In this document: positions 1-45,512 of the stretch, piece after piece
Position numbering within the stretch: position 1 is the first letter of the stretch
How the letters are laid out: the number at the start of each line of letters is the position of its first letter
From: Alphaproteobacteria bacterium
GTDB taxonomy: Bacteria > Pseudomonadota > Alphaproteobacteria > Thalassobaculales > Thalassobaculaceae
Assembly: GCA_013203465.1 (NCBI GenBank)
Contig: JABMNR010000078.1
Span: 1-45,512, forward strand
DNA length: 45,512 nt
Direction of reading: 5' to 3'
The notes under the pieces: generated by a model
What the model saw: the letters and a program-made list of their open reading frames with translations, nothing else
Database searches by the model: none
Told to the model about the DNA's origin: nothing
Position numbers and translations under genes: made by a program

Positions 1-559
1 CTGAGCCAGTCGATGCGGCGCAGGATATCAGATACATCGGCCCACCGGAGACGGTGCCGTCCTCGTATTCATTCCGGTATTTTACACCCAACGTACATTC
101 GGTGAATTTTGACGCCATGCCCAGAAGGCCGGCAAGGATCATCCAGAATGTTGCACCCGGGCCGCCAATACCAATCGCAACGGCAACACCCGCGATGTTC
201 CCCAAGCCAACAGTCCCCGAAAGGGCTGTCGCGAGGGCCTGAAAGTGGCTGACCTCACCAGCGTCGGCTGGGTCGGAATAATCGCCTTTAACCAATGCAA
301 TCGCGTGTTTGAAAAACCTGATCTGAACGAACCCGAAGTAGAGCGTGAACACGGTCGCCGCGATAACGAGCCACATCACGATCCACGGGAAACTAGTGCC
401 GGGAATCGGTGCAAAGATCAAGTTGACGAACGGTCCGGTTACTGTTGCGAAAGCGGCGTTTACTTTCTCATCTAAGCTTATCGCCTCTTGGGCGATCGCG
501 GGACTGACGAACAAACTTGAAGTCCCCAGCGCCAAAACTGTTTTCTGAAGAAGTTTCAT
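1..559 (-). CDS. Sodium:alanine symporter family (AGCS) protein, 5' part only
   Basis: The reading frame starts at an ATG on the minus strand (559-557) and runs off the left edge, so only about 186 N-terminal residues are present. Residues 1-20 form a hydrophobic signal-like segment ending in an Ala-Gln-Glu. A membrane helix follows ([20 protein letters not shown]), then the family hallmark [20 protein letters not shown] and a further helix with [16 protein letters not shown]. These match AGCS transporters, which bring in alanine or glycine with sodium across the inner membrane. The gene lies 12 bp behind the universal stress protein gene and has a good ribosome site (GGGAGAAC), so the two are probably one transcript. 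After GGPMY the last ten residues no longer resemble the family, so a frame error or divergence near the edge is possible. Base composition is clearly less GC-rich than the rest of the window. Confidence 0.85.
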
Positions 560-571
560 TGGTTGTTCTCC

Positions 572-1009
572 CTAACTCACGACCGTGACGGGCACGCTCG
601 CGTTCATGACCAGATTCACCACCGAACTTCCGAAAATGCGTTCTGTAATACCGCCCTGGGATGATCTATTCACGATGATCTGCTCGGCATTCTCTTCCAC
701 CGCAATGGCGTTCAGTGTGCTCGCGACGTGGCCATGACGGACTAGTCCTCTGGCCGCGAACCCTGCCTCTTTCAGAGCTGCAACCGCCGGGTCGACCACG
801 CGTTCCTTTGCCAATGAGATCTCTTCTTCTCTGCGCTTGTGGCGCTCGGCATTTTCTTCAGCGGTTTGGAACGAATACGGAGACCATTCGATAATATAAA
901 CGATCAGTAGCTCACAGCTTCCGATCAATTTCGCCATTTGTTTCCCATAAGCCAAGGCACGGTCTCCCGAGTTTTTCCCGTCTAGACCAATTACCAATTT
1001 TGTGGTCAT
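572..1009 (-). CDS. Universal stress protein (UspA family)
   Basis: A 145-residue single-domain Usp, the usual size for the family. These cytoplasmic proteins have a Rossmann-like fold and often bind ATP. The N-terminus LVIGLDGKNSGDRAL and the C-terminal block IFGSSVVNLVMNASVPVTVV fit the family. The nucleotide loop normally reads G-2x-G-9x-G-S/T. Here the first two glycines are replaced (Asn114-Arg-Ser-Ser117, then nine residues to Gly127-Ser128), so ATP binding may be weak or lost. The start is supported by GGGAGG about nine bases upstream. It is the first gene of a likely two-gene unit with the symporter. Which stress it answers cannot be told from sequence. Confidence 0.9.
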   Translation of the reverse strand: MTTKLVIGLDGKNSGDRALAYGKQMAKLIGSCELLIVYIIEWSPYSFQTAEENAERHKRREEEISLAKERVVDPAVAALKEAGFAARGLVRHGHVASTLNAIAVEENAEQIIVNRSSQGGITERIFGSSVVNLVMNASVPVTVVS

Positions 1010-1606
1010 TTGATTCTACCTCCCATTGTCTTTCTCCCACTGTCTTGCCGAATTTTGGTCAGGTTTTGTGCTTTGTATCAATAGGATCATGGGGGAAAAC
1101 TTTAAGCCACCGCAAAATGTCACCGACATCCTCATCGCCGCCGAATACTGTAATTGCTTCAGCTTCTGCGGGGCGCGGCTAAAATTAATCGGAAAATATT
1201 CTAACCAAAAGCACGCTGTGACGATGGGTGACATGAGCGTTGGGCGAACACTGCGTTCGGGACAAGGCGTTGGTGTTCTGGCCGGGCTTCAGTCTATGGG
1301 TGCTCGGTGACGCGAAGCACGCTCGTCTGGCCCGTGTTCGAGTTGACCGGATCTTCGGTGTCGCTGCGGTGGCTGTCGTTCTGCGTCACGGCACCGGTCA
1401 TCGTCGGCGGGTTTCGCGGTTCCGGGTGCGCGCGCGACCATCGCCGGAGTCGTGCTGATCACCCGCGTGGTCGGTGGTTCGGGGTTGACCATCGCCGAGC
1501 TGCGCCGGACCCGATAATCAGCGCGCCCGCTCAATTGCGCGCCGGAACCCGTCGGGCTATCGTCCGCAGCCAATTGGCTGACCCAATCCTCCAAGGAGAC
1601 TCTGGA
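1010..1606. other. Intergenic stretch with possible decayed coding remnant
   Basis: About 600 bases without a convincing intact gene. The left part (1010-1240) is relatively AT-rich and should hold the promoter of the minus-strand stress protein gene. From about 1246 to 1517 three plus-strand frames in succession give protein-like, hydrophobic text: VFWPGFSLWVLGDA, then WLSFCVTAPVIVGG, then RATIAGVVLITRVVGGSG ending in a TAA at 1515-1517. Joining them needs two frame changes. This could be a broken small membrane protein, for example the end of a drug/metabolite-type transporter, or a chance result of high GC. I see no start signal for it. Confidence 0.25.
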
Positions 1607-1846
1607 ATGACCGAACCGGTCTGCGCGCAGAAAAAGCCCTATGCGGTCGATGTCGAAGAAGGCAAAGCGTATTTCTGGTGCGCGTGCGGCTTGAGCGGCA
1701 AGCAGCCGTTCTGCGACGGATCGCACTCGGGGACGGGCCTCGTGCCGCGGCGCTTTAAGGCCGAGAAAGCGGACACCGTGTATTTCTGCGGCTGCAAGGC
1801 GACCGGCGGCGCACCGCTCTGCGACGGCACCCACAATACTCTGTGA
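1607..1846 (+). CDS. Two-site CDGSH iron-sulfur domain protein
   Basis: A 79-residue protein with two complete CDGSH motifs (C-x-C-x2-S/T-x3-P-x-C-D-G-S/T-H): CACGLSGKQPFCDGSH and CGCKATGGAPLCDGTH. Each motif uses three Cys and one His to hold a redox-active, often labile 2Fe-2S cluster. The tandem arrangement is the bacterial form of the mitoNEET family. No membrane anchor is present, so it should be cytoplasmic. The frame is open further upstream, but AAGGAG at 1593-1598 with eight bases to the ATG at 1607 fixes the start. The following lipoprotein gene begins within 6 bp of its stop, which suggests co-transcription. Partner and physiological role are unknown. Confidence 0.9.
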   Translation: MTEPVCAQKKPYAVDVEEGKAYFWCACGLSGKQPFCDGSHSGTGLVPRRFKAEKADTVYFCGCKATGGAPLCDGTHNTL

Positions 1847-1851
1847 GAACC

Positions 1852-2385
1852 ATGCGGAGAACCATGCGCGCTTTCGCGATAACGGCTCTGGGGGTGGTGT
1901 TGGCGGCGACGCTGGCGTCTTGCGCGTCCGACACACCGCCGCCGCCTTGCCCATCGGCCGGCACGCCAGCGACTCTGGATCGGGTCACCGCGTTCCGCGA
2001 GGGTGGCGGCCGCGACCTGACGGAGGTGCTGTTCGACGCGCGAATCGACGGCGTGAACACGATTTGTGATTATGGCAAGGATGGTGTCGCGGTTGATTTG
2101 GCGGTTCGCTTCGTGGCCGAACGCGGGCCCGCCGAGCGGGATCGGCTGGCGGCGTTGCGCTATTTCGTGGCGGTCGAGCGCGCGTTCGGTGAGGTTACGG
2201 CGAAACAGATCTACGATCTGCCGATGCCGTTCGAGGGCAACAACCGACGGGTCGGCCGGATCGAGCAAATCAAGGTCTTCGTCCCGGTGCCGGCCAACGG
2301 CAGTTTCTCGGGGGTGCGGGTCCTGGTCGGTTTTCAACTGACCGCCGAACAACTCGACTACAACCGGGCCAGCGCCGCACGCTGA
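1852..2385 (+). CDS. Predicted lipoprotein of unknown function
   Basis: About 177 residues. The N-terminus has basic residues (MRRTMR), a hydrophobic stretch and a lipobox LASC with Cys24, so the product should be processed by signal peptidase II and anchored in a membrane. The mature part begins with a short Pro-rich linker followed by a mixed globular domain that I do not recognise. The ATG at 1852 is chosen. The ATG at 1864 (GGAG four bases upstream) and an overlapping GTG at 1843 are also possible, and all three keep the signal sequence. It sits directly behind the CDGSH gene and ahead of the glycine operon promoter. It could belong to a conserved lipoprotein family of alphaproteobacteria, but I cannot name one. 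Confidence 0.75.
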   Translation: MRRTMRAFAITALGVVLAATLASCASDTPPPPCPSAGTPATLDRVTAFREGGGRDLTEVLFDARIDGVNTICDYGKDGVAVDLAVRFVAERGPAERDRLAALRYFVAVERAFGEVTAKQIYDLPMPFEGNNRRVGRIEQIKVFVPVPANGSFSGVRVLVGFQLTAEQLDYNRASAAR

Positions 2386-2435
2386 GACCGGTCAGCCGGC
2401 GTCCCCAGTCCGCGGGCCGTAACCGAGAGCCGGGC

Positions 2436-2463
2436 TTGCAAGCGCGGCGGTGTGCGGTATCCT
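2436..2463 (+). promoter_or_regulatory. Probable sigma-70-type promoter of the gcv operon
   Basis: TTGCAA at 2436-2441 and TATCCT at 2458-2463 are separated by 16 bases. This would start transcription near 2470, about 15 bases before the first aptamer of the glycine riboswitch. The position fits well; the match to consensus is moderate. Confidence 0.45.
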
Positions 2464-2484
2464 CACGGCCACATAACCCACGAC

Positions 2485-2687
2485 CCTCGGGGGAGAGAGC
2501 GGCGGATCCGGCGCTTGTTCACCCTGGATCGCGGCCGACGCCGAAGGAGCAACCGCCCCCGGAAACTCTCAGGCGAAGGTACCCCGAGGCGAGGTAACTC
2601 TGGAGAGCAGGCGGGAGTCCGCCTCACCGACGGGGAACGCCAGGCCAGACGATCGGCCCGGTTAATCTCTCAGGTCCTTGGACAGAG
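2485..2687 (+). promoter_or_regulatory. Tandem glycine riboswitch (two aptamers)
   Basis: Two glycine aptamers in series precede gcvT. Aptamer 1 is closed by CCTCGG (2485-2490) pairing with CCGAGG (2584-2589) and contains the conserved core text GCCGAAGGAGCAA and AAACTCTCAGGCGAAGG. Aptamer 2 is closed by CTCTG (2598-2602) with CAGAG (2683-2687) and contains GGAGAG, CACCGACGGGG and AATCTCTCAGGTCC. This is the standard gcvT element, which switches on glycine catabolism when glycine is plentiful. Gene content downstream (gcvT, gcvH, gcvP) agrees. A reading frame open through this region from a TTG at 2678 lies inside the RNA element and is not the gene start. Confidence 0.95.
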
Positions 2688-2699
2688 GGGGTGCGCGTG

Positions 2700-2730
2700 T
2701 CGGCGGTTGTCGGCGCGTGGTAACCGCCGA
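2700..2730 (+). promoter_or_regulatory. Stem-loop between glycine aptamers and gcvT start (possible expression platform)
   Basis: TCGGCGGTT (2700-2708) is perfectly complementary to AACCGCCGA (2722-2730), with a 13-base loop. It ends one base before the gcvT ribosome site GGGGA (2732-2736). No U-run follows, so it is not an intrinsic terminator. GGTCC inside aptamer 2 (2673-2677) can also pair with GGACC (2734-2738) over the ribosome site. Translational control is therefore the more likely mode; this is inference. Confidence 0.5.
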
Positions 2731-2740
2731 TGGGGACCAC

Positions 2741-3871
2741 ATGAGCGAGACATCCGGTCGCGACAGCGACGCCCTCCACACCACACCACTCGATGCGTTG
2801 CATCGCGAACTCGGCGCCAAGATGGTGCCGTTCGCCGGCTATGCCATGCCGGTCCAGTATCCGATGGGCATCCTGGGCGAGCATAAGCACACCCGCACCG
2901 CCGCCGGGTTGTTTGATGTTTCGCACATGGGACAGTTGCGCATCGATGACCCGAACGGTGTCGCCGCCGCGGCCGCCCGGCTGGAACAGCTGGTGCCCGG
3001 CGAGATCCAGGCGCTGGCCGAAGGCCGCATGCGCTACACCCAGTTCACCACCGCCGATGGCGGTATTCTCGACGACCTGATGGTGACCAACGCCGGGGAT
3101 CATCTGTTCCTGGTGGTGAACGCCGCCTGCAAGGCCGATGACACGGCCCGTCTGCGCGGCCATTTCGGCGACGCGGTGACCGAGCTGCCGGATCGGGCGT
3201 TGCTGGCGCTGCAGGGGCCGAAGGCGGCTGAGGCGCTGGGACCGCTGGCGCCGGGGGTTGCCGAGATGACCTTCATGACCGCGCTCGCGACGACGGTCGA
3301 CGGGGTACCGGCGTTCGTTACCCGCTCCGGCTATACCGGTGAGGACGGCTACGAGATGTCGCTGCCGGCCGACGCGGCCGAGCGGATCGCCAGGAAACTT
3401 CTGGGTCATGAGGCGGTGGCGCCGATCGGCCTCGGCGCGCGCGATTCGCTGCGACTGGAAGCGGGGCTGTGTCTCTACGGCCACGACATCGACACCACGA
3501 CGTCGCTGGTCGAGGCCGGATTGGTCTGGTCGATCGGCAAGCGTCGGCGCGAGGAGGGCGGCTTTCCAGGGTTCGAGCGGGTGCGGCGCGAGCTGGCCGA
3601 GGGACCGGCGCGCCGGCGTGTCGGCATCTTGCCCGAGGGCCGTGCCCCGGCGCGCGAAGGCACCGAGATCACCGACCAAGACGGCCGTTCGATCGGGTCG
3701 GTCACCAGCGGCGGGTTCGGGCCGACCGTCGCGGGACCGGTCGCCATGGGCTATGTCGAGACCGCTCACGCGGCGGTGGGAACCAAGGTTCAGCTCGTCG
3801 TGCGCGGCAAACCGATGCCGGCGGCGGTGGCCAAGCTGCCCTTCGTGGCGCCCGGCTACAAACGCGGCTGA
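2741..3871 (+). CDS. gcvT: Glycine cleavage system T-protein (aminomethyltransferase)
   Basis: 376 residues, the normal length for GcvT. The enzyme takes the aminomethyl group from the lipoyl arm of H-protein, releases ammonia and passes the one-carbon unit to tetrahydrofolate. Recognisable blocks are KMVPFAGYAMPVQYP, GLFDVSHMGQ, GGILDDLMV (residues 108-115), SGYTGEDGYE, RDSLRLEAGLCLYGHD and, near the C-terminus, TSGGFGPTV. The ATG at 2741 is chosen because it follows GGGGA by four bases and gives the usual N-terminus; the frame upstream runs into the riboswitch. It is the first gene of the gcvTHP operon and should be controlled by glycine through that riboswitch. Confidence 0.97.
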   Translation: MSETSGRDSDALHTTPLDALHRELGAKMVPFAGYAMPVQYPMGILGEHKHTRTAAGLFDVSHMGQLRIDDPNGVAAAAARLEQLVPGEIQALAEGRMRYTQFTTADGGILDDLMVTNAGDHLFLVVNAACKADDTARLRGHFGDAVTELPDRALLALQGPKAAEALGPLAPGVAEMTFMTALATTVDGVPAFVTRSGYTGEDGYEMSLPADAAERIARKLLGHEAVAPIGLGARDSLRLEAGLCLYGHDIDTTTSLVEAGLVWSIGKRRREEGGFPGFERVRRELAEGPARRRVGILPEGRAPAREGTEITDQDGRSIGSVTSGGFGPTVAGPVAMGYVETAHAAVGTKVQLVVRGKPMPAAVAKLPFVAPGYKRG

Positions 3872-3919
3872 GCGGCTGACCAGCCAAGCGAACGGTATTC
3901 AGGGAACAGGGAGACAACC

Positions 3920-4288
3920 ATGACCACCAAATTTACCGAGGATCACGAATGGGTCGCCGTCGAGGACGGTGTCGGCACGGTCGGGATTACCGACCACGCC
4001 CAGGAACAGCTTGGTGACATCGTCTACATCGATCTGCCGACGGTGGGCCAAACCCTGTCCAAGGGCGACGAGGCCGGGGTCGTCGAATCGGTCAAGGCGG
4101 CCAGCGAGATCTATGCGCCGGTCTCGGGCGAGATCGTCGCGGTTAACGAGGCCTTGGTCGATGCGCCGCAGAGCGTGAACGACGATGCCGAGGGCGGCGG
4201 CTGGTTCTTCAAGATCAAGCTGTCCGATACCAGCGAGTTGGACGGCTTGATGGATGCCGACGCCTACAAAGCTCATGCCGAGGCCTGA
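3920..4288 (+). CDS. gcvH: Glycine cleavage system H-protein
   Basis: 122 residues, standard for the lipoyl carrier of the glycine cleavage complex. The text [27 protein letters not shown] and [16 protein letters not shown] is diagnostic. Lys59 in ESVKA is the lipoylated residue that shuttles the aminomethyl group between P-, T- and L-proteins. A ribosome site GGGAG lies about seven bases before the ATG. It is 48 bp behind gcvT and 36 bp ahead of gcvP. No lipoamide dehydrogenase gene is in the window; the L-protein is usually shared with other complexes. Confidence 0.97.
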
Positions 4289-4324
4289 TACCAAGCCGTT
4301 CCCGTCGCTTCAGGAGATGCTCAG

Positions 4325-7207
4325 ATGACCGCCCGCCCGACCTTGGACGCCTTGACCGGCAGCGACGATTTCATCGCGCGACACATCGGCCCCAACGCCG
4401 CCGAGCGCGATGCGATGCTTGCCGTACTGGGCTATGACAGCCTCGACGCCCTGACGGACGCGGCGGTACCGGACAGCATTCGCCTCGGTCGAGATCTGGC
4501 GCTTGACGCTCCGCAGTCGGAAGCGACGGTGTTGGCGGAATTGCGGGGTCTCGCGGCGCAGAACCGGGTGCTGACCTCGCTGATCGGGCAGGGTTACTAC
4601 GGCACGATCACGCCGGGCGTCATTCAACGCAACGTGCTGGAGAACCCGGCTTGGTACACCGCTTACACGCCCTATCAGCCGGAGATCAGCCAAGGCCGGC
4701 TTGAGGCGTTGATCAATTTCCAGACCATGGTCATCGATCTGACCGGCATGGACATCGCCAACGCCTCGCTGCTGGACGAAGCCACGGCGGCGGCGGAAGC
4801 CATGGCGCTCGCCCGCAAGCTGGCCAAGAGCACGGGTAACGTCTTCTTCGTCTCCAAGCATACCCTGCCCCAGACGATTGCCGTGCTGCGCACCCGGGCC
4901 GAGCCGATCGGCATCGAGATCGTGGTCGGCGATGAGGCCGATGATTTGCCGCAGGGCACATTTGGCGTGCTGCTGCAGTACCCGGCCACCAACGGGACAG
5001 TGACGGATTTGCGCGCCGTGGTCGAGAACGCTCACGCCCGCGGCGCCTTCGTGGCGGTCGCCGCCGATCTGCTGGCGCTGACCCTGCTGACACCGCCTGG
5101 AGAATGGGGCGTGGACGCGGTCGTCGGCACCACCCAGCGGTTTGGCGTGCCCATGGGTTTCGGCGGCCCGCACGCGGCTTACTTCGCCACCCGCGACGCG
5201 CACAAGCGCCACATGCCCGGCCGCCTGGCTGGGGTGTCGATCGACGCCAAGGGCCGGCCAGCCTATCGCCTGACCTTGCAGACTCGTGAGCAGCACATCC
5301 GGCGTGAGAAGGCGACCTCGAACATCTGTACGGCCCAGGTCCTGCTGGCGGTGATCGCATCGATGTACGCGGTCTATCACGGACCGGAGGGGCTGACGCG
5401 GATCGCCCGCCGGGTGCACCGGCTGACGGCGGTGCTCGCCGAAGGGCTGCGCCGGCTCGGCTATACCTTGGAGAGCGACCGGTTCTTCGACACCGTGACC
5501 GTGCTGTCCAAGGATTGGGCCGCCACCATCTGGGAATCCGCCCGGATGGAGGGCATCAATCTGCGCTGGCTGGACAACGCGGTGGGCGTCTCGCTGGATG
5601 AGACCTGTGACCGGCAAACGGTGGAGACGCTGTGGTCCTGCTTCTGGCAGGGCTCGGAGGCGGAGTTCAGCTTCGACGAGATCGAGGCGTCGGTGCCGGA
5701 CGCCCTGCCGGAGACCGTGCGGCGGCGCTCGGCGTTCCTGACCCATCCGGTGTTCCATCAGCACCGGTCGGAGACCGAAATGCTGCGGTATCTGCGGCGG
5801 CTGGCCGACAAGGATATTGCCCTTGATCGCTCGATGATCCCGCTCGGCTCCTGCACCATGAAGCTGAACGCGACGACCGAGATGATGCCGATCACCTGGC
5901 CGGAATTCGCCTCGCTGCATCCGTTCGCGCCGGTCGATCAGACGGGCGGATACCACAAGCTGATCGCCGATCTGGAACAGATGTTGGCGGCGGCTACCGG
6001 CTACGCGGCGGTGTCGCTGCAGCCGAACTCGGGGGCGCAGGGCGAGTATGCCGGATTGCTGACCATCCGGGCCTATCACCGTGCGCGGGGCGATGCGCAT
6101 CGCGATGTCTGTCTGATCCCGTCCTCGGCCCATGGCACCAACCCCGCCTCGGCGGCGATGGCTGGCATGCGGGTGGTGGTGGTCGTCTGCGACGATCACG
6201 GCAATGTCGATGTCGACGACCTGAAAGCCAAGGCCGAGGCGCATGCCGCCGACCTGGCCGCCCTGATGATCACGTACCCGTCGACCCATGGCGTGTTCGA
6301 GACGCGGGTAAAGGAGATCTGCGCGATCGTTCACGAACACGGTGGGCAGGTCTATACCGACGGCGCCAATCTGAACGCCTTGGTCGGGCTGTGCTCGCTG
6401 TTGGAGTTCGGCTCCGACGTCAGTCACATGAACCTGCACAAGACATTCTGCATCCCACATGGCGGCGGCGGGCCCGGCGTCGGCCCGATCGGGGTGGCTG
6501 AGCATCTGGTGCCGTTCCTGCCGGGCCACGAGGCGCTGGACCGGGGCGACACGGCGATCGGCCCGGTGACGGCGGCGCCCTGGGGCAGCGCGGGCATCTT
6601 GCCGATCAGCTGGGCTTATATCCGGATGATGGGGGCGGAAGGCCTGACCCGGGCATCCCAGACCGCGATCCTCAACGCCAATTATCTGGCCAAGCGGTTG
6701 GGCGAGCATTATCCGGTGCTCTATACCGGCCCCAGTGGCCTGGTGGCGCACGAGTGCATCATCGATCTGCGGCCGATCAAGGAGACCAGCGGCGTGACGG
6801 TGGACGACGTGGCCAAGCGGCTGATGGATTTCGGCTTTCATGCGCCGACCATGAGTTGGCCGGTGGCCGGTACCCTGATGATCGAGCCGACCGAGAGCGA
6901 GACCAAGGATGAGCTCGATCGTTTCATCGGCGCGATGGCGGCGATCCGTTTGGAGATCGCGGCGATCGAGGCGGGCACGGTCGCGGTCGAGGAGTCGGCG
7001 CTGCGCCACGCCCCACACACCGCCGATGACCTGTTGTCGGATGACTGGGACCGGCCCTACACCCGTCGCCAGGGGGCCTACCCGCGACCGGGCATGGAGC
7101 CGTCGAAATACTGGCCCCCGGTCTCCCGCATCGACAACGTTTATGGTGACCGCCATATCGTCTGCACCTGCCCGCCGCTGGAAGCCTACCAGGACGCGGC
7201 GGACTAA
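4325..7207 (+). CDS. gcvP: Glycine dehydrogenase (decarboxylating), P-protein
   Basis: 960 residues, the one-chain form in which the two homologous halves (GcvPA- and GcvPB-like) are fused. The PLP enzyme decarboxylates glycine and loads the remaining aminomethyl group on H-protein. The N-terminal half begins [11 protein letters not shown] and carries [14 protein letters not shown] and [15 protein letters not shown]. The C-terminal half has [30 protein letters not shown] and [16 protein letters not shown], where Lys706 is the Schiff-base lysine. AGGAG precedes the ATG by about nine bases. It is the last gene of the operon. A long antisense frame across the gene is a high-GC artefact. Confidence 0.97.
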
Positions 7208-7247
7208 GGGCTAGAGCCGGATCAACAGGCTACCGGTCACTGGCGTG

Positions 7248-8975
7248 TCAGTTCGGCAGGTCCGAGGCGTTCTGCACCACCAGGATGCCGAGCCGGGTTT
7301 CCCGGCCGCGTACGTCGACCTCGATCGCTTCGGCGCCGGGCAACTCGACACCGGCCCGCTCGGCCAGTGCCGAGGAGACGATCAGTTGGCTCGGATGCTC
7401 CTTGGTCAGCGTCTCAAGCCGGCTGGCGGTGTTGACCGTGTCACCGACGGCGGTGACCCCGCGCACTTGGCCGTAGCCCATCTCGCCGACAATAGCCGGG
7501 CCGATATGGATGCCGATGCCGATGCGCAGCGGCTCCTTAAGGTCGCTGGCCATGCTGGCGTTCAGATCGTCGAGCCGGCGGCCCATCTCGCGGGCGGCGG
7601 CCAGCGCCTGACGGGCGCCGGTGGCGGGATCGCTGTCGACACCGAACAGCGCCATGATGCCGTCGCCGATGAATTTATCGATACGGCCGCCCGCGCCCTC
7701 GATCGCGGCTCCCATCTCGGCGAAATAGCGGTTCAGGATGAACACCACGTCATAGGGCAGGCGTTTTTCCGACACGCGGGTGAAGCCGCGGATGTCGGCG
7801 AACAGCACGGCGATCTCCAACTCCTGACCTTGAAGGTAGTTCGGCCCGCCGCGCGTATCGTCCATGCCGGCGTTATGCGGCGGCAGCAGCGGTGTCACCT
7901 CCAAGCCGTCGATCACCTCGGTCTGGCAGGCCAACCGCACATTGGGCGGCGCGGCGACGCGGGTGAGCACCTTGGCCTCGGTCTCGCTTGGCGCGGGCAG
8001 TTGGTCGAGGCCGTGGTTGATCCGGATGCGGCATGTCGAGCAACGTCCGCGTCCACCGCACACCGACGCATGGGGAATGCCGTTGGTGCGGCTGACTTCC
8101 AACACGGTCATGCCCTTGGTCGCCGCGACCGCCCGGCCGGAGCCATAACGGATGCGCACCCCGCGATGCCGCAGTTCGTAGGCGAGGCGGATCCAGCGCG
8201 CGACCAGGGCCCCGCCGATCATGGCGGCGAAGAGCAGTCGCGCGTGGTCGATCAACGCCAGCGTCGCCTGGATTTGGGCTTGCGGTGGCAGCGCCATGCC
8301 GGCGACCGCCAGATGCAGCCATTCGCGATCGACAGCCAGTTGGCGAATCTCCATGCCGGCGGCGATATAGCCGGACATCGCCAGCGCCGGGACCAACAGC
8401 GCGGTCGCGAACAGCCAGGGTGCTGCGTCCTTGTACCAGTTGCGATAGCGCAGCCAGAGATGGATACCGATGCAGCCATGGGTCCAGGCGACCAGCAGGG
8501 CGAGCGCCTGTTGCGCACCAAGCCACGGATTGAACACCCATAAATTCAACAGCACGTAGGTGTAGTCGGTGCGTACGCCGTGAAATTCACCCAGGTAGCT
8601 GGTGGCGATCACGTGGCCCAGCAACAACATCGGCGTGAGCAGGCCGAGGGTGAGCTGCCCAACCTCGGGCCAGCTCATGCGGATGAAGGCGTCGCGCAGA
8701 TAAATCGCCCGCAGGGCGATCGTCACGTGCAGGCCAAGGGCGGTGTACAGCACCAAGCTGCCCGGCGGTACGCGCCAGATGTCCATGATCGCGCGCCGCG
8801 CCGCGTCCAGCGAGTCGAGTGACCATAGCCCAAAAGTGTGGTTGATCAGATGCGAGGTGACGAACGCCAACAGGATCAGGCCGGTGACAAGCCGGAGCTT
8901 GGCTATGACCGTACTCCACGGAAACCTGCTCCCGGTACGCTCGCTCGCCGCCGTTGCCGCCATGCCGCCCGCCAC
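7248..8975 (-). CDS. Six-helix membrane, 2Fe-2S ferredoxin and class III adenylate cyclase (CyaC-like)
   Basis: 575 residues in three parts. Residues 25-265 form about six membrane helices with many helix histidines (His42, 46, 83, 121, 166, 172). This resembles the diheme cytochrome b anchor of succinate:quinone oxidoreductases. Residues 272-365 are a ferredoxin-like domain with Cys306, Cys312, Cys315 and Cys350 for a 2Fe-2S cluster. Residues 385-570 are a class III cyclase: metal-binding Asp394 (FADIRGFT) and Asp438, adenine-specifying Lys434 and Thr510, and Asn517 and Arg521 for catalysis, so it should make cAMP. The same layout is known for Sinorhizobium meliloti CyaC, whose activity follows the quinone redox state. 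The GTG at 8975 has GGAG upstream; the ATG at 8963 is an alternative. It is divergent from the ABC cassette. Confidence 0.9.
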   Translation of the reverse strand: MAGGMAATAASERTGSRFPWSTVIAKLRLVTGLILLAFVTSHLINHTFGLWSLDSLDAARRAIMDIWRVPPGSLVLYTALGLHVTIALRAIYLRDAFIRMSWPEVGQLTLGLLTPMLLLGHVIATSYLGEFHGVRTDYTYVLLNLWVFNPWLGAQQALALLVAWTHGCIGIHLWLRYRNWYKDAAPWLFATALLVPALAMSGYIAAGMEIRQLAVDREWLHLAVAGMALPPQAQIQATLALIDHARLLFAAMIGGALVARWIRLAYELRHRGVRIRYGSGRAVAATKGMTVLEVSRTNGIPHASVCGGRGRCSTCRIRINHGLDQLPAPSETEAKVLTRVAAPPNVRLACQTEVIDGLEVTPLLPPHNAGMDDTRGGPNYLQGQELEIAVLFADIRGFTRVSEKRLPYDVVFILNRYFAEMGAAIEGAGGRIDKFIGDGIMALFGVDSDPATGARQALAAAREMGRRLDDLNASMASDLKEPLRIGIGIHIGPAIVGEMGYGQVRGVTAVGDTVNTASRLETLTKEHPSQLIVSSALAERAGVELPGAEAIEVDVRGRETRLGILVVQNASDLPN

Positions 8976-8997
8976 CGCTGAATCTCCACGTACGGGA

Positions 8998-9032
8998 CTT
9001 TAGCCTAAAGACTTGAATTCCACAGAGGAATT
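8998..9032. promoter_or_regulatory. Two adjacent dyads in the cyclase/ABC divergent region
   Basis: CTTTAG-C-CTAAAG (8998-9010) and AATTCC-N5-GGAATT (9016-9032) are perfect inverted repeats lying 5 bp apart in the 114-bp gap between the cyclase gene and the ABC transporter genes. The local sequence is much more AT-rich than its surroundings. They look like operator or promoter elements, but I do not recognise the binding protein. Confidence 0.4.
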
Positions 9033-9089
9033 GATACATGCAGCGGCTGGCACATCGATGTCGAGTTCAGCACTATCGATTGGGATGAC

Positions 9090-9815
9090 ATGACGGACAC
9101 AGTGTCGGTTCGCGGGTTGGTGAAACGATTTGGCCCGCACACGGCCGTCGATGGGCTCGACTTCGATCTGGGCACCGGGGAAGTCCTGGGATTCCTGGGG
9201 CCGAACGGGGCTGGCAAGTCGACCACCATGAAGATGATCTGCGGATTTCTCACGCCAACGGCGGGAACCGCCGTGGTCTGTGGCCACGATGTGTTGGCCG
9301 ATCCGCTCGCGGTCAAGGCATCGATCGGCTATCTGCCGGAGGGGGCGCCCGCCTACCCCGACATGACACCGCTGGGGTTCCTCGATTTCATCGCCGGCAT
9401 TCGCGGCTATTCGGGGGCCGAAAAGCGCGCCCGGATAACCGACGCCATGGCGAAAACCCGGATCGAGGAGGTCGCCCATCAACCGATCGAGACCCTGTCC
9501 AAGGGGTTCAAGCGCCGGGTCGGCTTGGCGCAAGCCTTGCTGCACAACCCGCCCGTGCTGATTCTGGACGAGCCGACCGACGGCCTGGACCCGAACCAGA
9601 AGTACGAAGTGCGCAAGCTGATCAAGGCCATGGCGGCGGAGAAGGCGATCATCATCTCGACCCATATTCTTGAGGAGGTGGAGGCGGTTTGCACCCGGGC
9701 GATGATCATCGCCCGTGGACGCATCCTGGCCGATGCGACGCCCGAGGCGTTGCGCTCGCGATCGAGCACCGGCAATCTGGACGACGTGTTCCGCGAGGTG
9801 ACGGCCAATGCGTAA
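9090..9815 (+). CDS. ABC transporter ATP-binding protein (GldA/NosF-like)
   Basis: 241 residues, a single nucleotide-binding domain. Walker A is GPNGAGKS (37-44). The signature is LSKGF (136-140), a variant of LSGGQ common in this exporter subgroup. Walker B with the catalytic Glu is LILDEPTDGLDP (Glu161), and the switch His is His192 (ISTH). It should energise the permease whose gene overlaps its end by 8 bp. With the next three genes it forms the cassette ATPase, permease, GldG-like, DUF4340 that is widespread in bacteria, including ones that do not glide. Substrate unknown. Confidence 0.92.
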   Translation: MTDTVSVRGLVKRFGPHTAVDGLDFDLGTGEVLGFLGPNGAGKSTTMKMICGFLTPTAGTAVVCGHDVLADPLAVKASIGYLPEGAPAYPDMTPLGFLDFIAGIRGYSGAEKRARITDAMAKTRIEEVAHQPIETLSKGFKRRVGLAQALLHNPPVLILDEPTDGLDPNQKYEVRKLIKAMAAEKAIIISTHILEEVEAVCTRAMIIARGRILADATPEALRSRSSTGNLDDVFREVTANA

Positions 9816-10542
9816 TGTCGCCTTGATCACGTCGCGCGAGCTGCGCGCTTATTTCGCGACCCCGTTGGCGTATATCTTCATTGTGATCTTTCTGATCCTG
9901 GCCGGCACCATGACCTTCATGGTGGGCGGCTGGCTGGGGCGCGGTCAGGCCGATTTGCAGCCGTTTTTCACCTTTCATCCGTGGCTCTATTTGTTTCTGG
10001 TGCCGGCGTTGTCGATGCGCCTCTGGGCCGAGGAGCGGCGCGGCGGAACGATCGAGCTGTTCTTGACCTTGCCGATCACCATGGTGCAGGCGGTGCTAGG
10101 TAAGTTCCTGGCGGCGTGGATTTTCACCGCCATCGCACTGGCGTTGACCTTCCCGCTATGGCTGACCGTGAGTTATCTGGGGCAGCCGGACCATGGGGTG
10201 ATCCTGGCGTCCTACGTCGGCAGCCTGTTGATGGCGGGGGCCTTCCTGGCGGTGGGCGCGATGATCTCGGCGACCACCAAGAATCAGGTGATCGCCTTCG
10301 TGGTGACGACCGCCGTGCTGTTCACCTTCACGCTGGCCGGCTCCAGCGTGGTGTTGGACGTGGTGCGCGGCTGGGCTCCGGCGACGGCGGTGGAGATCGT
10401 CGCGGGGTTCGGTTTCCTGACCCATTTCCAATCGATCGCGCGCGGGGTTATCGATTCGCGTGACGTGATCTTTTTCCTGTCCGTCATCGTTCTGGCGCTG
10501 GCCGCCAACGCGTTGATCGTCGATCTCAAGAAGGCGGAGTGA
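9808..10542 (+). CDS. ABC transporter permease (GldF-like, ABC-2 type)
   Basis: 244 residues with about six predicted membrane helices. The start MRNVALITSRELRAYF, the segment LSMRLWAEERRGGTIELFLTLP and the helical region FLAVGAMISATTKNQVIAF are typical of ABC-2/GldF permeases, where the conserved EER..GT.E.LLT.P block couples to the ATPase. It overlaps the ATPase gene by 8 bp and stops 7 bp before the GldG-like gene, so translation is likely coupled. It would sit in the inner membrane as a dimer. What it exports is not evident. Confidence 0.92.
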   Translation: MRNVALITSRELRAYFATPLAYIFIVIFLILAGTMTFMVGGWLGRGQADLQPFFTFHPWLYLFLVPALSMRLWAEERRGGTIELFLTLPITMVQAVLGKFLAAWIFTAIALALTFPLWLTVSYLGQPDHGVILASYVGSLLMAGAFLAVGAMISATTKNQVIAFVVTTAVLFTFTLAGSSVVLDVVRGWAPATAVEIVAGFGFLTHFQSIARGVIDSRDVIFFLSVIVLALAANALIVDLKKAE

Positions 10543-10549
10543 TCACCCG

Positions 10550-12520
10550 ATGGTGTCCACGGAGCACGAGACGACCGGCACGCCGATGATCGGACGCGGG
10601 GTCCATGCCGATCCCGGCCGGCTGACGGGGGTTGCGCTGGCCTTGCTGGCGGCGTTGTTCGTGGCGGTCAACGTCCTGGCGGCGTTCACGCTGTCGGGCC
10701 TGCGCCTCGACCTGACCGAGGACCGCTTGTACTCGCTGTCGCCGGCGTCGGAATCGGTGCTGGCCGCGATCGAGGAGCCGGTCACCCTGCGGCTCTACTA
10801 CTCCAAGCGCTTGGGTGCTCAGGCACCGCAGTACGGGGTCTACGCCGAGCGGGTGCAGGATGTGCTGCGCGAGTACGAGCAGCGCGCCGGCGGTAAGATC
10901 CGGTTGGAGATCTACGATCCGGAGCCGTTCACCCCGGTCGAGGATCGGGCGGTGGCGTTCGGTTTGCAGGCGCTGTCGTTGGAAGAAGCCGGGGGCAGCG
11001 TGTTCTTCGGCCTGGTCGGCTCCAACACCACCGACGACGTTGAGAACATCCCGTTCCTGCAGCCGGATCGCGAAGCGTTTCTGGAGTACGATCTCACCAA
11101 GATGGTCTTCTCGCTGTCCAAGGGAACGGTCGGCAAGGTCGGCGTGCTGGGATCGATGAAGGTCGATGGCGACATTCAAATGGGCCAGCGCGGGCGTCCA
11201 GAGCAGACACCTCCCTTGGTTGTCACCGCACAGGTCAGGGATCTGTTGGACCTCACCGTGTTGGACAACAACATCCAGAAGATTCCCGACGACATATCGA
11301 TCTTGTGGATCGTCCAGCCGAAAAAACTGCCCAAGCACACCGTCTTCGCGATCGACCAGTATCTGCTCGGCGGCGGCAAGGCGGTGGTGTTCGTCGATCC
11401 CTATGCCGAGTCCGAAGGGCCGCAATCGGTGGCGTTGGCGCAGATCGTCGGGACCGACGGACCGCTCAAACCGTTGTTCGACGCCTGGGGGCTGGAGATG
11501 CCGGCCGATGTGGTGGTTGGCGATCGGTTCGCCGCCCGGCGCATCGGCAACAGCGCGGGCAATGGCTACATCACCTATGTGCCATGGCTGTTGATGCGCG
11601 GGCCGAATCTGAACAAGGAATCGCCCATCACCGCCCAGATCGACAGCGTGGCGGTGGCCAGCGCCGGGCATTTGCTCCTCCGCGAGGGCTCGTCGGTCAC
11701 CTTGGACCCGCTGCTGGTGTCGAGTCCCGGCTCGATGCTGATCGACGTCAAGAAGGTGGCGACCGAACGTCCACAACCCGAGGCGTTGTTGAGCGCGTAC
11801 CAACCGGGGCCGGATCGATACACCGTCGCTGGTCTGCTCACCGGCCGGGTCAAGACCGCTTTCCCCGACGGCCGACCGCCTTTGCCGGAAGATGTCGAGG
11901 CCGACCCGACCGCTACCTTCGAGGTGATCCGCACCGAGTCCGACGGCCCGATCGAGGTGATCGTGGTGGCGGATACCGACGTGTTGCTCGATCGGTTTTG
12001 GGTCCAGTACGCCAATATTGGTGGCCGACGCGTGGCGGTGCCAGGGGCCGGGAACGGGGCTTTCGTCGCCAACGCGTTCGATACGCTCACCGGATCATCG
12101 GCGCTGCTTGAGCTGCGGGGCCTTGGGTCGTCGTATCGGCCGTTCGACGTGATCGAGCAGTTGCGTCGCGAGGCCGACCGCGCCTTCCAGTCGAAGGAAC
12201 AGACACTGTCAAAGACCCTGGCGGAGACCCAGAAAAAGCTTGCGGCGCTACGCGGAGAGGGTGCCGGTACCCGGGGACCGGCCGCACTCAGTGAGGAAGA
12301 ACAGGGCACGGTTCGGAAACTGCAGAACGACGTGCTACGGCTGCGGTCCGAATTGCGCGGCGTTCGCGCGTCGTTGCGCGAGGATGTGGAACGGCTGGAG
12401 AGCAAGGTGATGTTTGTCAACATCGCGGCGATGCCGATTCTGGTCGCGGTGTTCGCGCTTGGTCTCGCGGTCTGGCGCGCGGGCCGCCGCCGCCGCCGCT
12501 TTAACGTGGCCGAAGGGTGA
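10550..12520 (+). CDS. GldG-like auxiliary protein of ABC transporter
   Basis: 656 residues. A membrane helix near residues 22-46 is followed by the block LRLDLTEDRLYSLS that opens GldG-type proteins. A large extracytoplasmic domain of the ABC-transporter-auxiliary (IFT52/GldG-like) type comes next. Residues about 530-618 are charged and heptad-like (probable coiled coil), and a second helix near 620-642 leads to a short Arg-rich cytoplasmic tail. In Flavobacterium GldG works with GldA and GldF; in alphaproteobacteria the role of this homologue is not established. It sits 7 bp behind the permease gene and 10 bp ahead of the DUF4340 gene. Confidence 0.88.
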   Translation: MVSTEHETTGTPMIGRGVHADPGRLTGVALALLAALFVAVNVLAAFTLSGLRLDLTEDRLYSLSPASESVLAAIEEPVTLRLYYSKRLGAQAPQYGVYAERVQDVLREYEQRAGGKIRLEIYDPEPFTPVEDRAVAFGLQALSLEEAGGSVFFGLVGSNTTDDVENIPFLQPDREAFLEYDLTKMVFSLSKGTVGKVGVLGSMKVDGDIQMGQRGRPEQTPPLVVTAQVRDLLDLTVLDNNIQKIPDDISILWIVQPKKLPKHTVFAIDQYLLGGGKAVVFVDPYAESEGPQSVALAQIVGTDGPLKPLFDAWGLEMPADVVVGDRFAARRIGNSAGNGYITYVPWLLMRGPNLNKESPITAQIDSVAVASAGHLLLREGSSVTLDPLLVSSPGSMLIDVKKVATERPQPEALLSAYQPGPDRYTVAGLLTGRVKTAFPDGRPPLPEDVEADPTATFEVIRTESDGPIEVIVVADTDVLLDRFWVQYANIGGRRVAVPGAGNGAFVANAFDTLTGSSALLELRGLGSSYRPFDVIEQLRREADRAFQSKEQTLSKTLAETQKKLAALRGEGAGTRGPAALSEEEQGTVRKLQNDVLRLRSELRGVRASLREDVERLESKVMFVNIAAMPILVAVFALGLAVWRAGRRRRRFNVAEG

Positions 12521-12530
12521 GGACGCGAGG

Positions 12531-13601
12531 ATGATCACGGCACGCTCGGTCGGTTTTCTCGGTACCGCGACCCTGGCGGTCGCGCTCGGCGCGGCTGTGG
12601 CGGTGATCGACCGGGTCGCCGATACCCGTACGTCGGTTGAGACACGGCGGTTGCTGCCGGACTTTGCCAGGCGGAGTGGCGAGGCGCATCAGATTGAGGT
12701 GATCCGCGCCGAGGACAACGATCTCGGCTCGGTCTCGCTGGTGCGCTCGGGTGATGGTTGGATCCTGGAGCAGCGCGACGGTTATCCTGCCCGCACCGAT
12801 GTGGTGCGCAAGCTGTTGTTCGACCTGGGTCAACTCGACGTGATCGAGACCAAGACCGCCGATCCCGGCCGGTTCGAGCGGTTGGATCTGCGGGATGTTG
12901 CACAGAATGGATCGAAGGCGTCTCGGCTGGTGGTGAGCACCGCCCAGGGCGATGTCCTGGCCGACCTGCATGTCGGCAAGCGGCGGGACAGCCTGCAGGG
13001 TGGCGAGCCGATGGTTTACGTCCGGCCGACCGATGGCACGCAGACCTATCTGGCCGAGGGTGAGCTGGAGATGCGCGGCAAACCGCATCAGTGGTTGTTC
13101 CGCGAGGTGGTGAATGTGCCGCAAGCGGACATCCGCCGCGCCAGCATCACGGCGGCCGACGGCACCGTCGTGGAGTTGGAACGGATCACCGACGATGGCC
13201 GCGACTTCCGCGTCGTCAACATCCTCGAGGGGCGCAAGATCGATTCGCAATACGCCATCAACAACGCCGCCACGGTGCTCGACAAGCTGTTGTTCGACGA
13301 CGTGCGCTCGGCCGAGGGTGTCGCGTTCGATCCGTCCTTGGGCTCGGCGCGGTTCGTGACCAAGGACGGTCTTGTCTTCACGGTGCAGTTTGCCCCGGAC
13401 GGCAAGGGCGAGGACGGTAAGTCCCAGGAATGGCTGCGTGTCATGGTCGAGATGCCGGAGAGTGCCTCGGACGAGACGAAGGCGTTCGCGGAGCAGGCCC
13501 GAGCCCAGGTCGACGGCTGGGCCTACCGGTTGTCGGGCTACGAGATGGAACGGCTCCGCGCCACCATGGCCACGCTCACCAAACCGATCGAAGGCAGTTG
13601 A
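12531..13601 (+). CDS. DUF4340-domain protein, partner of the ABC cassette
   Basis: 356 residues. An N-terminal membrane helix (about residues 5-25, FLGTATLAVALGAAVAVIDR) anchors a periplasmic region with repeated modules of the DUF4340 kind (RSGDGWILEQRDGYPARTD, then two further similar stretches). The frame is open back to 12414 inside the preceding gene, but the ATG at 12531 follows GAGG and gives a normal membrane-anchor N-terminus. Such proteins are regularly encoded last in the GldA/F/G-like cassette. Their biochemical function is not known. The gene ends 36 bp before a convergent gene. Confidence 0.88.
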   Translation: MITARSVGFLGTATLAVALGAAVAVIDRVADTRTSVETRRLLPDFARRSGEAHQIEVIRAEDNDLGSVSLVRSGDGWILEQRDGYPARTDVVRKLLFDLGQLDVIETKTADPGRFERLDLRDVAQNGSKASRLVVSTAQGDVLADLHVGKRRDSLQGGEPMVYVRPTDGTQTYLAEGELEMRGKPHQWLFREVVNVPQADIRRASITAADGTVVELERITDDGRDFRVVNILEGRKIDSQYAINNAATVLDKLLFDDVRSAEGVAFDPSLGSARFVTKDGLVFTVQFAPDGKGEDGKSQEWLRVMVEMPESASDETKAFAEQARAQVDGWAYRLSGYEMERLRATMATLTKPIEGS

Positions 13602-13637
13602 GCGCCGCGTGGCCGGCCGCAATTCTCTAACGCTGTT

Positions 13638-14417
13638 TTACGCGCGGTAGCCCGGCTCTTCGCGGTCGAGGATGCGGCGCAGGGCGGCGAAGTGGCGGTC
13701 GGCGACCGCCGGACGTTCGGTTGTCATTTGTTCGGCGACACGATCGCGCACGGTGTCGCTGATGCGCCGCAGCACCCCACCGGTCGATTTGGCGTGCACC
13801 TGGAACATCGCCGCGCGCTCCAGATAATACAAATCGTTGAACGCGCCGGCCATGGTCGGCCCGGTGGTGATCACCCCGTGGGAGGCCAGCAGAAGGATCG
13901 GTTTGCCGTCCATTTGCGCCGCCATCCGGTCGCCCTCCTCGGTGGCCAGTGCCAAGCCCTCGTAGTCGTCGTCATAGGCGATGCGGCGGTCGAACATCAG
14001 CGCGTTCTGTTCCGCCATCTCAAGCCGACCGCCCTCCAGCAGGGTCAGGGCCGTGGTGTAGGGCTGGTGAGTGTGCAGCACCACCGCCGCGTCCGGGTGG
14101 TTGATATGGATGCGGCTGTGAATGCAGAAGGCGGTGTTTTCGACGGTTTCCGTCCCCTCCAGCACGTGGCCGTCGGCGTCGCACAGCACCAGCGATGAGG
14201 CGGTGACCTCCGACCAGTGCCAGCCGAACGGATTGATCAGAAAACGGTCGCCCCGGATCACCCCGTTCGCATCCGGCATGGCGGCCGAGAAGTGGTTGTC
14301 CACCCCCTCGTGCAAGCCAAGCCGCGCCGCCCAGCGCAGCGCGCAGGCGAGGTCCAGGCGCAGCGCCCGAACGGTCTCCGCGTTGGCGGTGGGTCTCAGA
14401 TCCTCGGCGACGCTCAT
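13638..14417 (-). CDS. Class II aldolase/adducin family protein
   Basis: 259 residues. The fold binds a divalent metal through histidines seen here as HTHQPY and LLASHGVI. An N-terminal motif ALRWAARLGLHEGVDNHFSAAMPD and a substrate-loop DRFLINPFGWHWSEV match the decarboxylase/aldolase-like group often called 'class II aldolase and adducin N-terminal domain'. It probably cleaves or modifies a hydroxy- or phospho-sugar-type acid, but the substrate cannot be read from sequence. The frame opens at a GTG at 14429. The ATG at 14417 is preferred because GGAGGAAG lies five bases before it. A small upstream gene on the same strand ends 18 bp away. Confidence 0.9.
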   Translation of the reverse strand: MSVAEDLRPTANAETVRALRLDLACALRWAARLGLHEGVDNHFSAAMPDANGVIRGDRFLINPFGWHWSEVTASSLVLCDADGHVLEGTETVENTAFCIHSRIHINHPDAAVVLHTHQPYTTALTLLEGGRLEMAEQNALMFDRRIAYDDDYEGLALATEEGDRMAAQMDGKPILLLASHGVITTGPTMAGAFNDLYYLERAAMFQVHAKSTGGVLRRISDTVRDRVAEQMTTERPAVADRHFAALRRILDREEPGYRA

Positions 14418-14435
14418 GGCTTCCTCCACTCAAGA

Positions 14436-14654
14436 CTAGGTTGTCGGCGCCAGTGTGCCGCCTTGCGCCCCCGGATTAAAGCGCGTCGTGCGGGGGTGCT
14501 GCGATGACGCGAGATCACGAAGCCGCTGACGGGCCGCCCGCCGCGCGTCGGCCGGGTCCTGAAGCCGCTCCTCGACCGGCCGGACCCGGCCGCCATGATC
14601 GAAAGGAAGACCGGTGCCGCCGCGCACCAACATCAAGAGTGCTTTGTCCAACAT
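14436..14654 (-). CDS. Candidate 72-residue protein of unknown function
   Basis: I do not recognise this protein. The ATG at 14654 is preceded by GAGGA at a suitable distance. The product begins MLDKALLMLVRGGTGLPFD, continues with a charged Arg/Glu-rich helix (RPVEERLQDPADARRAARQR) and ends in a loose Gly/Pro/Thr tail. The coding stretch is GC-rich while the leader upstream is AT-rich, as expected for a gene with its own promoter. It ends 18 bp before the class II aldolase gene and may be its leader gene. It could equally be a chance frame; conservation would decide. Confidence 0.4.
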   Translation of the reverse strand: MLDKALLMLVRGGTGLPFDHGGRVRPVEERLQDPADARRAARQRLRDLASSQHPRTTRFNPGAQGGTLAPTT

Positions 14655-14745
14655 GTTGATTTTCCTCAGTGTATTCATGGTCAATAGACGTAAGTTTCTG
14701 TTCATAAAATCAGTGTCTTCAGGCTTATTTTCAAACGATGCTTTT

Positions 14746-14760
14746 TCACAGTTAGTGTGA
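14746..14760. promoter_or_regulatory. Dyad TCACA-N5-TGTGA before the LysR gene
   Basis: A perfect inverted repeat, TCACA (14746-14750) and TGTGA (14756-14760), ends 13 bp before the ATG of the LysR-type regulator. It lies in an AT-rich (about 65 percent AT by eye) divergent promoter region of 119 bp. LysR proteins bind imperfect dyads and usually repress their own gene, so this is a plausible operator. CRP-type sites also contain TGTGA/TCACA arms but in the opposite order. Confidence 0.4.
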
Positions 14761-14773
14761 GATAATTTTACAT

Positions 14774-15703
14774 ATGAGGTCACTTCCACCACTCACCTCC
14801 CTGCGCGCCTTCGAGGCGGCGGCGCGGTTGGAGAGCGTCACTCGCGCGGCTGATGAGCTGTCGGTCACCCACGCCGCGATCAGCCATCAGCTGCGGGCGC
14901 TGGAAACCTGGATCGGCAAACCGTTGTTCGAGCGTCGGCATCGGCGCATCCAATTGAACGAGGCGGGCGCGATGCTGTTGCCGGTGGTGAGCGATGCGTT
15001 TGACCGAATCGCCGAACGGGCCGGGCGGCTACGGTCACGGGGCGAGAGGCGGACCTTGACGATCTCGGCGGCACCGTCGGTGGCCTATCGCTGGGTGGTG
15101 CCGCGCCTGGCGGTGTTCAGCGAACAGCACCCGGAGATCGACGTGCGGTTGGAGCATTCCACCCGGATGGTCGATCTGGCCCGCGAGTCGATCGATGTGG
15201 CGATCCGTTATGGCGCCGGCGCGTGGCCGGGTGTTGTGGCGCACCGGCTGATGTCCGGGCACGCCGAGCCGTTAGCGGCCCCGGCGCTGCTCGATCGCCA
15301 CGGGTTCACGAACGCCGATCTGCCGCTATCCGCCGAACAGATTTCCCACCTGCCGCTGCAGCACGAGGAAACGCGGGATTGGTGGCGGCGCTGGTTCGAG
15401 GCGAACGGGGTGCCCGGCGCGGATGTCTCCAGCGGCGCGGTGTTCCACGAGGCCGGGGTGCTGATCGATGTGGCGATTGCCGGCCAAGGGGTGGTGCTCG
15501 GCCGCTGGGCGTTGGCTGATGAGCCGTTGCGGCATGGCCTGTTGCTCAGCCTCAACCACGCGCCCTTGAGCGCCGACATGTCCTATTGGCTCGCCTACCA
15601 TGAGAGCCGGTCCAGTGATCCGGTGATCATCGCGTTCCGCGACTACGTGCTCGAACACGTGGCCAGTGAACCGCCGCCGGTTCCGGAACGACCACGCTTG
15701 TGA
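14774..15703 (+). CDS. LysR-type transcriptional regulator (GcvA-like subgroup)
   Basis: 309 residues, standard for the family. The N-terminal winged helix-turn-helix reads PPLTSLRAFEAAARLESVTR, then AADELSVTHAAISHQLRALE, then LFERRHRRIQL. Residues about 90-300 are the periplasmic-binding-protein-like effector domain, with IDVAIRYGAG as in GcvA-type members. It is divergent from the candidate small gene and class II aldolase gene, which makes those its most likely targets. No clear ribosome site precedes the ATG; the region upstream is AT-rich. Being GcvA-like in sequence does not mean that it controls the gcv operon, which has its own riboswitch. Confidence 0.92.
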   Translation: MRSLPPLTSLRAFEAAARLESVTRAADELSVTHAAISHQLRALETWIGKPLFERRHRRIQLNEAGAMLLPVVSDAFDRIAERAGRLRSRGERRTLTISAAPSVAYRWVVPRLAVFSEQHPEIDVRLEHSTRMVDLARESIDVAIRYGAGAWPGVVAHRLMSGHAEPLAAPALLDRHGFTNADLPLSAEQISHLPLQHEETRDWWRRWFEANGVPGADVSSGAVFHEAGVLIDVAIAGQGVVLGRWALADEPLRHGLLLSLNHAPLSADMSYWLAYHESRSSDPVIIAFRDYVLEHVASEPPPVPERPRL

Positions 15704-15829
15704 CGCGGCGGCACCAGATAAAAAATGGAGCGGGCGAGCTGCGTTTGGTGTCTGGACGACGGCTGCGCCCGAGCATCCGTCGCCGCTCGATCCCGCCTGC
15801 CTACCATCGCTTCCAAGGGGAGGACTTCC

Positions 15830-16853
15830 ATGAAACGCGTTCAACATCACCGCTTCGACGATTTAACCGATCCGGCCACGCGCGACACCGACGCGCCCGT
15901 CTCGCCGAGCCGTCGGTCGTTCCTTGCCACCGCCGCCGCGCTCGCGGCGACCACGGCGGCCGCGTCGGAGGCGCTGGCCCGGAGCTATGGCCCCGGCGCC
16001 GATCCGGTTCACTACCCCGACCCGGATATCGTTGTGCTGGACCCCCGGTTTAAGGCCAAGCTCGGCAACACCCCGATCCAGCGGCTGTATACCGGAACGC
16101 TGTGGGCCGAGGGGCCGGCCTGGAACGGTGTCGGGCGGTATCTGCTGTGGAGCGACATCCCGAACAACGAGCAGCTGCGCTGGATCGAGGAGGATGGCCA
16201 TGTCTCGCGGGGCTTCCGCGCGCCGTCGGGCAACAGCAACGGCAACACCTTCGATTACAGCGGGCGGCAAATCGCTTGCGAGCACCTGAACCGTCGCGTG
16301 GTGCGCTACGAATACGATGGATGGCTCGATCACCGTGCTCGCCGAGACGTTCGAGGGCAAGGGCTTCAACGCGCCGAACGACGCGGTGGTGCACCCCGAT
16401 GACGGCTCGATCTGGTTCACCGACCCAGGATACGGCCAGTTGATGAACTACGAGGGACGGCGCGCCGGTACCGGCTCGGTTCAGCCGTTCATGAAGGAGG
16501 CGGTGTACCGGATCGACGCGAACACCGGCGCCATCACCAAGGTGGCCGACCAGCCGTTCAAGCCGAACGCCCGTACTTTTGCCAGCATGGAATTCAACGG
16601 CAAGACCGGCTTCGCCGACGGTATCCGCTGCGACGAGGATGGCAACGTGTGGTCGTCCGCCGGCTGGGTCGGCGACGGCTATGACGGGGTGCACATCTTC
16701 CACCCCGATGGCACCCGGATCGGCCAGATACGCTTGCCGGAAATCTGCTCGAACGTCTGCTTCGGCGGCACCAAGCGCAACCGGCTGTTCATGACCGCCA
16801 GCCAGTCGTTGTACGCGGTCTTCGTCGAGACCAAGGGGGCGCACATTACCTGA
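15830..16853 (+). pseudogene. Tat-exported SMP-30/gluconolactonase-like gene, frameshifted
   Basis: The gene starts at ATG 15830 behind a perfect ribosome site (AAGGGGAGGA). A twin-arginine signal, SRRSFLATAAALAATTAAA, directs export of a folded product. The first frame gives SMP-30-type text (LYTGTLWAEGPAWNGVGRYL, LLWSDIPNN, NGNTFDYSGRQIACEHLNRR) up to RYEYDG near 16317, then continues out of frame to a stop at 16402. The second frame resumes exactly there with SITVLAETFEGKGFNAPND, WFTDPGYG, FADGIRCDEDGNVW and GGTKRNRLFM, ending at 16853. ATGG is repeated at 16317-16320 and 16321-16324; removing one copy restores one frame of about 340 residues. The family hydrolyses sugar lactones with a bound metal. 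It could be a recent inactivation or a sequence error. Confidence 0.85.
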
Positions 16854-16878
16854 GTCCTTGAGCGCCCGGCGCGGACGG

Positions 16879-17838
16879 TTATTCCACGCCGGGCGTCTCG
16901 CCGCTCGGGGGTTCCCCGGCCGCGACTTCCCCGGTAGCGACTTCCCCGGCGGCGACTTCCGTCGTGCCGAGCGCGCTGGACAGCCGTGCCATGGCCGATC
17001 CCGGGCGCAAGGGTTTCGGCTGGTCGGCCGACGGCGCCCATCCGGTCAGGTAGAGAATCTGGAACCGTGCTGGAATCCGGCCGTCGGCGAGCCCGAACCG
17101 CTCGGCGTAAATGTCGGCGGCGCGGGTAAACACCGCGCGCGGTGTCGGCGTGCGACGGCGTTCCAGCACGGTGTTGCTCTCGCCCATGCCCTTGAGCTCG
17201 CGCATCAAGTGGAACGCGGTCGCATACGTCACCGGCACGGTGTCGGCGTCGACCACAGGCAGGGCGAAGCCGGCCCGTTGCAGCAAGCCACCGGCCGCTC
17301 GGACATCGGCGAAGGGTGAGACGCGGGGGCTCAACCCGCCGGTCACCTCGATCTCGGCCTCGGACAAGGCGTCACGCAACTCGACCAGGGTCTCGCCGCC
17401 GAGCAAGGCGATCAGCATCAGCCCATCGGGCTTCAACGCCCGGCGGATTTGGCTGAGTGCCCCCGGCAAATCATTGACCCAATGCAGCGACAGGACGCCG
17501 AATACCGCATCCAGCGCGCCGTCGGCGATCGGCAGCAGCTCCTCATCGAGCGCCAGGGCTGGTCCTTCGGCCGCTCGCTCCATCGCCCATCCCGGGGCCA
17601 GATCGGCTTGAACCAAGGTCTCGACGGCGCCGTTCGCGCGCAGAAGCCGGCCGAGCGCGCCGGAGCGCGCGCCGAGTTCCAAGGCAATCGGAAAGCGCCG
17701 TCGGATGTCTTCCAACCGTTCGACCAGCCGACTGGCGACCTCTTCCTCAAGAAAAGCAAAGTCCCGGTAGCCGGCGCGCGCCCGCTCGCGGCGGCGGCGC
17801 ACCAAGGCTCGGTCGAACACGGTCATCGGCTCGGTCAT
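16879..17838 (-). CDS. SAM-dependent methyltransferase, BioC/NDUFAF5-like
   Basis: About 319 residues. The N-terminus MTVFDRALVRRRRERARAGY, the SAM-binding region IALELGARSGALGRLL and the following AVFGVLSLHWVNDLPGALSQ, with FHLMRELKGMGESN later on, are those of the alphaproteobacterial relatives of mitochondrial NDUFAF5 and of BioC. NDUFAF5 modifies an arginine of complex I; whether the bacterial homologue does so is not settled. The C-terminus carries a pentapeptide repeat (EVAAG, EVATG, EVAAG) encoded by three 15-bp units at 16912-16956. The frame is open to 17898, but the ATG at 17838 (or 17826) gives the usual N-terminus. It is divergent from comF, as is common in this lineage. Confidence 0.85.
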   Translation of the reverse strand: MTEPMTVFDRALVRRRRERARAGYRDFAFLEEEVASRLVERLEDIRRRFPIALELGARSGALGRLLRANGAVETLVQADLAPGWAMERAAEGPALALDEELLPIADGALDAVFGVLSLHWVNDLPGALSQIRRALKPDGLMLIALLGGETLVELRDALSEAEIEVTGGLSPRVSPFADVRAAGGLLQRAGFALPVVDADTVPVTYATAFHLMRELKGMGESNTVLERRRTPTPRAVFTRAADIYAERFGLADGRIPARFQILYLTGWAPSADQPKPLRPGSAMARLSSALGTTEVAAGEVATGEVAAGEPPSGETPGVE

Positions 17839-17907
17839 CTGGCTTATATGGACCAAGCGGCGCGTCGGGACACCCGGAAACGCGTATCGGTGTTCCATAG
17901 ACCCGCC

Positions 17908-18663
17908 ATGATCGCGTTGACGGGGTGGCGCCGGGCGGCGGTGTGGGGACAGCGAGTGACGCGCGTGACGGTCGACCTCGTGCTGCCGCCACGCTGTCTT
18001 GCCTGTGGTGTCGAGGTGCCAAGCCTGGGGAGCTTGTGCCTCGGCTGCTGGGCGGATCTGCGGTTCATCAGCCGGCCGCTGTGCGATCTCTGCGGTGATC
18101 CGTTCGAGACGGCACCGCCCGGTCCCTCGGTGTGCGGCGATTGTCTGGTTGCGCCGACACGTTACGACCGGGCGCGGTCGGCGTTGCGTTATGACGATGG
18201 GTCGCGGCCGTTAATCCTCGGCTTCAAGCATGGCGACCGGCTGCATCTGGCGCCGACCATGGCCGGATGGATGCGCGTCGCCGGCGCCGAACTGCTGGCG
18301 GAGGCCGAAGTGCTGGTGCCGGTGCCGCTGCACCGCTGGCGGTTGTGGGCGCGCCGCTATAACCAGGCGGCGCTGTTGGCCCATGGCGTGGCGCGCGCGA
18401 CCGGTCTGCCGGTGGCCGACCGGTGTCTGCTGCGGGTTCGGCGCACACCGAGCCAGGGACGGCTGACCGCCAGCCAACGGGCGCGCAACGTGCAAGGCGC
18501 GTTCGCGGTTGCGCCCGACCGGCGCGCGGAGATAGCGGGGCGCCGGGTGTTGCTGATCGACGATGTGCTGACCTCCGGCGCCACCGCGACGGCCTGCGCG
18601 CGGACGCTTCGACGGGCCGGTGCCGTGGCGGTCGACGTGCTCACATTGGCGCGCGTGATATGA
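17908..18663 (+). CDS. comF: ComF family protein (phosphoribosyltransferase-like)
   Basis: 251 residues. Two Cys pairs near the N-terminus (CLACG with CLGC, then CDLCG with CGDC) make a zinc-ribbon region. The C-terminal half has the phosphoribosyltransferase signature RRVLLIDDVLTSGATATAC and the conserved VPVPLHRWRLWARRYNQA and RTPSQGRLTASQRARNV. In naturally competent bacteria ComF is needed in the cytoplasm for uptake of transforming DNA; in most alphaproteobacteria its job is unproven. The frame is open far upstream inside the divergent gene, so the ATG at 17908 is chosen for the family-like N-terminus. It leads the run comF, grxC, nitrilase. Confidence 0.92.
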   Translation: MIALTGWRRAAVWGQRVTRVTVDLVLPPRCLACGVEVPSLGSLCLGCWADLRFISRPLCDLCGDPFETAPPGPSVCGDCLVAPTRYDRARSALRYDDGSRPLILGFKHGDRLHLAPTMAGWMRVAGAELLAEAEVLVPVPLHRWRLWARRYNQAALLAHGVARATGLPVADRCLLRVRRTPSQGRLTASQRARNVQGAFAVAPDRRAEIAGRRVLLIDDVLTSGATATACARTLRRAGAVAVDVLTLARVI

Positions 18664-18746
18664 TCGACATCTGGTATCGCGCGCATCGCGCAATTACCTT
18701 TAGCCCGCGCGGTGTCGCATCGCCTGTTCGCGTTTGGAGTGCCACG

Positions 18747-19016
18747 ATGGCCAAGGTCGAGATCTATACCACCATGTTCTGTCCGTTCTGCGGCCGTGCC
18801 AAGGCGCTGCTGAGCAAGAAGGGGGTGGCGTTCACCGAATACGATGTCGGCGGCTCATCCGACGCGCGCGCGATCATGCGGGAGCGGGCTGGCGGCCGGT
18901 ACACGGTTCCGCAGATCTTCATCGACGACCAGAGCATCGGCGGTTCCGACGAGCTTGCGGCGCTCGACAGCGCCGGTAAGCTGGATACCATGCTCGTCGG
19001 CGGGGCTCCCGCCTGA
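18747..19016 (+). CDS. grxC: Glutaredoxin 3
   Basis: 89 residues, a single thioredoxin-fold domain. The active site is Cys12-Pro-Phe-Cys15 and the glutathione-binding motif is TVPQIFIDDQSIGGSDEL. It reduces disulfides and glutathionylated proteins in the cytoplasm using glutathione. GGAG at 18736-18739 supports the ATG at 18747, although the frame is open further upstream through comF. It lies 83 bp behind comF and 27 bp ahead of the nitrilase-family gene, an order seen in many alphaproteobacteria. Confidence 0.95.
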   Translation: MAKVEIYTTMFCPFCGRAKALLSKKGVAFTEYDVGGSSDARAIMRERAGGRYTVPQIFIDDQSIGGSDELAALDSAGKLDTMLVGGAPA

Positions 19017-19043
19017 GTGAAGCCTTAGTCTGGAGGATTGGTG

Positions 19044-19901
19044 ATGACCCGCCTGACCGTCGCCTGTGTGCAGACCAACGCCACCCCTGATCCGCTGGAG
19101 AACATCGAGCGGGTCAGCCCGATGATCCGCGAAGCCAAGGCACGGGGCGCCAATCTGATCACCACCCCCGAGATCGTCGGCATGTTGGAGCCGAAACGCG
19201 CGTTGCAGTTCGCCAAGGCCAAGCCGGAGGAAAGCCATGAGGTGCTGGCGGCGTTTCGTGGTCTGGCGGCGGAACTCGGTGTTTGGCTGCTGATCGGCTC
19301 GATCTCGATCAAGCTCGGTGAAGACAAGCTGGCCAACCGCAGCTTTCTGCTGGACGACCGGGGTCAGATCGTCGCGCGCTACGACAAGATCCACATGTTC
19401 GATGTACAGGTCGGCGATGGCCAGACCTATCGCGAGAGCAACACCTACCGGTCGGGCGAGCAGGCGGTGCTCGTCGACACGCCGTGGGGCCGGATGGGCA
19501 TGACCATCTGCTACGACATCCGCTTCCCGTATCTCTACCGGGCCTTGGCCCAGGCGGGCGCGCAGATGATCTTCGCGCCCGCGGCCTTCACCAAGGTCAC
19601 CGGTGAGGCCCATTGGCATGTGCTGCAGCGGGCGCGGGCGATCGAGACCGGGTGCTTCGTGGTCTCCGCCGCGCAGACCGGTGAGCACGCCGAGGGCCGC
19701 CGCACCTACGGCCATTCGGTCATTGTCGACCCCTGGGGCCGGGTGCTTGCCGACGCCGGTGAGGAGGTCGGGGTGATCACCGCCGAGATCGACCTCGCCG
19801 AGGTGGCGGCGGCGCGCGCCAAGGTGCCGTCGCTGACCCATGACCGATCGGTGGGCGATCCGGTGGTGTATGGCTCGGAGTTGCGGCAGGCCGGCGAATA
19901 A
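19044..19901 (+). CDS. Carbon-nitrogen hydrolase (Nit1-type, probable deaminated glutathione amidase)
   Basis: 285 residues. The catalytic triad of the nitrilase superfamily is in place: Glu43 (TTPEIVG), Lys115 (ARYDKIHMFDV) and Cys156 (MTICYDIRFPYLYR). The blocks IHMFDVQVGDGQTYRESNTY and HVLQRARAIETGCFVV point to the Nit1/YbeM branch, which repairs deaminated glutathione. That would fit the glutaredoxin gene directly upstream. Substrate assignment is by family only. GGAGG at 19032-19036 sits seven bases before the ATG at 19044. The gene is convergent with the next one. Confidence 0.9.
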   Translation: MTRLTVACVQTNATPDPLENIERVSPMIREAKARGANLITTPEIVGMLEPKRALQFAKAKPEESHEVLAAFRGLAAELGVWLLIGSISIKLGEDKLANRSFLLDDRGQIVARYDKIHMFDVQVGDGQTYRESNTYRSGEQAVLVDTPWGRMGMTICYDIRFPYLYRALAQAGAQMIFAPAAFTKVTGEAHWHVLQRARAIETGCFVVSAAQTGEHAEGRRTYGHSVIVDPWGRVLADAGEEVGVITAEIDLAEVAAARAKVPSLTHDRSVGDPVVYGSELRQAGE

Positions 19902-19937
19902 CGCTGGCACAGCCATCCTCCCAAGTCTAACGGCCGG

Positions 19938-20477
19938 TCAATCGCGAACCGCGACGATGCGTTGCTTGACGGCCGGGTGAGGCTCCCGTTCCTCCAAATC
20001 CTCGAAGGCGATTACCCGAAGTTCCGGCCGCACCGCGACCAGGAGTTCCTCGTGCCGTAACAGATGGTCCGGATTGGCCGGTCGTCCGAAGGCCTCGTTG
20101 CCGATGGCGAAGGTTTCGTAGATCAGCACGCCTCCGGGCGCCACGGCGGCGACGATGTCCGGCATTACCGGCCGGTGCAGATAGTTCACGACCACCACCC
20201 CGGCGAAGGCCTGCTGAGACAGCGGCCATGGCCGGCCGGTCTCCAGATCGCGGGCGACAATCTCGACACCGTCAAGGCTCGCCATGTCGGTGATGCGGGT
20301 GATGTCCACATCCAACAGCACCACCGGGTGGCCGCGCGCATGGAAAAACCGTCCGTGCCGGGCGGCGCCGCACGCGACATCCAGCACGGTTCCGCCGGTC
20401 GGTATGCGATCGGCGAACCGCCGTACCCAGGATATGGGCGGTTCGTTCGCGGCGTAGCGATGAGGGGTCAGCGCCAT
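19938..20477 (-). CDS. Small SAM-dependent methyltransferase (TehB-like)
   Basis: 179 residues, a single Rossmann methyltransferase domain. The SAM site is GTVLDVACGAARHGRFF, followed by an acidic residue at the end of strand two (VVLLDVDI) and FAGVVVVNYLHRP. Overall it resembles TehB/thiopurine-type enzymes, but the substrate is unknown. The ATG at 20477 begins two bases after the stop of the transaminase-SDR gene; a TTG at 20483 overlapping that stop is also possible. Tight spacing implies coupled translation. The two genes together interrupt an otherwise conserved plus-strand gene order. Confidence 0.85.
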   Translation of the reverse strand: MALTPHRYAANEPPISWVRRFADRIPTGGTVLDVACGAARHGRFFHARGHPVVLLDVDITRITDMASLDGVEIVARDLETGRPWPLSQQAFAGVVVVNYLHRPVMPDIVAAVAPGGVLIYETFAIGNEAFGRPANPDHLLRHEELLVAVRPELRVIAFEDLEEREPHPAVKQRIVAVRD

Positions 20478-20479
20478 GG

Positions 20480-22594
20480 TCAACCCGCCGTCTCGGCCGG
20501 CACCCGGGCGCCGGTGAAGGAACAGAGAGGGCTTGCCAGGCGCACGAAGGCGTCGGTCATCGCCGACGGAAGTGGCAGACGGTTCGGATCCTCCTCGGGG
20601 AAGGCCGCCGCACGCATATCGGTGCGCACCTCGCCGGGGTCGATCAGATTGACGCGGATCGCGGTATCCCGGGTCTCGGCGGCGTAGGCGCGGGCCAGCG
20701 CCTCAAGTCCAGCCTTGCTCGCGGCATAAGGCGCCCACCGCGGCACCTCGCCGTCGGCCGCGCCGGAGGTCACCAGCAGTACCCGTCCCGCCGCCGACGC
20801 GCGCAGCAGCGGATCGAGCGCGCGGATCAGCTGGAACGTCGCGGTCAGATTGGCGGTGACCACCGTGTCGAACCCGTCATCGGTGATCTCGGGCAACGGT
20901 GCCAGATCACCCAAGACGCCATGGCTTGCCACCACCACATCGAGGTTGCCGAGCTTTGAGGCGATCCGGTCGCTCAACCCGGCGACCGCGTCGGCGTCCG
21001 TCAAATCGATGGCCAGGGTCGCGGCTTGGCCACCGGCTTTCCGGATTCGTTCGGCAACGGTGTTTAGCAAGGATTCCGATCGAGCGGCCAGCACCACCCG
21101 CGCACCCTCGGCGGCATAGCGTTCGGCGACGGCGGCACCGATTCCCCGCGACGCCCCGGTGATCAGACAGGTCAGCCCCGCCAACGCCCGGCCTCCGGCG
21201 GTGGCCTGCGCCAGGTCCTGGTTGGCGGCCACCAGCTCGATTTCGCGTGCCACGCCGTCGAGGACGCTGGCGAGGGTGTCCACTATGCGGTCGATCTCGG
21301 CATGGCTCACCACGAATGGTGGCCCGATCACCAAGGCATCGCGGACGGCGCGCAGGATCACGCCGCGCTGTTGCATCTGAGTGCGTACCACCGCCCCGAC
21401 GATGCCCGACGGCTCGAACAGCAGACACGGCGTGCGTTGCTGTACCAGTTCGACGGCACCGATCAAGCCGATCGATCGGACCTCGCCGACCAAAGGATGA
21501 TCGGCCAAGCGGGCAAGGGCATTGGCGAAATACGGCTCCAGATCGTCACGAACGCGCTCGATCAGCCCTTCACGCTCGATGATCGCCAGGTTTTCCAACG
21601 CCACCGCCGCCGCGACCGGATGGCCTGCATTCGTGAAACCGTGGGCGAGGTCACGGCCCTTGTCGATCAAGGTGCGCGCCACGCGCTGGCCGATCATCAC
21701 GGCGGAAATCGGCTGGTAGCCGGAGGACAGGCCCTTGGCGAGCGCCATGAAATCGGGCGTGAGGCCGAACCGCTCGGCCGCGCTCCACGCGCCCAGGCGG
21801 CCGAAAGCGCTCATCACCTCGTCCAGGACGAACAGCACGTCGTGACGCCGGCAAATGTCCTGCACCCGTTTCAGGTATCCGGGTGGTGGGATGATGACGC
21901 CGCCGGCGGCTTGAACCGGCTCGATCACCACGGCGGCCACGGTCTCGGCGCCCAGTGCCTCGATCTTCGCCTCGATCCAGCCGGCGGCGACCTCCGCGAA
22001 AATCTCCGGATCGGTGTCGGGAGCGTACTTGAAGGCGTAAGGGGCATCGACATGCTCGAACCCCGGCAGCGGCAACCGCCCCTGGGCCTGCATGGCCGGC
22101 ATGTTTCCAAGGCTGATCGTGGCCAGGGTGGAGCCGTGATACCCTTCCTCCCGGCCGATCATGATCCATTTGTCCGGCTTACCCTCCAGCGCCCAGAAAT
22201 GCCGGCAGAATCGCACGATGCTGTCGAGCGCCTCGGAACCCGAATTGGCGAACACCACGTGATCGAGGCCGTCCGGCATCAACTCCGCCAGCTTGCCGGC
22301 GAGGGCGGCCGTCGGTGGTGTCGTCGTCTTGAAGAAGGTGTTGTAGTAGGCCAGCTTTTCCATCTGCTGGGCGGCGGCCCGGGTCAGCTCCTTGCGGCCA
22401 TAGCCGACGTTCACGCACCACAATCCGGCCATGGCGTCGAGATAGGTGTATCCGTCCTCATCCGTCAGCGTTCAGCCTTGGCCGGATTCGATGACGGTGG
22501 GCCCACCCTCCTCGATCAGCACCTTGGGGTCGGTGAAGGGGTGCAGGTGATGGTCCCGATCAAGCCGGGCCAGCGTGGATCGGCGCTTGGTCAT
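20480..22594 (-). pseudogene. Class III aminotransferase fused to short-chain dehydrogenase, with in-frame TGA codon 41
   Basis: The gene begins at ATG 22594 behind GGGAG. Codons 1-40 encode a normal omega-transaminase N-terminus (LDRDHHLHPFTDPKVLIEEG). Codon 41 is TGA (22474-22472). The same frame then reads on as TLTDEDGYTYLDAMAGLWCV and stays open for another 663 codons. The aminotransferase domain (to about residue 455) resembles pyruvate or putrescine transaminases: NSGSEALDS, GYHGST, DEVMSAFGR and PLP-binding Lys287 (ALAKGLSSGYQP). The SDR domain follows from about residue 470: TGASRGIG (479-486), Ser610, Tyr623 and Lys627. A second ATG at 22432 could give a product lacking 54 residues. 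Nonsense mutation, sequence error or recoding are all possible; the fusion itself also deserves checking. Confidence 0.85.
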
Positions 22595-22685
22595 GGCGCT
22601 CCCTAGAACCAGCGACAATTCGGGAAAAACTGGATCATTGCCGTGTTGCGCCTATATTACGCCGTGTCGAAAGGGCTTACGAACG

Positions 22686-23120
22686 ATGATCTTATATTCC
22701 CTGCGCTGCGCCAAAGACCATGAATTCGATGGCTGGTTTCGTGACAGCGCCGGATTCGACGAACAGTGCGAATCGGGTTTCCTCGCGTGTCCCACATGCG
22801 GCTCGACCGAGGTGTCGAAGGCGCTGATGGCGCCGCGCGTGATGAGCTCGAAGGAGGCTTCGGTCACGATATCCGCGCAGGCCAAACAAGCCATGCCGCA
22901 GGCGGTCGAACTGAAACGCAAGCTGCTCGCCCTGCGTCGCGCGGTCGAGGAGAACTGCGACTATGTCGGTGGCGGGTTCGCCGAAGAGGCGCGCAAAATC
23001 CACTACGGCGAAGCCGAAGCGCACGGGATCTATGGCGAGACAACTCCGGACGAAGCCGAACGCTTGCGCGAAGAAGGCGTGGAGTTCGGCGCTATCCCCT
23101 GGGTTCGCGAGGACACCTAA
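22686..23120 (+). CDS. DUF1178 family protein
   Basis: 144 residues. The N-terminus MILYSLRCAKDHEFDGWFRD followed by CESGFLACPTCGSTEVSKAL is characteristic of DUF1178, with Cys residues arranged like a small zinc ribbon. The C-terminal half (VEENCDYVGGGFAEEARKIH and ETTPDEAERLREEGVEFG) is also conserved in the family. Function is unknown. The frame is open to 22575, but the ATG at 22686 gives the family N-terminus. In related genomes the gene often follows the nitrilase-family gene directly; here 2.8 kb separate them. It ends 3 bp before the convergent ubiG stop. Confidence 0.9.
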   Translation: MILYSLRCAKDHEFDGWFRDSAGFDEQCESGFLACPTCGSTEVSKALMAPRVMSSKEASVTISAQAKQAMPQAVELKRKLLALRRAVEENCDYVGGGFAEEARKIHYGEAEAHGIYGETTPDEAERLREEGVEFGAIPWVREDT

Positions 23121-23123
23121 CCC

Positions 23124-23885
23124 TTAATCTTTCCGTGTCGCCACCAGGGCGTAATTCACCCGCGCGTCGCCGGATTCGGTGAAACTCCCCTCGATCGGAT
23201 CGTAGACCAAACCGATTGCCGGCTCGACCGTGAAGCCGCGCGCCTGCAACAGCCCCGTTAGTTCCTCGGGTGTGGGAAATGCATTCCAGTCATGGGTGCC
23301 GCGCGGCACCCAGCGCAGCACGTATTCCGCCGCGACAATCGCCTGCGACCAGGACCGGCGAGTGCGGTTGAGGGTCGTCAGGATAAGCGTGCCGCCCGGG
23401 CGAATGAGGGCGGTCAAGGCGTCGCAGAACGCGGGTTTGTCGGCGACATGCTCGACCACCTCGCTTGCGATCACGGCGTCGAACTTGGCGCCTTCGGTGA
23501 CCAGGTCCTCGGCGGCACCGGCGCGATAGGCGATCGTGAGGCCAACCGCCTCGGCGTGATCCTGGGCGGCGGCGATACCGGCCGCGTCGGCGTCGACGCC
23601 GGTGACGGCGGCGCCCAGGCGGGTCATCGGCTCGGCCAACAGCCCGCCACCGCAGCCAATATCCAGGATCGACAGCCCGGCCAACGGCCGGCGCGGATCG
23701 ATCGAACTGGCCAACGGGGCGAGCGCCGCGCGAATCACCCTCATGCGTGCCGGCACGTACCGGTGCAACGGGCCGTGTGGGCCGTCTGGATCCCACCAAC
23801 GGTCGGCCAATCGGGCGAAGCGGTCGACATCGTCAGGATCGACCGTGCCGTGTGAGGTACCGGGCCCCGTTCGTCCACCGTTCAT
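23124..23885 (-). CDS. ubiG: Ubiquinone biosynthesis O-methyltransferase
   Basis: 253 residues. UbiG performs both O-methylation steps of ubiquinone synthesis. Diagnostic text: DRFARLADRWWDPDGPHGPL, LSILDIGCGGGLLAEPMTRL (SAM site), FDAVIASEVVEHV, WVPRGTHDWNAF and NYALVATR near the end. The frame is open to 23987; the ATG at 23885, with GGGAG nine bases upstream, gives the usual length. It is divergent from lysC across 147 bp and convergent with DUF1178. Confidence 0.95.
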   Translation of the reverse strand: MNGGRTGPGTSHGTVDPDDVDRFARLADRWWDPDGPHGPLHRYVPARMRVIRAALAPLASSIDPRRPLAGLSILDIGCGGGLLAEPMTRLGAAVTGVDADAAGIAAAQDHAEAVGLTIAYRAGAAEDLVTEGAKFDAVIASEVVEHVADKPAFCDALTALIRPGGTLILTTLNRTRRSWSQAIVAAEYVLRWVPRGTHDWNAFPTPEELTGLLQARGFTVEPAIGLVYDPIEGSFTESGDARVNYALVATRKD

Positions 23886-24032
23886 GCGCTGGCTCCCGTT
23901 TCGCGGGCATTCAGTAGGGTATGGACCCTTGCCCGACGCGTTCTCCAGTAATATGGATAGCGCCGCCCGTGGCCGGGCACCACCCATGAGCGTTGGCTAC
24001 GGCATCGACTAACCCAGAATGGATTCCCCGCG

Positions 24033-25262
24033 ATGGCGCGCATCGTGATGAAATTCGGCGGCACCTCGGTCGCTGATACCGATCGAATCAAGAACGTCGC
24101 CCAGCGTGTCAAGCGCGAGGTGGATGCCGGCCAACAGGTGGCGGTCGTGGTCTCGGCAATGGCGGGGACGACCAACCAACTAGTTGACTGGACCCGGGGT
24201 ATCGCCCGCATGCACGACGCACGGGAGTATGACGTGGTGGTTGCCGCCGGCGAGCAGGTGACGGCCGGTCTGTTGGCGTTGGCGCTGCAGGATATCGGGG
24301 TCAACGCCCGGTCCTGGCTGGGCTGGCAGATTCCGTTTGCGACCGACGGCATTCACGGCAAGGCCCGGATCGAGCACATCGACACCACAATCATGGAAGA
24401 ACGCTTCGAGCAGGGCCAGGTGGCTGTGGTTGCCGGCTTTCAAGGGATTGGTCCGGATAACCGGATCACGACCTTGGGGCGGGGTGGGTCGGACACCTCG
24501 GCGGTGGCGCTCGCGGCGGCGTTGCGGGCCGAGCGTTGCGACATCTACACCGATGTCGACGGGGTCTACACAACCGACCCCCGGATCACCTCTCGGGCCC
24601 GTAAGATTGACCGGATCACTTACGAGGAAATGCTGGAACTTGCCTCGCAGGGGGCCAAAGTATTGCAGACCCGTTCGGTCGCCATGGCGATGCAGCACGG
24701 GGTTCGTGTCCAGGTGCTGTCGAGCTTCGTCGACGCTCCTGGTACGTTGGTCGTGGATGAGGATGAGATCGTGGAACAACAAGTCGTCACCGGCATTGCC
24801 TACAGCCCCGACGAGGCCAAGGTCACCTTGGTCGGCGTCCCCGATCGTCCCGGTGTGGCGGGCGCCATTTTCGGCTCGTTGGCCGACGCGGCGGTTAACG
24901 TCGACATGATTGTCCAGAACGTTAGCCAGGATGGCGACGCAACCGATCTGACCTTTACGGTTGCCCAGGCAGATCTGGATCGTGCCAACCACGTGCTGGA
25001 GGGGTTGAGTGACGAGCTGGGCTACAAACAGATCGTCGCCGACGCCGGGGTCTGCAAGATTTCGGTCGTCGGTGTCGGCATGCGGAGCCAGCCGGGCGTG
25101 GCCAAGACCATGTTCCAGACCCTGGCCGAGAAGGGCATCAACATTCAGGTGATCTCGACCTCCGAGATCAAGGTCAGCGTGTTGATCAGTGCCGACTACA
25201 CCGAACTCGCGGTGCGGGCGTTGCACACCGCCTACGGTCTTGACGCCGAGGTGGTGGGTTGA
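24033..25262 (+). CDS. lysC: Aspartate kinase
   Basis: 409 residues, the monofunctional form. It phosphorylates aspartate, the entry step to lysine, threonine and methionine. The N-terminus MARIVMKFGGTSVADTDRIK is the kinase start motif; GRGGSDTSAVALAAAL and CDIYTDVDGVYTTDPRI line the active site. Two ACT domains occupy roughly residues 260-409 (VPDRPGVAGAIFGSLADAAV and MRSQPGVAKTMFQTLAEKGI), so feedback inhibition by lysine and/or threonine is expected. ptsP starts 4 bp after the stop, a pairing common in alphaproteobacteria. Confidence 0.96.
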   Translation: MARIVMKFGGTSVADTDRIKNVAQRVKREVDAGQQVAVVVSAMAGTTNQLVDWTRGIARMHDAREYDVVVAAGEQVTAGLLALALQDIGVNARSWLGWQIPFATDGIHGKARIEHIDTTIMEERFEQGQVAVVAGFQGIGPDNRITTLGRGGSDTSAVALAAALRAERCDIYTDVDGVYTTDPRITSRARKIDRITYEEMLELASQGAKVLQTRSVAMAMQHGVRVQVLSSFVDAPGTLVVDEDEIVEQQVVTGIAYSPDEAKVTLVGVPDRPGVAGAIFGSLADAAVNVDMIVQNVSQDGDATDLTFTVAQADLDRANHVLEGLSDELGYKQIVADAGVCKISVVGVGMRSQPGVAKTMFQTLAEKGINIQVISTSEIKVSVLISADYTELAVRALHTAYGLDAEVVG

Positions 25263-25266
25263 GCCG

Positions 25267-27576
25267 ATGAGCGACGCCGCCGCCATCCGGAATGCGGATC
25301 GGGGCGGCGGGCCTCGGCGGATGCTGCGCCGCTTGCGTGACGTCATGGCGGGTGGGGCGTCGGCGCAGGAGCGGCTGGACAGCACCGTCAAGATCATCGC
25401 GGGTGAGCTGGGAGCGGAGGTCTGCTCGATCTACGTCCGGCGCGCCGGGCAGGTATTGGAGCTGTTCGCGACCCAAGGCCTTAATCCGGAGGCGGTGCAC
25501 CGAACCCGTTTGCAATTCGGTGAGGGGTTGGTCGGGCACATCGCCCAGACCGGCCGCCCGGTGGCGCTGCCGGAGGCGCAGAAGCACCCCAAATTCGCGT
25601 ATCGACCCGAAACCGGGGAGGAAGCCTATCATTCGCTGACCGGCGTGCCGATCCGCCGCTCGGAACGGGTGCTTGGCGTGTTGGTGGTGCAGAACTCCTC
25701 GCCTCGGCAATACACCGAGGAGGAGATCGAATCGCTTGAGACCCTGGCCATGGTGTTGGCTGAGCTGCTCTCGGGCGAAGAGTTGGAAGGGGTGACTGTC
25801 GGTCGGGGGGGCGGCTCGCCGAGCCGTCTCGCCGGCGTGCGCATCCATGGTGGCTTGGGCATTGGCCCGGCCCGGTTGCACCAACCGCGGATTGTGATCC
25901 ACCGCATCGTTTCCGAAGACACCGCCGACGAGCGCCAACGCCTTGATGACGCCATGGCCGCGATGCACGATTCGCTCGACCGGCTGATGGATTCCGACGT
26001 GTTGGCGGGCGCCGGCGAGCATCGGGAGGTCCTGGAAACCTATCGGATCATCGCGCGCGACGCCGGCTGGATCGCGCGTATTCGCGAGGTGATCGATGGC
26101 GGGTTGACCGCCGCCGCCGCCGTTCAGCGGGTCCGCGACGATACCCGCACCCGAATGGCGGTGGTAAAGGACGAGTATCTGCGTGAACGGTTGGCGGATT
26201 TCGAGGACGTGGCGCTGCGCCTGCTCCGGAGTTTGGCGCTGGACGTGGAACCGGGCGACACGCGTGCGCCGGAGGGTGATTTCGTGCTGGTGGCGCGCAG
26301 CATGGGCCCGGCGGAATTGCTTGACTACCCGCATGCTCAAGTGCGGGGGTTGGTGCTGGAAGAGGGCTCGGCAACGGCGCATGTGGCGATCGTCGCGCGC
26401 GCCCTGGACATTCCCGTCGTGGGACGCCTTCGCGGCCTGCTCGGCGAGGTCGAACCGGGCGACACCCTGATCGTCGACGGCCAGCACGCCCAGGTCTTCG
26501 TCCGTCCCGGTGAGGACGTGATTGCTCAGTTTCGCTCCAGCCTCGTCGTGCGCGAGGCAACCCTGGCGCGGCACGCGGCGCTGCGCGACACGCCGGCGAT
26601 CAGTCTCGACGGCGTGACGGTATCGTTGCAGATGAACGCCGGCTTGTTGGTCGACGTCGCCCAACTCAACAGCACCGGTGCCGATAGCATTGGTTTGTAT
26701 CGCACGGAAATTCCGTTTCTGGTGCGGCGCGAATACCCTGATGTCGAGGCGCAAACGGAGCTTTACCGGCGGGTTCTCGATGGTGCCGGGGGTCGGCCGG
26801 TCACGTTTCGGACGCTGGACGCTGGCGGCGACAAGCAGCTCCAGTCCTTCGTGCATGCGACCGAGGAGAACCCGGCACTGGGCTGGCGGGCGTTGCGTAT
26901 CGGACTTGATCGCCCGTCGCTGTTGCGGCAGCAGCTCCGGGCGTTGATCCGCGCGGCCGACGGCGGAAGCCTGAGGGTGATGTTCCCCATGGTCTCGACG
27001 GTCGCCGAATTCCGCCAAGCCCGGTCGATCCTGGCCCTGGAATTGGACCGGGCGGTCGCGCGCGGCACGCCCGTACCCGAGAGTCTGGCGGTCGGTACCA
27101 TGGTGGAAGTACCGGCCGTCGTGCTGTCGATCGACGCGTTGGCGCGCGAGGCCGATTTCCTGTCCGTTGGCAGCAACGATCTGATGCAGTTCCTGTTCGC
27201 CGCCGATCGTGGAAGCGAGCGGCTTGAGGGTCGGTACGACACTCTGGACCCGGTCTTCCTGGAGACGTTGAAGCGGATTGCCGATGCCGGCCGGGCCGCC
27301 GGCATTCCGGTTACCCTGTGCGGTGAAATGGCGGGACACCCGTTGGAGGCCGTGGTGCTTGTCGCGCTTGGTTACCGTGCTCTGTCGATGTCGCCAGCGG
27401 CGATTGGAACGGTAAATGATGAGATATTATCTACTAATATCAAGGAATTATCAAATTACCTTGCATTTTTGATAAAGAAAAACACCTCGGATATCCGTAT
27501 TCGCTTGAAGAACTTCCGTGTTGCCCGGCGAAGCGTGGGCGGGAGCGGTGATCTAGAGACACCGGGGAGCAATTAA
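25267..27576 (+). CDS. ptsP: Phosphoenolpyruvate-protein phosphotransferase PtsP (enzyme I-Ntr)
   Basis: 769 residues: an N-terminal GAF domain (about 20-165), then enzyme I. The phosphohistidine region is EEGSATAHVAIVARALDIPV and the PEP-binding barrel has IGLYRTEIPFLVR, RTLDAGGDKQL, NPALGWRALRIGLDRP, GTMVEVPAVVL, LSVGSNDLMQF and TLCGEMAGHP. It starts the nitrogen-related phosphotransfer chain to NPr and EIIA-Ntr, which adjusts potassium, nitrogen and carbon metabolism. The ATG at 25267 is 4 bp after lysC. Codons for the last helix (27418-27500) are strikingly AT-rich against an otherwise GC-rich gene, and the tail ends in an unusual Gly/Ser-rich extension. Confidence 0.95.
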   Translation: MSDAAAIRNADRGGGPRRMLRRLRDVMAGGASAQERLDSTVKIIAGELGAEVCSIYVRRAGQVLELFATQGLNPEAVHRTRLQFGEGLVGHIAQTGRPVALPEAQKHPKFAYRPETGEEAYHSLTGVPIRRSERVLGVLVVQNSSPRQYTEEEIESLETLAMVLAELLSGEELEGVTVGRGGGSPSRLAGVRIHGGLGIGPARLHQPRIVIHRIVSEDTADERQRLDDAMAAMHDSLDRLMDSDVLAGAGEHREVLETYRIIARDAGWIARIREVIDGGLTAAAAVQRVRDDTRTRMAVVKDEYLRERLADFEDVALRLLRSLALDVEPGDTRAPEGDFVLVARSMGPAELLDYPHAQVRGLVLEEGSATAHVAIVARALDIPVVGRLRGLLGEVEPGDTLIVDGQHAQVFVRPGEDVIAQFRSSLVVREATLARHAALRDTPAISLDGVTVSLQMNAGLLVDVAQLNSTGADSIGLYRTEIPFLVRREYPDVEAQTELYRRVLDGAGGRPVTFRTLDAGGDKQLQSFVHATEENPALGWRALRIGLDRPSLLRQQLRALIRAADGGSLRVMFPMVSTVAEFRQARSILALELDRAVARGTPVPESLAVGTMVEVPAVVLSIDALAREADFLSVGSNDLMQFLFAADRGSERLEGRYDTLDPVFLETLKRIADAGRAAGIPVTLCGEMAGHPLEAVVLVALGYRALSMSPAAIGTVNDEILSTNIKELSNYLAFLIKKNTSDIRIRLKNFRVARRSVGGSGDLETPGSN

Positions 27577-27606
27577 CGCCTTGCGGGCACTGTTTCGATT
27601 AGTGGT

Positions 27607-27635
27607 TTGATTTGTCAAGGTATTCGGGGTATGTT
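27607..27635 (+). promoter_or_regulatory. Probable sigma-70-type promoter before rodZ
   Basis: TTGATT (27607-27612) and TATGTT (27630-27635) are spaced by exactly 17 bp. Transcription would start near 27642, about 20 bases before a 12-bp leader hairpin and 75 bases before the rodZ ATG. Confidence 0.5.
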
Positions 27636-27661
27636 TTACGCTTAATCTATAGGGAGTCCAC

Positions 27662-27708
27662 GCTCGGCGGTGGCGTGGCATGCCTACTTTACCGACCCAC
27701 CGCCGAGC
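27662..27708 (+). promoter_or_regulatory. 12-bp perfect leader hairpin just before rodZ
   Basis: GCTCGGCGGTGG (27662-27673) is the exact reverse complement of CCACCGCCGAGC (27697-27708); the loop is 23 bases and itself contains GGCATGCC. The stem ends two bases before the ribosome site AGGA (27711-27714) and nine bases before the ATG. No U-run follows. It is therefore more likely to affect translation or RNA stability than to terminate transcription. Confidence 0.55.
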
Positions 27709-27717
27709 CGAGGAACC

Positions 27718-29298
27718 ATGGCGTTTAAACCGGCACGGTCGCGACTTCGGTTTAAGGACATTGAATCGGTGCCGCGAATCGGGCCGGGTGACGACAGGCG
27801 TGCGCCGTCAGCGGTCGCCGATGCGGGCCATCGCGTGGTTGTGGACGGTTCGGCAAACCAAGACGGCATCCAGGGTAGGGAGCACGCTACGGCAACGGTG
27901 GGTGACGCGTTGCGCGCCGCGCGCGAGGCGCATGGTTGGACCGTTCAGGATGTGGCCGGGCATCTGCGTATCCGTTCCAACTTCCTGCAGGCGTTGGAGG
28001 AGAGCCGGGCCGACCTACTGCCCGGTGTGGCCTATGCCATCGGCTACATGCGCGTCTATGCCACGTTCCTGGGTCTCGATCCGGACGACGCGGTCGGCCG
28101 CTTCAAGGATGAGGAAGCGAGCGTCCATTCACGTACCGAGTTGGTGTTTCCGTCGCCGGCGCCCGAGGGACGGGTGCCGGGGCTGGCTGTTCTGCTGCTG
28201 GCGGCGGTTTTGGCGGGCGGCGCGTATGGCGGTTGGTATGTCATCTACGAACGGGATGGCGGCTTGCGGGGGCTGGTGCCTAATGTGCCGGAACGTCTGG
28301 CGGCTTTGATCGATGGCGATACATCGCGGACAGCAGACGTAAAACCTGTCGATCATGGTGCGGCGGTCACCGCGCGTAGCGCGACAACGCCGACCGCGCG
28401 CCGCGCGACAACGCCGGATGACACCGCATCCGTGGAAACACGCGTGGCTGAGCCGTCAACGAACGCGATGGCGACGGTTGAAACGACGTCGGCCGTTCCC
28501 GTGACGATGGACACATCCGTGGGTCAGGTCGACGTTGTTCGGGATGAGGCGGCGCCGAGCGCGCCGGGTCCGGCCGAGAACGCGCTTATACCTGATCCGG
28601 AGAGTGTGACGGCGGTGCGCGTGTTGCCGGATACAGTTTTCGATACCGCGCCGCTTCCGATCCCAACCGTGACGGCAACCCATGAGGCGGCTGCCGGATC
28701 GACGGATGGGGCACTCCCTATTGCTTCCGCTAATGCATCGTCAGTGCCATCGGATAGCCCCCCGCCCGATACCGTCGACATTGCCGCCGTGCGTGTCACG
28801 GCGGCTCCCGCGTCACGTGATTCGGACCCGAGCGATCTGGCGAGCGGCCCGGCTCCGGTCGCGACCGATACTGCGAGCGATACCGCGACCGATACTGCCA
28901 TCGCCGCCGTCACTCCGACCGAGCCTGCCGTGCCCTCGGCGCCACGTATTGGCGGCCTTATCGGGGCGTCGGAGGCTGCCGTACCCACCGCGTCGGCGAG
29001 CGGGTTGACCACCACGCCGGTCGATCGTCTGGTGATCCGGGCCAGTGGCGACAGCTGGGTCCAAATCCGGGACGAGGCCGGACACACCTTGTACACCCGG
29101 GTCATGCGCGAGGGTGATGTGTATCGGGTGCCGGATCGCGCGGGATTGTCGCTGGCGACCGGGAATGCCGGTGCGCTTGAGATCCTTGTCGAGGGGCGGA
29201 TGGCGCCGAGCCTTGGTGCCTTCGGTGAGGTTGTACGCAATGTCGCCCTGACCCCGAGCCGGCTGATCGCCGGGACCGCCGTCGGCGCCGGTAACTGA
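27718..29298 (+). CDS. rodZ: RodZ-like helix-turn-helix and DUF4115 protein
   Basis: 526 residues. Residues 60-130 form the cytoplasmic RodZ HTH domain (VGDALRAAREAHGWTVQDVA, RSNFLQALEESRADLLPG, YAIGYMRVYATFLGL). One membrane helix spans about 153-177. A long Ala/Thr/Pro/Asp-rich disordered linker (about 185-445) leads to the C-terminal DUF4115 domain (VIRASGDSWVQIRDEAGHTL, YRVPDRAGLSLATGNAGALE). RodZ links MreB filaments to the wall-synthesis machinery at the inner membrane and sets rod shape. The ATG at 27718 follows AGGA directly after the leader hairpin. ispG follows, the same neighbourhood as in many proteobacteria. Confidence 0.9.
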   Translation: MAFKPARSRLRFKDIESVPRIGPGDDRRAPSAVADAGHRVVVDGSANQDGIQGREHATATVGDALRAAREAHGWTVQDVAGHLRIRSNFLQALEESRADLLPGVAYAIGYMRVYATFLGLDPDDAVGRFKDEEASVHSRTELVFPSPAPEGRVPGLAVLLLAAVLAGGAYGGWYVIYERDGGLRGLVPNVPERLAALIDGDTSRTADVKPVDHGAAVTARSATTPTARRATTPDDTASVETRVAEPSTNAMATVETTSAVPVTMDTSVGQVDVVRDEAAPSAPGPAENALIPDPESVTAVRVLPDTVFDTAPLPIPTVTATHEAAAGSTDGALPIASANASSVPSDSPPPDTVDIAAVRVTAAPASRDSDPSDLASGPAPVATDTASDTATDTAIAAVTPTEPAVPSAPRIGGLIGASEAAVPTASASGLTTTPVDRLVIRASGDSWVQIRDEAGHTLYTRVMREGDVYRVPDRAGLSLATGNAGALEILVEGRMAPSLGAFGEVVRNVALTPSRLIAGTAVGAGN

Positions 29299-29430
29299 TC
29301 GTCTGAATCGAAGCCCGGCGAGTCACGCCGCCACAGGTTGGCTTTCACCGAACCGGCGACTTCGCTATAACCCGGTGGCCGGCTTTACGAGACGGTTCGT
29401 GCCGCCCCAGGTCCTGTACCGAGATTCGTC

Positions 29431-30579
29431 ATGAGCGTTCGCCCCTACCGCGACATCGATCACCGTTCCTCCCGCCGCATCCATGTCGGCCGCGTGCCGG
29501 TTGGCGGTGGCGCGCCGATTACCGTGCAGACGATGACGAACACACCGACAGCCGATGTGCAGGCCACGGTCGAGCAAATCCAGCGCTGCGAGGCGGTCGG
29601 CGTCGACATCGTGCGGATCAGTTGCCCGGACGCGGAGTCGTCGGCGGCGCTCAAGCACATCGTGCCGCAGGTCTCGGTGCCGATCGTCGCCGACATCCAT
29701 TTTCACTACAAACGCGCCATCGAGGCGGCCGAGAACGGGGCTGCCTGTCTGCGCATCAATCCAGGGAACATCGGCTCGGCCGCGCGGGTGCGCGAGGTCG
29801 TCAAGGCGGCCAAGGATCACGGCTGTTCGATGCGGATCGGCGTCAACGCCGGCAGTTTGGAGAAGGACCTGCTGGAGAAGTACGGCGAGCCCTGTCCCGA
29901 GGCCATGGTGGAAAGCGCGCTCAACCACGCGCGGATTCTCGAGGACAACGATTTTCGCGACTTCAAGATTTCCGTGAAGGCGTCGGACGTGTTCCTGGCC
30001 GTGGCAGCTTATCAGGGATTGGCGGAGGCGTGCGACTACCCGCTGCATATCGGTATCACCGAGGCGGGCGGGCTCCGGTCCGGTACCGTCAAGTCGTCGA
30101 TCGGCATGGGCATGCTGCTGTGGGCGGGGATCGGCGACACCATCCGGGTGTCGCTGTCCGCGGCCCCCGAGGAGGAGGTCAAGGTCGGCTTCGATATCTT
30201 GAAGTCGCTGAACCTTCGCCATCGCGGCGTCAACGTGATCTCCTGCCCGTCCTGCGCCCGTCAGCAGTTCAACGTGATCGACAACGTCCGTCTTCTGGAG
30301 GAGCGGCTGGCGCACATCACCACACCGATGACCGTCTCGGTGATCGGCTGTGTGGTCAACGGACCGGGTGAGGCGCGGGAGACCGATATCGGCATCACCG
30401 GCGGCGGCAATGGCACCCACATGGTCTACATCGCCGGCCAGCCCGACCACCGGCTGAAGAGTGTCGATGTGGTCGAACACATGGTCGAGTTGATCGAGGC
30501 GAAGGCCGCCGAGATTCAAGCGGAGATCGATGCCGAGGCCCGCACGGCCGCCGTCATTGAGGCATCCGCCGCCGAATGA
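29431..30579 (+). CDS. ispG: 4-hydroxy-3-methylbut-2-en-1-yl diphosphate synthase
   Basis: 382 residues. IspG (GcpE) catalyses the penultimate step of the MEP isoprenoid pathway using a 4Fe-4S cluster. The cluster ligands are Cys272 and Cys275 ([12 protein letters not shown]) and Cys307 ([12 protein letters not shown]). The N-terminal TIM-barrel start [20 protein letters not shown] and the SMTNTPTAD-type sequence (here TMTNTPTAD) are clear. It is 132 bp behind rodZ and 44 bp ahead of hisS. The conserved order rodZ-ispG-hisS suggests a shared transcript. Confidence 0.97.
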
Positions 30580-30623
30580 CCCCCCGAGCCGCATGACACC
30601 CCGAGATCATCTGGAGACCTGAC

Positions 30624-31868
30624 GTGGCGAAGCTGCAACCCGTTCGCGGCACACACGACCTGTTGCCCGACGATGCGCGCCGCCACCGGCACATCGTCGA
30701 AACCGGGCTCGCTATCGCCAGCCGCTACGGGTTTGGCGAGATCGAGACCCCGATCTTCGAGTTCACCGAGGTGTTCAAACGCACCTTGGGCGAGGCCTCG
30801 GATGTGGTGTCGAAGGAGATGTACACCTTTACAGACCGGGGTGGCGACGAGATCACCTTGCGGCCTGAGGGCACCGCCGGCGTCGCGCGCGCGCTGATTT
30901 CCGGCGGGCTGTCGCAGAGCCTGCCGTTGAAGCTCTACTATCAGGGGCCGATGTTCCGGTACGAGCGGCCGCAGAAGGGCCGTCAGCGCCAGTTCCATCA
31001 GATCGGCATCGAGCTTCTCGGCGTGCCGGAGCCCCAGGCGGACATCGAGGTGATCGCCTGTGGCGCCGATATTCTGGCGGCGTTGGGCATCCTTGACCGC
31101 ACGGTGCTGGAATTGAACACGCTGGGCGACGCCGAGAGCCGGGGTGCCTACCGCGCCGCTCTTGTCAGCTACTTCCAGGATCACGCCGAGGCGCTATCGG
31201 AAGACAGCCGCCATCGGCTCACGGTGAACCCGCTGCGCATTCTCGACAGCAAGAACGAGGGCGACCGGGCGATCGTCGCCAACGCGCCATCGTTCGACGA
31301 TCATCTGAATCCGTTGTCCCAGGATTTTTTCGCCGCGGTGACCGAGGGGCTGTCCGCTCTGGGTATCGCCTGCCAACGAAACATGCGCTTGGTGCGCGGC
31401 TTGGATTACTATTGCCACACCGCCTTCGAGTTCGTAACCGACGCGTTGGGCGCGCAGGGCACGGTGATGGGTGGCGGGCGCTACGATGGTTTGGTCGAGA
31501 CCATGGGCGGGCCGGCGATCCCAGGCGTGGGTTGGGCCGCCGGAATCGAGCGGCTGGCCATGATGGTCGACGGCGTACCCGGGCCGGCTCGGCCGATCGC
31601 CCTGGTGCCGGTCGGTGTTGGCGTCGAGCGCGCGCTCATGGCGCTGGCGCATCGCCTGCGCAAGGCGGGTCACACGGTCGAACACGGCTATAGCGGCAAT
31701 GTCGGCAAGCGGCTAAAGCGTGCCGGCCGCCTCGGTGCCCGGGTGGCGCTGATCCTGGGCGAGGACGAACTCGCCCGCGGGGTCATTCAACGGCGCGACC
31801 TGGACGCGGGCGCGCAGGAAGAAGTTCCCCTGGACGGGATCGAGGGGCACCTCGCCCGGTTCCGGTAG
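30624..31868 (+). CDS. hisS: Histidine-tRNA ligase
   Basis: 414 residues. Class II synthetase motifs are present: the N-terminal LQPVRGTHDLLPDD, motif 2 GPMFRYERPQKGRQRQFHQI, the histidine-specific LVRGLDYYCHTAFEF and motif 3-type GWAAGIERLAMM. The C-terminal anticodon-binding domain starts near residue 320 (PIALVPVGVGVERALM). The start is a GTG at 30624 with GGAG upstream. hemA begins 12 bp after its stop. Confidence 0.96.
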   Translation: MAKLQPVRGTHDLLPDDARRHRHIVETGLAIASRYGFGEIETPIFEFTEVFKRTLGEASDVVSKEMYTFTDRGGDEITLRPEGTAGVARALISGGLSQSLPLKLYYQGPMFRYERPQKGRQRQFHQIGIELLGVPEPQADIEVIACGADILAALGILDRTVLELNTLGDAESRGAYRAALVSYFQDHAEALSEDSRHRLTVNPLRILDSKNEGDRAIVANAPSFDDHLNPLSQDFFAAVTEGLSALGIACQRNMRLVRGLDYYCHTAFEFVTDALGAQGTVMGGGRYDGLVETMGGPAIPGVGWAAGIERLAMMVDGVPGPARPIALVPVGVGVERALMALAHRLRKAGHTVEHGYSGNVGKRLKRAGRLGARVALILGEDELARGVIQRRDLDAGAQEEVPLDGIEGHLARFR

Positions 31869-31880
31869 CGAGGTCCCGTC

Positions 31881-33164
31881 ATGCCGGTCGATCGGACTGC
31901 GGACACATCCTCGGCGTTGACGGTGGTCGGCGTCGACCACCGCAGTTGCCCGGACTCGATCCGCGAGCGGATTTACGTTGACGACAGCGAGCTGCCCGGC
32001 GTGCTGGTCACGCTCAAGGCCGCCGGTGCGGAAGAGGCTATGGTGCTGTCCACGTGCGACCGGGTGGAGGTCATCGGCCGATTTGTCGATCCGGCCCGCG
32101 CGGCGGAGATCACCGCCAATGCGTTAGGTCAGCCGATCGGGCTCGAAGGACGATTGCTGCTGCCGCTGCTCTATCGGTACGAGGGCACCGAGGCGATCCG
32201 CCATCTGTTCCGTGTTTCCTCGGCGCTGGACAGCCAGGTGGTGGGCGAGCCGCAGGTATTCGGCCAGGTGAAGGCGGCGCATCGCCTGGCGGCGGATCTC
32301 GGCGCGATCGGCCCGGTGCTGGCGGCGGCACTGCAAGCGGCTTACGCCGTCGCGAAACGGGTGCGAACCGACACCCGGGTCGGCGAGGGGGCGGTATCGC
32401 TCGCCGCCGCCGCGGTCGCCCGGGTGAAGGAACTGCACGGCGCCCTCGACGATCGGTCGGCCCTGATGATCGGCGCTGGAGAGCTCGGTTTGCTCGTGGC
32501 GCGGCAGCTCCGCGACAATGGCCTCGGCGATCTGACGGTGCTCGACCGGTTCGCCGGACGCGCCGCCGCCACCGCCGCTGAATTCGACGCGCATCATGGA
32601 CCGCTTGAGGAATTGGGCCCGGCTTTGGATCGCGCCGACGTGGTGCTGGCCGCGTTGGGCGAGGGCCGCTACCTGATCACCGCCGAGGCGATGGCAGAAG
32701 CGCTCAAGCGCCGCCGCCATCGGCCGGTGTTCCTGTTGGATCTCGCCGCGCCGGGTGATATCGAGCCTGCGGTGCACCGATTGGATGAGGCGTTTGTCTA
32801 CGACCCGGACGATTTGGAGCGTATCACCACCGAGGGTCGTGCCGGTCGCGAGATCGAGGCGGCCAAGGCCGAGGCGTTGGTCAATGAGGCGGTGGCGGCG
32901 TTCGGTCGCGACTTGGCCGGGCGTGACGCCGGCCCCGACATCGAGCGGTTGCGCGCTCATATAGAGCGAGGGGTGCGAGCCGCTCTCGGCGATGCAGCCG
33001 AGACGGAGGCGCTGGCCCACCGGATCGCGGGGCGGTTGGCGCACGCGCCGTCCGAAGCCCTTCGGCGCCTCGCGGAACAGGGGCGGTTGGACGCGGCGAC
33101 GCGGGCATTGGTCGACACACTGTTCGGCATTACGGACAAGGACAACGAGGATCAAGGGGCATGA
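31881..33164 (+). CDS. hemA: Glutamyl-tRNA reductase
   Basis: 427 residues. The enzyme reduces glutamyl-tRNA to glutamate-1-semialdehyde, the first step of the C5 route to aminolevulinate. The catalytic Cys59 is in LSTCDRVEV; the usual text is LSTCNRTE, so an Asp replaces the conserved Asn. [20 protein letters not shown] matches the tRNA/substrate-binding motif, and [16 protein letters not shown] is the NADPH-binding domain. The C-terminal helical dimerisation region is present. Its last four bases overlap the prfA start (ATGA). Most alphaproteobacteria use ALA synthase (C4 route) instead, which makes this gene noteworthy, though hemA-prfA-prmC is the classical order in enterobacteria. Confidence 0.92.
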
Positions 33165-34231
33165 ACCTGGACGCTACCTTGGATCGGGTGATCGACCGTG
33201 CGAAGGAGCTGGAGGCGTTGCTGGCCGATCCGGCGCGCCTCGAATCCGACCGGTTCCAGCAGATATCCAAGGAACTGGCCGAGATCGCACCGGTCGTGGC
33301 GAAGGTGACGGAACTCAAGCGGACCCGTGCCGCGTTGGACGAGACCAAGGCGCTGGCGGCGGAGGGTGACGCTGAAATGGCGGCCTTGGCCGATGAAGAG
33401 GCGGCGAGCATCGCGGCGCGCCTGCCGGAGCTGGAGCGGGCGGTTCAACTTTTGTTGCTGCCGCGCGACGCGGCCGATGCCAAAAACGCGATCCTTGAGG
33501 TGCGCGCCGGCACCGGTGGCGACGAGGCGGCGCTGTTCGCGGCCGAGCTGTACGAGATGTACCAACGTTACGCCCAGGCCCATGGCTGGCGGTTCGAAGT
33601 CATGGAGGTCTCGGAGAACGAACTTGGCGGCTACAAGGATGCGGTGGCCTTGATTTCCGGGCGCGGGGTGTTCGCGCGGTTGAAGTTTGAATCCGGTGTG
33701 CATCGTGTGCAGCGCGTGCCGGTGACCGAGAGCCAGGGGCGCATCCATACCTCGGCGGCGACCGTGGCGGTGCTGCCGGAAGCCGAGGAAGTCGACGTCG
33801 CGATCGACGAGAAGGATCTGCGGATCGACGTTTATCGATCGAGCGGCGCCGGTGGCCAGCACGTCAACACCACCGACAGCGCCGTCCGCATCACCCACCT
33901 GCCGAGCGGCGTGGTGGTCACCCAGCAGGATGAGAAGTCGCAGCACAAGAACCGAGCCAAGGCGATGAAGATCCTGCGCGCCCGGCTGTACGATATGGAG
34001 CGCGGCCAACGCGACGCGGAACGCGCGGCCGATCGGAAAAGCCAGGTCGGTTCCGGCGATCGCTCGGAGCGTATCCGCACCTATAACTTTCCCCAGGGCC
34101 GGGTGACCGATCATCGCATCAATCTGACCCTGCACAAGATCGACAAGATCATGACCGGTGAGGCCTTGGACGAGATTGTCGACGCGCTGGTCGCCCAGGA
34201 TGAGGCCGAACGTCTGGCGACCCTCACGTGA
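33161..34231 (+). CDS. prfA: Peptide chain release factor 1
   Basis: 356 residues. RF1 recognises UAA and UAG; the codon-reading PxT motif is seen as [10 protein letters not shown]. The GGQ motif that triggers peptide release is at residues 231-233 ([18 protein letters not shown]). The factor-conserved C-terminus [19 protein letters not shown] is also present. It overlaps hemA by 4 bp and is followed by prmC, whose product methylates the Gln of GGQ. Confidence 0.97.
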
Positions 34232-34241
34232 TCGCGGCCGT

Positions 34242-35096
34242 ATGACGGCCATCGCCGATCTGCTGCGGGTTGCCGCCGACCGATTGCGGTCGGCCGGAGT
34301 CGAGGCCCCGCGCCTTGATGCGCGCCTGTTGCTTGGCCATGTCCTTGGGCGGGAGGTGTGGCCGCATGAGCGCGATGCAGTCGCGGACAGCGCGCGGGAA
34401 GCGTTCGAGGCGTTGTTGACCCGCCGGATGGCGCGGGAGCCGGCGAGCCGGATCCTCGGTCGTCGCGCGTTCTGGACCCTCGACTTGGCACTTGGCCCCG
34501 AGACGTTGGACCCCCGCCCCGACAGCGAGACACTGATTGAAGCGGCGGTGGAGGCATTCCACGACCGGGCCCCCCCGGCGCGACTGCTTGATCTCGGCAC
34601 CGGTACCGGCTGCCTGCTGTTGGCGGCGCTTGCCGAGTTTCCCCGGGCAAGCGGGCTTGGGATCGATCGGGCGGCGGGGGCGGTCGCGGTTGCGCGGCAA
34701 AACGCGACGGCCAACGGCTCGGCCGGCCGAGCGCGCTTCGAGGTGGCGGATTGGACCCAGGCCGTCATCGGGCCGGTGGATTTGATTCTGTGCAATCCAC
34801 CCTATGTCGAGATCGGAGCGGTACGGTATTTGGCGCCCGAGGTGACCCGCCATGATCCACCGGCGGCGTTGTTCGCCGGCGCCGATGGCCTTGATGCGTA
34901 CCGCGAGCTGGCACCGTTGCTGGGTGGCATGCTGGCCCCCGGCGGGGTGGTGGTGCTGGAACTTGGCCAAGGTCAGCGGGATAGGGTAGCCGCGTTGATG
35001 ACCGAGGCGGGGTTGGTGGTTGTCGCGAGCCGCGACGACCTGTCCGGGATGACGCGTGCGCTCGTGCTGCAATGGAACGACAGTCGTGATGACTGA
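34242..35096 (+). CDS. prmC: Release factor glutamine methyltransferase
   Basis: 284 residues. PrmC methylates the GGQ glutamine of release factors. The catalytic NPPY is at residues 185-188 (LCNPPYVE), the SAM site is LLDLGTGTGCLLLAAL, and RPDSETLIEAAVE and RHDPPAALFAGADGLDAYRE are family blocks. The N-terminal helical domain recognises the release factor. The ATG at 34242, 10 bp after prfA, is chosen; the frame is open further back through prfA. Confidence 0.95.
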   Translation: MTAIADLLRVAADRLRSAGVEAPRLDARLLLGHVLGREVWPHERDAVADSAREAFEALLTRRMAREPASRILGRRAFWTLDLALGPETLDPRPDSETLIEAAVEAFHDRAPPARLLDLGTGTGCLLLAALAEFPRASGLGIDRAAGAVAVARQNATANGSAGRARFEVADWTQAVIGPVDLILCNPPYVEIGAVRYLAPEVTRHDPPAALFAGADGLDAYRELAPLLGGMLAPGGVVVLELGQGQRDRVAALMTEAGLVVVASRDDLSGMTRALVLQWNDSRDD

Positions 35097-35341
35097 CTGT
35101 ATACGATCGGTTTTGCTTGGAATAACGCACGAACAGCGATACTGTGGCATTCGCAATCGCGGCGTTGACGCCGGATGCGGTCACTCAATCGACGACAGGC
35201 GCGCGGGTCACCACTGGTTGGCTCGCACCCGAACATCGGGAACGTCGTCCGCTATTTCGTCCGAATGTTGATAGCGGACAGTCGGAGAGTGACGGAAACG
35301 GACGAGGGGTCCGTTTCGGCAGAACGGGAAACGTGACAGGC

Positions 35342-36250
35342 ATGAGACAAGGTCCACACCAAAAGCGTGGTCGCGGTCGTGGTAGTAATCGCCGACCGAG
35401 TACACCAAACCGCAATCAAGCTTACGACAGCAACGGCCCGGACGTGCGCATTCGCGGCAACGCCAATCAGGTTCATGAGAAGTATCAGAACCTGGCGCGC
35501 GACGCGGCGGCCTCCGGTGACCGGGTGCTGGCTGAAAGCTACTATCAGCATGCCGAGCATTATTTCTGGATCCTGAACGCTTTCAACGAGGAGCGCGGGG
35601 ACGAACGACGGAACGGCGGCACCGGCGACCAACCCAACACGCAAGGTCGTGAGTGGGGCGACGGTGAGGAGCCCGAGGCCGGCGAGCGCGACGGCGCCCG
35701 GCGGGCACGCGATGAAGCCCGCGGGACCAGTGGCCGGGAAGACCAGCCGGCTGACGCTGGCGACGAGCATGGCCGGAGCAACCACCGGCGTCAGGGTCGA
35801 GATGATTTCCGTGCGCCCCAAGTCGATGATACCCAAGTCGACGATACCCGAATTGACAATACCCAGGCTGACAAAGCCGAGGTTGAAGCGATCCGAAGCC
35901 ACGCGGTCGCCGATGAATCCGGGGACGTGGAAGGTGACGTGAAATCCGCGCCGGTGAGTATTGATCTAACGGCTGAGAATGTCCCGGCTGAGGATGTCCC
36001 GGTGGAGAACGTCCCGGCGGAGAACGTGCAGGCCGAGATTCCTCCTGCTGAACTGGCCGATGAGCCGTCGGTTGAGGAGGATGGCATTCGCCGAACCTTG
36101 AAGTTGTCGGGCGGGTCGGAAACGGGTGAGCGTCGGCCACCCAGACGGCGCCGGGCGCCGGTGGCGCCGAGCGCCGGTGGCGCGGCTGCTTCCCCGCCCA
36201 AGGCCGCCGCGTCGAACGACGACGACGACGGAGCGGCTGCGGCGAGCTGA
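35342..36250 (+). CDS. DUF4167 domain protein with acidic repeat tail
   Basis: 302 residues. The N-terminus MRQGPHQKRGRGRGSNRRPS is basic and glycine/arginine-rich as in DUF4167 proteins; the conserved core is DVRIRGNANQVHEKYQNLAR followed by AASGDRVLAESYYQHAEHYF. The rest is low-complexity and acidic, with two runs of 15-bp repeats giving pentapeptides (VDDTQ-like, then AENVP-like). Short Ser/Ala- and Asp-rich stretches close the protein. The family is restricted largely to alphaproteobacteria and regularly lies between prmC and clpB; function is unknown, though the RGG-like start suggests RNA contact. The frame is open to 35144 but homologues start at MRQG. Confidence 0.88.
   Translation: MRQGPHQKRGRGRGSNRRPSTPNRNQAYDSNGPDVRIRGNANQVHEKYQNLARDAAASGDRVLAESYYQHAEHYFWILNAFNEERGDERRNGGTGDQPNTQGREWGDGEEPEAGERDGARRARDEARGTSGREDQPADAGDEHGRSNHRRQGRDDFRAPQVDDTQVDDTRIDNTQADKAEVEAIRSHAVADESGDVEGDVKSAPVSIDLTAENVPAEDVPVENVPAENVQAEIPPAELADEPSVEEDGIRRTLKLSGGSETGERRPPRRRRAPVAPSAGGAAASPPKAAASNDDDDGAAAAS
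35823..36046 (+). repeat. Two clusters of 15-bp tandem repeats inside the DUF4167 gene
   Basis: Cluster 1 (35823-35882) has four units of GTCGATGATACCCAA type, the last one divergent. Cluster 2 (35972-36046) has five units of GCTGAGAATGTCCCG type. Each unit encodes five residues, so copy changes keep the frame. A similar 15-bp triplicate lies at 16912-16956 in the NDUFAF5-like gene. Confidence 0.8.
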
Positions 36251-36310
36251 TCCGTCGTATCGCGGGCAAGCGGTTGGGCTAGGCTTCGGGGGCGTCGCGG
36301 GGCGGTGGTT

Positions 36311-37072
36311 TCAGTCGACGATCTCGACAGCGTCACCAACCGCCACACGTCCACCGGCCACGACCTGGGCATAGACGCCACACTGTTCGTGTCCAAAGCC
36401 GTGGCGTAAATCACGCGGGATCGTGCGGTCGCGCGCGCCGGTGTTCGGGTCCACGTTGGTGGCCGCGCAACGACCAATCGCTTCCATGATCTTTAGTTCA
36501 GCGCTACCCAGTCGAACCCGGTGACCGACCCAAGCCGCCTCGATCCAAGGGGGTCCGCCGTCGACCAATATGTTGCCGCGAAACCGTATTGGGTCGACGG
36601 GCTGACCCACCACCCGTTCCAGATCGGTAATCGAGGCGGCGTTCAGGATCGAGACGAAGGGTGCGTCCGCGTCGCTGAACGCATGGTCGCCGCGATCGAC
36701 CAGCTTAGGCGCGCCGCGAAGATCGGCCTTCATGAAGGCCGAGAAGAACTGTTCGATCACCGTGCGCCCCATCTGGTTCGACAGGTCGCCGCGCGCCACC
36801 GGACGTCCGCCGCGGGTGATGGTCAGGGTTGTGCTTGCCGCGTCGTAGTTGATCCCGAGCGCGGCCAAGCGTGGGTTGCTCATCAATTGCAGGAAATGGG
36901 CTTTCGAGAGCCATACCGGGTTCGCTGGGTCGATCGGTGCCGAGCCATGGGCGATGGCGAAACGGCGATCATGTGGCAAGGGCAGGCCCGGGCTCAGCTC
37001 GACGGATTCGAGCGGTTCGGCCGAGAGGCCCTTGATGGGGAATCGGTTGATGGCGCGGATCGTGACGGTCAT
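36311..37072 (-). CDS. MOSC domain protein
   Basis: 253 residues. An N-terminal MOSC beta-barrel (IRAINRFPIKGLSAEPLESV, GLPLPHDRRFAIAHG) is followed by the MOSC domain, with RFRGNILVDGGPPWIEAAWV and the conserved Cys in GRCAATNVDPNTGARD. MOSC proteins bind molybdenum cofactor or handle its sulfur and include amidoxime reductases (YcbX, mARC) and sulfurases. Which one this is cannot be decided; the absence of a ferredoxin domain argues against the YcbX form. It is divergent from clpB and convergent with DUF4167. Confidence 0.9.
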   Translation of the reverse strand: MTVTIRAINRFPIKGLSAEPLESVELSPGLPLPHDRRFAIAHGSAPIDPANPVWLSKAHFLQLMSNPRLAALGINYDAASTTLTITRGGRPVARGDLSNQMGRTVIEQFFSAFMKADLRGAPKLVDRGDHAFSDADAPFVSILNAASITDLERVVGQPVDPIRFRGNILVDGGPPWIEAAWVGHRVRLGSAELKIMEAIGRCAATNVDPNTGARDRTIPRDLRHGFGHEQCGVYAQVVAGGRVAVGDAVEIVD

Positions 37073-37173
37073 GGCGGAGAGAACAACGCCGCGTGGGTCG
37101 CCTTGTCAACGCTCCCGCGCCACCTGAATTCGTGCAACCACCAGGAAATCGGGCATCACGGCCGGGAGGCCAT

Positions 37174-37203
37174 CTTGTGTGGCAAGATCGCAACACCTAT
37201 CTA
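37174..37203 (+). promoter_or_regulatory. RpoH (sigma-32)-type heat-shock promoter of clpB
   Basis: CTTG (37174-37177), 18 bp, then CCTATCTA (37196-37203) is a close match to the alphaproteobacterial RpoH pattern (CTTG, 17-18 bp, CYTATNT). It lies in the 294-bp gap between the MOSC gene and clpB. Transcription from about 37210 leaves a 5' leader of roughly 155 bases, in which I see no further clear element. Confidence 0.75.
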
Positions 37204-37366
37204 AATCCAGTGGGAGGGCGGTGCCGTTTCGGGCCGCGCCGTTGTCCGTCGATCGGATACCATGGTGCCGATGGGGGCGGTCGGTGAACCTCCTTCGAAC
37301 GTCGATCACGTTGCCGGGTATGGGGCGTGACGGCGGTACTGGCTGAACGCGGTACAGACGGAGACG

Positions 37367-39988
37367 ATGATGAATTTCGAGAAACTATCCGATCGCTCGC
37401 GCGGGTTTCTTCAGTCCGCGCAGACCTTCGCCCTGGGTCAGGGTCACCAACGCCTGTTGCCCGAGCATTTGCTCAAGATTTTCCTCGATGACAAGGAAGG
37501 TCTGGCGAGCAATCTGATCAACCGTGCCGGCGGTGACGCCAAGGCGGCGTCCCAGCGGGTCACCGAGCTGTTGGCGAAGATCCCGCAAGTCGAGGGATCG
37601 GGCGCGGGTCAGGTTTATATGTCGCCCGAGTTGGCGCGGATTCTCGCCCAAGCCGAGGAGATCGCCGAGAAGTCCGGCGACCAATACGTCACCGTTGAGC
37701 GTTTGCTGCTGGCGATGACCCTGGCGTCCGGCACCGACGTCGCCGAGGCGTTGAAGCAAGCGGGCCTGGTGCCGCAAGAGCTGGAACGCGCGATCAACGA
37801 CATCCGCAAGGGCCGGACGGCCGATAGCGCCAACGCCGAAGGCAATTTCGACGCGCTGAAGAAATACACCCGCGATCTGACCGAGGCGGCACGGAACGGC
37901 AAGCTCGACCCCGTGATAGGCCGTGACGAGGAGATCCGTCGCACCATCCAGGTGCTGTCCCGCCGCACCAAGAACAACCCGGTGCTGATCGGTGAGCCGG
38001 GGGTCGGCAAGACCGCGATCATCGAGGGTTTGGCGCAACGGATTGTTAACGGCGATGTGCCCGAAGGACTGAAGAACAAGCAGTTGCTGGTGCTTGATCT
38101 CGGCTCCCTGATCGCCGGCGCCAAGTTCCGTGGCGAGTTCGAGGAGCGTCTGAAGGCGGTGTTGACCGAGCTCGGGCAGAGCGAAGGTGAGACCGTGTTG
38201 TTCATTGACGAGCTGCACACCCTGGTCGGCGCCGGTGCCGCCGAGGGATCGATGGACGCCTCCAACATGCTGAAACCGGCTCTGGCGCGCGGTGAGCTGC
38301 ACTGCGTCGGCGCCACCACGCTCGATGAATTCCGCAAGCACATCGAGAAGGACGCGGCCTTGGCGCGGCGGTTCCAACCGGTGTTCGTGTCGGAGCCGGG
38401 CGTGGTCGAGACGATCTCGATCCTGCGCGGGCTGAAGGAGAAGTACGAGCTGCACCATGGCGTGCGCATCACCGATGGTGCGCTGGTGGCGGCGGCCAAT
38501 CTGTCCAACCGCTACATCACCGACCGCTTCCTGCCGGACAAGGCCATCGACCTGATGGACGAGGCGGCCAGCGGGCGGCGCATGGAGGTCGACAGCAAGC
38601 CCGAGCAGCTCGACGAGCTCGATCGCAAGATCATCCAACTGAAAATCGAGCGCGAGGCGCTGAAGAAGGAGGACGACAAGGCGAGTCGCGAGCGGTTGGA
38701 AACCCTGGAAGGGGAGCTCTCCGGACTTGAGGTGCGGGCGGGGGAGCTCACCAAGCGCTGGCAGAATGAGAAGGAGATGCTGACCGGCGCGCAGAAGGTG
38801 AAGGAGAAGCTTGACCAGGCGCGCCAGGAGCTCGAGGTGGCCAAGCGCTCGGGCGACCTCACCCGGGCGGGGGAGCTGACCTATTCGGTGATCCCCAATC
38901 TGGAGCAGACCTTGGCTCAGGCCGACGACGTGTCCTCAAAACGGATGCTCAAGGAAGAGGTCAACGACGCCGACATCGCCGCCGTGGTCTCGCGCTGGAC
39001 CGGCATTCCGGTCGATAAGATGTTGGAAGGCGAGCGCGACAAGCTGTTGGCCATGGAGAGCAGCCTGCATCAGCGGGTGATCGGCCAGGACGAGGCGATC
39101 GCCGCCGTCTCCAACGCGGTACGGCGCGCCCGTGCCGGGTTGCAGGACCCGAACCGGCCAATCGGCTCGTTCCTGTTCCTCGGCCCCACCGGCGTCGGCA
39201 AGACCGAGCTGACCAAGGCGCTCGCCGGGTTCCTGTTCGATGACGAGCACGCCATGGTCCGGCTCGACATGTCGGAGTTCATGGAGAAGCACGCGGTGGC
39301 GCGGCTGATCGGTGCGCCACCGGGCTATGTCGGCTACGAGGAGGGCGGCACCCTGACCGAGGCGGTGCGGCGGCGGCCCTATCAGGTCGTGCTGTTCGAC
39401 GAGGTCGAGAAGGCGCATCCCGATGTGTTCAACGTGCTGCTGCAAGTGCTGGACGACGGCCGGTTGACCGACGGGCACGGGCGGACGGTGGATTTCCGCA
39501 ACACCTTGATCATCCTGACCTCCAACCTGGGCGCCGACATTCTGGCCGGCCAGCCGGACGGCGAGCCGGTGGACGTGGTGCGCGAGCCGGTCATGGAGGT
39601 GGTGCGCCACGCCTTCCGTCCCGAGTTCCTGAACCGGTTGGACGAGATTCTGCTGTTCACCCGCCTGGGTCGGGAGAACATGAAAAGCATCGTCGACATC
39701 CAGCTTGGCCGGTTGCGCGCCATGCTGGCCGACCGGGGTATTACGCTGGAGTTGGACGACGCCGCGCTCGCCTGGCTGGCGGAGACGGGGTACGACCCGG
39801 TCTACGGCGCCCGGCCGTTGAAGCGGGTGATTCAGCGTTCGCTGCAGAACCCGCTGGCCAACCGCATCCTGGAAGGCAAGCTGCGCGACGGCACGGCGGT
39901 ACGAGTCACCGTGATCGATGGCGCGTTGACCATCGACGGTGAGAAGGCGGCCAAGGCCGAGGAAGTGGCGATCGAGGCGGCGGAATAA
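37367..39988 (+). CDS. clpB: ATP-dependent disaggregase ClpB
   Basis: 873 residues, full-length ClpB. It has an N-terminal repeat domain ([20 protein letters not shown]), a first AAA+ module with Walker A GEPGVGKT and Walker [10 protein letters not shown], a long coiled-coil middle domain (about 405-530), and a second AAA+ module with [14 protein letters not shown] and the pore loop GYVGYEEGG. With DnaK it pulls proteins out of aggregates. Two ATGs (37367 and 37370) are equally possible. Control by heat shock is indicated by the RpoH-type promoter upstream. The downstream gene is convergent, 12 bp away. Confidence 0.97.
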
Positions 39989-40000
39989 GCCGGCGGTTGC

Positions 40001-40477
40001 TCAGCGGGCTCGTGGCGTCGGATGAATGCAGCGGAAGAAAATCCGCAACAGTTGAGTCTTGTCTGTGAGCGATAAGCCGAGTTCGGCGCATTGCTGACCG
40101 TAGTATCGTTGGTGAAGTTTACGCCACGCGGTCAGCGATCCGTCACCCTCCGCGCGGGCAAATGCCGCGTCGATAGCCCCGTACGGTGCGCTATCGACCC
40201 GTTCGATCCCGATAACGGCACGGGGCGTTCCATCGAACTCAGTGACGATTTCGAGATCACCGGGAACGGGGTGGGAACGGCCTTCGGCGTCGTACATGGC
40301 AAGCAGCCCCGAGGTCGCGACTTTATCGCCAGCTATAACGGCCGCCGCGCAGAACGCCGCTCCCTCCGGATTGTCATCGAACGCAAAGACATCGTGCAGG
40401 CGTTGCCGGTCGGTCTCTGGATCGGGCCGGGTTGCGAGGAAGTCCTCCCAAAAGACTTGGACCGTAGGCGAGATCAT
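40001..40477 (-). CDS. ASCH domain protein
   Basis: 158 residues. The pattern FAFDDNPEGAAFCAAAVIAG, then KVATSGLLAMYDAEGRSHPV, PGDLEIVTEFDGTPRAVIGI and AFARAEGDGSLTAWRKLHQR matches ASCH-superfamily proteins. These have a PUA-like barrel; some act on acetylated cytidine (YqfB) and others probably bind RNA. Function here is unproven. It reads towards clpB, with stop codons 12 bp apart, and starts 43 bp from the end of the amidase gene on the same strand. Confidence 0.85.
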   Translation of the reverse strand: MISPTVQVFWEDFLATRPDPETDRQRLHDVFAFDDNPEGAAFCAAAVIAGDKVATSGLLAMYDAEGRSHPVPGDLEIVTEFDGTPRAVIGIERVDSAPYGAIDAAFARAEGDGSLTAWRKLHQRYYGQQCAELGLSLTDKTQLLRIFFRCIHPTPRAR

Positions 40478-40520
40478 GCCTCGGCGTTTCTAGACATTTT
40501 TGCGTAGCGTGATTCCATCG

Positions 40521-41942
40521 TCACACCGTTACAGGATCAATTTGCTCTACCAGCCACCGCGCGATCCCGGCGGCCCGCCAGTCGTTGTCGTGCCGGCCGA
40601 TGATCTGGATGCCGACCGGCATGCCACCGACGCTCAACATCGGCACCGTGACCGCCGGGCACCCCACGGCCGAGGTCCAGGCGTTGTAGGCCGGCAGGCC
40701 GGTGGCGTGGGCCACCCCGGGTTCGCCCTGGGTGTTCGCGGTGTCGGCCATGCGCGGTGCCGGCCCGGCCGAGGACAGCGAGATCATGGCGTCGGCGGTC
40801 GCCGCCAACGCGCGGAACCGGGTGCGCATCGCCTCGCGGGTGGACAGCGCCGCGCGGTAGTCGTCGACGGCCATGGCCTCGGCCAACTCCAGCCGGGTGC
40901 GCATGCTGGGGCTGAGTTGGGTGATGTCCTTTTCCGCCAGATTGCGCAGGGTCCAGCGCAGCTCCCAGCCGCAGATGTCACGGCACAGCAGCAGGCTGCC
41001 GTCGATCGCGTTCTCGAAGGCGTCGATGTCGTTGTGATCGACGCGGCCGACAATCTCCACACCACCGGAAGCCAGAGCATTAATCAGCTGCTGAAACGCG
41101 GCGCGGGTGGTGCCGTCGGTTTTGTCCCATCCCTCGCTCTCGATCACGATCAGACGCCGTGGCCGCTCGGCCGATGGCGCGACCTCCGGGCCGTACAGGC
41201 CTGGGTGCCCGGGGTCGCCGCCGGCGTGCTTGGCGATGGCGTGGGATACCGCCCAGAGATCGGCGACGCTGCCGGCGTGCACCCCGAGATGACTGTGGCT
41301 GAGACCTTGGCGCTCGCCCCGATGCAGCGCGCCCAGGGTCGGCTTGATCGCGGTGTTGGCGCAGAACCCGGCGGGGCGGATGATCGAGCCGACGACTTGG
41401 CTGCCGAGCGCCGCCGGCACCATCGCCGCGCCGACGGCGGCGGCCGAACCGGAGGACGAGCCACCCGGCGTGCGTTCCGGATCGAACGGGTTGGTGGTCG
41501 GTCCGGGATGCGAGAACCCCAATTCCGTCGTCACCGTCTTGCCCAGGATCACCGCGCCCGCCCGGCGCAGCGCCTGGACACAGGCCGAATCCTCCCCCGT
41601 GGTGCGGCCGGCGTAGAGCGGACTGCCCATCTGGGTCGGCATGTCCTTGGTCATGTACAGATCCTTGATGCCGATCGGCATGCCGTCGATCGGCGACAGC
41701 GGCGCCCCCGCCTTCCAGCGTTTGTCGGCGGCTTCGGCCTGCGCCCGGGCGCCCGCGACGTTCAAGGTGACCCAGGCCTTGACCACGGGCTCGCGCGCGT
41801 CGATCACCGCGAGGCAGCGTTCGAGATAGGTGCTCGGCGTATCGGCGCCGGAACGCAAGGCCTCGGCGTGCTCGATCCAGGTGACGGGTTGGAACCGGGC
41901 CGGGTCGTAGGCGGCGTGCGGGGCGACGGTGGTGTCAGTCAT
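40521..41942 (-). CDS. Amidase signature family hydrolase
   Basis: 473 residues. The Ser-cisSer-Lys triad of the family is traceable: Lys93 (GIKDLYMTKD), the GGSSSGSAAAVGA loop (residues 160-172) and a Ser in VGSIIRPAGFC (about Ser186). The last block departs from the usual DTGGSIRIPA: Gln-Val-Val replaces Asp-Thr-Gly before the Gly-Ser. Residues after 400 (PAYNAWTSAVGCPAVTVPML) are family-typical. The ATG at 41942 is chosen because GGGGAGGG stands eight bases before it. The physiological amide is unknown. It is divergent from the small membrane protein gene. Confidence 0.9.
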   Translation of the reverse strand: MTDTTVAPHAAYDPARFQPVTWIEHAEALRSGADTPSTYLERCLAVIDAREPVVKAWVTLNVAGARAQAEAADKRWKAGAPLSPIDGMPIGIKDLYMTKDMPTQMGSPLYAGRTTGEDSACVQALRRAGAVILGKTVTTELGFSHPGPTTNPFDPERTPGGSSSGSAAAVGAAMVPAALGSQVVGSIIRPAGFCANTAIKPTLGALHRGERQGLSHSHLGVHAGSVADLWAVSHAIAKHAGGDPGHPGLYGPEVAPSAERPRRLIVIESEGWDKTDGTTRAAFQQLINALASGGVEIVGRVDHNDIDAFENAIDGSLLLCRDICGWELRWTLRNLAEKDITQLSPSMRTRLELAEAMAVDDYRAALSTREAMRTRFRALAATADAMISLSSAGPAPRMADTANTQGEPGVAHATGLPAYNAWTSAVGCPAVTVPMLSVGGMPVGIQIIGRHDNDWRAAGIARWLVEQIDPVTV

Positions 41943-41992
41943 GATCGAGCCCTCCCCTCGTCGAAACGGCATGAAGACCCAATCTACGCCGG

Positions 41993-42205
41993 ATGACGTT
42001 GACGTGGACTCTCTTCCTGCTCGCCGCCAGTGTTGGCCTAATCGCGCTGTCTCGTTGGGGTCAGCGGCGCCCGCGCGAGACGTTCGAAGCGCCGTTGATC
42101 CCGTGGACCACGCTTCAGGTGATGGCGGTGATCCTGTTCATCCTGCTTGCCGCCCATCTGGTGTCCCTGGTGACGGGTCAGCCGTTCAAGGGACGGTTGG
42201 GGTAG
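41993..42205 (+). CDS. Small two-helix membrane protein
   Basis: 70 residues. Two hydrophobic segments (LTWTLFLLAASVGLIALSRW and TLQVMAVILFILLAAHLVSL) flank a charged loop RGQRRPRETFEAP-like in composition, and the end reads VTGQPFKGRLG. Short proteins of this layout with a GQPFKGR ending occur in many alphaproteobacteria without known function. It is the only plus-strand gene in this minus-strand stretch and fits exactly between two divergent/convergent neighbours, which supports it as real. Confidence 0.7.
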   Translation: MTLTWTLFLLAASVGLIALSRWGQRRPRETFEAPLIPWTTLQVMAVILFILLAAHLVSLVTGQPFKGRLG

Positions 42206-42215
42206 GGCGCGCCGG

Positions 42216-43025
42216 TCAGCTGGCGGTGAACACCGGCTTGCGTTTTTCCATGAAGGCGGTGCGGCCTTCCTTGTAGTCGTTGCTGTCGAAGCACTTGCGC
42301 ACGGCGGCCTCCGGCTTCGCGAGGTCCCACTCGGCCTGCGGCTTGGCGAGTTCGATCAGCGACGCCTTGACCGCCTGCACCGACAAGGGTGCGTTGCCAG
42401 CGATGCGTTCGGCCAACGGCCACACCACGTCGTCCAGCTCGGCCTTGGGGACGACACGGTTCACCAGCCCCATGATCCGCGCTTCCTCGGCGTCGAACTG
42501 ACGGGCGGTATAGAAGATTTCGGCGACAAAGGCCGGACCGACGATGTCGTACAGCCGGCGAATTCCCTCGAAAACATAGCCGATGCCGAGCTTGGCGGCC
42601 GGCACCGCGTAACGCGAATCATCGGAGGCGATGCGGATGTCGGCGTCCAGCGCGATCGCCAAGCCGCCGCCGATGCAGTACCCGTCGATCCGGGCGATCG
42701 TTGGTTTCATCAGGTTCTGAACGCTCCGGTGATACTCCGACACCGCCTTGTTGTAGGCCTCGATGTGCGTGACCGAGGAGCGTTCGTTCTCAAATTTCGA
42801 GATGTCGGCGCCGGCCACGAAGGCTTTGTTCCCGGCCCCGGTGAACACTACGCAGCGGATGTTGTCATCGTCGGCGAAGCTCGCCACCGCCTCGCGCGCG
42901 CCGCGCCACATGTCCAGCGACATGGCGTTGTGCTTGGCCGGGTTGTTGAACGTGACGACACCGATGTGCCCCCGGCGGTCGACGAGGATGGGCTGGTGTT
43001 CGGTCTCGGCTTCCTGGATGGCCAT
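42216..43025 (-). CDS. Enoyl-CoA hydratase/isomerase family protein
   Basis: 269 residues, the crotonase fold. Oxyanion-hole segments are KAFVAGADISKF and IDGYCIGGGLAIAL, and the helix SRYAVPAAKLGIGYVFEGIR follows. The position of the usual catalytic glutamates is not typical of canonical hydratases, so the exact reaction (hydration, isomerisation, or hydrolysis of a CoA ester) is open. The gene starts 15 bp after the CoA-transferase stop on the same strand; the two probably act on the same acyl-CoA. Confidence 0.9.
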   Translation of the reverse strand: MAIQEAETEHQPILVDRRGHIGVVTFNNPAKHNAMSLDMWRGAREAVASFADDDNIRCVVFTGAGNKAFVAGADISKFENERSSVTHIEAYNKAVSEYHRSVQNLMKPTIARIDGYCIGGGLAIALDADIRIASDDSRYAVPAAKLGIGYVFEGIRRLYDIVGPAFVAEIFYTARQFDAEEARIMGLVNRVVPKAELDDVVWPLAERIAGNAPLSVQAVKASLIELAKPQAEWDLAKPEAAVRKCFDSNDYKEGRTAFMEKRKPVFTAS

Positions 43026-43040
43026 GCTGTCTCTCGCTCT

Positions 43041-44237
43041 TTAGATGATGGTGCGCGCCCGCAGATCGGCGATCTGCGCGGCGGTGTAGCCGTATTCGGC
43101 CAGAATTTCATCGCTCTGCTCGCCCGGGTCCGGCGGGTGGCGCACGATATCACTGGGTGTCCGGCTCAGGACAACCGGTTGGCCGACCAAGCCGATGCGC
43201 CGGCCGATCGTCGGCGAGTCGATCTCGCGAGCGAGGCGCAGGTGCTGGACCTGCGGGTCCTGGAACACCTTGTCGATGGTGTTGATCGGCCCCGCCGGCA
43301 CGCCGGCCTCGTTGAACGAGGTCACCCACTCTTCCGAGGACCGGGTGCGGGTGATCGCATCGATGATGGCGTTCAGCGCGTGGCGGTTGGCGGATCGTGC
43401 CTCGCCAGTGGCGTAGTCCGGGTGATCGACCAGATCCCCGCGGTCGATGGAGGTGCAGAACCGTGTCCAGATCGCCTGCCCGGCGACCGCGATGTTGATG
43501 TAGCCGTCGGTGGTGGTGAACACCCCGGTCGGGATCGAGGTTGGGTGATCGTTGCCGGCTTGTTTCGGTACGTCGCCGTCCATGGTCCAGCGCGCGGCCT
43601 GAAAATCCAGCATGAAGGCCTGGGCCTGCAGCAGCGAGGTCTGCACCCACTGGCCCTTGCCGCTTTCCTCCCGCTCCAACAGCGCGATGAAGATACCGAT
43701 CGACGCGAACAACCCGGCGGTCAGGTCGGCCAGCGGAATGCCGGCGCGCACCGGTCCCTGGCCCGGCAGGCCGGTGATGCTCATCAACCCGCCCATGCCC
43801 TGGGCGATTTGATCGAAGCCGGGTCGTTTGGCGTAGGGGCCGTCCTGGCCAAACCCGGAGATCGAGGCGTAGACGATGCGCGGGTTGATGGCCGCGAGGG
43901 CGTCGTAATCGATGCCGAGCCGTGTTTTCACATCCGGCCGGAAATTCTCGACCACCACGTCGGCGGTCTCGACCATCTTGCTCAGCACCGCGACACCTTC
44001 GGCTTCCTTCAGGTTCAGCGACAGCGCCCGTTTGTTGCGGTGCAGGTTCTGGAAATCGGAGCCATGACGCTTGCCGCCCAGCTGGTTGCCGCCTTCCAGT
44101 GCTTCCGGCAGCTCGATCTTGATGACGTTCGCTCCCCAGTCGGCGAGCTGGCGCACGCAGGTCGGGCCAGAGCGCACCCGCGTGAGGTCGAGCACCGTGA
44201 ATCGCTTGAGCGCGTCGGAAGCCGGAGTGAAGGCCAT
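43041..44237 (-). CDS. CaiB/BaiF family CoA-transferase
   Basis: 398 residues, the class III CoA-transferase fold. Recognisable blocks are FTVLDLTRVRSGPTCVRQLA, DWGANVIKIE, LHRNKRALSLNLK, VVENFRPDVKTRLGIDY, VYASISGFGQDGPYAKRPGF and RAGIPLADLTAGLFASIGIF, whose Asp is the expected nucleophile that forms the enzyme-CoA anhydride. The enzyme moves CoA between carboxylic acids; donor and acceptor cannot be told. It is the first gene of a two-gene unit with the enoyl-CoA hydratase. Confidence 0.93.
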   Translation of the reverse strand: MAFTPASDALKRFTVLDLTRVRSGPTCVRQLADWGANVIKIELPEALEGGNQLGGKRHGSDFQNLHRNKRALSLNLKEAEGVAVLSKMVETADVVVENFRPDVKTRLGIDYDALAAINPRIVYASISGFGQDGPYAKRPGFDQIAQGMGGLMSITGLPGQGPVRAGIPLADLTAGLFASIGIFIALLEREESGKGQWVQTSLLQAQAFMLDFQAARWTMDGDVPKQAGNDHPTSIPTGVFTTTDGYINIAVAGQAIWTRFCTSIDRGDLVDHPDYATGEARSANRHALNAIIDAITRTRSSEEWVTSFNEAGVPAGPINTIDKVFQDPQVQHLRLAREIDSPTIGRRIGLVGQPVVLSRTPSDIVRHPPDPGEQSDEILAEYGYTAAQIADLRARTII

Positions 44238-44431
44238 GGCGGGAACTCCTTGGAGGACGAGCGACGAATGTAGACCACGCTCCGGCCGGCGCCAATCCTT
44301 GGCACGGGCGCCGATGCGGCGGAGTGTCGCATCCGGTGCACCGGCTCGACATCGGCCACTCGCGTTCCCATATGACGGTCAAGGCCATCGGGTGTTCCGA
44401 TCGCCGGGCGGGGGTAACCCCGCTTGACTAG

Positions 44432-44477
44432 GAAGCGGCGCCGTACCTCCCCTCCCCCCCGCAGGCGGCGCCGCTTC
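44432..44477. promoter_or_regulatory. 12-bp inverted repeat and polypyrimidine tract before ccmA
   Basis: GAAGCGGCGCCG (44432-44443) and CGGCGCCGCTTC (44466-44477) are perfect complements around a 22-base loop rich in C. A nearly pure pyrimidine run (TTCTCTCTGCTTTTCTTCTTCTCCC) follows on the plus strand to about 44501. This fills much of the 292-bp gap between the divergent CoA-transferase and ccmA genes. Nothing on the plus strand upstream needs a terminator for 2 kb, so a leader or regulatory role for ccmA is also possible. The rest of the gap shows nothing I can name. Confidence 0.5.
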
Positions 44478-44529
44478 TTCTCTCTGCTTTTCTTCTTCTC
44501 CCGGCCATCCCTCGCGGTATAGAGACGCG

Positions 44530-45201
44530 ATGGCACCCAGCAGCGCACCTCCGCCCACCCTGGAAGCCCGTGACCTTGCCGTCGCGCGCGGCGGACGCCC
44601 GGTATTCACCGGCCTGACTCTGACGCTCGAAGCCGGCGGCGCGTTGCGTCTTGCCGGACGAAATGGCGGCGGCAAGACCAGCTTGATCCGGGTGCTTGCG
44701 GGCTTGGCATCACCGCATGGTGGCTCGGTCCTGTGGTCCGGGAGTTCGATCGACGATGACCGCGAGGCGCATGGCCGCCGGATCGCCCTTCTTGGGCACG
44801 CCGATGCCTTGAAGTCGGCGCTGACGGCGCGGGAGAACGGGATCGCGGCGCTACGGATCGCCGGCCGCTCGACCGAGTCCTTGGATGCGGCGTTCGCGAC
44901 CCTCGATATCGAGCATTTGGTGGATGTGCCGGCCGGCTGGTTGTCGGCGGGCCAGCGCCGGCGCGCCGCCTTGGCTCGGGTGTTGGCCTCGGGCGCGCCG
45001 CTGTGGCTTTTGGACGAACCGACGGTCGGTCTCGACACCGCGTCGGTCGCCGCCCTGGAACGCGCGATTGCCGAGCATCGCCGGGCTGGCGGGCTGGTGG
45101 TGGCGGCGACCCATGTCGCCATCGATCTTGGTGATGGCGCCGACAGCCTCGATCCCGCCGCGTTTTCTCAAGCGCCCGTGGCGTTTGGCGGGTTGGCGTG
45201 A
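44530..45201 (+). CDS. ccmA: Heme exporter ATP-binding protein CcmA
   Basis: 223 residues, slightly longer than usual at the N-terminus. Walker A reads GRNGGGKTSLIRVLAGL (Arg for the usual Pro), the signature is LSAGQRRRAALARVL and Walker B is LWLLDEPTVGLD, followed by AATH. CcmA energises the CcmABCDE pathway that moves and loads heme for cytochrome c maturation. Low-complexity Ala/Pro/Ser residues precede the first strand. Its stop overlaps the ccmB start (GTGA), confirming the assignment by context. Confidence 0.94.
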   Translation: MAPSSAPPPTLEARDLAVARGGRPVFTGLTLTLEAGGALRLAGRNGGGKTSLIRVLAGLASPHGGSVLWSGSSIDDDREAHGRRIALLGHADALKSALTARENGIAALRIAGRSTESLDAAFATLDIEHLVDVPAGWLSAGQRRRAALARVLASGAPLWLLDEPTVGLDTASVAALERAIAEHRRAGGLVVAATHVAIDLGDGADSLDPAAFSQAPVAFGGLA

Positions 45202-45512
45202 GCGGCTTTCTGGCCCTGATCGCGCGCGATCTGCGTTTGGCCCGCCGGCAGGGCGCCGATATCGCCATGACCCTCGCGTTTTTCGTGGTGGTGGTGGCGC
45301 TGTTCCCGCTCGGCCTTGGCCCCACCCCCGCGCTGCTGTCGAAGATCGCTCCAGGCATCCTTTGGGTCACCGCGTTGTTGGCGGCGATGCTGTCCTTCGA
45401 CCGGCTGTTCCAACAGGATGTGGACGATGGCGGGCTCGACCAACTGGCGTTGTCCGGACTGCCCTTGCCGGCGGTGGCGGTGGCCAAGGCGATCGCCCAT
45501 TGGCTGACCACC
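45198..45512 (+). CDS. ccmB: Heme exporter protein CcmB, 5' part only
   Basis: 105 codons are present before the window ends. The GTG start overlaps the ccmA stop by four bases. The N-terminus (SGFLALIARDLRLARRQGAD), a first helix (FFVVVVALFPLGLG), the segment KIAPGILWVTALLAAMLSFD and the following DRLFQQDVDDGGLDQL match CcmB, the membrane permease partner of CcmA in cytochrome c maturation. Confidence 0.93.
   Translation, partial: MSGFLALIARDLRLARRQGADIAMTLAFFVVVVALFPLGLGPTPALLSKIAPGILWVTALLAAMLSFDRLFQQDVDDGGLDQLALSGLPLPAVAVAKAIAHWLTT

Follow-up and report, generated by a model that had tools for sequence, protein, structure and literature searches.

The closest described relatives of the first part of the gene analysed here are class III aminotransferases of the putrescine and omega-transaminase kin, represented by the NCBIfam family PRK07480 (NF005682) and the solved putrescine aminotransferase 6gwi, from which this gene differs by a C-terminal short-chain dehydrogenase (SDR) and by a nonsense codon at position 41. 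The aminotransferase-SDR fusions of Thalassobaculum fulvum and other genomes of the same family resemble it in both domains, in length, in their neighbouring genes and in up to 77% sequence identity, but are open, with no stop at codon 41. With single-nonsense recent bacterial pseudogenes it would have in common, provided that the base is real, one stop that is not shared by relatives and the lack of any other damage. Bacterial selenoproteins are similar in that an in-frame TGA stands opposite a Cys of near relatives, but they differ in that neither selenocysteine machinery nor a SECIS-like fold was found here and in that the site is not a conserved Cys. A literature search on aminotransferase-SDR fusions identified no paper by title.

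The window, i.e. the whole analysed stretch of 45,512 nucleotides, is contig C61 of a draft genome of 4.48 Mb in 238 contigs, for which a completeness of 100 and a contamination of 2.49% are given. The relevant features are (window positions):

20480..22594, minus strand: interrupted gene, a fusion of a class III aminotransferase and a short-chain dehydrogenase (Pfam and NCBIfam; full-length open relatives in 12 genomes)
22472..22474, minus strand: in-frame TGA at codon 41 (frame read; 14 relatives without a stop at codon 41)
22475..22594, minus strand: codons 1-40 ahead of the TGA, the entire product expected from ordinary translation (frame read)
20480..22432, minus strand: 650-aa open frame from the ATG at codon 55, the first start codon past the TGA
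20482..20480, minus strand: terminal stop TGA (codon 705) of the interrupted gene
19938..20483, minus strand: downstream neighbour, methyltransferase-like, conserved
22575..23120, plus strand: divergent neighbour, DUF1178, conserved (mechanical frame)

The interrupted frame (22594..20480, minus strand) starts with an ATG at 22594 and comprises 704 codons, among which the TGA at codon 41 (TCA at 22472-22474 on the plus strand) is the sole internal stop. AGGGAG, a possible ribosome site, has its 3' end four bases ahead of this ATG. Re-reading of the frame confirmed the counts given in a first-pass annotation of this DNA (codon 41, 704 codons, 663 further codons) and its statement that conservation continues straight past the stop, as aminotransferase sequence picks up again immediately after the TGA. 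Read through the stop, residues 33-445 match Aminotran_3 (PF00202) over profile positions 11-403 of 403 with 280 bits (cut-off 30.5), so that the whole domain lies above the curated cut-off, and residues 5-453 match PRK07480 with 600 bits (cut-off 510). Residues 476-667 match adh_short (PF00106) with 161.8 bits (cut-off 26.6). The motif AKGL at 286, which we take to hold the PLP lysine, is kept, as are TGASRGIG at 479 and YAASK at 623, presumably the nucleotide-binding and YxxxK motifs of the SDR part. Ahead of the stop, residues 10-40 can be aligned with solved transaminases, the closest of which, 6gwi, aligns over residues 10-460 and has Val at codon 41. The fusion may possibly constitute a two-step enzyme that converts amines to aldehydes or ketones, which would then be reduced.

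A search across 61 genomes (the host genome and 60 others) revealed full-length fusion relatives with 56-77% identity in 12 other genomes (L025-L036) and partial ones in two more (L037, L038), which end at or near contig edges. Translation of 15 loci, own gene among them, showed no stops in the relatives other than terminal ones (L025, L026). The first-pass annotation had considered that homologues might lack the first 54 residues and start at the later ATG. This did not prove to be the case: alignments of all 12 full-length relatives begin at query residue 1-10, and a misannotated start with the true start at codon 55 was ruled out, as the relatives keep the first 54 residues. The neighbourhood was compared in 13 distinct loci, which remained of 15 relative loci after removal of the duplicates L054 and L055; L038 was left out. 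The fusion gene is flanked by DUF1178 in 13/13 and, at its other end, by the methyltransferase in 12/13, the thirteenth locus (L037) being cut by a contig edge on the methyltransferase side. The same neighbours across relatives indicate that the interrupted gene is a conserved chromosomal gene and not a stray copy. The true start of the DUF1178 gene probably lies inside its mechanical frame.

Taken as read, the sequence points to a real and very recent nonsense change at codon 41 of an otherwise normal, conserved fusion gene, to which we assign a probability of roughly 0.6. The stop is absent in relatives and the remainder is undamaged, as would be expected of a recent nonsense pseudogene. A single nonsense change would have arisen at codon 41, too recently for other decay to accumulate. 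Ordinary translation would halt after 40 residues, which would make this a fresh loss-of-function allele, perhaps confined to one strain. The base would then be real in the cell and the gene off. Such a loss might plausibly be tolerable given eight other class III aminotransferases in the genome (Aminotran_3 matches), one of which is 55% identical to the interrupted gene.

To date the lesion, we counted amino-acid changes unique to one genome versus another with an outgroup. Against Thalassobaculum fulvum (L025), these relative-rate counts were 51:52, 50:50 and 50:51 (own gene first; outgroups L027-L029), and a separate pairwise version over the whole protein gave 51:53, 50:50 and 50:51; with the more distant outgroup L030 the count was 55:39, indicating faster change here. 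Against L026, the counts were 45:59, 49:55, 50:58 and 55:42. In two genes next to it, the host genome has slightly more changes (20:16, 21:12, 22:12 and 15:7, 15:9, 14:8), so that the interrupted gene is, if anything, steadier than its surroundings. It carries 8 changes at columns that are invariant in the other 12 sequences, compared to 0 in L025, 3 in L026, between 0 and 3 across the eight relatives that are closely sampled and, further off, 25 in L030 and 36 in L031. These 8 changes are expected of a lone branch without a close sister, yet theirs is the sole count that tends towards decay. The 704-codon frame contains no other stop and no frameshift, and the gene has probably been under constraint nearly until now. 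An old pseudogene finds no support in the relative rates.

When the window and 20 stretches of 20 kb from the same genome (445.5 kb in total; the stretches were hand-picked, not random) were scanned for codon bias, the TGA at codon 41 ranked second among 3826 stops with 30 open codons on either side. Its nearest possible restart is 14 codons downstream, compared to 4, 3 and 6 codons for the stops ranked first, third and fourth, which look like gene junctions. The 6 stops listed by a stricter scan, which required 40 open codons and used a higher threshold, did not include this TGA. Elsewhere in the genome, internal stops were found in 0/117 ABC_tran matches (150 of 194 first-look candidates scored) and in 0/8 other Aminotran_3 matches.

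These figures bear on the possibility that the gene of the organism is intact and that the TGA stems from a consensus or assembly error or from a mixed sample with two alleles. Damage artefacts of the G-to-T type are known to occur in sequencing. One substitution would suffice for an error, since the two best-scoring relatives both have TGC at codon 41, one base from TGA, and the lack of other damage and the flat relative rate are in line with it; in addition, the assembly is a draft in 238 contigs with 2.49% contamination, and many relatives in the clade are metagenome-assembled genomes (MAGs). On the other hand, the rarity of inner stops in the ABC_tran and Aminotran_3 matches suggests that the assembly is not generally sloppy, and direct evidence of an error is absent from the analysis. 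Literature searches on oxidation artefacts or single-stop pseudogenes in MAGs returned nothing concerning the interrupted gene. We regard an error or a strain mixture as less likely than a real change, but an error of the draft consensus would fit the observations equally well. Whether a one-base loss of function or an assembly error, the change is of small import: it concerns a single genome and, within it, 1/9 class III aminotransferase genes. Its value is that of a worked negative, as selenoprotein searches look for just this pattern, a Cys/TGA pair within a frame that is otherwise perfect.

That pattern is what speaks for selenocysteine or another true recoding of UGA: the nearest relatives have Cys at the site, and Cys/TGA pairs are used in selenoprotein searches according to PMC9312934. 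None of the 14 relatives has a stop at codon 41; 9 have Cys (L025, L026, L031-L037), encoded by TGC or TGT, and 5 have Ser (L027-L030, L038), encoded by AGC or TCG. In a wider survey, the first 130 residues were compared with 66 loci, 56 of which cover residue 41; two of these rows are the own gene and two are duplicates, leaving 52 distinct others, six of them paralogues from the same genome. The residues at the site were V 12, C 10, S 9, A 9, T 7, I 2, P 2 and L 1, which agrees with the earlier remark that the replaced residue is often a Cys or small. By this alignment, the site tolerates a range of small residues, an argument against a residue that requires selenium; neither Cys nor Sec is conserved across the 52 rows.

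The machinery for selenocysteine insertion, for which the first-pass annotation had suggested a search, was likewise not found in the host genome. Profile searches gave no match for SelA, 7 matches for SelB (best 133 bits, cut-off 242) and 3 for SelD (best 57 bits, cut-off 125). There were 9 tRNA-Sec matches, none above the cut-off of 47; the best (46.9) is a tRNA-Ser(CGA) by ARAGORN, which placed eight of these matches among the Ser, Tyr, Leu or Gly tRNAs; the remaining one overlaps a tRNA-Met. In the controls, which included E. coli, SelB exceeded its cut-off in 2/14 and SelA in 1/14. Over 41 genomes, SelB was above cut-off in 3, one of them from the same family (G015), and the SelB search can thus succeed in this clade. 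None of SelA, SelB, SelD and tRNA-Sec was thus found above cut-off in the genome, of which the draft may lack pieces. No anticodon UCA was present among the 36 host tRNAs, and a UGA suppressor tRNA was rejected on the same list, which is an incomplete set: tRNA-Glu and tRNA-Ile are missing from it despite the stated completeness of 100. Some tRNAs have thus escaped the draft or the search, and stretches that carry tRNAs are probably absent from the draft, so that little weight can be placed on the lack of any single RNA. A tRNA at a contig end (L114, G000:C133:55900-56101) was typed by ARAGORN as Asp with anticodon ATC and is probably cut or mistyped. In one Thalassobaculum paper, a Sec tRNA is assigned to another organism, and searches of the literature for Thalassobaculum with selenocysteine found nothing concerning the interrupted gene.

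RNA folding past the TGA was unremarkable as well. For three stretches that begin at the TGA or shortly ahead of it, folding was no better than for shuffled sequences (z +0.52 to +1.20), and Rfam matches up to E 10 comprised two weak irrelevant ones and no SECIS family. No stem-loop was thus found directly after the UGA, in line with the earlier impression that there is no obvious selenocysteine hairpin. As some bacterial SECIS elements deviate from the consensus, according to PMC9312934, a missing stem-loop alone is not decisive. TGA is also the commonest stop of 168 long non-overlapping frames sampled from the 445.5 kb (94 TGA, 38 TAA, 36 TAG) and the terminal stop of the interrupted gene itself. 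Genome-wide reassignment of TGA was ruled out, as it ends 94/168 long frames and the ABC_tran matches have no inner stops. Recoding is argued against by the lack of selenocysteine machinery, by the tolerance of the site and by the flat relative rate, and we consider it very improbable. From the options offered by the first-pass annotation, a recent nonsense change and a sequencing error hence stand, while recoding is disfavoured by machinery, anticodon and fold. Low-level and perhaps regulated reading of the UGA in this lineage, whether through leaky decoding as Cys or Trp or through an undescribed route, is hardly credible; if true, it would mean that the amount of enzyme is set by read-through where relatives carry Cys.

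It may also be speculated that some enzyme is kept by a useful bypass, either through re-initiation at the ATG of codon 55 or through near-cognate read-through. The in-frame ATG lies 14 codons downstream of the TGA and the frame beyond the TGA is constrained, but the recency of the lesion accounts for this constraint equally well. Moreover, this ATG lacks a Shine-Dalgarno-like run at the usual spacing, the nearest being a GAGGA 22 bases upstream, and residues 1-54 are kept in the relatives. In related transaminases, the N-terminal part contributes contacts to the dimer and the active site, as described in PMC6308316 and PMC6861513. A product from ATG 55 would lack the N-terminal dimer and active-site residues and is not expected to be an active enzyme. 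Overall, we judge a bypass to be improbable and retain the recent nonsense change as the preferred reading.

The interrupted gene is not the only broken one in the window. A gene similar to SMP-30/gluconolactonase (15725-16853, plus strand) is split over two frames, with the frame shift located at a tandem four-base repeat, GATGGATG (16316-16323). Further on, 42 residues that are present in three compared relatives are gone in frame. Homologues in four family genomes have long open frames (421-436 aa). Two lesions of such a kind do not amount to a single base-call error. They show that real gene loss occurs in this genome, which favours a real change at codon 41.

Finally, a tandem glycine riboswitch was detected in the window at 2480-2691 on the plus strand (58.9 and 43.6 bits). 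The frames that follow it resemble a glycine-cleavage gene set, as judged by order and size only.
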